Source of the DNA: Methanolobus sp. WCC4
GTDB taxonomy: Archaea; Halobacteriota; Methanosarcinia; Methanosarcinales; Methanosarcinaceae
Reading direction: 5' to 3'
DNA length: 64,000 bases
Assembly (NCBI RefSeq): GCF_038022665.1
Contig: NZ_CP150629.1
Location: 1,408,480-1,472,479 of the forward strand
The translations under genes were made by a program, and so were the position numbers. The notes beneath the pieces are model-generated. The model searched no databases. It was given only the letters and a program-made list of their open reading frames with translations, and was not told where the DNA came from. This document shows, in pieces, positions 1 through 64,000 of the stretch; the first letter of the stretch is position 1, and every line of letters starts with the position of its first letter.

Positions 1-90
1 TGAACCAACCATTATTTTGTATACTACAGGTACTATTTTAACTTTGCCTATTTTGACTACAAAATATAGGTTCTATAACAAAAAGTAGAT

Positions 91-1272
91 TTACTGGTTC
101 TGAGTGCTCTCTTTGAGTTTTCCCTCTTTAAGATATCGTTCCAGCCTGTCCATTCCTTCCATTATATTCTCAAGACTGTTGGCGTATGAAAATCTAAGGT
201 GCCCTTCTGCACCCTGGCCGAAATCGATGCCAGGGGTGATGGCAACTCCGATATCCTCCAGTATCTGCCTGCTCATCTTCAGGGAATCCTCGCCGAATTT
301 GCGGGCATCGGCAAGAACATAATAAGCTCCCTTTGGTTCCACCTTGATCTCGAAACCAATATCTTTCAGTCTTCCGATCAGGTACAGACGCCTCTTATTA
401 TATGTATCGACCATCTCTTCTGTAAGTTCCTGCGGACCTTCAAGGGCAGCGATACCTGCGTACTGGACAAAGGCATTCGTGGAGATGAACAGGTTCTGCT
501 GTATCTTTTGCAATGTCCTTATGTATCTTTCTGGTGCTATCAGGTAGCCGAGTCTCCACCCGGTCATGGCATAGAGCTTCGAGAAACCGTTAAGCACGAA
601 GGCATTGTCCGTATACTCCAGGATAGTATGTTCTTCGCCCTCGTAGACCAGTCCCTGATATATCTCATCGGATATGATGGGAATATCTCCGGCAATCTCT
701 GCAAGTCCTCTTAATGTTGCGTCAGGTAATACCTGTCCGGTAGGATTTGATGGGGAATTGATGAGTATTGCCTTTGTTCTTGGGTTGATGTGTGCGGCAA
801 CCTCTTCCGGCTGCAGCATGAAACCATTGTCCTCATTGGTATAGATGAAGTCCGGTACGCCTCCCACAGTATTGACAAAGTTGGGATAACATGCATAGTG
901 AGGGTTCGACATGATTATCTCATCCCTTGGGTCGATCATTGCAAGGAAAAGCAAAAGCATGGCAGGACTTGTGCCGGATGTGACTATTATCTGGTCAGGG
1001 CTGATATCCACATCGAACCTGTCGTGATAACTTCTGGCAATTGCCTGCCTGAGTTCTATAAGACCCTGGCTGTGTGTGTATCTGGTATTACCTGCACACA
1101 TTGCTTCCTTTGCTGCATCACATATATGCGGAGCAGTGGGCTGATCAGGTTCTCCTATCTCCAGATGGATGATACTTCTCCCCTGCTCTTCAAGCTGTTG
1201 TGCTCTTTCAAGTACTTCCATTACGTAAAAAGGCGGGATGTTTTCAACTTTTTCAGATAACATATTACTCAT
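91..1272 (-). CDS. Class I/II PLP-dependent aminotransferase
   Basis: Fold-type I aminotransferase of the aspartate/aromatic aminotransferase family (about 393 residues, normal length), cytosolic, moving an amino group between an amino acid and a 2-oxo acid. Seen in the sequence: the SPSNPTG substrate/PLP loop, the SDEIYQGL segment with the PLP-contacting Asp and Tyr, and the NGFSKLYAMTGWRLGY segment that carries the Schiff-base lysine, followed by the C-terminal arginine region (HLRFSYANS). The open frame extends to a TTG at 1281, but ATG at 1272 (MSNML) or 1263 (MLSEKV) is more likely; an AT-rich stretch just upstream suggests a short or absent leader. It stands alone, convergent with nothing and followed by 90 bases of AT-rich sequence. 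Substrate cannot be assigned from sequence; aspartate or an aromatic/branched donor are all possible. Confidence 0.9.
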   Translation of the reverse strand: MSNMLSEKVENIPPFYVMEVLERAQQLEEQGRSIIHLEIGEPDQPTAPHICDAAKEAMCAGNTRYTHSQGLIELRQAIARSYHDRFDVDISPDQIIVTSGTSPAMLLLFLAMIDPRDEIIMSNPHYACYPNFVNTVGGVPDFIYTNEDNGFMLQPEEVAAHINPRTKAILINSPSNPTGQVLPDATLRGLAEIAGDIPIISDEIYQGLVYEGEEHTILEYTDNAFVLNGFSKLYAMTGWRLGYLIAPERYIRTLQKIQQNLFISTNAFVQYAGIAALEGPQELTEEMVDTYNKRRLYLIGRLKDIGFEIKVEPKGAYYVLADARKFGEDSLKMSRQILEDIGVAITPGIDFGQGAEGHLRFSYANSLENIMEGMDRLERYLKEGKLKESTQNQ

Positions 1273-1337
1273 CGTCAGCAAAAATTATAGTTCTGGATCG
1301 ATCTGGAACGATAAAAGATCTTTGTTCAGGAACTACG

Positions 1338-1368
1338 ATAAAAAAAGAAACTGGCAGATTATGCCAGC
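1338..1368 (-). terminator. Hairpin plus U-tract downstream of the TM-helix protein
   Basis: On the minus strand CTGGCA (1362-1367), loop TAATC, TGCCAG (1351-1356) is followed by a T-rich run (complement of 1340-1350). It lies about 50 bases after the stop codon at 1420 and looks like a transcription terminator for that gene. Confidence 0.55.
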
Positions 1369-1419
1369 TTGTATATCTATGGATTATGTTCTATGTCTCT
1401 GTATACTTGCTCTGGGATC

Positions 1420-2340
1420 CTATCTTTTTGCCCTGGCATATTCCACAAGCGCTTCCTTGATACCCCATTTGAAAGCCACAACAACTGCAATACCCCATGC
1501 AAGCGGTCCAATAAGGATATAGAATATGCTGGTATCAATAAGCAGTGCATCAAGTGCCAGAAGGATCACTACGAATGCCAGGAACCCTCTCAGAGCAGGG
1601 ATCCATATATTCGTACCTTCGACATTCATATTCTTGAGCATGCTTTCAATATAGTCACCGAACATGTCGATCGACAGTAATCCTATAAGCAGGATGAGTA
1701 TTCCTGCAAACAGGTTTGGCAGGTAGTTCAGTATAGATTGTATTACTCCGGCTATCATGTTGAGATTAAGTATGTTCAATGCTGCCATGATGAACAGCAG
1801 ATAACCGAATACCTGTACTATCAGAGCTACAAGTCCTGAACCTGTTGTTCCACTTGCTGCCATTGCACTGCCAAGACTTGTCCTGGATATGTGCTCATCA
1901 ATACCTGTTGCTATCAGTACGTTCTTGATGAGACTTGCAAGGAAATCAACCACAAGAAGACCTATAATAAGCACTACTACGGCAGAGAGTATCAGAGGTA
2001 TGTAAAGTATTATCTGCGTAATGAAATCTGCTACTATCTGTATGTTGAGCAGGTCTATGATTATAACTGCAAAGATGAAGTAGACGAACCACCTGATAGT
2101 GGCATCGAAGAATTCCACGGTTGTGATGTTTGTCCTCTCTATCATCTTTCCGATAGAGGTTTTGTCTATCAGATCATCAAGACCTATCTTGTCAAGTATC
2201 TTTGAACCTATCTTTCCTAATGCTTTACCGGCTATATTTCCGACTATCAGCAGTAATATTACAGCTATCAGTGTCGGAAGAAAAGCTATTGTTTTGTCTA
2301 GCATAGCGTATACGCTATCCATGATTGGCGATGTTGCCAT
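1420..2340 (-). CDS. TM-helix repeat protein related to mechanosensitive channels
   Basis: Membrane protein of 306 residues with an N-terminal helix (about 15-40), then hydrophobic segments around 80-105, 108-135, 170-200, 205-230 and 245-280. The pattern of amphipathic TM helices separated by short polar stretches (TSIGKMIERTNITTVEFFDA; SLGSAMAASGTTGS) is that of the conserved-TM-helix (CmpX/MscS-related) proteins common in archaea and cyanobacteria. It lacks the cytoplasmic beta domain of true MscS, so it is channel-like only by family; a role in osmotic or membrane-tension response is inference. Start is the ATG at 2340, preceded by an AAAGGGGGA ribosome-binding site. It is monocistronic, with a hairpin in the leader and another after the stop. 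Confidence 0.75.
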   Translation of the reverse strand: MATSPIMDSVYAMLDKTIAFLPTLIAVILLLIVGNIAGKALGKIGSKILDKIGLDDLIDKTSIGKMIERTNITTVEFFDATIRWFVYFIFAVIIIDLLNIQIVADFITQIILYIPLILSAVVVLIIGLLVVDFLASLIKNVLIATGIDEHISRTSLGSAMAASGTTGSGLVALIVQVFGYLLFIMAALNILNLNMIAGVIQSILNYLPNLFAGILILLIGLLSIDMFGDYIESMLKNMNVEGTNIWIPALRGFLAFVVILLALDALLIDTSIFYILIGPLAWGIAVVVAFKWGIKEALVEYARAKR

Positions 2341-2365
2341 AATTTTCCCCCTTTGATATTTTCTT

Positions 2366-2388
2366 TTATGCCAGCAGAACTGGCATAA
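2366..2388 (-). promoter_or_regulatory. Perfect 9-bp hairpin in the leader of the TM-helix gene
   Basis: TTATGCCAG (2366-2374), spacer CAGAA, CTGGCATAA (2380-2388) form a perfect inverted repeat about 25 bases before the start codon and between a TATA-like element (around 2425-2434, minus strand) and the ribosome-binding site. The CTGGCATAA arm recurs in the terminator of the same gene at 1358-1367. It may be an operator or an mRNA leader hairpin. Confidence 0.5.
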
Positions 2389-2555
2389 CCCCGTTTTCCG
2401 CTTTAAAAATCTTTCTTGATACTATTTATATGTACTCATATTTTGTTAAAATATCAAATGAAGTAGAAAATTATGTCCTGAGCAAAGCTAGGAGTGAATA
2501 TCAGATACATATGGGGGTAGCGGGGCTTAGAATACTATGTGCTGTATCCCTGCTA

Positions 2556-2663
2556 TTATATGCTGACAAGTCCTGCCATTGAAACGATTGCAAGGACCAT
2601 CATCATATAGAGGAATATGATAATACCTACTTTTTTCGTGCTTATTATGGCTTTGTTGTTCAT
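2556..2663 (-). CDS. 35-residue single-pass membrane protein
   Basis: Short reading frame starting MNNKAIISTKKVGIIIF and ending SMAGLVSI. It has a basic N-terminus (K4, K10, K11) and one uninterrupted hydrophobic segment from about residue 12 to 35, with a run of three methionines in the middle, so it should insert as a single N-in helix. A GGAG ribosome-binding site sits 6 bases before the ATG at 2663, and a TATA-like element (TTATATACTTTT, minus strand, around 2695-2704) lies at the expected distance upstream. These three features together argue for a real gene despite its length. I recognise no family. It is divergent from the candidate ncRNA and cytochrome gene. Confidence 0.6.
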   Translation of the reverse strand: MNNKAIISTKKVGIIIFLYMMMVLAIVSMAGLVSI

Positions 2664-2800
2664 TCTCCAACTCCATTACTCTATATGTACTAAAAGTATA
2701 TAATGAATTTTAGTTATTTGTTATCTATAATACGGTGTATGCTTTTGCTGCTGGTTTGTTGTTAACTTATTATATTATGGATATGAAATAAATATCAAAA

Positions 2801-2810
2801 AGTTTATATC
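2801..2810 (+). promoter_or_regulatory. TATA box for the candidate ncRNA
   Basis: AGTTTATATC preceded by a purine-rich BRE-like AAAAA. The predicted start site about 25 bases downstream (around 2830-2835) falls just before the folded region that begins at 2842. Confidence 0.5.
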
Positions 2811-2841
2811 TATTTAGCTCAATCCAAGACTTGAATCAGTA

Positions 2842-2964
2842 GTGGGGGTGGTCTCACCGAGGCAGGACGGCTCTTTAAGGCCGTTGCTTCGAAGGCCGTC
2901 CTGCCCATCCTGCTTGAACACATAGGATGTGAGACACTTGGGCTTAGCAACAATACACCCCCAC
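2842..2964 (+). ncRNA. Candidate structured ncRNA, three-way-junction fold
   Basis: No open frame, but nested perfect pairing: P1 GTGGGGGTG (2842-2850) with CACCCCCAC (2956-2964); P2 GTCTCAC (2851-2857) with GTGAGAC (2929-2935); P3 GGCAGGACGGC (2861-2871) with GCCGTCCTGCC (2895-2905), extended by CTT/AAG; P4 ATCC (2907-2910) with GGAT (2925-2928). P1 and P2 are contiguous on the 5' side and separated by a 20-nt single-stranded stretch on the 3' side. A TATA box lies upstream and a pyrimidine/U-rich tract (2971-2994) downstream, so it could be a free-standing RNA of about 130 nt; it could instead be a leader of the cytochrome gene 75 bases further on. It does not match tRNA, 5S, SRP or RNase P RNA as I know them. 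Confidence 0.6.
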
Positions 2965-3038
2965 AAATGACCTTTTCTATTGTCTCTTTTACCAAAGGAT
3001 CATATACTTCCTGTGACCAACTTCTTATGGGGTCTTAA

Positions 3039-3665
3039 ATGGAGAAAGTTGAACGCTATTTCTTTGCATTATTAGGATTGGTGATCGTGCTCCTTCTTGT
3101 ATTGGTTATAAGCATGGTGAATGACCAGCGTACAAGCTACACATACATGCCGGGATATGAATCCGGGGGCATGATGGGTGCCGGTTATTATGGACAGGGT
3201 GGCATGATGGGTTCAGGATATTATACTGACGATGGTATGATGAGAGGGGACTATGTATATCCTTACGGGGTTGACCTGAAAACAGATTTCGATTCCAATG
3301 GGGAGGCCATCTACTATACCGGTTACAATGAAAGCGGATCAAGGATCAGCTTCACATATGGGCCTAACTGGCTCTATGTTCATGGTGGAAGCTGTGTCAA
3401 CTGTCATGGCGTTGACGGAAAGGGTGGCGTCCCGATAATGATGTCCTATGTCATACCGCCGGACATCACTTATGATTCCCTTACATCTGAAGAGCATGAG
3501 ATGGAAGATGGTGAGGAACATGAGGTGTTCACGGAAGAGGATATAATGATCGCAATAAGGGATGGTGTTGAGCCATCAGGTGAGGAACTCGATCTGGCGA
3601 TGCCTCGCTGGCAGATGTCTGATGAGGACCTGAATGATATTCTGGCATACCTGAAAGAACTATGA
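3039..3665 (+). CDS. Membrane-anchored monoheme cytochrome c
   Basis: Protein of 208 residues. An uncleaved N-terminal TM helix (about 8-27) anchors it, with the rest outside the cell. Residues 36-77 are a low-complexity Met/Gly/Tyr segment with GGMMGAGYY, GGMMGSGYY and DGMMRGDY repeats. The C-terminal part (about 105-208) is a class I cytochrome c: CVNCH at 119-123 binds heme, and Met188 in LAMPRW is a good candidate axial ligand, followed by the helix LNDILAYLKEL. Between them is an acid/histidine-rich loop (EEHEMEDGEEHE, 151-162). Role: extracytoplasmic single-electron transfer; partner unknown. Methionine-rich repeats suggest copper contact, which is inference. It is followed by the rubrerythrin gene 154 bases away, probably a separate transcript. 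Confidence 0.85.
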   Translation: MEKVERYFFALLGLVIVLLLVLVISMVNDQRTSYTYMPGYESGGMMGAGYYGQGGMMGSGYYTDDGMMRGDYVYPYGVDLKTDFDSNGEAIYYTGYNESGSRISFTYGPNWLYVHGGSCVNCHGVDGKGGVPIMMSYVIPPDITYDSLTSEEHEMEDGEEHEVFTEEDIMIAIRDGVEPSGEELDLAMPRWQMSDEDLNDILAYLKEL

Positions 3666-3819
3666 AGGTAGCCAGCTTTTTTCTTTTTTCTTTTCTTATT
3701 TTCTCGATAAAGAGCAGTATTGTCCTGATATCATGTACATTCCTTTCAAATCTGGGCGTTAACGTGATATATCCATGAGCTCGTAAATGTGCATGAAGAA
3801 ACACTTCTAGGAGATATAC

Positions 3820-4311
3820 ATGACTTCAAAAGATAACCTTAAAGCAGCATTTACCGGCGAATCAATGGCGAACAGGACATATCTCGCATTTGCAAAGAAG
3901 GCAGATGCTGAAGGATATACACAGGTAGCTAAACTCTTCAGGGCTGCTGCAGCAGCTGAAACCATCCATGCACATAATCATCTTCAGCGCATGGGCGGTG
4001 TTGGGACTACTATGGAGAACCTGAAAGAAGCAGTCAATGGTGAGACCTACGAATTCGAGCAGATGTATCCTAAATTCATCGAAGAGGCAAAAGCAGAAGG
4101 TGACAACAAGGCACTCTGGAGCTTTGAGGTTGCAAATGAGGTCGAAAAAGTTCATGCCACCCTCTTTGAAAAGGCACTGAATGAACTCGGGGACAACGAA
4201 GATGTCGATTATTACGTATGTCCTGTCTGTGGCCATACCCATGAAGGTAAACCTGAGGACAAATGTCCTGTCTGTGGTGCACCTGCATCCAAATTCGAAA
4301 GGATCGATTAA
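3820..4311 (+). CDS. rbr: Rubrerythrin
   Basis: Non-heme di-iron peroxidase of 163 residues that reduces hydrogen peroxide in anaerobes. Residues 1-130 are a ferritin-like four-helix bundle with the expected Glu/His ligands (GES near 14, AAAETIHA near 48, EFEQMYP near 84, EVEKVHA near 110). Residues 131-163 are a rubredoxin-like Fe(Cys)4 domain with two CPVCG motifs that bring electrons to the di-iron site. A TAGGAG ribosome-binding site precedes the ATG. A hairpin-U-tract terminator follows, so it is monocistronic. Length and domain order are typical; confidence is high. Confidence 0.95.
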   Translation: MTSKDNLKAAFTGESMANRTYLAFAKKADAEGYTQVAKLFRAAAAAETIHAHNHLQRMGGVGTTMENLKEAVNGETYEFEQMYPKFIEEAKAEGDNKALWSFEVANEVEKVHATLFEKALNELGDNEDVDYYVCPVCGHTHEGKPEDKCPVCGAPASKFERID

Positions 4312-4340
4312 ATTCTGAAAAATAAACGATCATATCTGTA

Positions 4341-4371
4341 AAGCCTGAAGGAACACGGGCTTCATTTTTTT
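4341..4371 (+). terminator. Rubrerythrin terminator
   Basis: AAGCCT (4341-4346) pairs with GGGCTT (4357-4362), followed by CATTTTTTT. It lies 30 bases after the rubrerythrin stop and just before the convergent kinase gene. Confidence 0.6.
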
Positions 4372-4382
4372 AATATCGGTCA

Positions 4383-7300
4383 TTACAGTTTTTTCAAATT
4401 CTCAACAAGCAATTCATATTGCTTATCAAGCTCTGGTATCTTTTCCTGCAGATCATCTATTTTCCCAGACTTTGCTGCTGTCTCTATTTCAGCAGCAAAA
4501 TGACTTAACGTTATTCCGCCAACACTTGCAGAAGCGCCTTTTACTATATGTGCAGAGTTGTTGATGTTCTCTATTTCTTCCTTATTGATGGCACTCTTCA
4601 GATTTTCAAGTTGACGCGGGGCATTCGTCATAAAAATAGATATGATCCTTCTTGCAGTTTCCAGATCATCCATCACGTTTTCCATAAGCATGTCACTATC
4701 AAATATCAGTGTGTCCAATCTTGCTTTTTCCAGTTCTTTGACACCCTTATAACTCTCTTCATGCAGTGGATTAAGCCACTGGTCCAGTATGTTCGCAAGT
4801 GACTTCAGTTTGATAGGTTTTGATATGTAGTCATCCATACCAGCTTCAAGGCACATCTCCCGGTCTCCTTTCATTGCGTGGGCGGTCATTGCAATGATAG
4901 GCGTATGCCGGTCACTGGATAAAGTGTGTGATCTTCGTATGTGCTTTGTTGCTTCCAGTCCATCCATCTCGGGCATTTGCACATCCATTAGAATAAGGTC
5001 ATACTCTGCTTTCTCAAAAGCTTTTACAGCTTCAATTCCATTGTTTGCTATATCTGCATTGAGTCCAAGTTTTTGCAGCATACTCTGTGCAACGTGTTGA
5101 TTCACGATATTGTCCTCTACAAGCAGGATCCTGACATTGCTGTCCTGGAATTCATGAGTGACTGTTTCATCTCTTCCAGTCTGTGTTTCCTTTCTATTTT
5201 CATCAGTAGCGAACAATGAGTTCAGTTTATCACAAAGTTCGGAGGGTCTGATGGGCTTTGTCAGATAGGCTTCAAAATTGGATCTGTATTTTGGCCATGA
5301 GTGTGAATGGTTTCCCAGGGAGCTTAGCATGATTAGCGAGATACCACTCAGGTCCTTATCTGATTTTATGACCCGTGCAAGTGATTCCCCATCCATTCCG
5401 GGCATGTTCATGTCAAGAAGAGCTGCATGGAATGGTTTTTCATTCTCATGTGCTCTGGTAAGTGCTATCAGTGCTGTGGGTCCATCTTCCGCTTCCTCCA
5501 CTTCCAGACCCCATGATGTAAGCAGTTTAACGAGTACCTCGCGGTTAGTATCATTGTCATCTACTATGAGGACACGTCCATCCTCTATTCTTGAATAATG
5601 TTTCTTTTCATTTCCTGTATTGGGATGCTTCTCAAATGTTATCTGGAACCAGAACTCAGAACCTTTTCCTTCCTCACTTCTAACTCCGATGTTACCTCCC
5701 ATTATCTTTACAAGTTCTTTGGAAATAGCAAGTCCGAGTCCTGTTCCACCATAGTGGCGTGTTGTTGAGGCATCAACCTGACTGAACTTATTGAAGAGTA
5801 TGTCTATTTTGTTGTCAGGTATGCCGATCCCTGTATCTTTGATAGAGAAAAGCAATGTTGCATGAGTATTTGTATCTGATATGATGCTTACATTGATGGC
5901 AACCTCTCCTTCATGTGTGAATTTGATGGCATTTCCACCAAGGTTCGTCAGGATCTGCTTCAATCGGGCAGGGTCTGCTATGATATTGGTTGTTACGTCG
6001 GGGTCTGCTGCACATATTAGTTCAAGTCCTTTGTCGTGAGCTTTAGCAGACAGTAAAGAGGCAAGCTCCTCAAGAACATCATCCAGGTCGATATCTATCT
6101 CTTCAAGTTCGAATTTGCCGGCCTCTATCTTTGAGATATCCAGTATATCGTTGATAAGTTCAAGCAGAGCTTCCCCGCTCTTTTGAACTGTATTTACGTA
6201 ATGTAGCTGCTCTTCGTCCAACTCTGTATCAAAAAGCAGGTTTGTCATACCTATGACCCCGTTCATAGGTGTGCGGATCTCATGTGACATGTTCGCCAGG
6301 AACTCACTTTTTGCCCTGGTTGCTTCTTCAGCTGCTATCAGGGCTTTATCAAGTTCTTTGTTCTTCAGCCTCAGTTCATTTGTATATTCCCTCATCTTCT
6401 TCTCTGCCATCTTGATGTCTGTCACATCAATTCGTGAGATCACGACTTTGCGGGGGAATGATTCAGTTCCTTCAAAAGGATGTACTTTGCTTAAGAACCA
6501 ATGCTTCTTTTTTGTGAAAGGACATTCGAACTCAAGTTCAAAATGCTCTTTCCGTCCCATCATTACATCTTCTATCCCGAGGATGAATTTCAGGGTAATG
6601 TTCCTGAAGTCGGTCTTTATGTTCTTTAGTGACCTGATCAAATTCGTACCTTCACTGAAGGTATTGAACATGTCTATATTCTCGGTGGCAAAATCCTTCC
6701 AGGAGCGGTTGGCTTTGATGATCATTCCGGTCTCATCAAGTACACATACACTGGCATCAAGGGAATCAAGTGTAGATTGGTTCAGACAGTTAAGTTCTTT
6801 GATCGTCTGTTCTGCATTCCAGTTCTCAGTTATGTCACGTCCCACACCAACCAGTCCGATGATATCGCCTGTCGAATCGCGAAGGGGTGCTTTGATTATA
6901 TCAAGAAGGACCTTTAAACCATCATGGTAGTTAGCCCATACCTCGTCATGCCTGATCTTCCCTTCTTTCATCATGAGCTTATCGTTCTTTGTGAAAATGT
7001 CAGCTTTTTCTTTACTGAATATATCGTGTGATGTAAAGCCAATGATCTCGTCTTTTTGCTTTCCCGCGAATTTTGAGAATTCAGAGTTACATCCAAGATA
7101 TTTTCCCTGAAGATCCTTGAAGAATATCATATCCGGTATGGAGTCGAGAAGTCCTTTCAGAAGAGTTCTTTCATTCTCAAGTATCTCCTCTGCGACCTTT
7201 CGCTCTGTAATATCACGGACGGCGGCTACACGAACCTTTGTTCCTGCATGTATGATACTATGTACTTCTATTTCTACCGGCAGTACCGTACCATCCTTTT

Positions 7301-7946
7301 TCACAGCACGGACCTCATAGGGTTTTACATTATCATGGACCATTTTGCTTATTACCAGACCCCTGTCATCCGGATGTATGGCTATTTCGATGACATTCTT
7401 TCCAATAAGATCATCACATTCATATCCGGTAATTCTGGTGATGGCCTCGTTTATCTCCTGAACGAATCCATTCTCATGAATAACGATACCTTCGAATGTT
7501 GTGTCTGAAAGTAAACGGTATTTCATCTGGCTGCAGGTAAGTTCTTCCTGCATCTCGTTGCGTTCAGTGATATCCGTTATTATCGAGCAGAGCAGATCCT
7601 TTTCATCTATATGGACCGGGACGGTGTATACTTCGATATCACGTATCTCCTCACTTGAAAGGCGATGTTTGAAAAAAAAGTGGTTCTGTGTCTCTTGACT
7701 GGCCTTTTTCATCTCAGCCATCATCTCTTCTTCGGATAATGTATTTATCTCGAATATCCTCTTACTGGTGATCTCCTTATGGGACCATCCATAGAAGTTA
7801 CAAGCGGCACTGTTGGCATCGACTATACTCGCAGTTTCAGGATCCAGCAAAAGCATGATCGTGTGGTTATTATCAAATAATGACCTGTACCCTGTTCTAT
7901 CCTCATGCAAGTCATTTGCAGAGTGCTTATCCTTATCTTTGTCCAT
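4383..7946 (-). CDS. Hybrid histidine kinase, 4 PAS-HisKA-HATPase-REC-REC-HPt
   Basis: Soluble phosphorelay kinase of about 1187 residues with no TM helices or signal peptide. Four PAS domains fill the first 520 residues (starts GYRSLFD, KYRLLSD, LLKGLLD, TLDSLDA). HisKA has the phospho-accepting His near 554 in NMSHEIRTP; HATPase follows with DTGIGIPD and GGTGLGLA boxes. Two receiver domains come next (Asp near 843 in LLDMNMPGMDG and near 985 in [11 protein letters not shown], each with a KPI switch lysine), and a C-terminal HPt domain with SAHIVKG (His near 1131). So a full internal His-Asp-His relay is encoded. The GTG at 7955 is possible, but ATG at 7946 (MDKDKDK) matches the sister kinases MGTHKDKK and MDIHKNKN. 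Its output partner is not encoded nearby. Confidence 0.92.
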   Translation of the reverse strand: MDKDKDKHSANDLHEDRTGYRSLFDNNHTIMLLLDPETASIVDANSAACNFYGWSHKEITSKRIFEINTLSEEEMMAEMKKASQETQNHFFFKHRLSSEEIRDIEVYTVPVHIDEKDLLCSIITDITERNEMQEELTCSQMKYRLLSDTTFEGIVIHENGFVQEINEAITRITGYECDDLIGKNVIEIAIHPDDRGLVISKMVHDNVKPYEVRAVKKDGTVLPVEIEVHSIIHAGTKVRVAAVRDITERKVAEEILENERTLLKGLLDSIPDMIFFKDLQGKYLGCNSEFSKFAGKQKDEIIGFTSHDIFSKEKADIFTKNDKLMMKEGKIRHDEVWANYHDGLKVLLDIIKAPLRDSTGDIIGLVGVGRDITENWNAEQTIKELNCLNQSTLDSLDASVCVLDETGMIIKANRSWKDFATENIDMFNTFSEGTNLIRSLKNIKTDFRNITLKFILGIEDVMMGRKEHFELEFECPFTKKKHWFLSKVHPFEGTESFPRKVVISRIDVTDIKMAEKKMREYTNELRLKNKELDKALIAAEEATRAKSEFLANMSHEIRTPMNGVIGMTNLLFDTELDEEQLHYVNTVQKSGEALLELINDILDISKIEAGKFELEEIDIDLDDVLEELASLLSAKAHDKGLELICAADPDVTTNIIADPARLKQILTNLGGNAIKFTHEGEVAINVSIISDTNTHATLLFSIKDTGIGIPDNKIDILFNKFSQVDASTTRHYGGTGLGLAISKELVKIMGGNIGVRSEEGKGSEFWFQITFEKHPNTGNEKKHYSRIEDGRVLIVDDNDTNREVLVKLLTSWGLEVEEAEDGPTALIALTRAHENEKPFHAALLDMNMPGMDGESLARVIKSDKDLSGISLIMLSSLGNHSHSWPKYRSNFEAYLTKPIRPSELCDKLNSLFATDENRKETQTGRDETVTHEFQDSNVRILLVEDNIVNQHVAQSMLQKLGLNADIANNGIEAVKAFEKAEYDLILMDVQMPEMDGLEATKHIRRSHTLSSDRHTPIIAMTAHAMKGDREMCLEAGMDDYISKPIKLKSLANILDQWLNPLHEESYKGVKELEKARLDTLIFDSDMLMENVMDDLETARRIISIFMTNAPRQLENLKSAINKEEIENINNSAHIVKGASASVGGITLSHFAAEIETAAKSGKIDDLQEKIPELDKQYELLVENLKKL

Positions 7947-8176
7947 GGCTGTCACGCCTGAGCGGGCTGTTCAGCCTGGCACTGTTTATCAATACCTGAC
8001 TATACTTTAAGCCCTTGATATGATATTGGATCTGTTTTGCAAGCAAAATACACATTAATATAATTGCCCTATTTATACTAATCTATAAGGATATATAAAA
8101 TTATTGATGTGTTATTACTTAACTGAACAAAGCTCATCAATGACTGCGAATTCGGGAACATCTCAAGTTTGTAGCT

Positions 8177-11100
8177 CTACAGTTTCTTCAATTCCTTAAT
8201 TAAGAGCTCATATTGTTCTTCAAGTTCCTTAAGTTCCTCCTGGACATTATCCAGTTCATCTGTAGCGGCTTCCTGTTCTATTTTTGAAGCTACGTCGCTA
8301 AGTGCAATTCCACCGACACTTACGGAAGACCCTTTTATGGAATGTGCACAGTTTGCAATATCATTCGCTTCCTTTTTATCGATCGCCTCTTTCAAGGCAA
8401 GGAGTTGTTTGGGCGTATTCTTCTGGAAAATATCTATGACCTTTTTTGCAATTTCAATGTCACCAACTATGTTGTCCAGAAATGCCTGTTTGTCGAATAT
8501 CATGGGTATGGTTATTTCTTCTTCAGGCGATTTTTCCTGTATCTTACTTTCAGTGAATATTCCTGCCCATCTTTCAAATATTCCGGTAAGTGCATCCATT
8601 CTGATGGGTTTTGAAAGATAATCATTCATCCCTGCTTCAATGCAGCGTTCCTTATCGCCTTTCATGGCATGTGCTGTCATTGCGATTATAGGTACATCAT
8701 GATCAAGGACCGATGATTCCGGATTGCGGATATGCCGGGTAGCTTCCAGTCCATCCATCTCGGGCATCTGCACATCCATGAGGACAAGGTCATATTCCAC
8801 TTCCTCAAGAGCCTCTATTGCTTCCAGTCCATTATTAGCAACGTCTGCTGTGAGGCCAAGTTTTTGCAGTACACCCTGTGCAACATGCTGGTTCACGACA
8901 TTGTCCTCGACAAGCAGTATCCTTGTTTCCCCGTTCAGGCCTGTGTGAAGTTCTGTTGCTACCTCTCCGGCATCCTTTTCATATGTTTGTTCTTTGCTGG
9001 CAACAACATCTGATAATTTACTCAATACTTCCGATGTCTTTACCGGCTTTGAGATATAAGCATTGAAATTGTGTTTGTTCTTCTCCCATATCTCAGACTG
9101 TTGCCCTGCAGAACTTAACAGTATCAAAGAAACATCTTTCAGGTCATTGTCTGACTTGATTATGCGTCCAAGCAACATTCCGTCCATATCTGGCATTTGC
9201 ATGTCAAGAAGGGCGATCTGATAAGGATCTCCTTCTTCGTGTGCTCTGAAGAGGGCATTTAGTGCAGAGGGTCCGTCTGCAGCTACTTCTACATTCATGT
9301 TCCATGAACCCAATAATTTGAAAAGGATATCACGGTTCGTTCTGTTGTCGTCCACTACAAGTACATGTATTCCATCCAGTTCAGTGGTATCTTTTTGCTT
9401 TTTCTCTCTGCCCTGGTGTTTTTCAAACGTCACTCTGAACCAGAACTCAGAGCCTACACCTTCCTGACTTTCAATTCCTATCTCCCCGTTCATCAGTTCT
9501 ACAAGTTGCTTTGAAAGGGCAAGTCCAAGCCCTGTTCCTCCGTACTTTCGTGTCGTAGAGGCATCTACCTGGCTGAACTTCCTGAACAGAAGGTCTTTTT
9601 TATGTTCCGGGATCCCGATCCCTGTATCTTTTACAGAGAATAGCAATGTAGCTTTTGAATCTGTTTCACGGTCAAGGCTCACCCGAATGGCAACCTCTCC
9701 TTTGTGACTGAATTTGATGGCGTTGGAACCCAGATTTATAAGGACCTGTTTCAGTCTTGTTGGGTCGGCTTTGATATTAACGGGTACATCTGGTTCTGCC
9801 ATACATATAAGTTCCAGTTCTTTACCATTGATCCTTGTAGACAGCAATGATGCTGTCTCTTCCAGGATCTCATTAAGATCGATGTCAAGCTCTTCAAGTT
9901 CCAGCTTGCCTGCCTCTACCTTGGAGATGTCAAGTATGTCGTTTATGAGGTCAAGCAAAACCTCCCCGCTCATTTTCGCAGTCTCTACATAGTGATGTTG
10001 CTGTTCATCAAGGTCTGTATCCAGCAACAATCCTGTCATTCCGATCACACCGTTTAGAGGTGTGCGTATCTCGTGGGACATATTGGCAAGGAACTCACTT
10101 TTTGCTCTGGTGGCTTCCTCTGCTTTTATGAGGGCTTTATCAAGTTCGTAGTTCTTATCTTCCAGTTCTTCAGCATACTCCAGCAGTTTTTCCTCTGCGC
10201 TCTTGCGAACAGTAATATCCTGTAGTGTGCCGGTTATTTTTACAACCTTTCCAGCTACTATCTTTGGATAACCACTTGACCTTACCCATTTATGGTTACC
10301 TTTAGCTGTGGTAAATTCAAGTTCAAGTTCATAGGGATCGCCCCTTTCTATGAGTTTATCAAGTGCTTTTTCAAGTATTTCCCTTGATCTTGAAGGGTAA
10401 TAGGACAGTCCTTTCTCAATATTTAACGCTTCATCACTGTCTAGTTCATGTATCTTTGCAACTTCAGGCGTCCATGTAGGTTCGTTGGTCAACAGATCAA
10501 GCTCCCAGCCACCGATCATTGCAATATTTCCCATCTCATTAAGAAGAGATTCTCTTTCAAGCATTTTCTCTTCATATTCTTTACGTTGTGTGATATCTTC
10601 TGCAAAAATTATAATGCCGCCAATAGATCCATCAGCCGCTTTCCATGGTCTGAGTTCCCAGCGCAGCCAATGTACGCTACCATCCTCTCCAATGTAGAAA
10701 TCCTCATTGTTGCGTATAACTTCTCCTTTCATGGCTCTGCGATGTGCATCTTTCCATTCTTCTTTGATATACGGCATCACTTCGTAATGATGCTGACCTA
10801 TAATGTCCATATCAATGGAGAAGTCCTCAAGCCACCGCTTGCTTACGGCTATGTGTCTCATATCATGGTCCAGCATCGTCAAAGCTGCCGGAGCATGCTC
10901 GATGAACAGTCTGAGTTTCCCCTCGTTCTCAAACAGTTTATCTTCTGCTTCCTTGCGTTGACTTATGTCCTGGATCATACCTATTATTTTAACGACCTTA
11001 CCATATACTACCTTAGGACGTCCACTTATTTTTACCCATTTGTAATCACCTTTTTCTGTGATTATCCTCAGTTCAGAATCATATGGTTCAGCATTTTCAA

Positions 11101-14100
11101 TAGCATTATTGATAAGTTCTTCAAGTCTCTCTCTTGAATCAGGTGGATAGCAGGCAAGTGCCTTCTCAAGACTTTTGAGGTCTTCAGTTTCATGGATCTC
11201 TGCAACTTCAGGTGTAAATGTGATCTCATTGGATGCGACATCAAGCTCCCATCCTCCTATCTTTCCGATTTTGCCCATTTCATTAAGAAGTGCTTCACTT
11301 TCCCGAAGTTTATCTTCTGCTTCTTTTCGCTTGGTAATATCCCTTGCTACTGCGTAGATATGTTCTCCTATAGGAGTAGAGCGCCACTCTATCCAGCGAT
11401 AGGTACCGTCTATGGCAAGATAGCGATTTACAAAACTTTGAACCTTCCTCTTATGGATGGCCTGATCAGAAAGGTTTTCAATAGTAGCTTCTTTGTCATC
11501 CGGATGTACCATATCTATGAAGTAACGACCTTCCAGTTCGCTGATGGGGTACCCAAGGACGTTCTCCCATTCCGGGTTCAGGCGAATAAATCTTCCCTCA
11601 AAGCTGGCAATACAGAGAAGATCAAGACTGGATGTGAAATAACGCTCAAGTTCTTCGGTCTTCTCGTGCAAAGCCTTTTCTGCCAGTTTCTGTTCGGTAA
11701 TGTCCCTGAACTCAACAACTCTGACCTTTTTTCCTTTGTAGGGTATATTCTTTGCTTCAAGTCTTAGAGGATATTCAGTTCCATCTTTGCGACGTCCCAT
11801 TGCTTCATAAGGTTCCTCATAGCCTGCAAGGATGTTGGACATAACAAGATCTCTGTGGCTTTCGGCTATTAGCAGCAATCCGTCCATTCCTATCAGTTCT
11901 TCATATGAATATCCTGATATTTCTGAAAGCCCATGATTACAATCGATGATCCTGCCTTTATCGTGAATGGTAATTCCACCAAAGGAGGCGTTGTGCAAGG
12001 CTTTGAACCTTTCTTCACTTTCCCTCAATGCAATTTCAGCTTTTTTGGGCTCAGTTATATCCTGCATCACACCTGTTACTTTGATGACCTCATTGTTTTC
12101 GATAATCGGCTTTCCAATTGTTCTGACCCATTTGCGTTTTCCTGTTGATGAGATAAATTCCAGTTCCAGGTCATACGGCTTTCCTTCTTCAATAGCAGCA
12201 TAGAATGCTTTTTCAATCATCTCCCTTGATCCTGATGGAAAATGAGTTATTGCATCTTTCGGGTCTTCATACGGGCCGGTTGTTTCAAACAGATCGATGA
12301 CTTCGGATGTCCAGACAGACTTACCAGTGATCGTATCAAATTCCCATCCACCGATTTTGCTCATTCTGCTAACTTCAGTCAGGAGTGCTTCACTTTCTCT
12401 TAGTTTACTTTCAGCTTTCTTACGCTCCGTGATGTCCCTTATTGCTGCAACGCGGACCTGCCTTCCTTTGTGGGTTATACGATAGGATTCAATTTCAACA
12501 GGGAATACTGATCCATCCTTTCTGATACAGCGGACTTCATATGGCTGTGAATTGTCTTTTTTTATCTGTTTTAGAACAATATGCAGATCATCGGGGTGAA
12601 TGGCTTTTTTCAGTATGTTCTGACCAATTATCTCTTCTCTTGCGTATCCTGTAGCACGGAACACAGCTTCATTTGCATCAAGGACTATGCCATTCTCATG
12701 GAAGATTATACCTTCAAAAGTGGCATCTGAGAGCATCTGGTATTTATCATTACTTTCCTTGAGTTCCTGTTCCATATCCTTGCTTTTTGTAATGTCCTGA
12801 AGCGTACCTATTATTTTGATGACCCTGCCATCTACAATTTTCGGACGAGCACTGGCTCTTACCCATTTATGATTACCTTTTCCTGTGATGATTTCCAGTT
12901 CAAGGTCAAATGGTTCACCTTTTTCTATTGCATCATTCGTTGCTTTTTCAAGTATGGTTCTTGATCCGGGAACAAAACGTTCTATTGCTTTCTCATAAGT
13001 ATTGATCTCTTCAGTTTCATGGATCCTTGCAACTTCAGGTGTAAATGTGATCTTATTGGTTATCACATCAAGATCCCATCCCCCTATCATACCTATCCTG
13101 CCAACTTCATTCAGCAGTGCCTCGCTCTCACGCAGTGAAGTGAGTAGTTCATCACGTTCTTTCAGTGTCCTTGCAAGTTTGATGTTACTATAGCTCTGTG
13201 AGGAGAGGACAGACGTTAATTTGGTATAGAATCTCATTACGGTATTGACTGTTTCTCTATTCCAGCGCGGTACTCTCTCAAGTGCTTCCATGTATTCCTT
13301 TTCATCAAACCCATATTTTTTTGCCTGATGCCTGAAAGTATCGTAGGGAATATCTTCATCATCAAAGAAGAACTGGCCAAGGAACAGGTTGCCTAACTGA
13401 GATCCTGAAGCCATAATGGGTGTTGCGATATCCCACATGTTATTCTTGCACTTGTAAAGCTTGAATGTTCCCGGAGCTATATCTTTGGAGAATTGTTCAT
13501 CGCTCTCAACACAATGCTTACATGTTTCGGGATGCACTCGATGGAAATTCGTGCAGATATCCTGCCATCCGGTAGCAACCAGTATATTGCCCTTGTTATC
13601 AATTACAGCACTCCCGATATGGGACAATTGGTAAAAATCATCCATAATTGATTGCAGAGTCTGGGTGTCAATGATATCGGCAAGTTCCAGTTCTCCGATA
13701 TCTCCATCGGGCTCCATAATAGCATTCAACTTCCGTCTGACACGACTCTCACTTTCCCGCAATTTATCTTCAGCATTCTTGAGTTCAGTGATATCCTGTA
13801 GTGTGCCTGTTAATTTTATAACTTTATGATCTTCAACTACAGGTTTTCCAATTGTTTTAACCCATTTATGTTCCCCTTTTGCTGAGATAAGTTCCAGCTC
13901 AAGATAAAATGGTTCTGCTTTTTGTAAAGCATCTTCAAGTGCTTTTTCCTGTATCTTTCTTGACTCTGGAAGCAAGAGTTTCATGCTTTCTGTAGGGTTG
14001 GATATAGCTTCTTTACCCAGAATATTTGCAGCTTCTTTTGTCCAGGTGGCTTTATTGGACTCAACATCAAGGGTCCATCCTCCGATCTGGCCGAGTCTGC

Positions 14101-16819
14101 TTACTTCGCTCAGGAGAGCTTCATTTTCACGAAGTTTGTTCTCAGCATTTTTGTGTTGGGTAATGTCCTGGAATGCCCCGATGACCTTTACTACTTTTCC
14201 ATTCTCTGTTATTGGACGGCCGCTCGTCCTTACCCATTTATGGTTGCCTTTTGCTGAAATAAATTCAAGTTCCAGATCGTATGGTTTACCCTTTTCGATA
14301 GCATCATTGAACGCTTTTTCTATGATAATTCTTGAAGTGGGGAGATACAAAGCAAGAGTATTCTCAATGCCTGTGGGAGAGCCGGGTTCAATATCATATA
14401 TCCTGTAAACTTCAGGCGTCAATCTACCGTTTTTAGTTTCGACATTATATTCCCATCCACCTATCTTAGCGATAGTTCCGACCTCATTCAGAAGAGCTTC
14501 ACTTTCCTTTAGTTTATCCTCAGCTATCCTGCGTTCAGTAATATCCTGGAAAACGGCTGCTGCAATATCTTCTTCTATGGAGTATGCAGCAATACTATAG
14601 TATCTTTTAAGTTCTTCAGAATATAGTTCTACATTATGGGGACTTCCGCTCAGTATTACATCTCTGTGCAGGTCGATAAAGGTGTTCTCCCTTTCCTCGA
14701 TTCCCGGGTACACTTCAGTTGCACGTTTTCCTATTACCTGCTCTGGTCTTAATCCGGTGTGTATTTCAAAAGCACTGTTTACATCCAGAAAAATAAAATC
14801 TATTGGATATCCGTTCTCATCCCTGACAGTTTTAGTGACCAGTATGCCACTCATGTTATTCTCGAAAAGACCACGGAATTTCCTCTCACTTTCTTTCAGG
14901 TTCTTTTCAGCCTTTTTACGATCAGTTATATCCTGCAGGGTGCCGGTTATCTTTGTGACCTTATGATCTTCAATGATTGGATTTCCAATTGCTTTGACCC
15001 ACTTTTTTCTGCCTTTTGCTGATATAAGTTCCAGTTCATGGTCAAAAGGTTCATGTTTCCTGATCGTATTGTCAATTGCTTTTTCAAGTATTTTCCTTGA
15101 TTCTGGCGTGTAACGCTCTAATCCTTTCTGTAGATCGCTCTTTCCATAATCTTCTGTGATCTTATTGATCTCATCAGTCAGGGTGACTTCCCCTGATATC
15201 AGGTCCAGTTCCCAGCCACCAATTTTAGCAATTCTTCCAACTTCTTCCAGACGAGCTTCATTATCAAGTAGCTTTTCTTCCGCTTTTTTACGTTCTGTGA
15301 TATCCCTTGCTGCAGCTACACGAACCTTTTTGCCTTTGTATGTAATGGTATGGGATTCAATTTCTGCAGGATATATCGTACCATCTTTTCTTATGACGCG
15401 GATCTCATAGGGTTCTGTAGTATCCTTCTTCATCTGCTGGTTTATATTGTCAATATCATCAGGATGTGCCAGCATTTCGAGAATATTCTTGCCTATCAGT
15501 TCTTCTTTTGTGTATCCTGTCAGACGACATACAGCTTCATTTACCTCAAGGATGACTCCATTGTCATGAATGGTAATTCCTTCGTAGGTCAGGTCTGAGA
15601 GCATCTGATATCTTTCCTGACTTTCTGCCAGTTCTTGCTCTATTTCCTTATTCCTGGTTACATCTCTGGATATCCCTTCTATTGATATCAGGTTCCCATC
15701 TTTGTCAAAATTATGAATGGCCTTTTGTTCAAGCCAGTAAAGTTCTCCGTTCTTCCTTATCCAGCGAAAAGTCCTGGTTGTTCGCTCACTATGTGTTTTC
15801 AACATCTCTCTCAGACTTGACAGGTCATCTGGATGTACTATCTTAGAAAGCAGTTTAGGATCCTCGTAGAATTCCTCGGGTGTATAACCTGAGATTTTAT
15901 GTACAGCCGGGCTAATGTAGGTGAATCCTTTTTCAGGTTCATAGCGGTATACGATATCGTCTGCATGCTCAGCAAGTGTCCTGAAACGTTCTTCGCTTTC
16001 CCTGAGCTTTTTTTCCATCTCCTTGCTTCTGGTGATGTCCCTGAAAACACCAGCAACAATATCCTCTTCTATCTGGTAGGCATTAATGCTGAGGTATTTG
16101 TTCAATTCCTCTGAATATACTTCATTACTAACAGGCTTTCCATTAATTGCGACATTCAGATGCAGATCAAGGGCTGTATTCTTTCTTTTCTCGATCCCGG
16201 GATAGACTTCAGTTATACGTTTTCCTATTACATCTTCGGCTTTAAGTCCGGTACATTTTTCAAAAACATCATTTACTTCCTGAAAAACAAGATCTATAGG
16301 AGTTCCCTGTTCATCTCTAATGATCTCAGTGATGACCACTCCGCTTGTGCTGTTCTCAAAGAGTTCGCGGTACTTCTTTTCGCTTTTCCGGAGAGCTTCT
16401 TCATAGAGCTGCAACTCTTCATCTGTTCTTTTGGGCCTGATGCTGTCGTGAAAGGTCAAGCATAGCAGATCCCTATCTTCTACTATTATGGGGGTCGAGC
16501 TTACTTCAACATCATGTATTTGTCCGTCTACTAACGGATGACTGAAAGAAAAGGAGGTTTGCTGATCTGTATTTGCATTTTCTATATATTTCCTGATATC
16601 TTCTTCAGGCATTGCATTTAGTTCAAATACATTTTTCTGAACGATCTCTTTCAAGGGTAGTCCATAATAGTTGCAGGCAGAATCGTTTGCATCCAATATA
16701 TCAAGGGTTTCAGGATCTATAATGATCATGACATCGTAGCTTTTATCAAACAATGCCTTATACCCGACAGTATCATTTTTCAGGATATGATTTTCCTTTT
16801 TATCTTTATGTGTACCCAT
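8177..16819 (-). CDS. Giant hybrid histidine kinase with 16 PAS domains and a PocR domain
   Basis: Protein of 2880 residues, soluble, among the longer sensor kinases. I count 16 PAS domains; seven share the opening LLxEVxxIxxIGGWE and form one subtype, while others are of the SDx[21 protein letters not shown] and IEHAPAAL subtypes. A cysteine-containing PocR sensory domain (about 1033-1210; DICTNFH, ETCKHC, LYKCKNN) is inserted between PAS 8 and PAS 9. HisKA (His near 2249), HATPase, two receivers (Asp near 2537 and 2680) and HPt (His near 2825, CAHSIKGSS) close the protein, in the same order as the downstream kinase at 4383-7946. The ligand is unknown; PocR domains in bacteria are thought to bind small hydrocarbon derivatives, and a redox or Cys-mediated signal is also possible (inference). 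Confidence 0.92.
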   Translation of the reverse strand: MGTHKDKKENHILKNDTVGYKALFDKSYDVMIIIDPETLDILDANDSACNYYGLPLKEIVQKNVFELNAMPEEDIRKYIENANTDQQTSFSFSHPLVDGQIHDVEVSSTPIIVEDRDLLCLTFHDSIRPKRTDEELQLYEEALRKSEKKYRELFENSTSGVVITEIIRDEQGTPIDLVFQEVNDVFEKCTGLKAEDVIGKRITEVYPGIEKRKNTALDLHLNVAINGKPVSNEVYSEELNKYLSINAYQIEEDIVAGVFRDITRSKEMEKKLRESEERFRTLAEHADDIVYRYEPEKGFTYISPAVHKISGYTPEEFYEDPKLLSKIVHPDDLSSLREMLKTHSERTTRTFRWIRKNGELYWLEQKAIHNFDKDGNLISIEGISRDVTRNKEIEQELAESQERYQMLSDLTYEGITIHDNGVILEVNEAVCRLTGYTKEELIGKNILEMLAHPDDIDNINQQMKKDTTEPYEIRVIRKDGTIYPAEIESHTITYKGKKVRVAAARDITERKKAEEKLLDNEARLEEVGRIAKIGGWELDLISGEVTLTDEINKITEDYGKSDLQKGLERYTPESRKILEKAIDNTIRKHEPFDHELELISAKGRKKWVKAIGNPIIEDHKVTKITGTLQDITDRKKAEKNLKESERKFRGLFENNMSGILVTKTVRDENGYPIDFIFLDVNSAFEIHTGLRPEQVIGKRATEVYPGIEERENTFIDLHRDVILSGSPHNVELYSEELKRYYSIAAYSIEEDIAAAVFQDITERRIAEDKLKESEALLNEVGTIAKIGGWEYNVETKNGRLTPEVYRIYDIEPGSPTGIENTLALYLPTSRIIIEKAFNDAIEKGKPYDLELEFISAKGNHKWVRTSGRPITENGKVVKVIGAFQDITQHKNAENKLRENEALLSEVSRLGQIGGWTLDVESNKATWTKEAANILGKEAISNPTESMKLLLPESRKIQEKALEDALQKAEPFYLELELISAKGEHKWVKTIGKPVVEDHKVIKLTGTLQDITELKNAEDKLRESESRVRRKLNAIMEPDGDIGELELADIIDTQTLQSIMDDFYQLSHIGSAVIDNKGNILVATGWQDICTNFHRVHPETCKHCVESDEQFSKDIAPGTFKLYKCKNNMWDIATPIMASGSQLGNLFLGQFFFDDEDIPYDTFRHQAKKYGFDEKEYMEALERVPRWNRETVNTVMRFYTKLTSVLSSQSYSNIKLARTLKERDELLTSLRESEALLNEVGRIGMIGGWDLDVITNKITFTPEVARIHETEEINTYEKAIERFVPGSRTILEKATNDAIEKGEPFDLELEIITGKGNHKWVRASARPKIVDGRVIKIIGTLQDITKSKDMEQELKESNDKYQMLSDATFEGIIFHENGIVLDANEAVFRATGYAREEIIGQNILKKAIHPDDLHIVLKQIKKDNSQPYEVRCIRKDGSVFPVEIESYRITHKGRQVRVAAIRDITERKKAESKLRESEALLTEVSRMSKIGGWEFDTITGKSVWTSEVIDLFETTGPYEDPKDAITHFPSGSREMIEKAFYAAIEEGKPYDLELEFISSTGKRKWVRTIGKPIIENNEVIKVTGVMQDITEPKKAEIALRESEERFKALHNASFGGITIHDKGRIIDCNHGLSEISGYSYEELIGMDGLLLIAESHRDLVMSNILAGYEEPYEAMGRRKDGTEYPLRLEAKNIPYKGKKVRVVEFRDITEQKLAEKALHEKTEELERYFTSSLDLLCIASFEGRFIRLNPEWENVLGYPISELEGRYFIDMVHPDDKEATIENLSDQAIHKRKVQSFVNRYLAIDGTYRWIEWRSTPIGEHIYAVARDITKRKEAEDKLRESEALLNEMGKIGKIGGWELDVASNEITFTPEVAEIHETEDLKSLEKALACYPPDSRERLEELINNAIENAEPYDSELRIITEKGDYKWVKISGRPKVVYGKVVKIIGMIQDISQRKEAEDKLFENEGKLRLFIEHAPAALTMLDHDMRHIAVSKRWLEDFSIDMDIIGQHHYEVMPYIKEEWKDAHRRAMKGEVIRNNEDFYIGEDGSVHWLRWELRPWKAADGSIGGIIIFAEDITQRKEYEEKMLERESLLNEMGNIAMIGGWELDLLTNEPTWTPEVAKIHELDSDEALNIEKGLSYYPSRSREILEKALDKLIERGDPYELELEFTTAKGNHKWVRSSGYPKIVAGKVVKITGTLQDITVRKSAEEKLLEYAEELEDKNYELDKALIKAEEATRAKSEFLANMSHEIRTPLNGVIGMTGLLLDTDLDEQQHHYVETAKMSGEVLLDLINDILDISKVEAGKLELEELDIDLNEILEETASLLSTRINGKELELICMAEPDVPVNIKADPTRLKQVLINLGSNAIKFSHKGEVAIRVSLDRETDSKATLLFSVKDTGIGIPEHKKDLLFRKFSQVDASTTRKYGGTGLGLALSKQLVELMNGEIGIESQEGVGSEFWFRVTFEKHQGREKKQKDTTELDGIHVLVVDDNRTNRDILFKLLGSWNMNVEVAADGPSALNALFRAHEEGDPYQIALLDMQMPDMDGMLLGRIIKSDNDLKDVSLILLSSAGQQSEIWEKNKHNFNAYISKPVKTSEVLSKLSDVVASKEQTYEKDAGEVATELHTGLNGETRILLVEDNVVNQHVAQGVLQKLGLTADVANNGLEAIEALEEVEYDLVLMDVQMPEMDGLEATRHIRNPESSVLDHDVPIIAMTAHAMKGDKERCIEAGMNDYLSKPIRMDALTGIFERWAGIFTESKIQEKSPEEEITIPMIFDKQAFLDNIVGDIEIAKKVIDIFQKNTPKQLLALKEAIDKKEANDIANCAHSIKGSSVSVGGIALSDVASKIEQEAATDELDNVQEELKELEEQYELLIKELKKL

Positions 16820-16874
16820 TGTTCCCCCGTTTTTCAGTTGTTCAGATGATAACTTTGATTGTGTGATGTGAATT

Positions 16875-17300
16875 TGTTTTACAGTATCTACTCAAATGTT
16901 ACTCACAATCAATTGCAAGGTCTGGTTGTATTCATCCCACATGAAATACAATATTCAATATAATATCAGGGTCTATATTATATCTATGTATTGTTTCATG
17001 GCTCTGGATATTGATATTCTTAAATAATATGTTTGTATTTTGATTTTAAATATCATTTTTTAGACAGGGTTTGTTAATTAAATGTGCAAAAAAATAACAA
17101 ATATCAACTATGATATTAAGCACGTGAATGATATCTACAAAAAAGAGTAAAGAGGGAATACCTTGATTCCCTGATCTCAAGCCCCTGGAGAGATTCGAAC
17201 CCTCGGCCTGCTGATTACGAATCAGCCGCTATACCGCTAAGCCACAGAGGCAGTGTGAACGACACTATAATTCTATATAATGATTTAATGATTTCGCTTA
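16875..17300 (-). repeat. Duplicated promoter/tRNA-Thr block, copy 1
   Basis: The region upstream of the giant kinase matches the region upstream of the 1798-residue kinase. Shared blocks include TACTCAAATGTTAC, a CATG.AA.TGCAATAT stretch, a TATA region ending TTTCATGG, CCTTGATTCCCTGAT before the tRNA, the whole tRNA, and GTGAACGACACTATAATTC after it. The stretch between the kinase start and the tRNA is otherwise AT-rich and non-coding. Confidence 0.75.
17180..17251 (-). tRNA. tRNA-Thr (anticodon CGT)
   Basis: A 72-nt cloverleaf on the minus strand: acceptor GCCTCTG with CAGGGGC, D arm with GCTTAGCGG, anticodon stem GCTGA/TCAGC around loop TTCGTAA (anticodon CGT, reads ACG), T arm GAGGG-TTCGAAT-CTCTC. 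The discriminator is U, as expected for archaeal tRNA-Thr; CCA is not encoded. A TATA box (TTATATAG, minus strand, near 17272-17280) is about 25 bases upstream. No intron. Confidence 0.93.
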
Positions 17301-17496
17301 TCTGTAATTTTTTCTGATTTTTTTCTTTAATAATACTATCCTGTGAAATAGGTATCCATGTACTCAGGCCATGAATTATCTTTTTACTGAAGAATGCTCT
17401 TATTATCTCCCAGTTACTCCGAATAAGTTTCTTATGATATTGATCATAAGGTCAATGATCTGAGATAGGCCATATCAAAAGAAACAAACAGTTACA

Positions 17497-20400
17497 TTAT
17501 AAGTATTCTTTTCTGAATGTCTTTAATTCTGTTTCCAGTAATTCAAACTCCCTTTCTATATCTGATAGAATTCCCTCGACAGTTTCTATATCTCTCGACA
17601 TGGATTCTGCCTCTATATCTCCGGCTAAGTTACTCAAAACCATTCCACTGAGGTTTGCACAAGAACTCTTAAGTGAATGCGCATAACTGTTGACACTACT
17701 TATATCTCCTTTATCAGTAGCGTTTTTCAGGTCATCTATCAGTTTTGGTGTGCTTTCCAGAAAAATATCAATTACCTTTCTGGCAATATCCATATCGTCC
17801 ATCATTCTTTCCATAAAGGACTGGCTATCGAATATTGGTATCTCTGGCTGATCCTTAATGTCTTCTGAAGGTACATTATCTATGTGCGCTTCTTCTATCA
17901 CCGTTGACCATTTATTTAGCATTTTGATAAGTGGCTGGAACTCAATTGGTTTTGATATGTAGTCGTCCATTCCTGCTTCATAACAAAGTTCTCTGTCTCC
18001 TTTCATTGCATGAGCCGTCATAGCAATAATAGGGACATGATGATCAAGAACTGCTGACTGCTGGTCACGGATGTGTCGGGTAGCTTCAAATCCGTCCATT
18101 TCGGGCATCTGCACGTCCATCAAAACAAGGTCATATGCCCTCTCCTCAAGAGCCTTTAATGCTTCAACGCCATTATTTGCAATCTCTGCGCTGATCCCCA
18201 GTTTTTTCAGGATGCTCTGTGCCACATTTTGATTGACGATATTGTCCTCAACCACCAGGACTCTAAGATCGGTATTGTATTTTTTACTACCTTGCTGATC
18301 AGTGATGTCGTATATCTTTTGTTCTGTCAGGCTTGAGTCTTTGTTTGCAGAATGTCTTTCTACGCTGATAGTGAACCAGAACTCCGATCCTTTTCCTTCC
18401 TGGCTTTCAACACCGATCTCTCCTCCCATCATATTCACAAGTTGTCTGGATATTGCAAGCCCAAGTCCTGTGCCTCCGTAATTCCGTGTTGTTGAAGCAT
18501 CAGCCTGAGTGAACTTGTTAAAGAGCATATCGATCTTGTCATCCGGGATCCCTATGCCTGTGTCCCGTACCGAGAAACGCAAAGAAGCATTTGAATCTGT
18601 TTTTGATAAGAGGGTTACATGGATTGCCACTTCACCTTTGTCTGTGAACTTTATGGCATTAGATCCAAGATTCAGCAGTATCTGTTTTAACCGGAAGGGG
18701 TCTGTTTTGATATATGCCGGTACGTCCCTTTCCATCTCGCATGTAAGTTTAAGTCCTTTGTCCCGGGCTTTTACAGACAACAGGGATTCCAGTTCTTCCA
18801 GGATATCATTCAGATCGATATCCAGTTCCTCCATATCCAGTTTACCTGCCTCTATCTTTGAAATATCAAGTATGTCATTGATGAGTCCAAGCAAAGATTC
18901 CCCGCTTTTCTTAATAGTATCTGCATATTGTTTCTGCTCTTCACTCAGCCAGGTGGTAAGAAGCAGGTTCGTCATTCCTATCACACCGTTCATGGGCGTG
19001 CGGATCTCATGGGACATGTTGGCAAGGAATTCACTTTTTGCTCTGGTGGCTTCCTCTGCTTTTATAAGGGCTTTGTCAAGCTCGATGTTCTTGAGTTTCA
19101 TTTCATCAGCATATTCTTTCAGTCTTTTCTCAGCCCGCCAGTTCTCAGTAATGTCACGGCCAACACCCACAAGTCCGACAATATCTCCTGCATAATTTCG
19201 AAGAGGTGCTCTGATAAAATAAAGCAGGCGTCTTGAACCATCCTGATAATCCAGCCATGTTTCATCATGTCTGATAACACCTTTTTCCATAATCTCTTCA
19301 GCGATTGTCACAAATTCATCAGCATATTCCCATGGGAAGTAATCATAGGCTGTAGTACCGATGATCTCTTCAATTTCTTTGCCTACAAATCTCGCAAATT
19401 CCTGGTTTCCTCCCATATATGCTCCAGTGAGGTCTTTGAAGAATATCATTTCTGGTATTGAGTCGAAGATACCTTTTAGCAGGGACTTTTCTTTCTCAAG
19501 CTTCTCTTCTACAAGTTTGCGCTCCGTAAAGTCTCTGGCCACAGCATATATCAGCTCGCCTTTAGGCACAGAGTGCCATTCCAGCCAATGGTAGGAACCA
19601 TCCTTGGAACGGTAGCGATTCTCAAAATTAGTGATTTTCTTTTTTGCTGCCAGTTTGTAGGTTGCCTCAATTGTGGCTTCCAGATCATCAGGATGCACAA
19701 AATCAAGGAAAGAACTTCCTTCAAGCTCATCTATAGAATATCCTAGTACTTTTTCCCATTCCGGATTGAGACGAATGAACTCTCCTTTGGTGTTGGCAAT
19801 ACATAGAAGGTCCAGACTGGATGTGAAATAAGTCTCAAGTTCCTCTGTCTTCTCACGCAGTGCCTCTTCTGCATTCTTCTGCTCGGTTATATCCCAGTTT
19901 GTACCGATCATGCGAATGGGTCTGCCAGATTCATTGCGCTGGACAATTGCAAGAGCACGGATATTGTGAATGCTCCCATCCGGCCAGAGTACACGGAATT
20001 CGGTATTAAACTCTTTTTCCCCTCGAAGTGCCATCTGAACCTCGTCATCGCTTTGCTTCATATCTTCAGGGTGAACTCCTTCTCGCCAGGCTTCATAAGC
20101 ACCACTGAACTTATCTGAGCTAATTCCGTAGAGGCGTAGCATCTGTTCATCCCAGACGAGGGTATTGTTGACGACGTCATAGTCCCATATGCCTACACCG
20201 CCTGCCCGGGCTGCCAGTATAAGTCTGTCAGTTGTCTGTTTCAGTTCCTCCTCTATCTTTTTCTGCTCGGTTATATCCCTGAACTCCACTACTCTGACTT
20301 GCTTTCCTTTGTAGGGTATATTCCTTGCTTCCAGCCTGATGGGATACTCGCTACCATCTTTGCGGCGTCCCATTGCTTCATATGGTTTCTCGTAACCTGC

Positions 20401-22893
20401 AAGGATATTTGCCATAACCATATCTCTGTGACTTTCGGCTATAAGCAGCATTCCGTTCATTCCTATCAGTTCTTCCTGGGAATAATCGGTTATTTCGGAA
20501 AGGCCCAGATTGCAATCAAGGATCACGCCCTTGTCGTGAATGATGATGCCACCAAAAGATGCGTTATGTAGTGCTTTGAATCTTTCTTCACTTTCCATAA
20601 GTGCTTTTTCGGCTTCTTTGCGTTCTGTTATATCCTGCAACGTGCCGTATAATTTTACAACTTTATCATTTTTTATAAGTGGATGTCCTATCGTTCTGAC
20701 CCATTTATGGGTACCTTTTTCAGAGATAAATTCAAGTTCCAGATCATATGGTTCTCTTTTTTCAATAGCATCATTAACTGCTTTTTCAATGATTTCCCTT
20801 GAGCCCGGAGGGAAACGATTTAGTCCGCTTTCAAGGTCATCCACTACATCTGTTTCATGAAGCCTTGCAACTTCGGGTGTCCATGAAGCCTTACCCGTTT
20901 CCAGCTCAAGTTCCCATCCTCCAACCTTTGCAATCTTTCCAACTTCATTCAGGAGTGCTTCACTTTCCCGTAATTTATTCTCAGCATTTTTGCGTTCTGT
21001 TATATCCTGTAATGTACCTGTTATTTTAGCTATCTTGCCATCTACTACCTTCGGGCGAGCACTTGCCCTGACCCATTTGTGATTACCTTTTCCCGTAATA
21101 GTTTCCAGTTCAAGGTCAAATGATTCACCTTTTTCTATAGCATCATTTGTTGCTTTTTCAATTATCATTCTTGATTCAGGGGGATAACGCTCCAATGCCT
21201 TTTCAAGAGTATCGATTTCTTCAGTTTCATGGATATTTGCAACTTCCGGTGTCCACGTGATCACATTGGCTGCTATATCAAACTCCCATCCGCCAATTTT
21301 TCCGATTCTACCAACTTCATTCAGGAGAGCTTCACTCTCACGCAGTTTATTCTCAGCATTCTTGCGTTCTGTGATATCACGGAAAGACCATACGCGACCT
21401 ACTATCTCCTCACCGACTATTTGGGGTAGAGAGTAACGTTCAAAGATACGTCCATCTGCAAACTCGATATTATCAAAACTGGCTTCCTCTTGCCTTGCAT
21501 ATATTTGCTTGACTCTAGCTACAAACTCATCAGGATTAGATAGCTGAGATAGAATGCTGTTCACTGCATTGGAATCATAATGTAAGGAAAGTATTTTTTC
21601 CGGAATTTGCCACATCTCGGCAAATTTACTATTCCATTGGGTGATCTTTTGTTCCCTGTCCACAATAAGAATACCGTCAGCAGTTGACTCCAGAGATGCG
21701 TTTAGGAGTGATACTGAATATTTCAGATCATCTTCAGCATTCTTTCTTTCCGTGATATTTTCCGTGAAAATTATGATTCCACCAATGGTGCCATCTGCCG
21801 CTTTCCACGGCCTGACTTCCCAGCGGCTCCAATGTAGCGTTCCATCCGGTAGCTTTATGCAATCTTCGTCTTTGCTAATGATCTCTCCCTTTAGGGCACG
21901 TTGATGGATCGCTTTATAATATTCGTTATCAACCAGAGGCATTAGTTCATAATGGCTCATTCCTGTTATGTCCCTCTCGCCAAGGGAAAAAGCGTTCATC
22001 CAGTGACGACTGGTGGCAATATGTCGCATATCCCTATCTAACATCGCCAATGATACCGGTGCATGCTCAATGAACAGTCTCAGCATTTCCTCGTTCTCAC
22101 GCATTTTTATCTCTGTATTCTTGCGCTCAGTTATGTCCTGAAATACACCGACAACAATATTTTCTTCAACTTTGTATACGTTGACGCTGAAGTATCTTTC
22201 TAAGTCGTGTGAATACGTTTCAGCACTGGATGGGATTCCGGTTAGTGCCACTTTCCTGTGCAGACCAAGATCCGTGTCTTTCCTTTTTTCAATAGCGGGG
22301 AATACCTGAGTCATACGCTTACCTATCACATCTTCGGTTTTGATGCCGGTATGCTTCTCAAAGGCACTATTAACTTCTAAAAAAATAAAATCTGTTGGGT
22401 ATCCGCTTTCATCTTTGATTATCTCTGTGATCGCTACACCACTTATATTATTCTCAAAGAGTTCACGATACTTCTTTTCACTTTCTATGACGATCTTTTC
22501 GATATTTTTACGCTCGCTAATGTCATGAATGACAGAGCAGATCAACTGTATGCCTTCGATTATAGTTGGAATCGTGTTTATTTCGATATCGTGTTCTTTT
22601 CCGGCATGAACGTAGCTGAAAGAAAAGTGATCCTGAATGTCATTCTTTGCTTTGTTGATGTATGATCTGTTCTCTTTTTCGGAAAGTGTATCTATCTCAA
22701 ATACCTTCTTTCCGACAATGGAATTGCGAGGTAATTTATAGTAATTGCAGGCGGCCCTGTTAGCATCTACTATATCAAGGGTCTCAGGATCGATAAGAAG
22801 CATGGGGTCATAGCTCATGTCAAATAATTTTTTGTATCCTGTAGTATCACTGTTCAGGATTTGACCCTTATTTTTGTTTTTGTGTATATCCAT
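17497..22893 (-). CDS. Hybrid histidine kinase with 10 PAS domains, single receiver and HPt
   Basis: Soluble kinase of 1798 residues, paralogue of the giant kinase and sharing its N-terminus ([23 protein letters not shown] versus the equivalent start of the other). Ten PAS domains: [33 protein letters not shown], two IGGWE/VGGWE types, [32 protein letters not shown] and LLKGIFD. HisKA carries [12 protein letters not shown] (His near 1293) and HATPase has DTGIGIPD and GGTGLGLA. Unlike the other two kinases there is only one receiver (Asp near 1592), joined to the HATPase by a linker of about 45 residues where the first receiver would be, and a C-terminal HPt (YAHSLKSS, His near 1736). Relay chemistry is still complete. 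Confidence 0.92.
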
Positions 22894-22969
22894 GGTCCCA
22901 CCATTTTTAGCCTGCTTGAGTCACTAACTCTAACAATCTCTAACGTGGATTGTTTTGGATAATTTACTC

Positions 22970-23375
22970 AAATGTTACATTTTATCGTTTTAAGGGCACT
23001 TGTAGCGTTCTCCTCATGTAAAATGCAATATCCTTTATAATCTCTGTATTGATATGGTATATATATTCTTTCATGGTGACAGCTACTGTTTTTTTTAAGA
23101 TGACTTTCAAATTTCAAATTTAACATATTTTTAAAAAATAACATCATCGAATGAATTTTAAAGTAAATATCTATAATTAGTTTGTCAGATGTGTGGATTA
23201 AAAGGTTACACAAAAAAGAAAAAGTAGGAAATTCCTTGATTCCCTGATATCAAGCCCCTGGAGAGATTAGAATCCTCCGCCTGATGATCACGAATCAGCC
23301 ACTATGCCGCTAAGCCACAGAGGCAAATGTGAACGACACTATAATTCTATATAACGATTTAGTGGTCTCAGCTAT
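22970..23375 (-). repeat. Duplicated promoter/tRNA-Thr block, copy 2
   Basis: Second copy of the block described at 16875-17300, upstream of the 1798-residue kinase. It holds a TATA-like GAATATATATACC (minus strand, near 23055-23067) for the kinase and a decayed tRNA-Thr with its own TATA box (GTTATATAG, minus strand). The 81-codon frame inside it has no protein-like features. Confidence 0.75.
23253..23324 (-). pseudogene. Degenerate tRNA-Thr (CGT) copy
   Basis: Same length and position in its block as the intact tRNA at 17180-17251. The acceptor stem and anticodon CGT are kept, but the anticodon stem has a mismatch (GCTGA/TCATC), the T loop has lost its conserved purine (TTCTAAT for TTCGAAT), the T stem ends in an A-C mismatch, and anticodon-loop position 37 or 38 is altered (TTCGTGA). 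It is probably no longer charged, though its promoter remains. Confidence 0.8.
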
Positions 23376-23394
23376 TTTCTGCTGATCATGGTGC

Positions 23395-24402
23395 TCAAAG
23401 CACTCTCACTTCAATACAGACGTTGAACTGGTGCGGAGCATACGAACGGACAACACGTGTATCAACAACCTCGACAGACCTTCCGGCTCTGTCTGCTGCT
23501 TTCTCTATCAACTTCAATGAGCTCTCAAAGAGGTCGTCTTCAGGTGTGATATCATAGTAATGTATTACCGCATTCCGGGCGCAAAGCTTCACGGCTGCAT
23601 CAAGGAATTCATTTGCATTATGTGGCAGGTTCATTATCACATGGTCGGCAACTCCGGCAAACCTCTCAGCCTCGACGTTGGCATCACCTTCTATGGCCTC
23701 GACATTAGCTACCGAATTAAGTTCGACATTGTGCCTCAGGAATTCCACTGCATCCGGGTTCTTGTCAATTGCAATAACACGGATGTCCTGACTTTTCCTT
23801 GCTATCATGATGCTGTAGGGACCAACACCTGCGAACATATCCACAACTGTCTGTCCTTCCCTGATCTGGCCCAGTATCCTTGACCTCTCTGTTGCAAGAC
23901 GGGGAGTGAAATATGCTCTCTCAAGGTCGATGAGATATCTGGAACCATACTCTCTGTGGACAGTTGAGGTCTTATTCTCTCCAGCAACTGTCCTGAACCT
24001 GCGGGTTCTGAACTCTCCCTCTACGGGACTTATGGCAGCAAGAACGGTCTTTACGTTCTTCTTCACCTTCATGATGGCTTCAGCCGTTTTCTCAGGTTCC
24101 GGGACATCATCCTCTATGAGTGCGATATCGCCTATTATCTCAAAATGTGGTACTTCATCCAGCAGGTCCTCGAGTTTCAGTTGCCCTTTCTGTTCTTCGA
24201 ACTCCTGTTCTGTCAGTTCGAATTCTCCGGTGATAACTTTAAGTTCTGCTTCCACGGGATCTCTGGTAAGTGGCAGGTAGAGGAATTCTTCTTTTGAAGC
24301 AATTCGTGCGGAATTGTCCAGCAGGTCCATTTCCAGCAGTATCCTGCGTATCGGTTCACCGCCTTTCTTCAAGACCTTGATGCAACTTCTTCTCATGTTC
24401 AT
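23395..24402 (-). CDS. trm5: tRNA (guanine37-N1)-methyltransferase Trm5
   Basis: AdoMet-dependent enzyme that makes m1G37 in tRNA, preventing +1 frameshifting. Starting at the ATG at 24402 (MNMRRSCIKV) it has 335 residues, normal for archaeal Trm5. Seen: N-terminal D1/D2 region, the linker FRTRRFRTVAGENKT, the Rossmann AdoMet loop VDMFAGVGPYSIMIA, IAIDKNPDAVEFLRHN for the ribose-binding acid, and the catalytic NLPHNANEFLD motif (NPPY-like, as in Trm5). An open frame continues 18 codons upstream inside lysE, but the chosen start lies 2 bases after the lysE stop, so the two genes are likely co-transcribed. Confidence 0.9.
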   Translation of the reverse strand: MNMRRSCIKVLKKGGEPIRRILLEMDLLDNSARIASKEEFLYLPLTRDPVEAELKVITGEFELTEQEFEEQKGQLKLEDLLDEVPHFEIIGDIALIEDDVPEPEKTAEAIMKVKKNVKTVLAAISPVEGEFRTRRFRTVAGENKTSTVHREYGSRYLIDLERAYFTPRLATERSRILGQIREGQTVVDMFAGVGPYSIMIARKSQDIRVIAIDKNPDAVEFLRHNVELNSVANVEAIEGDANVEAERFAGVADHVIMNLPHNANEFLDAAVKLCARNAVIHYYDITPEDDLFESSLKLIEKAADRAGRSVEVVDTRVVRSYAPHQFNVCIEVRVL

Positions 24403-24404
24403 TG

Positions 24405-25016
24405 TTATATACCTATTATGAACCATGACCCGAACAGGACAAGGAACAGACCACAAGAGAGCAGTACCCTTTCATAAACCTTTGGGGACATTAGTTTTTT
24501 CCCTTTGCTGAAAGATGTGGAAACAACAGTGAAATATCCGAGGTCTGCAAGCCAGTGTCCTGCCATGAATATCGCCGCTGCAAAAATACCGATCTCAAGT
24601 CCCTGAAGTATAAGTGCACTCCCGGCAGCAAGCCACCATATCCAGAAATATGGGTTTGATGCTGATGTGATAACTCCTGAAAGCACCGGTCTGGAAGTGC
24701 TTTTGTTGTGCTCATGTATTGAGCCTGCTGCACCTTTTGCATTTTTTATTGTGATAAGACCGAATATCACAAGGGTGGCTCCTCCCAGTATTGATATTGC
24801 CATTACGGTGTTGTCACTCACTGACGTAATACCATAGATTATCAGGATGCAGACCAGGAATTCAAGGATCGCATGACCGATAAATACCTCCGGACCTGCT
24901 TTCCATCCTCTTTTCAGGGAAGTGTCTATTGTCACAAAAAGCATTGGTCCGGGTACAAGTGCTCCTGTCAATCCCAGAACAAATCCAATTCCCAGCATCT
25001 CCAGCAGTTCGAACAT
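24405..25016 (-). CDS. LysE family translocator
   Basis: Inner-membrane amino-acid/metabolite exporter of 203 residues with six predicted TM helices. The family signature GALVPGPM occurs in the first helix (residues about 18-25), followed by a DTSLKRGWKAG loop. Archaeal members often carry this shorter form. Substrate cannot be told. It directly precedes trm5 on the same strand with a 2-base gap; functional linkage is not obvious. Confidence 0.85.
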   Translation of the reverse strand: MFELLEMLGIGFVLGLTGALVPGPMLFVTIDTSLKRGWKAGPEVFIGHAILEFLVCILIIYGITSVSDNTVMAISILGGATLVIFGLITIKNAKGAAGSIHEHNKSTSRPVLSGVITSASNPYFWIWWLAAGSALILQGLEIGIFAAAIFMAGHWLADLGYFTVVSTSFSKGKKLMSPKVYERVLLSCGLFLVLFGSWFIIGI

Positions 25017-25134
25017 GGTCTATACTGTCTGATCGGATCAAACGTTAAAAAAGATTTGGAAAAAAGGTGTAAACAAAGGAAGCGGTGGTAAGACTTCCTT
25101 TGTTTTGTTTTTATTAGTGTATTTTGGGTCTTGC

Positions 25135-26148
25135 TCAGAGGATGATCTCAATGTCAAGCTCTTCTGCAAGTTCCTTGTACCTGTTACGGATGGTAACTTC
25201 AGTTACACCTGCAACATCGGCGACCTCACGCTGAGTACGGCGCTCGCCACAAAGGATTGATGCGATGTAGATAGCTGCTGCAGCTACACCTGTAGGACCA
25301 CGTCCACTGGTAAGTTCCTTCTCGGAAGCCTGCCTCAGGATCTCGACACCTCTGGACTGAACTTCTCCTTTGAGGTTAAGTCCTGAACAGAACCTTGGTA
25401 CATAGTCTATTGGTGAGGTTGGCATAAGTTTCAGTGAAAGCTCTCTTGAGATGAAACGGTATGTCCTTCCTATCTCTTTCCTGCTTACCCTTGATACTTC
25501 TCCTATCTCGTCAAGTGTTCTTGGAACACTGCACTGACGGCATGCTGCATACAATGCTGCTGCTGCAACACCTTCAATGCTCCTTCCACGGATGAGGTTC
25601 TTGTCAACTGCCTTCCTGTATACTACTGCGGCAGTCTCACGCACGGTCCTTGGCAGACCAAGAGCTGATGCCATACGGTCAAGTTCGGACAGTGCGAACG
25701 CAAGGTTCCTTTCCGTAGCGTTACTTACTCTTATCCTACGTTGCCATTTTCTAAGCCTGTAAAGCTGTGCCCTGTTCTTTGATGAAATGGATTTACCGTA
25801 TGAGTCACGGTTCCTCCAGTCGATCATAGTGGACAGACCTTTGTCGTGTATCGTGTAGGTCATTGGTGCACCCACACGGGAACGCTTCATTCTCTGGTCA
25901 TGATCAAAAGCACGCCATTCTGGTCCTTCGTCAACGAACTCAGCGTCAACCACAAGTCCACAGTCGGAACATACGAGTTCAGCTCTCTCGTAGTCCTGTG
26001 CAAGGTTGCGGCTGCCACACTCAGGACACTGGACCTTTGCCTTCTCAACCTCAGCTGTCTTATCTTTCTCTTTACGTGCTTTGATCATTGCACGTATCTT
26101 CTCCCTTTCGGAGGTATCGGAATATCGTACCCTTTCAACTTCGACCAT
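25135..26148 (-). CDS. tfb: Transcription initiation factor TFB
   Basis: General transcription factor (TFIIB homologue, 337 residues) that bridges TBP-TATA and RNA polymerase. Residues about 38-70 form the zinc ribbon (CPECGSRNL...LVCSDCGLV), followed by the B-reader/linker ([10 protein letters not shown]) and two cyclin repeats (about 140-235 and 240-335). The C-terminal repeat ends with the [27 protein letters not shown] that reads the BRE. An AAAGGTGAG ribosome-binding site precedes the ATG, and an AATATATTTTG TATA-like element lies upstream. Length and architecture are canonical. Confidence 0.97.
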
Positions 26149-26248
26149 TCATCTCACCTTTGATAATATTAGTACAAAATATATTTGACAAGTCTCTCTT
26201 CAGTCATCTACAGCTCACGGAATAATGCATACTGCCCGTTCTAATCCC

Positions 26249-26509
26249 TCATTGAACGTAAACCCGCTCGTTTACAAGCTTTTCCAGTCCGGAAGCTATA
26301 ACTCTCTTCTCAGGTTTCAAAGTAAAATAAGGCTGGTCAACAGGACCAAAAATGCTGGAAACCTTTCCAATTGGCTTAATGGACCTGTCCAGAGCAAAAG
26401 AGTTAATTCTTGGTAAGTCTTTCATAGAACCGGTGAACTCTTTCCTGTCGCCTCTGACAACAAGTTCATTCTGCTTCGAAATATGCAGGATCTGACCTAA
26501 TCTTTTCAT
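26249..26509 (-). CDS. gar1: H/ACA ribonucleoprotein protein Gar1
   Basis: 86-residue beta-barrel protein of the archaeal H/ACA pseudouridine guide RNP; it binds Cbf5 and helps substrate turnover. Recognisable segments: LGQILHISKQNELVVRG at the N-terminus and PIGKVSSIFGPVDQPYFTLKP in the middle, the Gar1 signature. It lies upstream of tfb on the same strand, a pairing widely conserved in euryarchaea, with 100 bases between them. Confidence 0.92.
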   Translation of the reverse strand: MKRLGQILHISKQNELVVRGDRKEFTGSMKDLPRINSFALDRSIKPIGKVSSIFGPVDQPYFTLKPEKRVIASGLEKLVNERVYVQ

Positions 26510-26560
26510 GTGTATTCGGTTACTTATATTTAGGTTTTTGTACTATATGGTGCTCTTATT

Positions 26561-26570
26561 CTATATATAG
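26561..26570. promoter_or_regulatory. Palindromic TATA element between gar1 and ppdK
   Basis: CTATATATAG is its own reverse complement and stands 52 bases from the gar1 start and about 22 bases before a plausible ppdK transcription start near 26592. It could serve as a shared bidirectional TATA box. Confidence 0.45.
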
Positions 26571-26625
26571 TTATCGTAAGCATTTTAATATGGTTTTTTT
26601 CAGTACAAAAGCATATCTATCCTTT

Positions 26626-26686
26626 TTCGGATCATGTCACTGCTTCACAGGCACCGTCATTTTCGGACCATGTCACTGTTTCACAG
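26626..26686 (+). repeat. Two 25-bp direct repeats in the ppdK leader
   Basis: TTCGGATCATGTCACTG... at 26626-26650 recurs at 26662-26686 with two substitutions, offset by exactly 36 bases. Both copies lie in the roughly 195-base region between the predicted start site and the ppdK start codon. They may be tandem operator sites or repeated RNA modules. Confidence 0.6.
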
Positions 26687-26787
26687 ACCACAAGCTTAAA
26701 GAGATAAAAGAACAATTGAGGCACGACTTAACATTAATCCAAATAACAGTAATTGTCCATCATATTCTTATGCATGGAGGAAATTCG

Positions 26788-29448
26788 GTGGCAGAAAATA
26801 AATTCGTGTATTTTTTCGGGAACGAAGAAACTGAAGGCAAAAATAGTATGAAAGATCTGCTAGGTGGCAAAGGGGCCAACCTTGCAGAAATGGCCAACCT
26901 GGGAATCCCTGTTCCGCCAGGATTTACTATAACAACGGAAGTTTGTTTACTGTATCTTAAAGATGGGGACTATTCTACAGAGGTCGTTGACCAGATAAAC
27001 AACGCAATATCACAACTCGAAAAGGTAACTGGTAAGAAGTTCGGGGATAATAATAATCCGCTACTTGTTTCTGTCAGGTCCGGTGCAAGGGTATCCATGC
27101 CTGGAATGATGGATACCGTCCTGAACCTTGGTCTTAACGATGACACCGTTGCAGGTCTCGCAAAGAAGACCGGTAATGAGAGGTTCGCCTACGACAGTTA
27201 TCGCAGGTTCCTCACCATGTTCGGAGATGTTGTGCTCGATATAGAACATCACAGGTTCGAATCTGTCCTGAGTGCAAAGAAGAAGGAACTTGGTGTCGAG
27301 CTTGACACGGATCTTGATGCTAATGTCCTGAAGGAACTCGTCGAGGAGTTCAAAGGTATCATCAGGGACAGCATAGGAACTGATTTCCCACAGGATCCTC
27401 GCCAGCAGCTCCAGATGGCCATCGATGCAGTTTTCAACTCATGGAACAACCAGCGTGCTATCACCTACAGGCGCCTCAACAACATTCCAGGTGAATGGGG
27501 CACTGCCGTGAATGTCCAGTCCATGGTCTATGGTAACATGGGTGAGACATCCGGTACAGGTGTAGCATTCACAAGGGATCCTGCAACAGGTGACAAGCGT
27601 TTCTTCGGTGAGTATCTTATCAATGCACAGGGAGAGGATGTCGTTGCAGGTATAAGGACACCTGAACCGATCTCAACACTCCATGAGACAATGCCTGAGT
27701 CCTATGCGACCCTTGAGACTATCTACAAGAAACTGGAGGACCACTTCAGGGACATGCAGGATATCGAGTTCACGATAGAGGATGGCAAATTATACATGCT
27801 GCAGACAAGGACCGGTAAACGAACCGCTGCGGCGGCGCTTAAGATCGCGGTCGATATGGTCGAAGAAGGTCTTATCGATAAACGAACAGCTGTAACACGT
27901 GTCTCTCCTGAACAAATTGATCGTCTTTTGCATCCAACCATTGATCCTTCTTCTGAATATGAATCCGTTGCCACCGGTCTTCCCGCATCCCCGGGAGCCG
28001 CTGTTGGTAAAGTTGTTTTCACTGCAGAGCATGCAGAGGAAATGGCAAAGAACGACGAAAAGGTCATCCTTGTCCGTACTGAAACATCACCTGAGGACAT
28101 CGGCGGTATGGATGCGGCACAGGGAATACTTACTGTCAGGGGTGGAATGACATCCCATGCAGCCGTAGTTGCAAGAGGCATGGGTAAACCATGTGTGGCA
28201 GGCTGTGGTTCAGTAAGTATCGATATCAATGCATGCACTTTTTCTGTATCTGACGTCACCGTTAATGAAGGGGACTTTGTGACCATCGATGGTAGCACAG
28301 GAGATCTCATCATCGGTGAGGTCGAACTAACAACTCCTGGTGTCAGCAGTGAACTTCACACACTTCTTGCATGGGCTGATGAGATAAGGGAAATGGGTGT
28401 CAGGACCAATGCAGACACACCACACGATGCTCAGGTAGCAAGGGAGTTCGGTGCTGAAGGTATCGGTCTCTGCAGAACGGAACACATGTTCTTCGGAGAG
28501 GACCGTATCCCTGCAGTAAGGGAAATGATCCTCGCAGAAGATACCGAAGTAAGGAAAGCTGCACTTCAGAAGCTCCTTCCTATGCAGAAGGAAGACTTCA
28601 TGGGTCTTTTCAAGGTCATGGAAGGTCTGCCTGTAACTATCCGTCTGCTTGACCCTCCACTGCATGAGTTCCTTCCAAAGCATGAAGAACTTGCAGATAA
28701 GCTCAGGGCACTTGAGGCAGAAGGTGGCAGTGCTGAAGAGATGGAGAGCATAAAACAGGTCATGGAACGCGTAGAGTCCATGGTCGAGACAAACCCGATG
28801 CTCGGACACCGCGGTTGCCGTCTTGGTATCACCTATCCTGAGATCTATGAGATGCAGGTGCGTGCTATCATTGAGGCAGCATGTGAACTGAAGACCAGTG
28901 GAATGGACATAGTTCCTGAGATAATGATCCCATTGATATCACATGTCAATGAACTCGCTTCTACCAAGAAGGATCTTGTTGAAGTTACAGAATCCGTAAT
29001 GGCTGAGAAGGACTGCAAGCTGGATTATCTGGTAGGTACCATGATCGAGCTTCCAAGGGCAGCCCTCACAGCAGATCAGATAGCAAAGGAAGCAGAGTTC
29101 TTCTCATTCGGAACCAATGACCTTACACAGACAACTTTTGGTTTCAGCCGTGATGATGCAGGCAAGTTCTTACCATTCTATATCGAGAACTCGATACTCG
29201 AGAATGACCCCTTCGCAGTCCTTGATCAGGAAGGCGTTGGTGAGCTTGTAAGGACAGGTATCGAGAAAGGACGTTCCACAAGGCCTGATCTTAAGATAGG
29301 TATCTGTGGTGAACATGGCGGAGAACCAAGCTCTGTAAAGTTCGGATACAACATCGGACTTAACTATGTAAGCTGCTCCCCATTCCGTGTGCCTATTGCA
29401 AGGCTGGCAGCAGCACAGGCAGTAATTGAGAAGCAGGATAACTCCTGA
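26788..29448 (+). CDS. ppdK: Pyruvate, phosphate dikinase
   Basis: Interconverts pyruvate + ATP + phosphate and phosphoenolpyruvate + AMP + pyrophosphate; in methanogens it supports gluconeogenesis from acetyl-CoA-derived pyruvate. At 886 residues it has normal length. Domains: N-terminal ATP-grasp (GGKGANLAEM; SVRSGARVSMPGMMDT), the phospho-histidine swivel domain with GGMTSHAAVVARGMGKPCV, and the C-terminal PEP/pyruvate TIM barrel with GLCRTEHMF, LGHRGCRLG and the SFGTNDLTQTTFG and GICGEHGGEP motifs. The open frame runs back to 26590, but a GGAGG ribosome-binding site (26776-26780) precedes GTG at 26788 (VAENKFVYFFG), which matches the family N-terminus. Confidence 0.96.
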   Translation: MAENKFVYFFGNEETEGKNSMKDLLGGKGANLAEMANLGIPVPPGFTITTEVCLLYLKDGDYSTEVVDQINNAISQLEKVTGKKFGDNNNPLLVSVRSGARVSMPGMMDTVLNLGLNDDTVAGLAKKTGNERFAYDSYRRFLTMFGDVVLDIEHHRFESVLSAKKKELGVELDTDLDANVLKELVEEFKGIIRDSIGTDFPQDPRQQLQMAIDAVFNSWNNQRAITYRRLNNIPGEWGTAVNVQSMVYGNMGETSGTGVAFTRDPATGDKRFFGEYLINAQGEDVVAGIRTPEPISTLHETMPESYATLETIYKKLEDHFRDMQDIEFTIEDGKLYMLQTRTGKRTAAAALKIAVDMVEEGLIDKRTAVTRVSPEQIDRLLHPTIDPSSEYESVATGLPASPGAAVGKVVFTAEHAEEMAKNDEKVILVRTETSPEDIGGMDAAQGILTVRGGMTSHAAVVARGMGKPCVAGCGSVSIDINACTFSVSDVTVNEGDFVTIDGSTGDLIIGEVELTTPGVSSELHTLLAWADEIREMGVRTNADTPHDAQVAREFGAEGIGLCRTEHMFFGEDRIPAVREMILAEDTEVRKAALQKLLPMQKEDFMGLFKVMEGLPVTIRLLDPPLHEFLPKHEELADKLRALEAEGGSAEEMESIKQVMERVESMVETNPMLGHRGCRLGITYPEIYEMQVRAIIEAACELKTSGMDIVPEIMIPLISHVNELASTKKDLVEVTESVMAEKDCKLDYLVGTMIELPRAALTADQIAKEAEFFSFGTNDLTQTTFGFSRDDAGKFLPFYIENSILENDPFAVLDQEGVGELVRTGIEKGRSTRPDLKIGICGEHGGEPSSVKFGYNIGLNYVSCSPFRVPIARLAAAQAVIEKQDNS

Positions 29449-29455
29449 TTCTTTA

Positions 29456-29486
29456 TTACCTATTTTTCTTTTCTTTCTCTTTTTTG
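29456..29486 (+). terminator. U-rich terminator after ppdK
   Basis: A run of pyrimidine-rich sequence dominated by T (TATTTTTCTTTTC and TCTTTTTT) begins 8 bases after the ppdK stop. Archaeal RNA polymerase terminates at such U-tracts without a hairpin. Confidence 0.45.
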
Positions 29487-29629
29487 ATCTCGATTATTCC
29501 CAGGTGAATATCTTCAGTTATCTGTACAATATCTGATTCGATAAGCGAAGCTCTGCAAGAGATCTGGTGCAGTAGCTCTTGATCAGAAGTTACGATTATT
29601 AAAAAAAGAAGAAAAAAGATGGTAACAGA

Positions 29630-30595
29630 TCAGTATGATCTTGTGATCATATAATCTGCTATTGCCAGAAGGATCGTCTTTGCTTCGGAGTCCTCAACAA
29701 CATCGAGGAGTTCTTTGCCCTTTGCTATGTAGCCGAGTGCAAGGTCTCTTACATAATCGATGGAGCCTGCATCTTCAAGCTGTTTGACTGCCTCGTTGAT
29801 CTCTTCTGTTGTTGCCTCTCCCTTGCCGAATATCTTGAGGTCAACACCTTTGTTCAGGGCGTGTATGGCGATGAGGGTCTTCTTTCCTTCCATGAGGTCA
29901 CTGCCTCTGACCTTTCCGAGAACTTCCTCCGGGGTGGTCATATCAATGACATCATCATATATCTGGAAAGCGATACCGATCAGTCTTCCACACTCGTAGA
30001 ATGCATCGGAGACCTCTTCGGATGCACCACCAAGGATGGCACCGATCTGCATTGAAGCTGCATAGAGCACACCGGTCTTCTTCTCGATCATCTCAAGGTA
30101 TTCTTCCTTTGTGACATCCGTGCGGTCCTCGAACTCGACATCCATCCACTGGCCTTCACAGATATCCCTGCAGGTCTTGGAAAGTATGTCGATACATCTC
30201 AGATTCCTTTCAGGTTCTCCTGGTGCGTGGGTGAGTATCTCAAAAGCCTTTGAATAAAGGGTATCTCCGGCAAGGATGGCTCCTGCCTCTCCCCATTTGA
30301 CATGTACTGCAGGCATTCCGCGGCGGATATCATCCCTGTCCATGATATCGTCATGGACGAGTGTGAAATTGTGGACAAGTTCCACAGCCACAGCAGCCGG
30401 AAGCGCGGTCTCAAGGTCGGATCCCACAGCTTCTGCTGCAAGGATGACCGTTGCCGGACGAAGTCTTTTACCTCCTGCGTCAGGCAGGTATCGTGCTGCC
30501 TTGTAAAGTTCATATGGTTTGTCGATCGGAAGGTATTCCTCTATTCCTTTATCAACGTGCACTGAACGTTTTTTAATCTCTTCTATAAGATCCAT
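29630..30595 (-). CDS. idsA: Polyprenyl (geranylgeranyl-type) diphosphate synthase
   Basis: Trans-prenyltransferase of 321 residues that condenses IPP onto allylic diphosphates to make C20/C25 chains for archaeal ether lipids. The first aspartate-rich motif is HDDIMDRDDIRRG (near 80-92) and the second is YDDVIDMTTPEE (near 210); GGKRLRP at about 42-48 binds the diphosphate. The reading frame can start at a GTG at 30619 overlapping the RNase J stop, but ATG at 30595 (MDLIEEIKKR) behind GGGGAATCAGG looks better. Last gene of the lipid block; chain length (C20 or C25) cannot be told. Confidence 0.92.
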   Translation of the reverse strand: MDLIEEIKKRSVHVDKGIEEYLPIDKPYELYKAARYLPDAGGKRLRPATVILAAEAVGSDLETALPAAVAVELVHNFTLVHDDIMDRDDIRRGMPAVHVKWGEAGAILAGDTLYSKAFEILTHAPGEPERNLRCIDILSKTCRDICEGQWMDVEFEDRTDVTKEEYLEMIEKKTGVLYAASMQIGAILGGASEEVSDAFYECGRLIGIAFQIYDDVIDMTTPEEVLGKVRGSDLMEGKKTLIAIHALNKGVDLKIFGKGEATTEEINEAVKQLEDAGSIDYVRDLALGYIAKGKELLDVVEDSEAKTILLAIADYMITRSY

Positions 30596-30615
30596 ATCCT
30601 GATTCCCCGTATTGA

Positions 30616-31962
30616 TCACTCTTCTTCGATATAGAGTTCCTCTCCATTCCTCAGAAGGTGAAGCGTATCTCCAAGTATGTAGCCTGAATCCTCTGCCATC
30701 TGTATGTACTCGCTGTGCATCTTGATGGTTCCGTGTGCAGGTATTACATGTTCCGGCTTGAGCATCCTGAGAAGCTCCCAGTGGTCCTCACGGTATGCAT
30801 GTCCTGAAACATGCACATTGTCATATATCCTGGCTCCTTTCATCTTCAACTTTGTCTCAAGTGCATAGCGGTTAGCCTGTGTCATTGGATTTGGAATGAT
30901 ATTGGCTGAGAATATGATCCTGTCACCCTTGTCGATCTTGAATGGTGTCTCTCCTGCAGCTACCCTTCCGAGAACTGCGCCGGGTTCTCCCTGGTGTCCT
31001 GTGACTACCGGGAGGTATTTGTCCTTGCCGCCTTCCATTATCCTGGCAAATGCCTTATCGATCTCCCTGCGGTTCCCGTATATCTCTACATTCTCAGGAA
31101 GTTCTATGTATCCCATCTGGTGGGCTGTCGCGATGTATCTTTCCATGGACCTTCCCATAAGGACTGGTATCCTGTCCATTTCCTGTGCGAACTGGACGAT
31201 GGAGTTCACACGAGCCACATGTGACGCGAAGGTGGTAACGATCATACCGACATCGGATTCCTCAGTCTCAAGGAGTACGTCCCTGAGCATGGAGTGGGCT
31301 ATCCTCTCAGATGGGGCCTTCCCATTGCGTCCTGCGTTTGTACTCTCTGTGATAAGTGCAATAACCCCTTCTTCTCCAAGTTCCTTGAGCCTGTCGAAAT
31401 CAGGTGCCTCACCAAGTGTTGGGGTTCTGTCGAGCTTGAAGTCACATGCATAGACAATTGAACCGCTTGAGGTGTGGATGACAACAAAGACCGTATCGAT
31501 TATACTGTGCTGTGTGTTGACGAACTCGATGGAGATATCCTTTGTGATCTCCATGGTCTCGCCGGCCTTCATTGATACGATGTTGTTCTTGACACCGAAT
31601 TTCCTCTCGGATTCGATCTGGTGTTTTATGAGGGTTGTTGTATAAGGTGTTCCTATGATAGGAGCAGCATACCTGTGTGCAAGTTTTGGTATTGCACCGA
31701 TGTGGTCAAGATGTCCGTGTGTACATACGATCGCACGTACATTTCCATTGACCTCTTTCATGATGGTATCATCGGGAATTGCCCCCATCTCGATAAGTTC
31801 AAGTGAATGCATCTTATCGGTCTCTACGTCCTCATGTATCTGGACCCTGTCCAGACGGAGGCCCATATCAATGATGATGATATCGTCATTGATCCTGATA
31901 GCAGTCATATTGCGGCCCATTTCATTATAGCCGCCAACTGCAATGATTCCTATTTCAGTCAT
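30616..31962 (-). CDS. rnj: Archaeal RNase J (beta-CASP metallo-ribonuclease)
   Basis: Zinc-dependent 5'-3' exoribonuclease, 448 residues, cytosolic. The metallo-beta-lactamase signature CTHGHLDHIGAIPKL is near residue 79-93; later zinc ligands are in ACDFKLDRTP and IPAHGTIKMH; the beta-CASP insertion includes TGHQGEPGAVLGR and HVSGHAYREDH. This matches the aRNase J group of euryarchaea rather than aCPSF1, which would carry KH domains. Located between the type 2 IPP isomerase and the prenyl synthase, a conserved archaeal gene order (known). Confidence 0.9.
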   Translation of the reverse strand: MTEIGIIAVGGYNEMGRNMTAIRINDDIIIIDMGLRLDRVQIHEDVETDKMHSLELIEMGAIPDDTIMKEVNGNVRAIVCTHGHLDHIGAIPKLAHRYAAPIIGTPYTTTLIKHQIESERKFGVKNNIVSMKAGETMEITKDISIEFVNTQHSIIDTVFVVIHTSSGSIVYACDFKLDRTPTLGEAPDFDRLKELGEEGVIALITESTNAGRNGKAPSERIAHSMLRDVLLETEESDVGMIVTTFASHVARVNSIVQFAQEMDRIPVLMGRSMERYIATAHQMGYIELPENVEIYGNRREIDKAFARIMEGGKDKYLPVVTGHQGEPGAVLGRVAAGETPFKIDKGDRIIFSANIIPNPMTQANRYALETKLKMKGARIYDNVHVSGHAYREDHWELLRMLKPEHVIPAHGTIKMHSEYIQMAEDSGYILGDTLHLLRNGEELYIEEE

Positions 31963-32024
31963 ATGTATTACTCGCTTATTATTAAAAATACTTTATTTAA
32001 ATATTCCCTTTTGAATGATGAATG

Positions 32025-33128
32025 TTAAATTGCCAGAAGGTCGTTATTCGTTGAACGCATGGCAAGGTCTTTCACATTGAAACCGCGCAGTTCCAGATAT
32101 TCCCTTGTCCACCCACTTACAACAGCAGGTGCATGATGCAGGTCGTTAACATTCCTGCAGCCACAAAGGAACATTGCCACTTTGAGCTCGTTGATCATAT
32201 GCTGGATACTGCTTACGACCTCTTCCTTACCTTTCATTGCAGGTTCAACGAATGGAAGTGCGGCACTTCCAACTGAGGCACCGAGTGCAATTGATTTTGC
32301 TATGTCCAGTCCGGTTCTGAGTCCGCCGGTAGCTATGACCGGCAATGATACACTGCATTCGACTATGCTTGGGACGGTTGGTATCCCGAAGTCCCAGAAC
32401 AACTCTCCAAGTGATTCGGATCCCATGTCCTTTCTTTCCCTTGCACGATACACTTCCACACCGGACCAGCTGGTACCTCCCACACCACCTACATCGATTG
32501 CAGATGCACCTGCCTGTTTCAGTATGAATGCATCCTCGTGTGAGATGCCTGCTCCGGTCTCTTTGATGATCACCGGCACATCCAGTGAGCATATGTCTTC
32601 GATAACTTCCAGTGCTCCTGAAGCATCCCTGTCACCTTCCGGCTGTATGGCCTCCTGAAGGAAGTTCAGATGGACTGCGAGGGCATCTGCATCGATCATA
32701 TCGATTATCTTTTCAATACCATCGATACCATATTCCCTGATCTGTGCAGCACCGATGTTACCATAGACAAATGCATTGGGTGCCCTGTCCCTGACAACAC
32801 GGAAAGACTCCTCCTGTGAGGGGTCCTCGATCGCTGCTCTCTGGCTGCCGACACCTATGCCTACACCGAGCTCTTCTGCTGCTTCTGCTAGTGCAGCATT
32901 CACGGCAGTTGTTTCAGGGTGTCCACCAGTAATGGATGCGATCATAAATGGGGCGTTCATTTCCTTTCCCAGAAAATCCGTGGACAGGTCTATGTCATCC
33001 ATATCCATCTCAGGCAGAGCCCTGTGCACCAGCATCACATCATTGAAACCTGGTCCCACTTTCCTTGATTCTACCGGACTTGCAGCGCATAGCTCTAGGT
33101 GCTCTATCTTTCTCCTGGAAGTGCTCAT
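32025..33128 (-). CDS. fni: Type 2 isopentenyl-diphosphate isomerase
   Basis: FMN- and NAD(P)H-dependent enzyme interconverting IPP and DMAPP; 367 residues from the ATG at 33128 (MSTSRRKIEH), which has AAGG upstream; the longer frame to 33170 would overlap the IPK gene. Motifs: MIASITGGHPETTAVN with the FMN-contacting loop, GVGIGVGSQRAA, the GGVGGTSW phosphate loop and TGGLRTGLDIAKSIALGA. Part of the mevalonate/lipid gene run. Confidence 0.95.
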   Translation of the reverse strand: MSTSRRKIEHLELCAASPVESRKVGPGFNDVMLVHRALPEMDMDDIDLSTDFLGKEMNAPFMIASITGGHPETTAVNAALAEAAEELGVGIGVGSQRAAIEDPSQEESFRVVRDRAPNAFVYGNIGAAQIREYGIDGIEKIIDMIDADALAVHLNFLQEAIQPEGDRDASGALEVIEDICSLDVPVIIKETGAGISHEDAFILKQAGASAIDVGGVGGTSWSGVEVYRARERKDMGSESLGELFWDFGIPTVPSIVECSVSLPVIATGGLRTGLDIAKSIALGASVGSAALPFVEPAMKGKEEVVSSIQHMINELKVAMFLCGCRNVNDLHHAPAVVSGWTREYLELRGFNVKDLAMRSTNNDLLAI

Positions 33129-33147
33129 AATAATACCTTGAATTACC

Positions 33148-33933
33148 TTAAATTTGTCTTGTCCCTGCACCTGATATCGCGGTGCCTATATTATTCCCGT
33201 TCAGGAAACCGGATACGTTCCCTGCATTCCCTGCATTGAATATATAAGAAGTACTGCTTGATCTTTCACTAAGGTTTAAAAGCTCAAGTACTTTTCCCAG
33301 CATGCCGCCTGTTACATCGGTATTGGCCGAACCACCGAGATATTCCTTAATCTCACTGAAGTTCTCATTACTGATATTTGGTATAACCTTGCCTTGGTTG
33401 TCAAGGACCCCTTCTTCAGCGCTTCCTATCCCTATCCTTGAGGCTTTCATCTCTATTGCAAGATATGGGACGATCTGGTCCCCGGACAGGACGGATGTCC
33501 CGAGCTCGGTATCCATTACCATGTCACCATGCAAAACAGGTACAAAGCCGTTCTCAAGCATCTCCTCTATCTGTTCAAGGAACATGCTCTTTATGCGGCT
33601 GTTCTCTGATACTGCACAGGCCATGGGGTGTACCGGCAATGCGTTAACCCCTGCATCGTTCAGGGTTTCAACGACCATTGTGTTGAGTTCCCTTACGGAC
33701 ATGTGTGTTACTATCGATCCTGTGTGGTCGAACTTTCCTGTAAGTCCGAAACGTTTGACCTGTGGATGTCCGAAGGATCCTGCTCCGTGTACAATGATAA
33801 GCTTTCCTTCAAAACCGACTATTTCGCCGGCAATACGTCTGATCTCATCCATTCTTGCAGCACCGTCATCTGCACTCTTATCGGTGATGACACTACCGCC
33901 TATCTTCAGGATGGTGATATCTTTATTGTCCAT
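33148..33933 (-). CDS. ipk: Isopentenyl phosphate kinase
   Basis: Amino-acid-kinase-fold enzyme of 261 residues that phosphorylates isopentenyl phosphate to IPP, the hallmark step of the archaeal mevalonate pathway. The N-terminal KIGGSVITDK binds ATP and HGAGSFGH carries the histidine diagnostic of IPK; GGMLGKVLELL near the C-terminus is also typical. It overlaps the mevalonate kinase gene upstream by 11 bases and is followed by fni. Confidence 0.95.
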   Translation of the reverse strand: MDNKDITILKIGGSVITDKSADDGAARMDEIRRIAGEIVGFEGKLIIVHGAGSFGHPQVKRFGLTGKFDHTGSIVTHMSVRELNTMVVETLNDAGVNALPVHPMACAVSENSRIKSMFLEQIEEMLENGFVPVLHGDMVMDTELGTSVLSGDQIVPYLAIEMKASRIGIGSAEEGVLDNQGKVIPNISNENFSEIKEYLGGSANTDVTGGMLGKVLELLNLSERSSSTSYIFNAGNAGNVSGFLNGNNIGTAISGAGTRQI

Positions 33934-34843
33934 TCAATGTCTCCAGTCGTACACCTTCTTTCGTGTTCCTGGTGATTATCGCTTCTCCGCCTGCATCCTC
34001 AATGGCCTTTGCGATCGAGGAGGCTGTATCATCCTCTGCCAGTGCTATCATGCATCCACCGCCACCTGCTCCTGTGATCTTGGAGCTTATGGCACCGTTG
34101 TTGCGTGCTGCGTATACCAGGTCGGAGAGTTCTGCACTACCCACACCAATGGCATCCAGCAGTCCCTGATTGACGTTCATCAGCCTGCCTATGGTCCCAT
34201 AGTCCTTTTCATGGACAAGTTCCTCGGCAAGTAATGACATCTGTCCTATATCGGAGAGTATGGGTTCGATGATGTCGGGGAATTCGTTTCGAAGTTTTGC
34301 AACATTCCCTACAAGTTCCTTCGTAGAGGAGAATCTGTTAGTGTTCCCTATCACAATGGGACATTCGATAAGCGGAAGTCTTTTCCTTTGCGGTATCATC
34401 ACAACACCGCCCATGGTACTGACATATGTGTCAGTAGGGCTTGCATTCCCCTGAACCATCCTTTCAACTTCGTGTGCCATCTCTGCAATATCCTCAAGGG
34501 ATAGCTTACATTCAAAAAGCAGATCAAGTGCCTTGATCGTGGCAACGGTCACAGCTGCGGATGAACCAAGTCCCGAACCAACGGGCAGTTCCGATTCGAT
34601 AACGATCCTTATGCCTTTAATATCAGCTAACGGCTGCATCTTCTCGATGGCATAGGATACATACGGATGGATCGCGTGATCGATCCCGGTTGTCCCGAGG
34701 GTCGACTCTATTATTATGTCGTCACTCTTCTCAACATGGACCTTTGTGCGCAGTTCCACAGCACAACAGATAGCACTCTCTCCGTAAACTACTGCGTGTT
34801 CACCAAAGAGGTAAACCTTCCCGGGTGCAGAACATGTGATCAC
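33923..34843 (-). CDS. mvk: Mevalonate kinase
   Basis: GHMP kinase of 306 residues that makes 5-phosphomevalonate. Motif 1 is PGKVYLFGEHAVVYG (5-20), motif 2 the ATP loop LPVGSGLGSSAAVTV (near 106-120), and motif 3 KITGAGGGGCMIAL near the C-terminus. First enzyme of the cluster mvk-ipk-fni-rnj-idsA; the 11-base overlap with ipk implies translational coupling. Confidence 0.95.
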   Translation of the reverse strand: MITCSAPGKVYLFGEHAVVYGESAICCAVELRTKVHVEKSDDIIIESTLGTTGIDHAIHPYVSYAIEKMQPLADIKGIRIVIESELPVGSGLGSSAAVTVATIKALDLLFECKLSLEDIAEMAHEVERMVQGNASPTDTYVSTMGGVVMIPQRKRLPLIECPIVIGNTNRFSSTKELVGNVAKLRNEFPDIIEPILSDIGQMSLLAEELVHEKDYGTIGRLMNVNQGLLDAIGVGSAELSDLVYAARNNGAISSKITGAGGGGCMIALAEDDTASSIAKAIEDAGGEAIITRNTKEGVRLETLNGQ

Positions 34844-34879
34844 TCAATTCCCTCGTGACATTTGTCCTTATAATTGCCC

Positions 34880-35689
34880 TTACTCCACGACAATGGCCGC
34901 GTATCCCACAACACCTGACATATCTCCGGTGATATCTCCACTGGTAGCATACTTTAACAGTGATACTTTACTGGCACCAAACTCCATTGTAGCTGAAAGC
35001 ATTGCTGCGATCGGACCGAATCCGCAGGCTGAGATGTTCCTTTCTTCCCTGCGTCTGTAGAACTCGGGAATGTCCATCTTCATTATAGGTTCGATAAGAT
35101 AATTGTCATTATCTCTGGCAACATCGGCAGATTCATAGTGCGTGAAGTCGCTGGATGCGATGAACACTACTTTCTTTCCGGTATCCTTTGCTGCCCTTGC
35201 AACTTCCCTGCCTACCTCTATAGCGGTCTCTTCATCCTGAAGTCCCATGCATATTGGAAGTATCCTGAAGTCACTGCCGAACCTGTGCTGCAAAAAAGGT
35301 ACCTGCACTTCAATGGAATGTTCGTAATGGTGTGCAAGCTCATCGAAGTCTATGATGGTACCAGCAAGAGCCTTCCCGATCTCCTTATCAGTCTCAACAA
35401 CTCCGAGGGGAGTGGTCCATGTTTCCTGTGAAAGTGCCACAGGGGAGCCATAACCTGTATGGTTAGGCCCGAAAATGATATAGGTATCTGCCTCTGGCAG
35501 CTGGGCATATGCATGTGCTGCTACCTCTCCTGAATATATGTATCCAGCGTGAGGTACAACAGCACCAAGGATGGGCTTCTCTGAGATAGCCACATCCTTA
35601 AAGCATCTGCTGAGTTCCTTCTTAAGACCTTTCAGATTTAGTGGATAGAACTGACCGGCAACTACTGTCTGTCTCATACTACTATTCAC
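34880..35689 (-). CDS. MEMO1 family protein (AmmeMemoRadiSam system protein B)
   Basis: 269-residue member of the MEMO family, related in fold to LigB-type dioxygenases, with no settled biochemical role in archaea. Seen: VVPHAGYIYSGEVAAHAY with the family histidine, IFGPNHTGYGSPVAL, EHSIEVQVPFLQ and FIASSDFTHYE. It lies between rps2 and mvk, a location conserved in many archaea. Confidence in family is high; function unknown. Confidence 0.9.
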   Translation of the reverse strand: MNSSMRQTVVAGQFYPLNLKGLKKELSRCFKDVAISEKPILGAVVPHAGYIYSGEVAAHAYAQLPEADTYIIFGPNHTGYGSPVALSQETWTTPLGVVETDKEIGKALAGTIIDFDELAHHYEHSIEVQVPFLQHRFGSDFRILPICMGLQDEETAIEVGREVARAAKDTGKKVVFIASSDFTHYESADVARDNDNYLIEPIMKMDIPEFYRRREERNISACGFGPIAAMLSATMEFGASKVSLLKYATSGDITGDMSGVVGYAAIVVE

Positions 35690-35745
35690 CCTATATTATA
35701 ATACGGGTTTTTGGTATATGTAGTATGTTAAACAAGCTGTCAGTT

Positions 35746-36402
35746 TCAGACTCCTGCTTCAAAGTCTTCAAGTTCGTAAGTGAACATTGAATCGTTGGAC
35801 TTTGATATTTCCCTTGCAAGCAGCCAGTAGACGAGGGACAGTGCCTTTCTACCCTTGTTGTTGGTTGGGATAACGAGGTCCACGTTGGATGTCATGTTGT
35901 TAGTGTCACAGAGTGCCACAACAGGGATACCGACGTTAACGGTCTCTTTGATGACCTGTGCATCTCCGGTTGGGTCTGTTACAATTACCACATCAGGCTC
36001 GTAGAAGCTCTCGATAGCAGGGTTTGTAAGGGTTCCAGGGATGAATCTTCCAACCATTGACTTTGCGCCGATCGCTTTTGCGAACATCTTTGCAGGGAAC
36101 TGACCGTACTGTCTTGCAGAGACCACAAGGATCCTCTGTGGGTCATACTTTGAAAGGAAGTTTGCTGCGAGCTTTATCCTCTCATCGGTTGCCTGAATGT
36201 CGAGTACATAGAGACCGTCTGTCCTTACACGGTAGACGAACTTCATCATGTTCTCTGTCTTCTGCTGTGTACCGATGTGTACACCTGCTGCAAGGTATTC
36301 GTCTATTGGTACAAGGGATGTTGTTTTCGGCTCTTCGCTTACATCTCCTGTTGTTTCTTCAATGTTAGTTTCAGTAATTGTAGTTTCTTCTGTAGAATCC
36401 AT
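35746..36402 (-). CDS. rps2: 30S ribosomal protein S2
   Basis: 218-residue ribosomal protein S2. The core begins at [20 protein letters not shown] and includes [21 protein letters not shown] and [17 protein letters not shown], typical of archaeal uS2. The first 28 residues are an acidic Thr/Glu-rich extension ([20 protein letters not shown]), longer than usual. An AGGTGA ribosome-binding site lies between the rpoK stop and this ATG, 13 bases apart, so the pair is one transcript. Confidence 0.95.
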
Positions 36403-36415
36403 AATATCACCTTAA

Positions 36416-36592
36416 TTATATGTCTCTTTTAACTGTGATCGGAATTACTCCGAGTTCAAATTCCCTTTTGGCAAGGAATAATGAGTTCATGCTTGGATCA
36501 TCGATGAGCACCGGGGCTCCCATAGAAATCTGCAGTGCTCTTGCACCCACAATTCTCGCCTTTTCATACCTGGTATAGTGTTCTGTAGTCAA
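36416..36592 (-). CDS. rpoK: DNA-directed RNA polymerase subunit K (Rpo6)
   Basis: A 58-residue frame starting at TTG (36592) behind AGGTGATCTA. The translation contains [28 protein letters not shown] and [14 protein letters not shown], the full conserved core of archaeal Rpo6/omega. No ATG in frame precedes the core, so a TTG start is required. Lies 13 bases upstream of rps2; a TATA-like GAATATATC on the minus strand near 36725-36733 may drive the pair. Confidence 0.9.
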
Positions 36593-36733
36593 TAGATCAC
36601 CTGATCAATATCATTATCGAAAATATCAATAGTCCATTTGTTGATAGCTACTCCTATTGCTTCCAAAAAAGGTTCCTGTATGGGTATGAATAGCCATTAA
36701 TGCGGTCAATGATAACCATGATAGATATATTCT

Positions 36734-36886
36734 ATTCGGAATCCCTCCGAATGTGGTTGCTAGTCTGTCCTTTCCAGTGGTCATACCTGTAAGGGGTATG
36801 GGTTGAGGTCTGAACTCAGGTCTCGGTGTGCTTCGCATAGAAGATACATCTTGTATGTACTGAAACCGAAATATGGTCCAGACTGC
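36734..36886 (-). ncRNA. Structured non-coding spacer between rpoN and rpoK
   Basis: This 300-base gap in an otherwise tight operon has no credible protein but several perfect pairings: GTCTGAAC (36808-36815) with GTCCAGAC (36876-36883); TCGGT (36823-36827) with ACCGA (36865-36869); ATACA (36844-36848) with TGTAT (36852-36856); CATACC (36782-36787) with GGTATG (36795-36800); and a 7-bp hairpin ATTCGGA/TCCGAAT (36734-36740/36746-36752). The last stops at the rpoK TATA-like element. It may be a processed small RNA, a leader regulating rpoK-rps2, or a terminator region for the rpoN transcript. Strand follows the operon; not proven. Confidence 0.4.
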
Positions 36887-36897
36887 CCAATTATTCC

Positions 36898-37086
36898 TTA
36901 CTGGTATGGGGCAAGTGTATCTACTAGCTCGACATGTGAAAGGATCATCCTTCTGCAGCAGTATCTTGTGACACCAAGGTCAGTAAGGACCGTTGCAGGG
37001 TCTTCTCCTTCAGCTACACGCTGTTTGTACTCTTCCCAGCAGTTTGAAACTACTTTTCCACAGCTGAAACATCGAACTGGTAACAT
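36898..37086 (-). CDS. rpoN: DNA-directed RNA polymerase subunit N (Rpo10)
   Basis: 62-residue zinc-binding subunit. The diagnostic CFSCGK (6-11) and RYCCRRMIL (41-49) supply the four zinc-ligand cysteines; length and sequence are canonical. It begins 10 bases after the S9 stop, part of the L18e-L13-S9-rpoN run. Confidence 0.96.
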   Translation of the reverse strand: MLPVRCFSCGKVVSNCWEEYKQRVAEGEDPATVLTDLGVTRYCCRRMILSHVELVDTLAPYQ

Positions 37087-37096
37087 ATCCTATTGC

Positions 37097-37501
37097 CTAC
37101 CTGTATGATTTCTGATATCTGGCACGTGCACCTGGTCCACCAAACTTCTTGGTTTCCTTCTGTCTGGAGTCGTTGACCAGAAGATTACGGTCGTATGCCA
37201 TATATGCATCTCTGAGATCTGTATCGCTGGTCCAGTCTACAATGCCTCTTGCAATTGCAGTTCTGGCAGCATTTGCCTGACCGATGATACCGCCGCCACT
37301 GACGACCACATCGATGTCAAGACCTTCTGCAGCAGCACCAGCGAGTGAAACAGCTTCAAGTACCTTGAGCTTTGCGAATTCAGGACCATAGATCTCCAGT
37401 GGCATCTTGTTGATGCGCACCTTTCCATTTCCCTTCTTCACTGTTGCACGTGCGATAGCTGTCTTCTTTTTACCTGATGAGGTTATGATTTTAGTGGACA
37501 T
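37097..37501 (-). CDS. rps9: 30S ribosomal protein S9
   Basis: 134-residue uS9. The conserved [20 protein letters not shown] start and the C-terminal [17 protein letters not shown] tail, which reaches the P-site tRNA, are both present. Gap of 17 bases from L13. Confidence 0.97.
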
Positions 37502-37518
37502 GATGATCTTCCTCCTGA

Positions 37519-37947
37519 TTAGAACTTAGCACCGAGCTTCTTACTGAGGTCGCCAAGTTTGAGGTATTTGTTAGAACTAAGGCGGTCCATGTTTGCCTCT
37601 GCGATCTTTACACTTTCCTTGCCTTCGAACTCTGCAGGAACGCCTACATGCACCTTAAGGCGGGACATTGCGTCTCTTCCTCTTGCACGCTTGTATGGGA
37701 GCATTCCTCTTACGGTTCTCTTAAGGATCCTGTCCGGTCTCTTTGGGAAATATGGTCCGAACTCCGGCTTTCCTCTTTTCAGAGTCGCGTCATATTCTCT
37801 CATTGTTGTGTACTTTGAACCGGAAATGACTGCCTTTTCAGCATTGATGATGTCAATCTCTTCTCCTGCAAGCAGCTTTGTTGCCACGGTACTTGCAAGT
37901 CTTCCCATAATGAGTCCTTCTGCATCGATAATTGTCATTTTGTTCAC
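37519..37947 (-). CDS. rpl13: 50S ribosomal protein L13
   Basis: 142-residue uL13 with [17 protein letters not shown] at the N-terminus and [20 protein letters not shown] in the core. Its start directly follows the L18e stop (no gap), consistent with translational coupling. Confidence 0.97.
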
Positions 37948-38328
37948 CTACTGCAAGATCTTGATGCCAGACCCTTTAGGGTTCTCTTTCATCATCTCTT
38001 CGATAGTCAGGCACTTGCCGCCGACCTCTGCGATCTTCTCCATTGCAGTTGCGCTGAAGTTGTATGCAGCAACTGTTACTGCCTTGTTGAGAAGTCCTGA
38101 ACCGAGGACCTTGCCTGCAATAAGGACTGTCTCTCCGTCCTTTGCATACCTGTTGATCTTACTGAGGTTTACCTGTGCGTAGTTCTTGCCAGGCTTTTCC
38201 AACCTCTTTGCCACATCTCTCCAGATAGCAGCTTCGTTCTGACGTGCCTCTTCCTTGAGTGCTGCGATGAGCACAGGGGTGCGAGGGTTTGTCTTTCTTT
38301 GGATCTTTACGTTTGTATTCTTGCTCAT
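37948..38328 (-). CDS. rpl18e: 50S ribosomal protein L18e
   Basis: 126 residues from ATG 38328 (MSKNTNVKIQRKTNP), which has a strong GGAGGAAC ribosome-binding site; the open frame to 38361 lacks one. Conserved NLSKINRYAKDGETVLIAGKVLGSG and KVLGSGLLNKAVTVAA regions identify eL18. It heads the ribosomal/RNA-polymerase cluster here; the usual upstream partner rpoD is absent, its place being taken by a DUF2240 gene. Confidence 0.95.
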   Translation of the reverse strand: MSKNTNVKIQRKTNPRTPVLIAALKEEARQNEAAIWRDVAKRLEKPGKNYAQVNLSKINRYAKDGETVLIAGKVLGSGLLNKAVTVAAYNFSATAMEKIAEVGGKCLTIEEMMKENPKGSGIKILQ

Positions 38329-38465
38329 TAATGTTCCTCCGCAAGAGTATGTCTCACTCACGCACGGTTATGCGTTCGAACATCCGTTAGGTGTCAGTAA
38401 AGTAAGAACATGAATGGTCTGATCACTCAGACTGGTGTCTGAATAACATTAATAGTACATAAAGA

Positions 38466-38942
38466 TTATGTGGATATTTCCTTTTCGCTGAAGACCTTAC
38501 TATATACTCTGTCATATATAAGGTCTATATCACAGCCCAGTTCCTTTGCGGTCAGAATTCCCGCAACCTCTATATCCACAAGATCCTCAAGTTGCTCCTG
38601 CTTCTTATTTATCAGTGCAGTGGTTTCCCTCGCACTTGTCCCGCAGCTTGCGACTATCATGGCTATTATATCCTCGATGACCGACCTTTCCTTAAAAATA
38701 GACTCAGAGGGTTTGAAACCATGCGGTATCTCTATGGTACTTATATCAAAATTGGGTGCAAGTTCCGCTCCCTCGAACTTAAGGAGCTGGGAACCTATTG
38801 CTTTGTCCCTTACCTTCGATGCAACATCAGGAGCCATCCACTTCAGGTCAAAGGACAGTACGAATTCAAAATCCTTGATAGAAAGCGAATCTTTGTTGTT
38901 TCGTTTGAAGGGTGTTGCAGCTACAAGCATCAATTCATCCAT
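38466..38942 (-). CDS. DUF2240 family protein
   Basis: 158 residues, cytosolic, restricted to archaea. The N-terminal FKRNNKDSLSIKDFEFVLSFDLKWM region resembles the DUF2240 domain, with a helical C-terminus (TSARETTALINKKQEQLEDLVDIEVAGILTAKE) that could be a winged-helix-like or oligomerisation segment. Its ATG overlaps the stop of the preceding gene in a TAATG arrangement, so the two are translationally coupled. Function unknown. Confidence 0.75.
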   Translation of the reverse strand: MDELMLVAATPFKRNNKDSLSIKDFEFVLSFDLKWMAPDVASKVRDKAIGSQLLKFEGAELAPNFDISTIEIPHGFKPSESIFKERSVIEDIIAMIVASCGTSARETTALINKKQEQLEDLVDIEVAGILTAKELGCDIDLIYDRVYSKVFSEKEIST

Positions 38943-39424
38943 TATGAACCTCTGCGTAGCTCATCGATCACAGTGTCGGCAACCCTGCCACACTCTGTTC
39001 GCTTCGGACCATCGATATGGTTGATCTGGAGTACCAGAAGCTCACTTTCGACAATAGCCCTTACAAGATAGATGTCGCCCCTGAATGGAACACGATTGTA
39101 TTTCCCGTCAAGGTAACTATATCTCAGGTGGATCCTGAAATCCATTATCCCCTCAGGTTCCAGTGTATCAAGCACACCGTCAACAGTATCATAATTAAGA
39201 GGGGAGAAATCGACACCATTGGTAACGATCTCAACGCTTATCTCTCGTTTTGCCTGTATTCGGTGTCCTCTTTGCGTTACGGATTCGGTAACGAACATGC
39301 CGAACTTCCCGTCCATGTTCGCCATGACCTTCACAAAAAAAGGCAGATCAGAATGGTAGCGATACTTCTGTTCAAACTCCACCGTCCTGTGAGGAAATCG
39401 ATGATATATTCGTTTTCGCATCAT
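38942..39424 (-). CDS. Conserved hypothetical protein
   Basis: 160 residues, no TM segments. Rich in alternating charged/aromatic beta-type stretches (FFVKVMANMDGKFGMFVTES; MDFRIHLRYSYLDGKYNRV), with a basic N-terminus (MMRKRIYHRFPHRT). I do not recognise the family. Coupling by a one-base stop/start overlap to the DUF2240 gene suggests a shared process. Real-gene evidence: coupling, codon use like neighbours, and no competing frame. Confidence 0.7.
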   Translation of the reverse strand: MMRKRIYHRFPHRTVEFEQKYRYHSDLPFFVKVMANMDGKFGMFVTESVTQRGHRIQAKREISVEIVTNGVDFSPLNYDTVDGVLDTLEPEGIMDFRIHLRYSYLDGKYNRVPFRGDIYLVRAIVESELLVLQINHIDGPKRTECGRVADTVIDELRRGS

Positions 39425-39474
39425 TTTAGTCTGCTACCACCCATGTTTGTATAATAATTGCCTGTTCACCCTAT

Positions 39475-41049
39475 TTAAAGTTTGATGAGCTTGGCATCGA
39501 TCATTCCCTCAACAGCTCTCATCTCCTGAAGGATCGGCTCAGGAACTTCTGAGTCTACGTTAAGTGCCATTATGGTGGATCCGCCTATTTCAGCTCTTCC
39601 TACCTGCATACCGGAGATATTGATGTTGTTCTTTCCGAGGATGATACAGCAGGGTCCTATCACATTAGGCTTGTTGATGTGGTTTGCAACTATGAGGTAT
39701 CCTGTAGGGATAAGATCGACATGCTCCCCATTGATATTGATTATCTTTCCTTTGCCACCGACGACGGTACCTGTGATGGATGTCTTCTCGTCGCCCATTG
39801 TGATCTCTACCTTGATTGTGGAACTGAACTCTTCAGTTGTCTCGGACTTGCTCTCTACGACATCTACCTTCCTTGACTTTGCAAGTGAACCTGCATTGAC
39901 GTAATTGACCGCGGAACCAAGTGCTACCTGAAGCATTCCTTTGACTGCTGCTACAGTTACGGGTCTTGTGTCCTTCTCGGAGATCTCTCCGTTATAGGCT
40001 ATCTCTATCTTCTCGTAGTTCTTACCAAGAAGCTGTGCACATGCGCTGCTCATTGTCTCTGCAAGCTGGATGTATGGTGCCAGCATGGTCATTACCTCTG
40101 GCTTGACAGAAGGTATGTTAATTGCATTCTTTGCAGTTCCGCCATTGAGCACGGAAACAACTTCCTCTGCAACGGATACGGCTACATTGACCTGTGCTTC
40201 CTGTGTGGATGCACCGAGGTGAGGTGTAGCGATAAGTGTCTCACAATCAAGGAGCGGGCTGTCAAGAGGTGGTTCATTGACGAATACATCGATGGCAGCA
40301 CCTGCTATTTTCTTGCTGTTGAGTGCTTCTGTAAGTGCCTCCTCATTGATGATGCCTCCGCGTGCACAGTTGATGATCCTTGCGTTGCTTTTCATCATGG
40401 CGAACTCTTCAGCATCGATGATGTTCCTTGTATCCTTGGTGAGTGGTGTGTGAACTGTGATGAAATCAGCAGCCTTTACAATATCATGAACTGACATCAT
40501 CTTCACTCCCATTTCCTTTGCCCTCTCGTCAGAGACGAACGGGTCGTATGCAAGGATGTCCATGTTAAGGCCCTGTGCCCTCTTTGTGACCTCAGCACCG
40601 ATACGTCCAAGTCCGATGACACCGAGCGTCTTGCCGTTGACCTCTACACCCATGAACTTCTTACGTTCCCATTTCTTTGATGACTTGAGAGATTCGTTTG
40701 CCTGGGGTACGTTCCTTGCCAGTGCCATCATCATGGCAATGGTGTGTTCTGCTGCAGAGAGCATATTTCCTTCAGGGGCATTGACAACTATAATGCCCTT
40801 TTCTGTTGCTGCCTCCACATCCACATTATCGACACCGACGCCTGCTCTGCCTACTATCATCAATTTGTCTGCTGCCTCTATGACATTCCTGGTGACCTGT
40901 GTTCCGCTTCTTATTACAAGTGCTTCATAGTCAGGTATCTTCTCAACGAGTTCCTCTTCGGAAAGTCCTGTGAGGACGTCAACTGTGAAATGCTGCTGAA
41001 GTATTGTTAATCCCTGTTCTGATAATGGATCACTAACTAGTACTTTCAT
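39475..41049 (-). CDS. serA: D-3-phosphoglycerate dehydrogenase
   Basis: First enzyme of serine synthesis, oxidising 3-phosphoglycerate with NAD. From the ATG at 41049 (MKVLVSDPLSEQG) it has 524 residues, the long (type I) form: substrate domain, Rossmann domain with GVIGLGRIGAEVTKRA, catalytic Arg/Glu/His segments (NCARGGIINEEAL, ATPHLGASTQEA), an intervening ASB domain (about 315-450) and a C-terminal ACT domain (YLIVANHINKPNVIG...) that usually binds serine for feedback control. A GCGGAG ribosome-binding site is 9 bases upstream. The promoter overlaps a cluster of GCAATTA repeats. Confidence 0.96.
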   Translation of the reverse strand: MKVLVSDPLSEQGLTILQQHFTVDVLTGLSEEELVEKIPDYEALVIRSGTQVTRNVIEAADKLMIVGRAGVGVDNVDVEAATEKGIIVVNAPEGNMLSAAEHTIAMMMALARNVPQANESLKSSKKWERKKFMGVEVNGKTLGVIGLGRIGAEVTKRAQGLNMDILAYDPFVSDERAKEMGVKMMSVHDIVKAADFITVHTPLTKDTRNIIDAEEFAMMKSNARIINCARGGIINEEALTEALNSKKIAGAAIDVFVNEPPLDSPLLDCETLIATPHLGASTQEAQVNVAVSVAEEVVSVLNGGTAKNAINIPSVKPEVMTMLAPYIQLAETMSSACAQLLGKNYEKIEIAYNGEISEKDTRPVTVAAVKGMLQVALGSAVNYVNAGSLAKSRKVDVVESKSETTEEFSSTIKVEITMGDEKTSITGTVVGGKGKIININGEHVDLIPTGYLIVANHINKPNVIGPCCIILGKNNINISGMQVGRAEIGGSTIMALNVDSEVPEPILQEMRAVEGMIDAKLIKL

Positions 41050-41068
41050 ATTATATATCTCCGCAGAT

Positions 41069-41161
41069 AAGTGCAATTATAAGTGTAATTACAAATGCAA
41101 TTACAAGTTCCATTGGTAATTGCGCATTCGATCTATAGGTTTAAAGGACCAATGCAATTAT
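41069..41161 (-). repeat. GCAATTA repeat cluster at the serA promoter
   Basis: Three head-to-tail 12-bp units AAGTGCAATTAT (41069-41080), AAGTGTAATTAC (41081-41092) and AAATGCAATTAC (41093-41104), a weaker fourth (41105-41116), an inverted copy (GTAATTGC near 41116-41123) and a further CAATGCAATTAT near 41150. They lie between the serA ribosome-binding site and its likely TATA region, so they look like multiple binding sites for a regulator. The rest of the gap up to 41340 is AT-rich without a gene. Confidence 0.6.
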
Positions 41162-41339
41162 ATCTTTTTCTACATAGCTCTGTGCGTCATAGTCGCATTC
41201 AAGCTATTTTAACCTACTTTGAGAATGCACCATTTTACATATACTTGTCTCTTTAAAAACTTAAGTCCCTGTCTTTTGCTTAGTGGAATATGATATTATT
41301 TACATCACTCTCATGTTTTTTCTTTCAGGAAAAAATAGA

Positions 41340-41355
41340 AACGTATATATAAAAT
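41340..41355 (+). promoter_or_regulatory. TATA box for the two-TM sensor kinase
   Basis: AACGTATATATAAAA is a consensus archaeal TATA element about 60 bases before the kinase start codon, predicting a leader of around 35 bases. Confidence 0.55.
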
Positions 41356-41412
41356 CCTCTGTATTATCTTTAAATACCGGAAGATTCCGGTCATTGGTCA
41401 ATTCGAACAACA

Positions 41413-43845
41413 ATGGATGCCATGAATGAGTTTTTGATCGAAGGGTCCTATATGAGAAAAGACGTTAGAATATTGTTGATATCAATATCATTTGGTCTCG
41501 CATTCTGGGTCTTAGATGCATATCTGATACATCTTGTTTTCAATGCTCCTGTTCTTTCCCTTTCCTCTTCACAAAAGGAATTCTTCCATGACCTGTACGT
41601 AAAGGTCTTCATACTCATCGGTTTTGCACTGTTCGGCGTGACCGTTTCAAAAATGTCTCAAAAATGTCAATGTGCTGAAGGTGAATTACTCTCCCAATTA
41701 AGGTTTGAGAATATCGTTGCCGATATATCGTCTCATTTTATAGGAAAAAGGTCGGAGAATATCGATGAAGGTATTCATCTTTCCCTGAAGAAGATCGCAG
41801 AGTTTGCTGATGCGGACCGTGGTTATCTGGTCCTCCTGTCCCCTGATGGTGAACTGAAGGATAGTATGTACCAATGGCATGGTGAACATGTTGATATTGG
41901 CAGCATCGGTAACTTTCCGGGACGTGATTTCCCATGGTGGATGGAACAGATGTTGTCGCCTGAGATCATCCATATATCGGATATATCGGAACTTCCTGCT
42001 TCAGCGGAAAAAGAAAAAGAAGCTCTCAAGGCTGCAGGCATAATGTCAGCCCTTTCTATCCCCCTTTTGTCAGATGATATTCTGATAGGTTTTTTGGGTT
42101 TTGAATCTTTCAGTCAGAAAAAGGTATGGCCTCCTAATTACATTAAGCTCATCAGGGTCGTGGGCGATATCTTTGTGGACAGCATAGAACGTAAGAAAGC
42201 CGAAGCCTCGGTTCTCGATCACCAGATAAGGCTTGCAAGGGCTCAGGAGATATCCCATATAGGGAGCTGGGAGATCGACCTCAGGACAAAGAAGCATATC
42301 TGGTCCGATGAGATGTATCGTATAATGGGTTTTATCCCCGGTGAGGTATCGGTCACCAGAAACACATATCTTGATATGGTCCATAGTGATGACAGGGACC
42401 ATTTCAAGGAATCTGTTGACCGGGCACTTTCAACCCCTGGATACAAGGTAGACATAAAGACAAGGGTCATAAAAAAGAACGGGGCTATATGTGTTCTGCA
42501 TACATTGGGAGAGGTAGTATGGGATAATGATGGGAACCAGCTTTTCTTTCAGGGGACCACACAGGATATAACCAAAATATCCATTGCAGAAGAGGAACTT
42601 CACAGGAAGAACCGTAATCTTCTCATCCTGCAATCAACAGCTCTCATAGCTGCCAGTTCTCTGGAAATGGATGACTTCCTTGGTGATATCCTTGAGGAAA
42701 TAAATTCATATGTGGGCTGCAGATCCGGTTCGATCTATCTTTTCTCTCCGGAGGAAAAAAGCTTCATGCTTTGTTCATCGACGGGCATATCAGATGGATT
42801 CAGAGAACATATCAGTTCCATATCCATGGATGACCCGATACTCGGGATGATCCCTGATATAAAGGATACCTGGATAACGGGGAAGAAGGATCATGTGGAA
42901 GTATTTCTTAAAGACCCCCTCACAAATGAGAATGTTGGGAAATTCGTTTTCATACCTATAATCTCAAGGGATGACCTTGCAGGCATTATATTCCTGTTCC
43001 CTGATACAGAGACCGTGATATCAAAAGCTGATATGCAGATACTGGGTAACGTGGGTCGGCAGATAGGTATCACTGTGGAGAACATACGTCTTCTTGATGA
43101 AACAAGGAATGCTTATGAAGAACTGAAATCCCTTGACAGGATGAAAGACGAGTTTGTGTCCAATATCACCCATGAACTGAAAACGCCTCTTATCTCCATA
43201 AAGGGATATAGTGAGGTCATCTATGAAGGACTTCTGGGTGACCTTGATGACAGGCAAAAGGAGTGCATGAAGGTGGTCGTTTCGAATTCGGAACGTCTTG
43301 AAAGATTGATAGAATCGCTTCTCAACATCAATTCCCTGAATTTTGAGAGACATCATGTGTTCTCTCCCGTACATCTGAAAGAGATCCTCGACAATGCTGT
43401 TAACAAACTTGCCCTGAAGATGGAGGAAAGGGATGTAGGTGTCACAAAGGATTATTCTTTTGAAATACCTCTGCTATATGGTAACAGCGAGTTTCTGACA
43501 TCTCTCTTTGTCTATATCCTTGACAATGCGATCAAGTTCTCTCCGGAATCTTCAGATGTATCGATAACGATACGTGAGGATGACCGTTATATCCATGTCA
43601 AAATAAGTGATCATGGTATTGGCATTCCGGAGAAATGTATGGAAAAGATATTCGAGAGATTCTATCAGGTGGATGGTTCAGCAACCCGTATCTACAGCGG
43701 TAACGGACTTGGCCTGTATCTTGCAAAGAATATAGTGGACCTTCATTTTGGTATGATCAGAATTGAAAGTGAGGAAGGTGTCGGTACGGATGTATATGTT
43801 TCGCTTCCTCTGTATGATTCCGGGATACATGACCAGGAAAGATGA
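41413..43845 (+). CDS. Membrane sensor histidine kinase (GAF-PAS-GAF-HisKA-HATPase)
   Basis: 810-residue kinase. Two N-terminal TM helices (about 18-42 and 56-78) with a short loop anchor it; no large external domain, so sensing is probably cytosolic. GAF 1 spans about 95-260 (FADADRGYLVLLSPDG), a PAS of the IGSWEIDL subtype about 275-390, GAF 2 about 400-570 (VGCRSGSIYLFSPEE). HisKA has NITHELKTP with His587; HATPase carries ILDNAIKFSPE, ISDHGIGIPE and SGNGLGLYLA. No receiver or HPt, so it must pass phosphate to a separate regulator, none of which is adjacent. The convergent alaX gene follows closely. Confidence 0.9.
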   Translation: MDAMNEFLIEGSYMRKDVRILLISISFGLAFWVLDAYLIHLVFNAPVLSLSSSQKEFFHDLYVKVFILIGFALFGVTVSKMSQKCQCAEGELLSQLRFENIVADISSHFIGKRSENIDEGIHLSLKKIAEFADADRGYLVLLSPDGELKDSMYQWHGEHVDIGSIGNFPGRDFPWWMEQMLSPEIIHISDISELPASAEKEKEALKAAGIMSALSIPLLSDDILIGFLGFESFSQKKVWPPNYIKLIRVVGDIFVDSIERKKAEASVLDHQIRLARAQEISHIGSWEIDLRTKKHIWSDEMYRIMGFIPGEVSVTRNTYLDMVHSDDRDHFKESVDRALSTPGYKVDIKTRVIKKNGAICVLHTLGEVVWDNDGNQLFFQGTTQDITKISIAEEELHRKNRNLLILQSTALIAASSLEMDDFLGDILEEINSYVGCRSGSIYLFSPEEKSFMLCSSTGISDGFREHISSISMDDPILGMIPDIKDTWITGKKDHVEVFLKDPLTNENVGKFVFIPIISRDDLAGIIFLFPDTETVISKADMQILGNVGRQIGITVENIRLLDETRNAYEELKSLDRMKDEFVSNITHELKTPLISIKGYSEVIYEGLLGDLDDRQKECMKVVVSNSERLERLIESLLNINSLNFERHHVFSPVHLKEILDNAVNKLALKMEERDVGVTKDYSFEIPLLYGNSEFLTSLFVYILDNAIKFSPESSDVSITIREDDRYIHVKISDHGIGIPEKCMEKIFERFYQVDGSATRIYSGNGLGLYLAKNIVDLHFGMIRIESEEGVGTDVYVSLPLYDSGIHDQER

Positions 43846-43863
43846 TCATCCCGGATAGGCAAC

Positions 43864-44577
43864 TCAGTTATCTCTGAATTTGAAATATACTCTTCTGTTG
43901 TTCTTGCCCTTGTTCTCTGCCTTTGTGATCTCTATATGTGGTATATCTCCGGTATTTGCGATATGTGTGCCACCACATGCCTGTGTGTCAACACCGGGGA
44001 TGCTGATGACCCTTATGTCCTTTATCTCAGGAGGGAATGCATCCTTGAGCTTAACAAGGGATGGTATCTGAAACGCCTCCTCTCTTGGCATGATATCTAT
44101 GCTCACAGGGATCTTGCGGTCTATGACCTCATTGACCTTTGCTTCATATGACTTGATAAGCTCCCTGTCGAAATCCTCAAGATTGAAATCAACACGTGTC
44201 TTATCTTCACCAAGCTGGTTCCCTGATATCTTTGCTCCGGTCTCGTCATGGATTATCGCGCTCAATATGTGGCATGCTGTATGATATTGCATGAAAAGGT
44301 ATCTTCTGTCCCAGTCAATGACGCCCTTTACTCTGTCACCTGCCTTCAGTCCTTCAGTTGAGACCTCATGGCTGATGTTGTCATCGAACTTTCCCACGAA
44401 GACCACCGGGAACTCTGTTCCATCCTCTTTCACGAGCATACCGGTGTCATGTGGCTGGCCGCCGGAATTTGGATAGAATGCTGTCCTGTCAAGCACTACG
44501 AACTTCCCGTCCCTGACACTTTCAACCGTTGCATCGAACTCTTTCATATAACAGTCAGTAAGATACAGTTCTTTCAT
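43864..44577 (-). CDS. alaX: Alanyl-tRNA editing protein AlaX
   Basis: Free-standing editing domain that deacylates Ser-tRNA-Ala mischarged by alanyl-tRNA synthetase. Starting at ATG 44577 (MKELYLTDCYMKEF) it has 237 residues, the AlaX-M size. Zinc ligands are seen in HTACHILSAI (HxxxH-like) and CGGTHIANTGDIPH; the glycine-rich FYPNSGGQPHDTG loop is typical. The longer open frame to 44658 has no matching family sequence and would run into the MFS promoter. Confidence 0.92.
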   Translation of the reverse strand: MKELYLTDCYMKEFDATVESVRDGKFVVLDRTAFYPNSGGQPHDTGMLVKEDGTEFPVVFVGKFDDNISHEVSTEGLKAGDRVKGVIDWDRRYLFMQYHTACHILSAIIHDETGAKISGNQLGEDKTRVDFNLEDFDRELIKSYEAKVNEVIDRKIPVSIDIMPREEAFQIPSLVKLKDAFPPEIKDIRVISIPGVDTQACGGTHIANTGDIPHIEITKAENKGKNNRRVYFKFRDN

Positions 44578-44676
44578 GGTCCCGATAAGACCCTTATCAG
44601 AATTAATTCTTTTCATATCCCTGTTACAGGTCACCAAAAGATCATATAGTATCCGCACCCTGAAAATATTGGGAGT

Positions 44677-45981
44677 ATGTCTGACAAGGGAACAAAAGGG
44701 ATATCAATATATCCTCTTCTTCTGGTGAACTTTATCGGTACCATGGGACTCAGCCTGGTCCTTCCTTTCCTTATATTCCTTGTGGAGAGGTTCGGGGGGA
44801 ATGCACTGATATATGGTATCATGTCCTCGATGTATCCTGTATTCCAGCTTATAGGCTCTCCATTACTGGGACGCTGGTCTGACACATACGGACGAAAGAA
44901 AGTACTCTTTCTCAGTCAGGCAGGTACCCTTCTTTCATGGATCATATTTTTCATAGCCCTTTTTGTGCCGGTCCTTGCCATTGTAGATGTGAACTCAGGG
45001 ATACTTGGGAGTTTTGCGATAACAGTTCCTCTGGTCCTGCTGTTCATAGCAAGGGGATTCGATGGCCTGACCGGTGGCAACGTCTCGGTCTCCAATGCAT
45101 ACATTGCCGATATCACGGAGGACAAGGACAGAAGTAAGAATTTCGGGAAAATGTCGGTTTCCACAAATCTTGGATTTATAGTCGGTCCGGCACTTGCAGG
45201 GATCCTCAGTGTGACGATATATGGTGAGGCACTACCGGTGTTTGCAGCTATTCTTATCTCTCTAGCAGGTACTATCCTGATAGCTCTCTATGTGCCGGAA
45301 TCCCGAAGATGCATCCCGGAGGACAGGATACCTGGTGAATTATCAATGACATCTGACATGCCCGGGGGATGCGCAGATGCCACGCCTGTTCAGAAACAGA
45401 AGTTCATGGATGTCATGGGATTGAAGCACATTCCTTATATGTTCCTTATCTACTTCCTGATATTCCTGGGTTTCAATACGTTCTACACCGCCTTCCCGGT
45501 ACACGCAGCCAATGACCTTCAGTGGAGCATCGCAGAACTTGGATTCTTCTTCTCGTTCCTTAGCATCCTGCTTGTCATAGTTGAGGGCCCTGTGCTCTCC
45601 TATGTCTCAAAAAGATATTCCGATCCTTTCCTGATAATCTCCGGCAGCCTGATACTGGGAAGCAATTTCGTACTTCTGGCTTTTGGAAGCAGCATCCTGA
45701 CATATGTAGCTGCTTTGCTGTTCGCAGCAGGAAATGGTTTCATGTGGCCATCCATACAGTCCATGCTATCAAAGCTTGCAGGAAAGGATAATCAGGGACT
45801 TGTTCAGGGAGTATCCGGAAGTGTTGTGAGCATTGCCAGCATCCTTGGTCTTATAGGTGGAGGATTCATCTATGAGCTGCTTGGAAGGGGTGCTTTCATA
45901 GTCTCTGCACTTATCATCTATCTCGTGTTCGTGCTTTCCCTGCGTCTGAGGTCCTTTGATCTGTCTGGTAAGGATGCATGA
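44677..45981 (+). CDS. MFS transporter, TetA-like drug efflux family
   Basis: 434-residue major facilitator with 12 TM helices. MFS motif A appears in the first cytoplasmic loop as GSPLLGRWSDTYGRKKV (near 62-80), typical of 12-TM tetracycline/multidrug proton antiporters. A long central loop (about 205-250) divides the halves and contains a charged, Cys-containing stretch. Divergent from alaX with a 99-base shared promoter region. Substrate unknown. Confidence 0.88.
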   Translation: MSDKGTKGISIYPLLLVNFIGTMGLSLVLPFLIFLVERFGGNALIYGIMSSMYPVFQLIGSPLLGRWSDTYGRKKVLFLSQAGTLLSWIIFFIALFVPVLAIVDVNSGILGSFAITVPLVLLFIARGFDGLTGGNVSVSNAYIADITEDKDRSKNFGKMSVSTNLGFIVGPALAGILSVTIYGEALPVFAAILISLAGTILIALYVPESRRCIPEDRIPGELSMTSDMPGGCADATPVQKQKFMDVMGLKHIPYMFLIYFLIFLGFNTFYTAFPVHAANDLQWSIAELGFFFSFLSILLVIVEGPVLSYVSKRYSDPFLIISGSLILGSNFVLLAFGSSILTYVAALLFAAGNGFMWPSIQSMLSKLAGKDNQGLVQGVSGSVVSIASILGLIGGGFIYELLGRGAFIVSALIIYLVFVLSLRLRSFDLSGKDA

Positions 45982-46023
45982 TATGATCAATTATACTTAT
46001 GTGGCGAATATAGCTTTCTGCTT

Positions 46024-47370
46024 TCATCTGAGCATGTACCTGACATCATAGCTGCTTGTCGGATATGCGTACATAGCTTCCCTTACCTGTTCCGATGTAA
46101 GTCCTGTTTTGATCGCAAGGGCGAAGAGATTGATGATATCCTCCGCATCAGGTCCGATCACATGTGCTCCGACTATTTTCCCGGTATCTTTTTCGATTAT
46201 GATCTTGGAGGCGAAGGTCCCAAGACCCGTCCTCCTTGCAGAATAATTATTGCTGAGGTCATTGAAGAGTACCTCGTGTTCCTCAGTCGCATCCTTTTCC
46301 AGCAGACCAACACCTGCAAGTGTAGGTATGGTGAACGCTGCTGATGCTATTCCGGAGTAATCGGCAGTATGTTTGTTCTCTTTCAGTATATTGGATGCGA
46401 TCACATTTGCCTGAAGGCTGGCAGTGGGAGTAAGTGCAGGTCCGGGAATGATGCAGTCCCCTGCTGCATATACCGATGGGTTCGATCTGCTTTGCAGGTA
46501 TTCGTTCACGGCAATCCCTCCGTGTTCGATATCCACTTCGCCCTTTTCCGGTTCAAGTCCGTCGATCGCAGGCACCCTTCCAAGTCCGTGTACCACCATA
46601 TCACATTCGTATGTGAGCTCTTCACCCTTCTTTTTATCAAAAGTGACAAGTTCAAGGACATCGTTCTTCTTTCTGATCACCCTGAGCTCCTCTCCGGTAA
46701 TTATTCTGATGCCTGCTCTCTCTGATGCCTTCACCAGCATTTTCACAAGGTCCGGGTCGAACGTCTTAAGGATGTTCTCTCCCCGGTGAATTACAGTAAC
46801 TCTGGCACCTGTCCTTGCAGCTATATGTGCGAACTCGAGCGAGATGTATCCTCCGCCGGCAAAAATGATATTCTCAGGTAATTCTTCCAGGTCCAGGAAT
46901 TCATCACTTGTAGTGAGATGATCGGAACCGGGAATGTCGATGGCCCTTGATGTTGAACCAACGGCCAGAAGGATATATTTTGAGCTTATGAGCCTGTCCC
47001 CTACAAGAAGTGTGTTCCTGTCATGGAAACTGACCTCGGCGTGATAGGTGTCTATTCCGGCTTTTTTGAATGCATTTTCCTTTGGAGCGGTGAGTGAGTT
47101 GACAAGTTCATCCTTGAATTTGACGACCGATGCCCAGTCAAGTGTGCTGCTACATTCAGGGCCTTTGCCTTTCATCCTGGTCCCTGAATCTACTATATTG
47201 GCAGCTCCACTCAATATCTTCTTAGGGGTGCAGCCGTGGAATGCACAGATACCACCGAACCTGTCCTTGTCGGCAATAGCTACTTTCATTCCTGCCTTCC
47301 TTAGCTTATATGCAAGGGATGAACCTGCAACTCCGGTACCTATTACAAATGCATCATAATCCGTTTCCAT
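46024..47370 (-). CDS. FAD-dependent pyridine nucleotide-disulfide oxidoreductase
   Basis: 448 residues from ATG 47370 (METDYDAFVIGTGVAG). Glutathione reductase/dihydrolipoamide dehydrogenase/mercuric reductase superfamily: FAD dinucleotide fold at the N-terminus, the redox pair in GGICAFHGCTPKK (CxxxxC), NAD(P) fold near IFAGGGYISLEFAHIAART, and the C-terminal dimer domain (YAYPTSSYDVRYML). The C-terminal HPT motif normally carrying the active-site base of lipoamide and glutathione reductases reads YPTSS, as in coenzyme A-/mercuric-type or uncharacterised members, so the substrate is unlikely to be lipoamide. No adjacent partner gene. Confidence 0.85.
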   Translation of the reverse strand: METDYDAFVIGTGVAGSSLAYKLRKAGMKVAIADKDRFGGICAFHGCTPKKILSGAANIVDSGTRMKGKGPECSSTLDWASVVKFKDELVNSLTAPKENAFKKAGIDTYHAEVSFHDRNTLLVGDRLISSKYILLAVGSTSRAIDIPGSDHLTTSDEFLDLEELPENIIFAGGGYISLEFAHIAARTGARVTVIHRGENILKTFDPDLVKMLVKASERAGIRIITGEELRVIRKKNDVLELVTFDKKKGEELTYECDMVVHGLGRVPAIDGLEPEKGEVDIEHGGIAVNEYLQSRSNPSVYAAGDCIIPGPALTPTASLQANVIASNILKENKHTADYSGIASAAFTIPTLAGVGLLEKDATEEHEVLFNDLSNNYSARRTGLGTFASKIIIEKDTGKIVGAHVIGPDAEDIINLFALAIKTGLTSEQVREAMYAYPTSSYDVRYMLR

Positions 47371-47520
47371 TGGTCTTGCTCCATTAAGTGTCACATATGA
47401 ATGCACTTCATAAAATTATAGTCTTATGCCAGATCCGCCTATGCCCAATATCCACTTATGATGGGATAAAAAAGTGTTATGTAAAGTATCAGTAAAGGTA
47501 CAGGCAATATTAAGATAAGA

Positions 47521-47754
47521 TCAGCTATTATCCGGCAGGTCGTCAGGTGTTATCGTGATTATCCTGTCAACAGATATGTGTGAATAACGCTCATCTGTGA
47601 TCTCAAGCGTAAGTACTCCATCACAACAGGCCTTCACGGTCCCTCTGAATGTGAGGATCCCTCCGCAATAAACAGAAACATCTTTTCCCATAAGATGGCC
47701 GACGATGAATGGCTGTATCTTCTCATCCTGTCCTTTGATGGTCATATCTATCAA
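47521..47754 (-). CDS. MM0924 family protein
   Basis: 77-residue small beta-rich protein specific to methanogens (an uncharacterised protein of Methanosarcina mazei defines the family). Short beta strands (HLMGKDVSVYCGGILTFRGTV; DGVLTLEITDE) and ISVDRIITITP resemble an Sm-like barrel; two/three cysteines (residues about 31, 43, 44) stand out. ATG at 47754 or 47745. Function unknown. Confidence 0.65.
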   Translation of the reverse strand: MIDMTIKGQDEKIQPFIVGHLMGKDVSVYCGGILTFRGTVKACCDGVLTLEITDERYSHISVDRIITITPDDLPDNS

Positions 47755-47936
47755 TTATATTATTGTCCGATCTCTATAAGTATTGATCGTTATTCCCATT
47801 CCGGCCTTTTGAGTCCATCAAATTAGAATTTTGACTTAAAAGCTTACCTCTTTTTTCTTTAAGACCTCGCCCCCCCCCCCCAAAAAAAACAGTAGCTAGG
47901 TCAATAGATTCATATAGTATAAATTTGGCCAGTCTC

Positions 47937-49046
47937 ATGGAGGATATTTGTACTGTGTATAAAGGAGTCCTCTTTGAGGACTCCATTCGAAACTACGTTG
48001 GTAAAGATAATGTGTCAATTTGCCGGTTGCTACATTCTCTTAATATCGATGATATCGCACAGCATGTTGAAAACAACTACTATTCCAATAAAGACTGGCA
48101 TTTCAAGTATCGTGTTTCTTCTATGATAAAACTCACCATTGTCATGTGTTTCAGAAAACTCTCATTTGACAAAACTATCTCATCGCTAACAGATGAAGAA
48201 GCTCTGCTTCTTCGTTTTGTTAATACGAACGATGATATTTCAATGCCAACTGGAGCAACACTTCACCACTTTGTGAAATACAGGTTAGGAGAAAATGGAT
48301 TCCGGGAAATAATGCAAAAAGTAGCTTCGAGAATACTAGATCTAACATCTTCAAAGGACCTAAAAACAGATTCAACACCTATTGAAGCTTCTAGGTACGA
48401 CAAGCATAGTGATTATAATCCGCATTATAACTGTAAAATGGATAAAGCGCATATCACATTAATCGGAACTTGTCCATTGTACATGACGTATACAAAGGGA
48501 CTGGCACATGATTCTCCACAACTGGAACAGCATATTGAGTTCTTGAAAAGATTGAATCCTGAAGTTGATTCATATGCTTTGGATGGTGCATATGATTCAT
48601 TCACTAACTACGCAGATATCTGGAATGATCTTAATGTGAATCCTACAATATCCCTTCCTTCTGATGCTGTTGTCAGTGAGGAAGGAAGAATAGAGAGAAT
48701 CAATCATTGGATGAACAAGATGTGGAAAAGTGGGGGAGACCCCCACTTTCCACTTAACAGAAAATTGAAGTTCCTCTACAAACATGGAAGGTCAAAGCAA
48801 GTTGGAATGTATCTAAGAAATCAGAACATGGAGGATGCAGAATTCCAGAAGAAAAAAGGGACAAGACAAGATTGTGAAAGGTTTCACAAGCATGTGAAGC
48901 ATATTCTCAAATTTGATGTTAGATCAATCAGAAAAGGAAGCAGAGAACTCTATGTTACCATGAACTTTGTTGTTTATCAATTGATGCTGATTGCAAATTT
49001 GCAAAACAAGGTCAAAAATCCAAATTCATTTGCAAATTATGTGTGA
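47937..49046 (+). CDS. DDE transposase of the IS5/IS1182 type
   Basis: About 369 residues. The N-terminal helical DNA-binding region (KYRVSSMIKLTIVMCFRKLSFDKTISSL; SMPTGATLHHFVKYRLGENGF) is followed by an RNase H-type core: first Asp in LKTDSTPIEASRYD, second in YALDGAYDSF, and a late Glu in QDCERFHKHVKH. This arrangement matches the IS5/IS1182 supergroup; the exact family is uncertain. TTG at 47925 or ATG at 47937 may start it; TATA-like AGTATAAAT is so close that the message may be leaderless from the ATG. The frame is intact. Confidence 0.75.
   Translation: MEDICTVYKGVLFEDSIRNYVGKDNVSICRLLHSLNIDDIAQHVENNYYSNKDWHFKYRVSSMIKLTIVMCFRKLSFDKTISSLTDEEALLLRFVNTNDDISMPTGATLHHFVKYRLGENGFREIMQKVASRILDLTSSKDLKTDSTPIEASRYDKHSDYNPHYNCKMDKAHITLIGTCPLYMTYTKGLAHDSPQLEQHIEFLKRLNPEVDSYALDGAYDSFTNYADIWNDLNVNPTISLPSDAVVSEEGRIERINHWMNKMWKSGGDPHFPLNRKLKFLYKHGRSKQVGMYLRNQNMEDAEFQKKKGTRQDCERFHKHVKHILKFDVRSIRKGSRELYVTMNFVVYQLMLIANLQNKVKNPNSFANYV
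48722..48753 (+). repeat. Long hairpin inside the transposase gene
   Basis: AGTGGGGG (48729-48736), loop AGA, CCCCCACT (48740-48747), extended outward by TGGAAA/TTTCCA with one bulged A, giving a stem of about 14 bp. It encodes KSGGDPHF within the open frame. Confidence 0.7.
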
Positions 49047-49190
49047 GAAAAAGCTTGTCAAATTAGAATGGAGAAAAAGATGAGCTAATTTGATAATCTC
49101 CTTTTGTTCATATCCTGCTCCAAAAGAGTGAAATAGTTCCCAAAAGATAAATAGTGCGGATCCTATCTACCTATCAAAGTGGTGTTATCT

Positions 49191-49727
49191 ATGGCTGATA
49201 AAAGAAAAAAACGAGGTTTCTTTGACGATATCTTTAACGAAGGTAATTTCACTGATATTGAAGACATCATAGAGCATATGATGGAAAAGTTCGGTATCGA
49301 CCTCGATGATGTTGAAAAGCAGCCATTCTTCTATGGTTTCTCTGTAACAGCTCATCCCGGGGAGGAGCCTGAGATAAGGGAGTTCGGTAATGTCTTCCCT
49401 GACGACGACGATGAGGAACTGGATTCAGTTATACAGCAGTTCAGGGTGAATGAAAGGCAACCTCTTATAGATGTCTTTGAGATGGATGACCGGGTCTATG
49501 TAACGATCGAGCTTTCTGATGTGGACAGGGACGATATAGGCCTGAATGTTACTGAAACCGTACTTGAGCTTAAAGCAGAGAATGAGGAAGTGCTCTATTC
49601 TGAGAAGGTCGACCTTCCTTCAAGTGTTGACCCGGATACTGCAAAGGCGACATATCGTAATGGTGTCCTTGAGGTAGTAATGGATGTGAAAGAGCTTGGG
49701 GTCGCTCGCTCGGTCCATATCGGATAA
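49191..49727 (+). CDS. Hsp20/alpha-crystallin family protein
   Basis: Small heat-shock-type chaperone of 178 residues (ATG 49191, MADKRKKRGFF). The N-terminal third is acidic and helical (EGNFTDIEDIIEHMMEKFGI), the C-terminal part (about 90-178) is an alpha-crystallin domain (PLIDVFEMDDRVYVTIELSDVDRDDI; KATYRNGVLEVVM). The archaeal branch resembles the gas-vesicle-associated GvpH group, but no gvp genes are present here, so a general chaperone role is more likely. Monocistronic. Confidence 0.82.
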   Translation: MADKRKKRGFFDDIFNEGNFTDIEDIIEHMMEKFGIDLDDVEKQPFFYGFSVTAHPGEEPEIREFGNVFPDDDDEELDSVIQQFRVNERQPLIDVFEMDDRVYVTIELSDVDRDDIGLNVTETVLELKAENEEVLYSEKVDLPSSVDPDTAKATYRNGVLEVVMDVKELGVARSVHIG

Positions 49728-49872
49728 TCTTCATAATATATTTCATCTCATTTAATTTCATTTTATTTTTGTTGTTTTTTACCTGATTCTTATTTTTGAT
49801 GTTCGACCATCATGTATATAAGTAATACATAAAATCTATATTATCTTACAGAGTAAGTTGTGGAGTACAAGA

Positions 49873-52629
49873 ATGTCGGTGGATAAAGGGGCTGGTAATT
49901 GCAGATATGGAGTATTTCCGGGAAAGATGGATCTGGCTCATTCAGATATGTTGTCCAGGCTCGATGTCGGTGTGGTATGCCTGGATAAAGACGGCAGGTT
50001 CATTCATTTCAATAAGACCATTCAGGATATTACGGGTATCACGGATGCAGATGTCATTGGGAAAGAGCTCCATGAGCTTTTAAGTTCATACAGGTACAGT
50101 GGTAATTCTCTCCTGCGCAACTTAATGTCAGCAGGGGATCAGAACCACGGATCTGAAAATACCTATCTCAAACTGGTTACACATGATGGCTATCTGAAGT
50201 ATCTGACATGCGAACAGATGCCATGTGTGGATGAGAATGGCATTTGTAATGGTACTATTTTCTTCATAAGGGACGAGACCATCAGAACAGTGTGCTCGAA
50301 TGATCGTCTGTTCAGCAATTATGAAATGGATACATCCCATCTTCCCTTCGTTTCCTTTTTGTGTAAAGGGGATGATACCTGGTCGGTGGAGTATGTCTCG
50401 GATAACATAGTTCAGTTCGGCTACGATCCGGCTGCTCTCCTATCCGGAAAACTGTCATTTGCCGATATAGTTCATAGTGATCATATTGAAAATATAAGAA
50501 ATGCTGTTGATTCATGCACTGATGAATATTTCTCGCATGAATATATGATCCTCCCAAAACATGGAGAACCACGCTGGGTACTTGAAAGGTCATATGCTGT
50601 GCGTGATGATGATGGCAATATAACTCATTTCCATGGTGCTGTCCTTGACATCCATGAGAGGAAGCTGGCTGAGAAAGAACTTGAAAGTATGAACCTTCAG
50701 GAGAGGGCTCTTTCAACACTGGGAAGCAAGGCTCTTTCCTGCAACAATGTGGATGCTCTTATGGACTATGCAGTCGAACTGGTTGCGACCACCCTTGACA
50801 TTAAATGTTGTTTGATCATGGAAAGGTTGTCAGACGGTCGTTTTCTTTTAAGATATGGATATGGGGTGAGTGATTGGTGTATAGGTTCTGTTATAGTAGG
50901 TGGTGATTCCGCTTCCCAGGCGGGAATGACCGTTGTATCGGGAAAACCTCTCATTATGCGTGATACTGAAAAAGAGAACCGTTTCCAGGTCCCTCGTTTT
51001 CTTTATGAGCATGGTATCCTGAGTGGGGTATGTGTGATCATCGGCAGTATGAACTCACCATTTGGTACATTATGTGCCTATGCGGATGAGAAAAGACAAT
51101 TCTCTGAACATGATATCAACTTCCTTAAGTCCGTTTCGAACATCCTTGCAGAATCCATTGGATTACGTGAATCGATCGGTTCACTGGAACTATATAAAAA
51201 AATGATAGGGCATTCAAATGACTATATTATGGTCCTTGATACGGTGACAAAGAAGTTCGATCATGTAAGTGACAGAGTTATTGAGGATCTCGGTTTTTCG
51301 GAATCCGAACTGATGTCCCAGAATGTATTCGAACCCGGTTGCTTCATGAGAACGATGGATATGTTCGATGTTATCAGGAAAGCAGCTGACGAAGGTACTT
51401 TTGTGGTGGCTTCCGAGTTTATAAGAAAGAACGGCACGTCCTTCCCGGTGGACATAAGTTTCTCATTCGTGGAGAACGAAGGCAGGATATACATGGTGCT
51501 GATAGGCCGTGATGTCACTGAAAGGGAAAAGGCTCATCGTATCCTTCATGAATCCAGGACCAAGCTGAGTGCTATCTTTGAGAATGCTACTGACCTTATA
51601 TGTCTGTCCGACCTGCATGGCAGAATACTGCAAATAAATAAGACTATGACAGAATTCATGGGTTACCAGAATGGTGAATTGGTGGACTCATCTTTGGAGG
51701 ACCTGTTCTCTCCTGACATCAGGATGGATGTACAGACGATCATAGCAGAGGTCGTGAGCAAAGGATCCATTACAGTTGAGATCGATATGTTGAAGAAGAA
51801 TGGTGATTCCCTTCCTATGGAGATAAAGATCCAGCTGATAGAATACAATGATAAGAAACGCCTTCTTTCAATGGGTCGTGATGTAAGTGAAAGGAGACTG
51901 CTGGAAGAGGCAATAAGGGGACATGCAGAGCAGCTTGAATACTCAAATAATATCAAGGATATGTTCGCTGATGTTACCAGCCATGATCTCATAAGTTCAG
52001 TATCTCTTATAGAAGGATATGTGGATTATCTTACTGGTGTCGAAGAGGATAATGATAAGGTACGCATCCTTGAAACTATCACGGCTTCCACTGAGAAACT
52101 GAAAAGAACGATAAATTCAGCTTCTTTATTTGCAAAGATGAACAGTTCTAAAGAACTGGAACTTCAGACAATGGACCTTCGATATGTTTATCGTAATTCT
52201 GTGGACCGTCTCTTTGAAAGGATCACAAGTCGGGATATAGATGTTGCACTTAATGCCCCCGATTCCTGTCCTGCATACATGAATCCTATCATGGAGGAAG
52301 TTTTCTTCAACCTGCTGTCAAATGCCATAAAATACTCTCCTGAAGGTGATGAGGTACTTGTTGGTATTGAAAGTGCAGGTGACAGGTGGAAGGTCAGTGT
52401 CTCAGATCACGGTCCCGGTATATCGGATGAGGATAAGTCAAAGATATTCGACCGTTTCAGCAAAGCATCGAATTCCGATGTGAGTGGGAAGGGACTTGGA
52501 CTTGCCATAGCCAGGCTGGCGTTGAAATGTCATGGTGAGGAACTCCACGTCGATGATAATGTGGATGGCAAAGGCAGTACTTTCTGGTTCAATGTACGTG
52601 TATCGGATGAGTTCGATGATTTCCAATGA
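49873..52629 (+). CDS. Soluble sensor histidine kinase (PAS-PAS-GAF-PAS-PAS-HisKA-HATPase)
   Basis: 918 residues from ATG 49873 (MSVDKGAGN), behind GGAG; the open frame begins at TTG 49858. Domains: PAS 1 (MLSRLDVGVVCLDKDGRF), PAS 2 of the PAC/fold-3 type (WSVEYVSDNIVQFGY), GAF (about 280-440), PAS 3 (MIGHSNDYIMVLDTVT), PAS 4 (IFENATDLICLSDLHG), HisKA with DVTSHDLISSV (His about 704, SHD rather than SHE as often seen in methanogen kinases) and HATPase (FFNLLSNAIKYSPE; SDHGPGISDED; GKGLGLAIA). No TM helix or receiver. A TATA element (ATGTATATAAG, near 49813-49822) precedes it. Confidence 0.9.
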   Translation: MSVDKGAGNCRYGVFPGKMDLAHSDMLSRLDVGVVCLDKDGRFIHFNKTIQDITGITDADVIGKELHELLSSYRYSGNSLLRNLMSAGDQNHGSENTYLKLVTHDGYLKYLTCEQMPCVDENGICNGTIFFIRDETIRTVCSNDRLFSNYEMDTSHLPFVSFLCKGDDTWSVEYVSDNIVQFGYDPAALLSGKLSFADIVHSDHIENIRNAVDSCTDEYFSHEYMILPKHGEPRWVLERSYAVRDDDGNITHFHGAVLDIHERKLAEKELESMNLQERALSTLGSKALSCNNVDALMDYAVELVATTLDIKCCLIMERLSDGRFLLRYGYGVSDWCIGSVIVGGDSASQAGMTVVSGKPLIMRDTEKENRFQVPRFLYEHGILSGVCVIIGSMNSPFGTLCAYADEKRQFSEHDINFLKSVSNILAESIGLRESIGSLELYKKMIGHSNDYIMVLDTVTKKFDHVSDRVIEDLGFSESELMSQNVFEPGCFMRTMDMFDVIRKAADEGTFVVASEFIRKNGTSFPVDISFSFVENEGRIYMVLIGRDVTEREKAHRILHESRTKLSAIFENATDLICLSDLHGRILQINKTMTEFMGYQNGELVDSSLEDLFSPDIRMDVQTIIAEVVSKGSITVEIDMLKKNGDSLPMEIKIQLIEYNDKKRLLSMGRDVSERRLLEEAIRGHAEQLEYSNNIKDMFADVTSHDLISSVSLIEGYVDYLTGVEEDNDKVRILETITASTEKLKRTINSASLFAKMNSSKELELQTMDLRYVYRNSVDRLFERITSRDIDVALNAPDSCPAYMNPIMEEVFFNLLSNAIKYSPEGDEVLVGIESAGDRWKVSVSDHGPGISDEDKSKIFDRFSKASNSDVSGKGLGLAIARLALKCHGEELHVDDNVDGKGSTFWFNVRVSDEFDDFQ

Positions 52630-52779
52630 AAACCTTAATTAAGAAACGTATTCATAGGTCTTGGTCCTGTCATTTGTTTTTGTGTGTATTGTCTCTAAAT
52701 TGCAGTGTCATGCATGCAATAACCACAAGTAATATATAGGTACTAAAAAATTACTTTTTGTACTTGTAGAGGTAGTCGA

Positions 52780-54282
52780 ATGGTTAAGAAAACAATTCAT
52801 GAGATCAACAGCAGAATAAGGGACGGAAGTGTCAGCGTGGTCACTGCCGAGGAAATGGTCCACATAGTCGGTGAACTGGGTGCAGAGGGCGCTGCAAAGG
52901 AAGTCGATGTGGTAACTACCGGTACTTTCGGTGCAATGTGCTCGTCCGGTGTATGGTTGAACTTCGGTCATTCGGAACCTCCTATCAAGATGCAGAAGGT
53001 ATTCCTGAACGATGTGGAGGCTTACACGGGTGTTGCCGCGGTAGATGCCTTCATAGGTGCCACACAGATATCCGAGACACTTGGAATGGATTATGGTGGT
53101 GCGCACGTAATTGAGGATCTTATACGTGGCAAGTCCGTTAACCTTCATGCGATATCCCATGGCACTGACTGTTATCCGCGAAAAGTGCTCGATACTACCC
53201 TGACCCTCGAGGACATGAACCAGGCGATCATGATGAATCCCCGTAATGCCTATCAGAAGTACAATGCTGCTACAAACAGCACCAAGAGTACTATTCACAC
53301 TTATATGGGATCACTTTTACCTTCCTTCGGTAATGTCACCTATTCAGGTGCAGGTGTACTCTCACCACTCTCCAATGATCCTGATTACATGACCATCGGT
53401 ACCGGTACGAGGATATTCCTGGGCGGCACACAGGGTTACATAACCGGGCAGGGAACACAGCATTCCTCTGGTGGAGGATTTGGTACCATGATGGTCCAGG
53501 GTGACCTCAAGAATATGAGTCCCGATTACGTCAGGGCAGCTAACTTCGCCGGATATGGCACTTCACTCTATCTTGGAATGGGTGTCCCTATACCCATCCT
53601 CAACGAACAGATCGCACAGGCAACAGCGGTCACAGATGCAGATATCACAACCAATATACTGGACTACGGGGTTCCAAGCAGGGACCGTCCGGCCGTTCGC
53701 CAGGTGACTTACGCGGAACTGCGCAGTGGCTCTGTTGAGATAGATGGTCGTGATGTCCCTACATCCTCTATGTCAAGTTTCAAGAAGTCAAGGATGATTG
53801 CCTCAGAGCTCAAGGAATGGATCGCAAGGGGTGACTTCTTCGTGTCCATGCCTGCTGAAAGACTCCCAAAGGACGTATCCGCAAGACCTATGAAACAAAC
53901 AGAAGGTATTGCCCTTGTTTCTGATATTATGGCGGTCAGTGTGGTGACCATTGGCATGGGAGCCAGTATCTATGATGCTGCAAAGACTATAATGGATACC
54001 GATTTCAATCATCTTCCTGTTGTCGATGAGAATGAATGCCTTGTGGGGATCATCACCGCATGGGACATATCAAAGGCAGTTTCCCAGAACAAGTTCGATC
54101 TTGTGGAGGATATAATGACCCGTAAGGTAATAACGTCAAGTGCTGATGAGAGGGTCGCGGTAGTTGCAAGAAGGATGGACCAGGATTCCGTATCAGCAAT
54201 GCCTGTGATCAACAAGGGAAGGCGTGTTATTGGAATGATCACCAGTGATGATATCAGTAAACTATATGCCAGGAGGTCATAA
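52780..54282 (+). CDS. L-aspartate semialdehyde sulfurtransferase (COG1900 + CBS pair)
   Basis: 500-residue enzyme of the COG1900/HcyBio family that inserts sulfur into aspartate semialdehyde on the way to homocysteine in methanogens and related anaerobes (known for the family). The catalytic domain (1-370) contains conserved cysteines in GAMCSSGVWLNFG and SHGTDCYPRK and the GGGFGTMMVQGD and GTGTRIFLGGTQG loops. Residues about 385-500 are two CBS domains (DIMAVSVVTIG; DIMTRKVITSS), likely binding an adenosyl ligand for regulation. It ends 2 bases before its NIL-ferredoxin partner. Confidence 0.93.
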   Translation: MVKKTIHEINSRIRDGSVSVVTAEEMVHIVGELGAEGAAKEVDVVTTGTFGAMCSSGVWLNFGHSEPPIKMQKVFLNDVEAYTGVAAVDAFIGATQISETLGMDYGGAHVIEDLIRGKSVNLHAISHGTDCYPRKVLDTTLTLEDMNQAIMMNPRNAYQKYNAATNSTKSTIHTYMGSLLPSFGNVTYSGAGVLSPLSNDPDYMTIGTGTRIFLGGTQGYITGQGTQHSSGGGFGTMMVQGDLKNMSPDYVRAANFAGYGTSLYLGMGVPIPILNEQIAQATAVTDADITTNILDYGVPSRDRPAVRQVTYAELRSGSVEIDGRDVPTSSMSSFKKSRMIASELKEWIARGDFFVSMPAERLPKDVSARPMKQTEGIALVSDIMAVSVVTIGMGASIYDAAKTIMDTDFNHLPVVDENECLVGIITAWDISKAVSQNKFDLVEDIMTRKVITSSADERVAVVARRMDQDSVSAMPVINKGRRVIGMITSDDISKLYARRS

Positions 54283-54284
54283 AT

Positions 54285-54677
54285 ATGAAGATCAAGATCA
54301 ACATCTCAAGTGATATCCTGACAAAGCCTATAATGGCAGAGGCTATTCTTGAGACAGGCGTGCTGCTTAACATCTCCCAGGCACATTTCGACCGTTCCCA
54401 CGGTGAGGTTGTTGCTGATGTGGAAAAGGACAAGTTCGAGCTTATGTGTAAGGCACTTATGGACAGGGGTGCAAAGGTCACGAAGCTGGATACTCCTATC
54501 AGATGGGATGAGAATGAATGCGTTGAATGCAGTGCATGTATCTCCGTCTGCCCTACAAAGGTTTTCGCACTGGCTGATGATTTCAGTCTGGAAGTTGACG
54601 AGACAAAGTGCATCCAGTGCGCAACATGTGTTGATATGTGTCCTCACAATGCGCTGTCACTTGAGAATAACAAGTGA
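54285..54677 (+). CDS. NIL-domain ferredoxin of the homocysteine pathway
   Basis: 130-residue electron carrier: NIL domain (about 1-75) followed by two 4Fe-4S motifs, CVECSACISVCP (about 83-94) and CIQCATCVDMCP (about 113-124). In methanogens it works with the COG1900 protein, which lies 2 bases upstream, to supply electrons during sulfur insertion. Function is from established family knowledge; the spacing shows co-transcription. Confidence 0.92.
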   Translation: MKIKINISSDILTKPIMAEAILETGVLLNISQAHFDRSHGEVVADVEKDKFELMCKALMDRGAKVTKLDTPIRWDENECVECSACISVCPTKVFALADDFSLEVDETKCIQCATCVDMCPHNALSLENNK

Positions 54678-54698
54678 CATCTCTACTTTTATTTTACC

Positions 54699-55412
54699 AT
54701 GAAAGAACATTTCAGACTTAAAGAGACCATCGTGACCATTCAGGCCGATGACCTCTCCTATATTGAAATAGCTAAGGAAGCTATCAGGGAGAAACGAAGC
54801 GAACTTGAGTCCTACATAGCCTCAGACCCGTTCTTCCAGAGCACCCTTGAACCCTATGATGTTGAAGGTGACTTCCCGGAGGTCGTCAGGAGGATGATCG
54901 AAGCCGGAAATGCCATGGGTATCGGTCCCATGAGTGCTGTTGCAGGCACTATCTCCTCTTTTGCGGTGGAAGCCATGGTTGAGGCTGGTGCGACCTTTGC
55001 GATAGTGGACAACGGTGGGGATATTGCCATCATCAATGACCGCCCGGTCCTGATGGGAATCTATGCAGGTAATTCTCCACTGAAGGATATAGGTTTTGTA
55101 ATGGAAGCACGTGATTCCATTACAGGTGTATGTACCTCTTCCGGCAGTGTCGGCCCTTCGATCAGTTTCGGGATGGCCGATGCGGCAGTTGTTTTCTCTG
55201 ACAATGTATCGCTGGCAGATTCCGCAGCTACAGCTCTTGGTAACGGAACTGATATAGGTAAGGAAGCTGTGGAAAGGTCCTTCGATGTTGTGAAGGATGT
55301 TCAGGGTATCAAAGGTGCCATTGTCATTCAGGGTGAGTTCATGGGATTCTGGGGCGACGTGCCTGAGATACAGAAGGCCGATGTAAGGTATGAGTGTATA
55401 ACTAAAGGTTGA
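54699..55412 (+). CDS. UPF0280 family (COG2122) ApbE-like protein
   Basis: 237 residues, FAD-transferase-like (ApbE) fold without TM. Conserved [15 protein letters not shown] and DNGGDIAI motifs are those of UPF0280. In methanogens the family is linked to cysteine/homocysteine sulfur assimilation, and here it stands 21 bases behind the NIL-ferredoxin gene, completing a three-gene sulfur cluster. The biochemical reaction is unsettled. Confidence 0.88.
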
Positions 55413-55440
55413 CACAAAAAAGAAAAACAAAAAAGGGACT

Positions 55441-56136
55441 TTACGCCTGTGGAACGACGTAAGGTATCTCCTCATAAGGCTGTATCACAACAAAGCCGTC
55501 TCCCCTGAAAGCCATCTGTATGCTTTCACCGCTTGACCTTCCTACTAAGGTCTTCAGTGATATGTCTGTTTTAATGTCCGGCATAAGATTGCCTGACCAT
55601 GCTACGGTTGCATTGGGATCGGTGAACACCGGTCTGTCCTGTGAGACCATAAGTGTCAACGGGTCGTAGTGTGTAGTGATGGCAACCATTCCTGTTCCTT
55701 CGAGCTTGACGTTGAAGAGTCCTCCTGCCATCATGCCTGCAACCTTCTTCATCATCTTGATGTCCCAGCTGATGCTTTCCTCGAATGCCAGAAGGTCGTT
55801 ACCGTTCACATATATTGCTTCATTGTTCAGGTTGAGTATGGATATCTTCTTCCCGCCGTCTGCAAGATAGACCTTGCCGTTCCCTTCTGCTTTAGTAAGG
55901 GAGACACCCTCTCCTGTAACAGCCTTCTTCATCATTTTTCCAAGTCCGTGCTCAAGTATGCCTTCTCTTGTGAATTTCACATCACCAAGGTATGCAACCA
56001 TTGCCCCTCTTTTCATCCATGCACGTCCGTTCAGGTTAAGCTCCAGCATCCTGTCACGCTCAAGTTCGAACTTGCCCTGACCAAGGTCCTTCTGGCCTGT
56101 ATTCCTCACAAATTCACTAATTGAATATCTGGACAT
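55441..56136 (-). CDS. AIM24 family protein
   Basis: 231 residues from ATG 56136 ([15 protein letters not shown]). Beta-rich AIM24 fold (named from a yeast mitochondrial protein; related to tryptophan-RNA-binding-attenuator-like folds): [60 protein letters not shown]. Function in archaea unknown. Convergent with the UPF0280 gene; upstream leader ends at a possible longer start at 56172. Confidence 0.85.
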
Positions 56137-56304
56137 TTCTATTCCTCCATATTCATTATAAATATTGTTCATTTGTGATATACTTTTTCAAAAGATGGCG
56201 ATCATATCGGTTAACAGCGAAAATCGAGATTTCACAGTCATTAATTTGATATACTCTCCTAACTAATAGAATATTGACCAATAAAAAAGGAGTGTGGAAT
56301 ATAT

Positions 56305-56553
56305 ATGGTAAAGGTTACTTTAGTTCATTCTGAATGGTGTCATTTCTGTCCTACTGCAAAGAAGATGTGGCGGGAATTAAGTGAGCAATGCGATTTCGAA
56401 TACGAGGAAGTAGAACTGGACACTCCTGAAGGAAAAGAGCTTGCAAAGAAGTTCAAGATCCGTTCCATACCTACAACGATAATTGATGATGAGGTTGCCT
56501 TTGTAGGAGTTCCTGATAAAACACAGGCAAGCAATGTTTGTGATGCCAGTTGA
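56305..56553 (+). CDS. Thioredoxin/glutaredoxin-like protein
   Basis: 82-residue thioredoxin fold with the active site CHFC in SEWCHFCPTAKK, and cis-Pro in RSIPTTIID. Short methanogen-type thioredoxins have this size. An AAGGAG ribosome-binding site precedes the ATG. The next gene, a thioredoxin reductase, starts 5 bases later, so this is its probable substrate. Confidence 0.88.
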   Translation: MVKVTLVHSEWCHFCPTAKKMWRELSEQCDFEYEEVELDTPEGKELAKKFKIRSIPTTIIDDEVAFVGVPDKTQASNVCDAS

Positions 56554-56558
56554 TAGAT

Positions 56559-57473
56559 ATGCATGATCTTATCATAATAGGTGGAGGTCCGGCAGGTCTG
56601 ACCGCAGCCATCTATGCGGTACGTTATGGTCTTGACACCCTTGTACTTGAGAAGAACGTTGTTCCCGGTCAGATAGCAACCGCTGACAGGGTGGAGAACT
56701 ATCCCGGCTTCTCATCGATCACCGGCATGGAATTGATGCAGAGGTTCAAGGACCATGCAGAGAGCATGGGAGTGAATGTACAGGTCACTGGTGTAAAGAC
56801 CGTTAAGGATCAAGGTGACAAAAAGATAGTTATCACCGATGATGGCGAGTTCGAGGCCCTTGCGGTGATAGTTGCCACCGGCGCCAACCCCAGACGTCTT
56901 GGTGTGCCCGGTGAGGACAGATTCCTGACAAAAGGTGTCTCCTATTGTGCCACCTGCGACGGTCCGTTCTATGCTGGTCTGGAGGTTATCGTTGTAGGAG
57001 GTGGCGAATCAGCAGTCACTGATGCTCTGGTCCTTGCGGATATCGCCAGCAAGGTCTATGTTGTACACAGGCGTGATGAACTGAGGGCATGTTCTCTGCT
57101 TCAGAAAAGGGCATTCGATAAGGAGAATATCAGTTTCATATGGGATACGGAGGTTCAGGAGATCAAAGGCGACGAGCTTGTGGAAAAGGTCATCCTGAAG
57201 AACGTGAGGACAGATGAGATAACTGAGATGAATATCGAAGGTATCTTCATTTATGTGGGTATCAATCCGAATACTTCCATGGTGGATGTGGATAAGACGG
57301 ATGTAGGTTTCATTGTGACCGACGAGAAGATGGAAAGTTCGGTAAGTGGTATATTCGCTGCAGGCGATTGCAGGCGGACTTCCATGTGGCAGGTTGTCAC
57401 AGCCGTTTCAGACGGAGCGGTTGCTGCAATATCTGCACATGAGTACATCCTGTCTGTAAGGTCTGATACTTAA
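56559..57473 (+). CDS. trxB: Thioredoxin reductase
   Basis: 304 residues from ATG 56559 (MHDLIIIGGGPAG). Low-molecular-weight TrxR: FAD loop at the N-terminus, VATGANPRRLGVPGE, the redox centre CATCDG (about 130-133), and the pyridine nucleotide loop VVGGGESAVTDALVLA followed by HRRDELRA, whose arginines favour NADPH over F420-dependent types. The FAD C-terminal GIFAAGDCRRTSMWQVVTA closes it. It transfers electrons to the adjacent thioredoxin. Confidence 0.93.
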   Translation: MHDLIIIGGGPAGLTAAIYAVRYGLDTLVLEKNVVPGQIATADRVENYPGFSSITGMELMQRFKDHAESMGVNVQVTGVKTVKDQGDKKIVITDDGEFEALAVIVATGANPRRLGVPGEDRFLTKGVSYCATCDGPFYAGLEVIVVGGGESAVTDALVLADIASKVYVVHRRDELRACSLLQKRAFDKENISFIWDTEVQEIKGDELVEKVILKNVRTDEITEMNIEGIFIYVGINPNTSMVDVDKTDVGFIVTDEKMESSVSGIFAAGDCRRTSMWQVVTAVSDGAVAAISAHEYILSVRSDT

Positions 57474-57506
57474 TTTCCTTCATTCAACTAGAAAGGTGAG
57501 TCAAAA

Positions 57507-57926
57507 ATGAAGTGTGATGAAGAACTCAATGGTAGTTTCTGTTTGAAGATTTGCTCCGACTCCACGGCTGAAGACCTGGAGCCCATAGCAATTGCCGTAC
57601 ACACCCTGCTAGGAATACCGACAACCATTCGCAGTCTCAATTGTAAGGGTATCCGTATGGAAAGGGGCATGATCATTGACAGGGACTACACAGGCCCGGT
57701 CCTTGAGGAGGTCATGAGAACGAACATAAGTATCAGGACAGTGCCAAAAGAAGGTGTTTACAAGGGTAAGTCAGTTGTGGTGGCTCCTATAAGGACGACC
57801 AACGATGAAGTTGTTGGTGCGATAGGCGTTGTTGACCTTGTTGCAGCACTTGATATCCTGGTTATGTTCAGGGAATATCCCGGTGTTATTGATGAAGTGG
57901 AAGAGTCACGAAAAAGGATGAAGTGA
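57507..57926 (+). CDS. DUF2111 domain protein
   Basis: 139-residue soluble protein of a family found in methanogens. Conserved LEPIAIAVHTLLGIPTTIRS and GPVLEEVMRTNISIRTVPKEG, plus the strand-rich VVVAPIRTTNDEVVGAIGVVDL. Two cysteines near the N-terminus (positions 3 and 12, 16) are visible. It begins 34 bases after trxB, possibly co-transcribed. Function unknown. Confidence 0.8.
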   Translation: MKCDEELNGSFCLKICSDSTAEDLEPIAIAVHTLLGIPTTIRSLNCKGIRMERGMIIDRDYTGPVLEEVMRTNISIRTVPKEGVYKGKSVVVAPIRTTNDEVVGAIGVVDLVAALDILVMFREYPGVIDEVEESRKRMK

Positions 57927-57941
57927 AGTACTTGTTGCAAC

Positions 57942-57961
57942 CCGGTAATACCTGGCCGGGC
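57942..57961 (+). terminator. Hairpin after DUF2111
   Basis: CCCGG (57942-57946) and CCGGG (57957-57961) form a short GC stem followed by a T-rich region (TTATTTTGTC). The gap from here to about 58494 contains this hairpin, the 103-bp inverted-repeat unit and otherwise no recognisable gene. Confidence 0.4.
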
Positions 57962-58211
57962 CACTATCTTATTTTGTCTGTTCTTGCTATCTGTTCCGTG
58001 TGATAATTCCGGTCTTATCTTTTTCTTTGTATTCGTGCCTGATCATGTGGACCGCTGAGGTCATGCTTGGTAGTATCTTGTCATATCCTGTTCTATTTCG
58101 AAGTTATTATCTTCTTTTCTCGTTCATTCTCATACTCATGGAGGTTCATACCACTATATTTGTTAGGCATGCCAACATAATTATATAGTAATTAATCATT
58201 ATATGGGTTGT

Positions 58212-58314
58212 TACTATGCAACACAAAATGCCTTAAAAGAAATATGATAACTATTGAAGCTACAAAGGTCACTTCCTTTAGACAAACACTCTTCTCCGTA
58301 AGTGTTGCATAGTA
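58212..58314. repeat. 103-bp segment bounded by 13-bp inverted repeats
   Basis: TACTATGCAACAC (58212-58224) is matched exactly by its reverse complement at 58302-58314. The interior is AT-rich with no clear gene. The size fits a miniature transposable element or the fused ends of an excised one, but no target duplication is seen. Confidence 0.5.
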
Positions 58315-58494
58315 GCATTCGATGTTCACAGGAATATTAAGAAAAAATGAAAAATGGAGTCTTAGGAATGGAATGGAAATTGCCAAGAAGGACACAGCAA
58401 CGATTCAGACATTTCAGGGTATGGCATGGAACTATCACATCTCCAGATCCTGATGAGTAATGGCCATTGGGACCGAAAAACGCAAGGTGATAAA

Positions 58495-58917
58495 ATGACC
58501 TATTACAAAAATACAGGCGCTATTCAATTGAAAGAGATGAATGAGGAGATACTGGGTTCTTACTTCCGTGGCAACATGCAGGTTCTGAGACATCACATAT
58601 ATGAGTACCAGAAAGGTCTGAGGGACCTTATACTACATACTTCCATTGCCCCTATGGAAGGTGATATCATTGATCTTCTCGAGAAAAAGAATGTGAGCTA
58701 TCTCATCAGGAAGGCTTCGGATAAGAAGATAAATGTGTTCTTCGGAGACAAAAAATGCATCAATGTTCTCAGAAATATCGGTGACAAGAGTCTTTCTGAT
58801 TACACGGATGAAGAGGATTTCATACTTGGTATAATGCTGGGATACGACCGTGTACAGCAGTGTGACCGTTATCTCAGAAGAAAGAAAAGGAATTCAATGG
58901 CGGAGTTGTTCCTGTGA
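58495..58917 (+). CDS. DUF2023 family protein
   Basis: 140 residues from ATG 58495, chosen because AGGTGAT lies 5 bases upstream; the open frame reaches 58426. Core: HHIYEYQKGLRDLILHT, KINVFFGDKKCINVL and DEEDFILGIMLGYDRVQQC, the DUF2023 pattern. In bacteria the family is often near flavodoxin genes, but no such gene is here. The 26-residue N-terminal extension before the core is unlike most members. Function unknown. Confidence 0.7.
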   Translation: MTYYKNTGAIQLKEMNEEILGSYFRGNMQVLRHHIYEYQKGLRDLILHTSIAPMEGDIIDLLEKKNVSYLIRKASDKKINVFFGDKKCINVLRNIGDKSLSDYTDEEDFILGIMLGYDRVQQCDRYLRRKKRNSMAELFL

Positions 58918-58967
58918 GATGCACGGGAAAGCGTTATACTCCGTCTGTTGTCATGAGGTCAATGTCC

Positions 58968-59231
58968 TTATAGTTCTTTGAACTTCTGGAACTTGATCGC
59001 CCTGCTGATCACAAAAGCTACTATCGATATTGCTACTGCCAGCAGTATTACCATCAATATGTTCCCGTTCTCTGCCGCTTTCATAAGGCTATAGAAAAGG
59101 AAAGCACTCAATACCATACCCACTAGCAGCAATACGGCTGCTGGCATACTGTATATTTTTCCAAGTGGTCCTTCCATAGTGTTCAACAACACCTGATCCA
59201 TATTATAGTTTTCTATTAATTTCCAGTTCAT
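58968..59231 (-). CDS. Small two-TM membrane protein
   Basis: About 87 residues (start uncertain: ATG at 59267, 59231 or 59201). Two hydrophobic helices, MPAAVLLLVGMVLSAFLFYSL and ILMVILLAVAISIVAFVI, separated by a short loop, and a basic tail (RAIKFQKFKEL). No family recognised. It is divergent from the ABC permease and its promoter region adjoins the TetR operator at 59320-59339, so it may belong to the same regulon. Confidence 0.5.
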   Translation of the reverse strand: MNWKLIENYNMDQVLLNTMEGPLGKIYSMPAAVLLLVGMVLSAFLFYSLMKAAENGNILMVILLAVAISIVAFVISRAIKFQKFKEL

Positions 59232-59319
59232 CAATATTATAATATTGTTTTTCTCTGGATATCCCATAATTTTAGCATAAGTTTTTATATGTACGATTTT
59301 AATTCATTTGAATGACTGA

Positions 59320-59339
59320 ACAGTCATTCCAAGGTCATC
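59320..59339. promoter_or_regulatory. TetR operator 1 (upstream of the ABC permease)
   Basis: GAATGACTGAACAGTCATTC, a palindrome with perfect 9-bp arms, lies just downstream of a TATA-like TTTTTATATG (59282-59291) at the likely transcription start. Matches the sites at 60692-60705 and 61317-61336. Confidence 0.7.
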
Positions 59340-59381
59340 AGTAATAAAGGCAGAATAGAATTAAATTGGGAAGAATAAGCA

Positions 59382-60620
59382 ATGAAGAAAAGGACCTATC
59401 TTAAACTTGCTACAAATATCCTGATCCACAGTAAGATCAGAAGCTGGCTCACTATCATAGGCATTGTCATTGGTGTTGGATCAGTGGTCACTATCATGGC
59501 ACTAAGTGACAGCATGGAAGCGGACATGGAAGAAAGGTTAGCTGATCTGGATCTTACCCTTATTACAGTGACCCCTGGCTATACACAGGCAACTTCAGGC
59601 TTTAGAGGAGGTCCGGGTGGTTTTGGTGGTGATACCTCGTCCTCTGATGCAGAACTGACAGACAAGGATGTAATGGCAATAAAACTTGTAGAGAATATCG
59701 ATCACATCTATGGCCAGATATCAGGAAGTAATCTGGATGTCTACTTTATGGGTGAGACTGCAGGACTTTCTGTGACAGGAGTAGACCCGCAGGTGTGGCA
59801 GTATACTGTGACCTATGAGGTGGAATCCGGCAGATTGCTTGAACCAGCTGACAATAATGTTGTAGTTATTGGTTACAGGATAGCTCATGAGATGTATGAT
59901 CAGGAGATAGGCCTTAACCGCATACTTGCCATCGAAGGCAGATCCTATCGGGTTATAGGCATACTGGCAGAAGGTGAAAGCGACCGTGCTATTATCATGC
60001 CCATCGATTCTGCAGTGGATATAATAGATGATGCAGAAAAAGATGTATTTGACAGTATAATCGTAAAAGCAGATGATGTCGGAAACGTTGAAACGGTCGT
60101 AGAGGACATCGAAGAGAAGCTCATGATCTCAAGGCATGTCATGAATGATGATGACCGTGATTTCAGTGTTTCGGATTCATTGTCCATGGCAGAGTCTTTC
60201 AGTGAGATGATGTCGTCATTCACAATATTCCTGGGAGCAATAGCAGGTGTTTCACTTGTTGTCGGTTCTGTAGGTATCGCAAATACAATGTTCACATCAG
60301 TATTGGAAAGGACCAAGGAGATAGGTACTATGAAGGCGATCGGGGCCAAAAACAGTGATATTCTCATGATCTTCCTTTTCAACTCCGCACTGGTTGGTTT
60401 TGTTGGAGGAGTGCTCGGCATATTGCTAAGTCTGGTTCTGACATCTTTCTTCCCATATCTTGGACTTCCAATGGCACGTTCATCCACTGGTATGACAGTT
60501 GCTCCTGACCTGATGCTTCTGGGGATTGGCATAGCAATGTTCATAGGGGTGATCTCAGGCCTGATACCGGCGTACAATGCATCAAAAATGAAGCCTGTAG
60601 ATGCACTGAGGTATGAGTGA
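59382..60620 (+). CDS. MacB/FtsX-type ABC transporter permease
   Basis: 412 residues: TM1 near 20-42 (TIIGIVIGVGSVVTIMA), a large extracytoplasmic MacB core domain (about 45-265), including a Gly-rich loop GFRGGPGGFGGD, then three TM helices (about 285-310, 330-355, 385-405) with the coupling segment ERTKEIGTMKAIGAKNSDI. The TM1-core-3TM plan is that of MacB/LolC permeases. Such a permease normally needs an ATPase and often an adaptor; neither is adjacent. TetR operator 1 lies 43 bases before the start, so expression is probably repressed by the TetR gene downstream. Confidence 0.88.
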   Translation: MKKRTYLKLATNILIHSKIRSWLTIIGIVIGVGSVVTIMALSDSMEADMEERLADLDLTLITVTPGYTQATSGFRGGPGGFGGDTSSSDAELTDKDVMAIKLVENIDHIYGQISGSNLDVYFMGETAGLSVTGVDPQVWQYTVTYEVESGRLLEPADNNVVVIGYRIAHEMYDQEIGLNRILAIEGRSYRVIGILAEGESDRAIIMPIDSAVDIIDDAEKDVFDSIIVKADDVGNVETVVEDIEEKLMISRHVMNDDDRDFSVSDSLSMAESFSEMMSSFTIFLGAIAGVSLVVGSVGIANTMFTSVLERTKEIGTMKAIGAKNSDILMIFLFNSALVGFVGGVLGILLSLVLTSFFPYLGLPMARSSTGMTVAPDLMLLGIGIAMFIGVISGLIPAYNASKMKPVDALRYE

Positions 60621-60691
60621 ACCAGATTTGTCCGAGAATCGGGAAATGACACAAACTATTTATACAACAAACCATTTTTATTAATATAAAA

Positions 60692-60705
60692 TGACTAAAT
60701 AGTCA
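60692..60705. promoter_or_regulatory. TetR operator 2 (upstream of tetR)
   Basis: TGACTAAATAGTCA palindrome directly after a TATA element (TTAATATAAA, near 60680-60690) and 17 bases before the tetR start, implying autoregulation. Confidence 0.65.
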
Positions 60706-60721
60706 ATCCAAGAGACCACCC

Positions 60722-61297
60722 ATGAAAAAACAGGTTGAAGATAAGAAAGCAGCCCTATTAGAGGCTGCCCTGAAGCTCTTTACTGAAAGGGGCTTCCATG
60801 GTACATCCACAGCCCAGATATCAAAAGAAGCAGGTGTAGCCACAGGCACTTTATTCAATTATTTCCCTACTAAAGAGGATCTCATCAATGGTCTGTATTT
60901 TGAGGTAAAGGGTGACCTGAGCCGAAAAATGGGAAAAGATGTCCAGACACAGAATACCTTTAAGGAAAAATTGAGGAAAATGTGGTATAATCTGGTCGAA
61001 TGGGGACTGGATAACCAGGAAGAATTCCTTTTTGTAGGACAGTTCTGTTCTTCTCCTTACATAACAAGCCATACCCGTGAAGTAGTTATGGAAGAGTATG
61101 TTTTCTTCCATGATCTTGTGGCGGAAGGATTAGCAAATGGTGAGCTTGGAGATTACCCTCCAGAAATGATAACTTCAATGTTCTATCAGTCAAGCAGGAC
61201 AATAGTTGACTACATTCTTTATTCTGAACCAAAGGACAGGAATAAAGCTATAGAAGATGGATTTAAGGTTGTCTGGGAGGGGCTTGCCAGAAAATAA
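60722..61297 (+). CDS. TetR/AcrR family regulator
   Basis: 191 residues. N-terminal HTH (AALKLFTERGFHGTSTAQISKEAGVATGTLFNYFPTKEDLI; the family signature with recognition helix at GTLFNYF) and a C-terminal helical ligand-binding/dimer domain. Ligand unknown. It is flanked by the operator-type palindromes described, so autoregulation and control of the permease upstream and remnant gene downstream are inferred. Confidence 0.9.
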   Translation: MKKQVEDKKAALLEAALKLFTERGFHGTSTAQISKEAGVATGTLFNYFPTKEDLINGLYFEVKGDLSRKMGKDVQTQNTFKEKLRKMWYNLVEWGLDNQEEFLFVGQFCSSPYITSHTREVVMEEYVFFHDLVAEGLANGELGDYPPEMITSMFYQSSRTIVDYILYSEPKDRNKAIEDGFKVVWEGLARK

Positions 61298-61316
61298 TAT
61301 TTTTTTCATCGATTAA

Positions 61317-61336
61317 ATGAGTGAGCAGTCACTCAT
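61317..61336. promoter_or_regulatory. TetR operator 3 (upstream of the truncated permease)
   Basis: ATGAGTGAGCAGTCACTCAT aligns with operator 1 over ATGACTGAACAGTCATT with few changes and is palindromic outside the centre. It lies 80-100 bases before the permease remnant. Confidence 0.6.
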
Positions 61337-61414
61337 ATGCTTTTAATGGTGCATCCACTTCAAGGATATCAGGTGAATGAAACAATAATAAAAAGTGATG
61401 CGGCTTATGGGTGA

Positions 61415-61621
61415 GGAACTATTCCTTTGCTGATGGAATGGCTACGGCATGGTATGAGTCAGGGTGCAGCAGCAGCTTTCATGATTACCGGACCTGCAAC
61501 GAAGATCACGAACCTTGGTGCTGTGAAGATCGTTCTTGGTTCCCGGCAGTTCAGCATATTTCTAGTATATACAATAGTTTTCGCAGTTACAACAGGACTT
61601 ATTATAGATAATTCTCTATAA
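61415..61621 (+). pseudogene. C-terminal fragment of a YraQ-type permease
   Basis: Only the last 68 residues or so of a COG0701/YraQ-family permease remain: the frame begins GTIPLLMEWLRHGMSQG and continues GPATKITNLGAVKIVLGS and a final TM helix (YTIVFAVTTGLIIDN), ending at a stop near 61621. A stop codon precedes it in frame (61412-61414) and the N-terminal helices are missing. The parent permease probably exported a metal(loid) or other toxic solute (family inference). It probably lost its 5' end by deletion, leaving operator 3 nearby. Confidence 0.65.
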
Positions 61622-61673
61622 TATATTATAGTGAAGTTATGCAAGAAAGGTATTTAGAAAAATTGGTGTTCTT

Positions 61674-62819
61674 GTGATCCAAAAAGTAAAAAAGTTAAAA
61701 CTTAGAAAGATCGTGTTACATTCATTCTTATTTTTGCTTCTATTTTGTGCAGGTCTCATATTATTTATGAATATAGGCCCGGCTTTTGGTGGGGACCCGA
61801 CCACAGAACAAATAGAAGAATATCAGCAATTAAGTAATTATGTTGATGGACATTTTGTAAATGAGCTCCCTACAAGTACATTCGTTGATCAGTCAGATAC
61901 TTCATCAGCGAACTATTCTTTTGATCCAGATGTATCAGATCGTGATCCTACAAGTCCAATCCCTGTTTCTACTATTGACTGGGACAAAGTGAACAGTGAA
62001 AATGATAGTCTTACGTGGTTAGGACACTCTGCTTATCTGCTTAGTATTGATGACAAAAAGGTCTTGCTAGATCCCATGCTGGGTCCTGTTGCATCACCTG
62101 TCTCATTTGTTGGGATCAACAGATATGAGTACAGTGAAGATATCATGATGAACATCATTGATGAAATGCCACCGATAGATGCAGTTCTCATAACACATGA
62201 CCATTATGATCATCTGGATTACCAATCCATTGTAAAGCTAAACAGCAAAGTATCGCATTTCTTTGTCCCTCTTGGATGTGGTGCTCATCTGGTCAGATGG
62301 GGCATTCCTGAAGAGAGGATTACAGAGCTTAACTGGTGGGAAGAAGCGGAGTATCAGGGCATGACCGTTGCTTTGACACCATCCAGACACAATTCCGGAA
62401 GGGATCCGTTCAGTATCGATACCACACTATGGGGTGGCTGGGTCATTCTTGGAAATGGCACCCGGATATATACCAGTGGTGATGGTGGCTATGGTCCACA
62501 TTTCAAGGAGATCGGGGACCAATACGGACCTTTCGATATTACACTGATGGAAGGTGCTCAATATGACCAGAGGTGGGCTGAGATCCATATGACACCGGAG
62601 CAGTCTGTTCAGGCTCATGTGGATGTGAATGGTGAGACCATGATGCTGATGCATTGGGGAGCATTCACGCTGGCTAACCATGCATGGAATGAACCAATAG
62701 AAAGGGCGCTTGAAGAAGCAAATGAGAGAGAAGTGAACATAATTGCTCCAATGATCGGTGAGACAGTCCTGTTGGACTCAGATCTGCAAACATCTCCACC
62801 TTCATGGTGGGATCTCTGA
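61674..62819 (+). CDS. Membrane-anchored MBL-fold hydrolase (UlaG/NAPE-PLD-like)
   Basis: 381 residues, start GTG 61674. An N-terminal TM helix (about 14-35; SFLFLLLFCAGLILFMNIG) probably acts as an anchor or uncleaved signal, then a metallo-beta-lactamase domain from about 110: LTWLGHSAYLL, LLDPMLGP, the zinc motif THDHYDHLD, HNSGRDPF and HWGAFTLANHAW. These motifs fit the NAPE-PLD/L-ascorbate-6-phosphate lactonase branch. Likely acts outside the membrane; substrate unknown. Gene follows the permease fragment by about 50 bases. Confidence 0.85.
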   Translation: MIQKVKKLKLRKIVLHSFLFLLLFCAGLILFMNIGPAFGGDPTTEQIEEYQQLSNYVDGHFVNELPTSTFVDQSDTSSANYSFDPDVSDRDPTSPIPVSTIDWDKVNSENDSLTWLGHSAYLLSIDDKKVLLDPMLGPVASPVSFVGINRYEYSEDIMMNIIDEMPPIDAVLITHDHYDHLDYQSIVKLNSKVSHFFVPLGCGAHLVRWGIPEERITELNWWEEAEYQGMTVALTPSRHNSGRDPFSIDTTLWGGWVILGNGTRIYTSGDGGYGPHFKEIGDQYGPFDITLMEGAQYDQRWAEIHMTPEQSVQAHVDVNGETMMLMHWGAFTLANHAWNEPIERALEEANEREVNIIAPMIGETVLLDSDLQTSPPSWWDL

Positions 62820-62831
62820 TCTGCAAATTCA

Positions 62832-62846
62832 GGCTCTGTAGAAAAC
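62832..62846 (+). repeat. Solo terminal repeat of an insertion element
   Basis: GGCTCTGTAGAAAAC resembles the end of the element that begins at 62879 (GGCTCTGTAGAGATCCT). It is 47 bases outside that element and has no matching right end nearby except the one at 63208, so it may mark an older insertion or an alternative boundary. Confidence 0.5.
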
Positions 62847-62878
62847 GTATAGATATTACTATCTATTGTCAAAATCTG

Positions 62879-63208
62879 GGCTCTGTAGAGATCCTGTCAA
62901 TTCCAGCTTTGAAGTCAACACCTATCAATTCCGAATAAAACCAATTGTTTTCAATTAGTGGAAATGGAACGTGCCGCCTGCGGCGGGTGGCCGTACTGTT
63001 CTTTGTTCCCAAATGATCTTTTGCAGAACTATCATAAACACAAGGATGCGATGGACAATAGTTTTGCTAACTGGAAGTCATGAATAACTACAACCATCGC
63101 GAAGGATCCGGCGAAGCTGGCACGGTTCAAACAGATGAAAAATAGTTGATTGACCTATTGATTGACTTAAATTCATTTCTGTATTCAAATGAGGATCTCT
63201 ACAGAGCC
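62879..63208. mobile_element. 330-bp element with 17-bp terminal inverted repeats
   Basis: GGCTCTGTAGAGATCCT at 62879-62895 is exactly mirrored at 63192-63208. The 8 flanking bases AAAATCTG (62871-62878) and AAATTCTG (63209-63216) match at 7 of 8, consistent with a target duplication. Too short for a transposase; the interior has a GC-rich hairpin (CCGCC TGC GGCGG) and a 39-codon frame (62964-63083, MERAACGGWPYC) with no family match. A non-autonomous or deleted insertion sequence; ends resemble those of IS6-like elements but that is inference. Confidence 0.7.
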
Positions 63209-63368
63209 AAATTCTGCAAAAATAATCACTATTCTGAAAGACAAATAAAATTATTATTAAAAATAGTGCATATTTTGAAGATTAAGCCATAAAGTAATTA
63301 TAAAGTAGTTGCTACTATATTAAAAATAAATACTGAGGTCTAGATCTCAAGAGTGGAAGGGTATAATT

Positions 63369-63965
63369 ATGATGGGTAGGGAAGTATTGATTATTTTGTT
63401 AATTTTGTTATCTGTATTTTTTACAGCAGGTTGTGTGGATGAACAGGCCAACCAGGGAGAAATTGCAGAAACAAATATTCAAAAAGAAAAGGAACTACAG
63501 GATTCTACTTCGATAGAAGAAAATTTATCTGTTGCTGAAGTGCAAACAGATATTTCAAATAAAGATGAACCTCCTGTTCGTCTATCACTGGAAGAAGTGC
63601 AGGACAGGGCAGGTTTTGAGGTAATTTATCCTTCATATATTCCAGAAGATTATAATTTCTCCCATGCGTTTATTCATAAAAGCGTTGATGGAACAGCTCT
63701 AGAGGGTGTTTTGGAAAGTGTTGATATATGGTACAAGAACGACACTGATTTTATAAGTATCAGTGAAAGGATCTATTATAATGATTCTTTTAAGTATCAG
63801 GCAACTGATTATGATGAAACTGTCAATATCAATGGACATGAAGCTATATACATAGAATTTTCACAGACTCATGCTTTGATATGGGACGTAGACGACATCC
63901 AGATATATATTTTTGCTACGACTAGTAAGGAAGAGGCTTTAAAGGTGGCTACATCTATAAAGTGA
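63369..63965 (+). CDS. Predicted lipoprotein with DUF4367 domain
   Basis: 198 residues. The N-terminus (LIILLILLSVFFTAGC) is a lipoprotein signal with Cys22 available for lipid attachment, followed by a Glu/Gln/Ser-rich linker (about 25-75) and a C-terminal domain (about 80-198) with AGFEVIYPSYIPEDYNF and YIEFSQTHALIWDVDD, characteristic of DUF4367. Probably exported to the cell surface; function unknown. Start at ATG 63369 (MMGREV) or 63372. A T-rich tract follows the stop near the window end. Confidence 0.75.
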   Translation: MMGREVLIILLILLSVFFTAGCVDEQANQGEIAETNIQKEKELQDSTSIEENLSVAEVQTDISNKDEPPVRLSLEEVQDRAGFEVIYPSYIPEDYNFSHAFIHKSVDGTALEGVLESVDIWYKNDTDFISISERIYYNDSFKYQATDYDETVNINGHEAIYIEFSQTHALIWDVDDIQIYIFATTSKEEALKVATSIK

Positions 63966-64000
63966 CCTGTAGGGTCCTGCATTTTCCTTTTTTATATTTG

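Follow-up and report, generated by a model that had tools for sequence, protein, structure and literature searches.

A structured RNA of Methanolobus with a covarying three-way junction and no matching Rfam family

In Methanosarcina mazei, sRNA154, sRNA162, and sRNA41 are intergenic trans-acting small RNAs that pair with mRNAs (PMC5867862). The structure of sRNA154 is described as stable and conserved in the genus, with functional loops (PMC5867862). Within Methanolobus, a study of Methanolobus psychrophilus R15 reports 195 intergenic sRNAs detected by dRNA-seq, with mapped start sites and BRE/TATA promoters (PMC5378194). Structured-RNA motifs of archaea, including Pyrobac-1 and crcB, have also been obtained by comparative genomics, and Pyrobac-1 is listed as occurring in one genus and as lacking a cis-regulatory role (PMC2864571).

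We analyzed a stretch of 64,000 nucleotides from Methanolobus sp. WCC4, called the window hereafter, and found a structured RNA of 137 nt at positions 2835–2971 of the plus strand. Like the three M. mazei sRNAs, it is a small intergenic RNA gene in the same archaeal family. However, sRNA154 has two loops and serves nitrogen control, whereas the Methanolobus RNA folds into one nested three-way junction; the two are set apart by their descriptions. The R15 sRNAs come from the same genus, and no such structure is described in the main text of PMC5378194. The RNA resembles Pyrobac-1 in being a structured archaeal RNA found through comparative genomics, confined essentially to a single genus and probably not cis-regulatory. 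It is set apart from Pyrobac-1, crcB, and other such motifs by the searches against Rfam 15. With the gathering score, all 4,227 Rfam models gave only tRNA, twice, in the whole window; at E ≤ 1, no match was found around the locus. At five loci with homologues, Rfam matches were limited to tRNA and SRP RNA. These searches bear out the sequence-only reading, which had recognized no known archaeal RNA class here and had proposed a comparison with Rfam. Plasmid and viral collections contained no match.

Other small structured archaeal RNAs were also considered, namely the H/ACA and C/D guide RNAs. The pocket of an H/ACA RNA lies between two stacked stems, whereas the unpaired stretch of the present RNA is one-sided. 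The ACA-like letters at its 3′ foot are paired and not conserved, as CACAAA is replaced by CAUAAA, CACUCC, CGCUAA, or CUCAAA in relatives (alignment A5), and the H/ACA assignment was rejected. Neither box C/D nor a k-turn was seen by eye in the RNA. A Y RNA of a Ro RNP was rejected as well, since TROVE (Ro60) is encoded in 0/27 genomes of the genus.

The minimum free energy of 2835–2971 is −65.0 kcal/mol, compared with −41.1 ± 3.7 kcal/mol in dinucleotide shuffles (z = −6.47; 0/200 as good); for the wider interval 2801–2994 taken by the sequence-only reading, z is −4.06. That reading had drawn a fold of 123 nt at 2842–2964 with helices P1–P4 around a three-way junction, and every one of these helices was recovered in place. 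The fold is extended slightly by P0, a closing helix with the nearly invariant arms 2836–2838 and 2968–2970. Since the conserved AUC...GAU pairs both ends, the conserved unit, which begins with AUCAG and ends with AUGAC, is taken as 2835–2971. P0 is so conserved that no covariation is visible in it outside G086, the one genome from another genus described below. P1 consists of 9 bp between 2842–2850 (GUGGGGGUG) and 2956–2964 (CACCCCCAC). In the 12-copy alignment, 99.1% of its cells are paired, with two pairs changed on both sides and four invariant. P2 has 7 bp between GUCUCAC at 2851–2857 and GUGAGAC at 2929–2935, and four of its six modelled pairs have changed on both sides. In G086, P2 is largely replaced, from UCUCAC/GUGAGA to ACCGACG/CGUCGGU. 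P3 is the long hairpin of the junction (2861–2905), with 11 perfect bp between 2861–2871 and 2895–2905 plus an upper part, and 10/13 of its pairs have changed on both sides. Its proximal GGCAG/CUGCC is conserved, and its distal part and loop are variable.

The unpaired stretches should be noted, since they are the candidates for contact with a partner. P4 (2907–2928) is a hairpin with a stem of 6 bp (2907–2912 with 2923–2928), paired in 100% of cells. Its loop GCUUGAACACAU is unpaired, yet its mean identity across the family is 85%, with the consensus GCUUGAAYAMAU. The unpaired 3′ strand between P2 and P1, termed J, spans the 20 nt at 2936–2955, exactly as the sequence-only reading had delimited it. 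The 3′ part of J is UAGCAACAAU in the window and mostly UAACAGCAUA in other copies (consensus AACARCAUW; 81% mean identity), whereas the 5′ part has 53%. A pseudoknot or a tertiary pairing of the P4 loop with J was considered, and has no clear covariation support.

The fold is conserved by covariation, and the RNA is on the plus strand. The 12 intact copies align with a mean pairwise identity of 67% (range 51–94%). Standard pairs fill 95.2% of the paired cells, compared with 86.3% in shuffled alignments and 43–47% with slid partners. Both-side changes occur in 18/35 pairs, compared with 8.7 ± 1.7 in shuffles and 0–9 in slid controls, so the covariation test proposed beforehand was passed. The covariation score is 0.372, against 0.189 for shuffled and 0.05–0.11 for slid alignments (maximum 0.107). 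RNAalifold, to which no structure was supplied, returned the same P1–P4 with 17/33 compensatory pairs, though the alignment had been built to fit the model and is biased in favor of the modelled structure. The strand follows from the excess of G-U cells (39) over A-C cells (7). No conserved reading frame was found among the copies; a small ORF inside the RNA varies in start and length.

A DNA search of 60 relatives provided seven alignable copies, including the window's own, for a first covariance model (R1), and a search with this model over 112 genomes of the family gave 12 intact copies and one decayed copy. A second model (R2), built from the 12 intact copies, was run on the genus with lax filters and on 238 genomes of the class. 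Intact copies, scoring 99–135 bits with R2, are present in 11 of the 27 Methanolobus genomes (the window's own counted) and in one genome of another genus of the family (G086). A twelfth Methanolobus genome, G015, has a decayed syntenic copy, and 15/27 genomes of the genus gave no match. Beyond Methanolobus and G086, R2 found no further match in the 238 genomes of the class, and neither model found anything convincing in the family's genera other than Methanolobus and that of G086. Each genome has one true copy, and extra matches are either its own reverse strand or weak chance matches. The weak matches L045–L048 were rejected as chance, because they overlap predicted coding sequence and lack the core motif. 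The RNA is a real, new, lineage-restricted structured family.

In G015 (locus L044, 7001–7137), the decayed copy is syntenic, lying before the cytochrome c gene, and its P1 is destroyed. This copy is evidence of loss of the RNA. The family is dispensable, as 15/27 genomes of the genus gave no match and the copy of G015 has decayed. In G086 (locus L025, 940–1254, minus strand), the RNA gene lies approximately 250 nt from the SRP RNA gene in divergent orientation, and a tRNA gene adjoins the SRP RNA gene.

The RNA has promoter and terminator-like signals of its own. The sequence-only reading had noticed a TATA box before the fold and a U-rich tract after it, and both are located here. The TATA box TTTATAT, conserved in position, is at 2803–2809 (plus strand), preceded by the A-rich BRE-like stretch ATCAAAAAG. 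Of the 12 intact copies, 11 have a TATA-like hexamer that starts 29–32 nt before the conserved 5′ end; in G086, as in the decayed copy, the hexamer is at −25. In shuffled upstream sequences, it appears in 1.4/13 on average (maximum 7). The U-rich tract CUUUUCUAUUGUCUCUUUUACC at 2972–2993 (plus strand) is a likely termination region. Runs of 3–5 T shortly follow the unit in 12/12 intact copies, with 13.8 T per 30 nt compared with a background of 11.1. The locus therefore has the features by which archaeal itsRNAs are recognized, namely its own promoter, a terminator-like end, no conserved ORF, and a conserved fold.

The best explanation, to which we give a probability of roughly 70%, is a free-standing single-copy gene for a structured noncoding RNA of approximately 140–150 nt, most likely acting in trans. 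We infer that transcription starts near AUCAG (approximately 2832–2838) and ends in the U-rich tract. Both ends pair in P0 and P1 and close the three-way junction of P2, P3, and P4. P1, P2, P3, and the P4 stem would then serve as a scaffold that keeps two stretches, the P4 loop and J in its 3′ part, single-stranded as contact surfaces towards a partner in trans. Judging from conservation, these two stretches are the likeliest working parts. The sequence-only reading had singled out the whole 20-nt strand for this role; the conservation figures agree for its 3′ half, not for its 5′ half, and the P4 loop, which it had not singled out, is as conserved. Trans action is likely by analogy with the intergenic sRNAs of Methanosarcina, and the RNA would act on mRNAs of other genes. 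Since those sRNAs pair with mRNAs (PMC5867862), base pairing is our first guess for the mode, held tentatively; a protein or RNP partner comes closely after it, and some other mode is less likely. J, the P4 loop, and the 3′ end were scanned for duplexes with 4,342 start regions from approximately 86% of the genome; none was stronger than the duplexes of shuffled queries, and we therefore claim no target. The dispensability of the family also weighs against this explanation.

The positions at which the helices are conserved bear on the nature of the partner. Identity is 95% in P1 and 94% in proximal P3, compared with 60% in distal P3 and its tip, which vary freely. By these values, P1 and proximal P3 are constrained in sequence beyond what pairing requires. 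Such constancy is seen more typically where a protein or ligand is recognized than in an RNA that acts purely as antisense. It would fit an RNA that binds a protein, whether as scaffold for a small RNP or as a decoy that titrates an RNA-binding protein; the binding site would be the junction, P1, and the P4 loop. However, no protein partner or co-occurring gene was identified, TROVE/Ro was not found in the genus, and the RNA has no repeated short binding motif, unlike CsrB-type decoys. Protein binding as the whole explanation is thus unlikely.

The relation of the RNA to the genes behind it should also be noted, since the sequence-only reading had left open whether the RNA is free-standing or a leader, and its place before a c-type cytochrome had also allowed a riboswitch-like reading. 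Such a leader would sense a ligand and control the downstream gene. Between the RNA and the cytochrome c ATG are 67 nt, and in six other loci a gene for an 88-aa membrane protein follows the RNA at a similar distance. A three-way junction with conserved loops is aptamer-like. However, for both downstream genes a TATA box of their own stands between the RNA and the ATG, like that of orthologues lacking the RNA. In the window, the cytochrome c gene has its short leader and a promoter of its own (GGATCATATAC) at 2996–3038 (plus strand), outside the RNA. Its TATA-to-ATG spacing recurs before orthologues in genomes that lack the RNA or have it elsewhere, together with a similar G-rich leader. The RNA thus has no fixed 5′ UTR position before a coherent set of genes. 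The cytochrome c gene was matched in 19/27 and the 88-aa gene in 10/27 genomes of the genus, and many genomes with the cytochrome c gene lack the RNA. Of the genomes with both the RNA and the cytochrome c gene, most have the latter at another place in the genome or on a different contig (G005, G025, G010, G012, G019), and in G019 the RNA, the cytochrome c gene, and the 88-aa gene are on three different contigs. Four more genomes with the RNA gave no cytochrome match (G001, G007, G020, G021). Neither gene lies directly behind the RNA in L035, L039, L041, and L043. In G015, the cytochrome c gene and its promoter outlast the decayed RNA, and a sensitive search with filters off found no remnant of the RNA near the cytochrome c or 88-aa genes of genomes that lack it. 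A leader is accordingly improbable, and the free-standing half of the former alternative is retained. Considering the covariation, the RNA's own promoter and U-tract, its independence of any one downstream gene, and the lack of an Rfam match, the RNA is very probably encoded by an independent gene.

One feature within this independent RNA could point to the ribosome. Its nearly invariant 5′ strand GGGGGUGGUCU (2844–2854) and the 3′ tail of 16S rRNA (GGAUCACCUCC) can form 11 contiguous pairs, of which three are G-U. This pairing is kept in 10/12 intact copies, in one through U for C, and is lost in the decayed copy; sites of this type are rare, about eight in the 86% of the genome examined. Refolding might then expose a Shine-Dalgarno mimic that competes with mRNAs for initiating ribosomes. 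However, GGGGGUGGUCU lies hidden within P1/P2, the copies share a common ancestry, and the idea arose post hoc, so we treat this improbable action as only a lead. If true, it would make the RNA an undescribed kind of archaeal riboregulator, since we know of no archaeal RNA that acts by exposing such a mimic.

The surroundings of the free-standing gene fall into two arrangements upstream, one with aminotransferase and mechanosensitive-channel-like genes, as in the window, and the other with thioredoxin-reductase-like, glutaredoxin-like, and AIM24 genes. Recurrent genes downstream encode a small membrane protein, a rubrerythrin, a Cache/cupin protein, and a large PAS histidine kinase; for the aminotransferase, reductase, glutaredoxin, and kinase, the name is our own reading of the sequence. 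The RNA thus stands beside redox and sensory genes, though synteny within one genus is weak evidence of function. The cytochrome c gene of the window (3039–3665, plus strand), identified by a match to Pfam Cytochrom_C, encodes a c-type cytochrome that is anchored in the membrane and has a single haem; a Met/Gly/Tyr-rich repeat (GGMMGxGYY) precedes its haem domain. A divergent ORF for a 35-aa peptide with a single membrane span (MNNKAIISTKKVGIIIFLYMMMVLAIVSMAGLVSI; 2556–2663, minus strand) is conserved across Methanolobus. Directly upstream of the TATA box of the peptide gene, L033, L036, L037, L038, and L042 have a conserved, partly palindromic stretch (approximately TAGATATTTTATA), which lies in the region common to the RNA promoter and is possibly an operator.

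The peptide ORF raises the alternative of a type I toxin-antitoxin pair like tisB/istR, in which the RNA would be the antitoxin of a small hydrophobic toxin. It lies 149–196 nt upstream of the RNA in 8/12 loci and beside the decayed copy, in both types of neighborhood. The complementarity between the RNA and the peptide mRNA, however, did not exceed that with shuffled mRNA in 7/8 loci and had no common position, and the sole better value, in L037, had no counterpart in the close relative L033. The peptide also persists in G015, where the RNA is decayed, and in G023, where no RNA was found; beside the RNA of L035, L039, L041, and L043, no peptide was found. Such a pair is very improbable. A repeated or mobile, MITE-like element can be dismissed almost entirely: the outer arms form an imperfect inverted repeat, through which the reverse strand also scores weakly, whereas there is one copy per genome in stable synteny, the G-U pairs are strand-asymmetric, the internal helices covary, and viral contigs and plasmids contain no match.

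The independent RNA gene would make a new Rfam family. To our knowledge, few lineage-specific archaeal structured RNAs have covariation support this strong, and we know of few archaeal intergenic RNAs whose mechanism is established. The RNA is present in the cultured strains M. vulcani PL 12/M, M. bombayensis DSM 7082, and M. profundi Mob M. Since it is compact, single-copy, and clearly bounded, and since presence, absence, and decay all occur within one genus, its expression, partner, and phenotype are directly testable.
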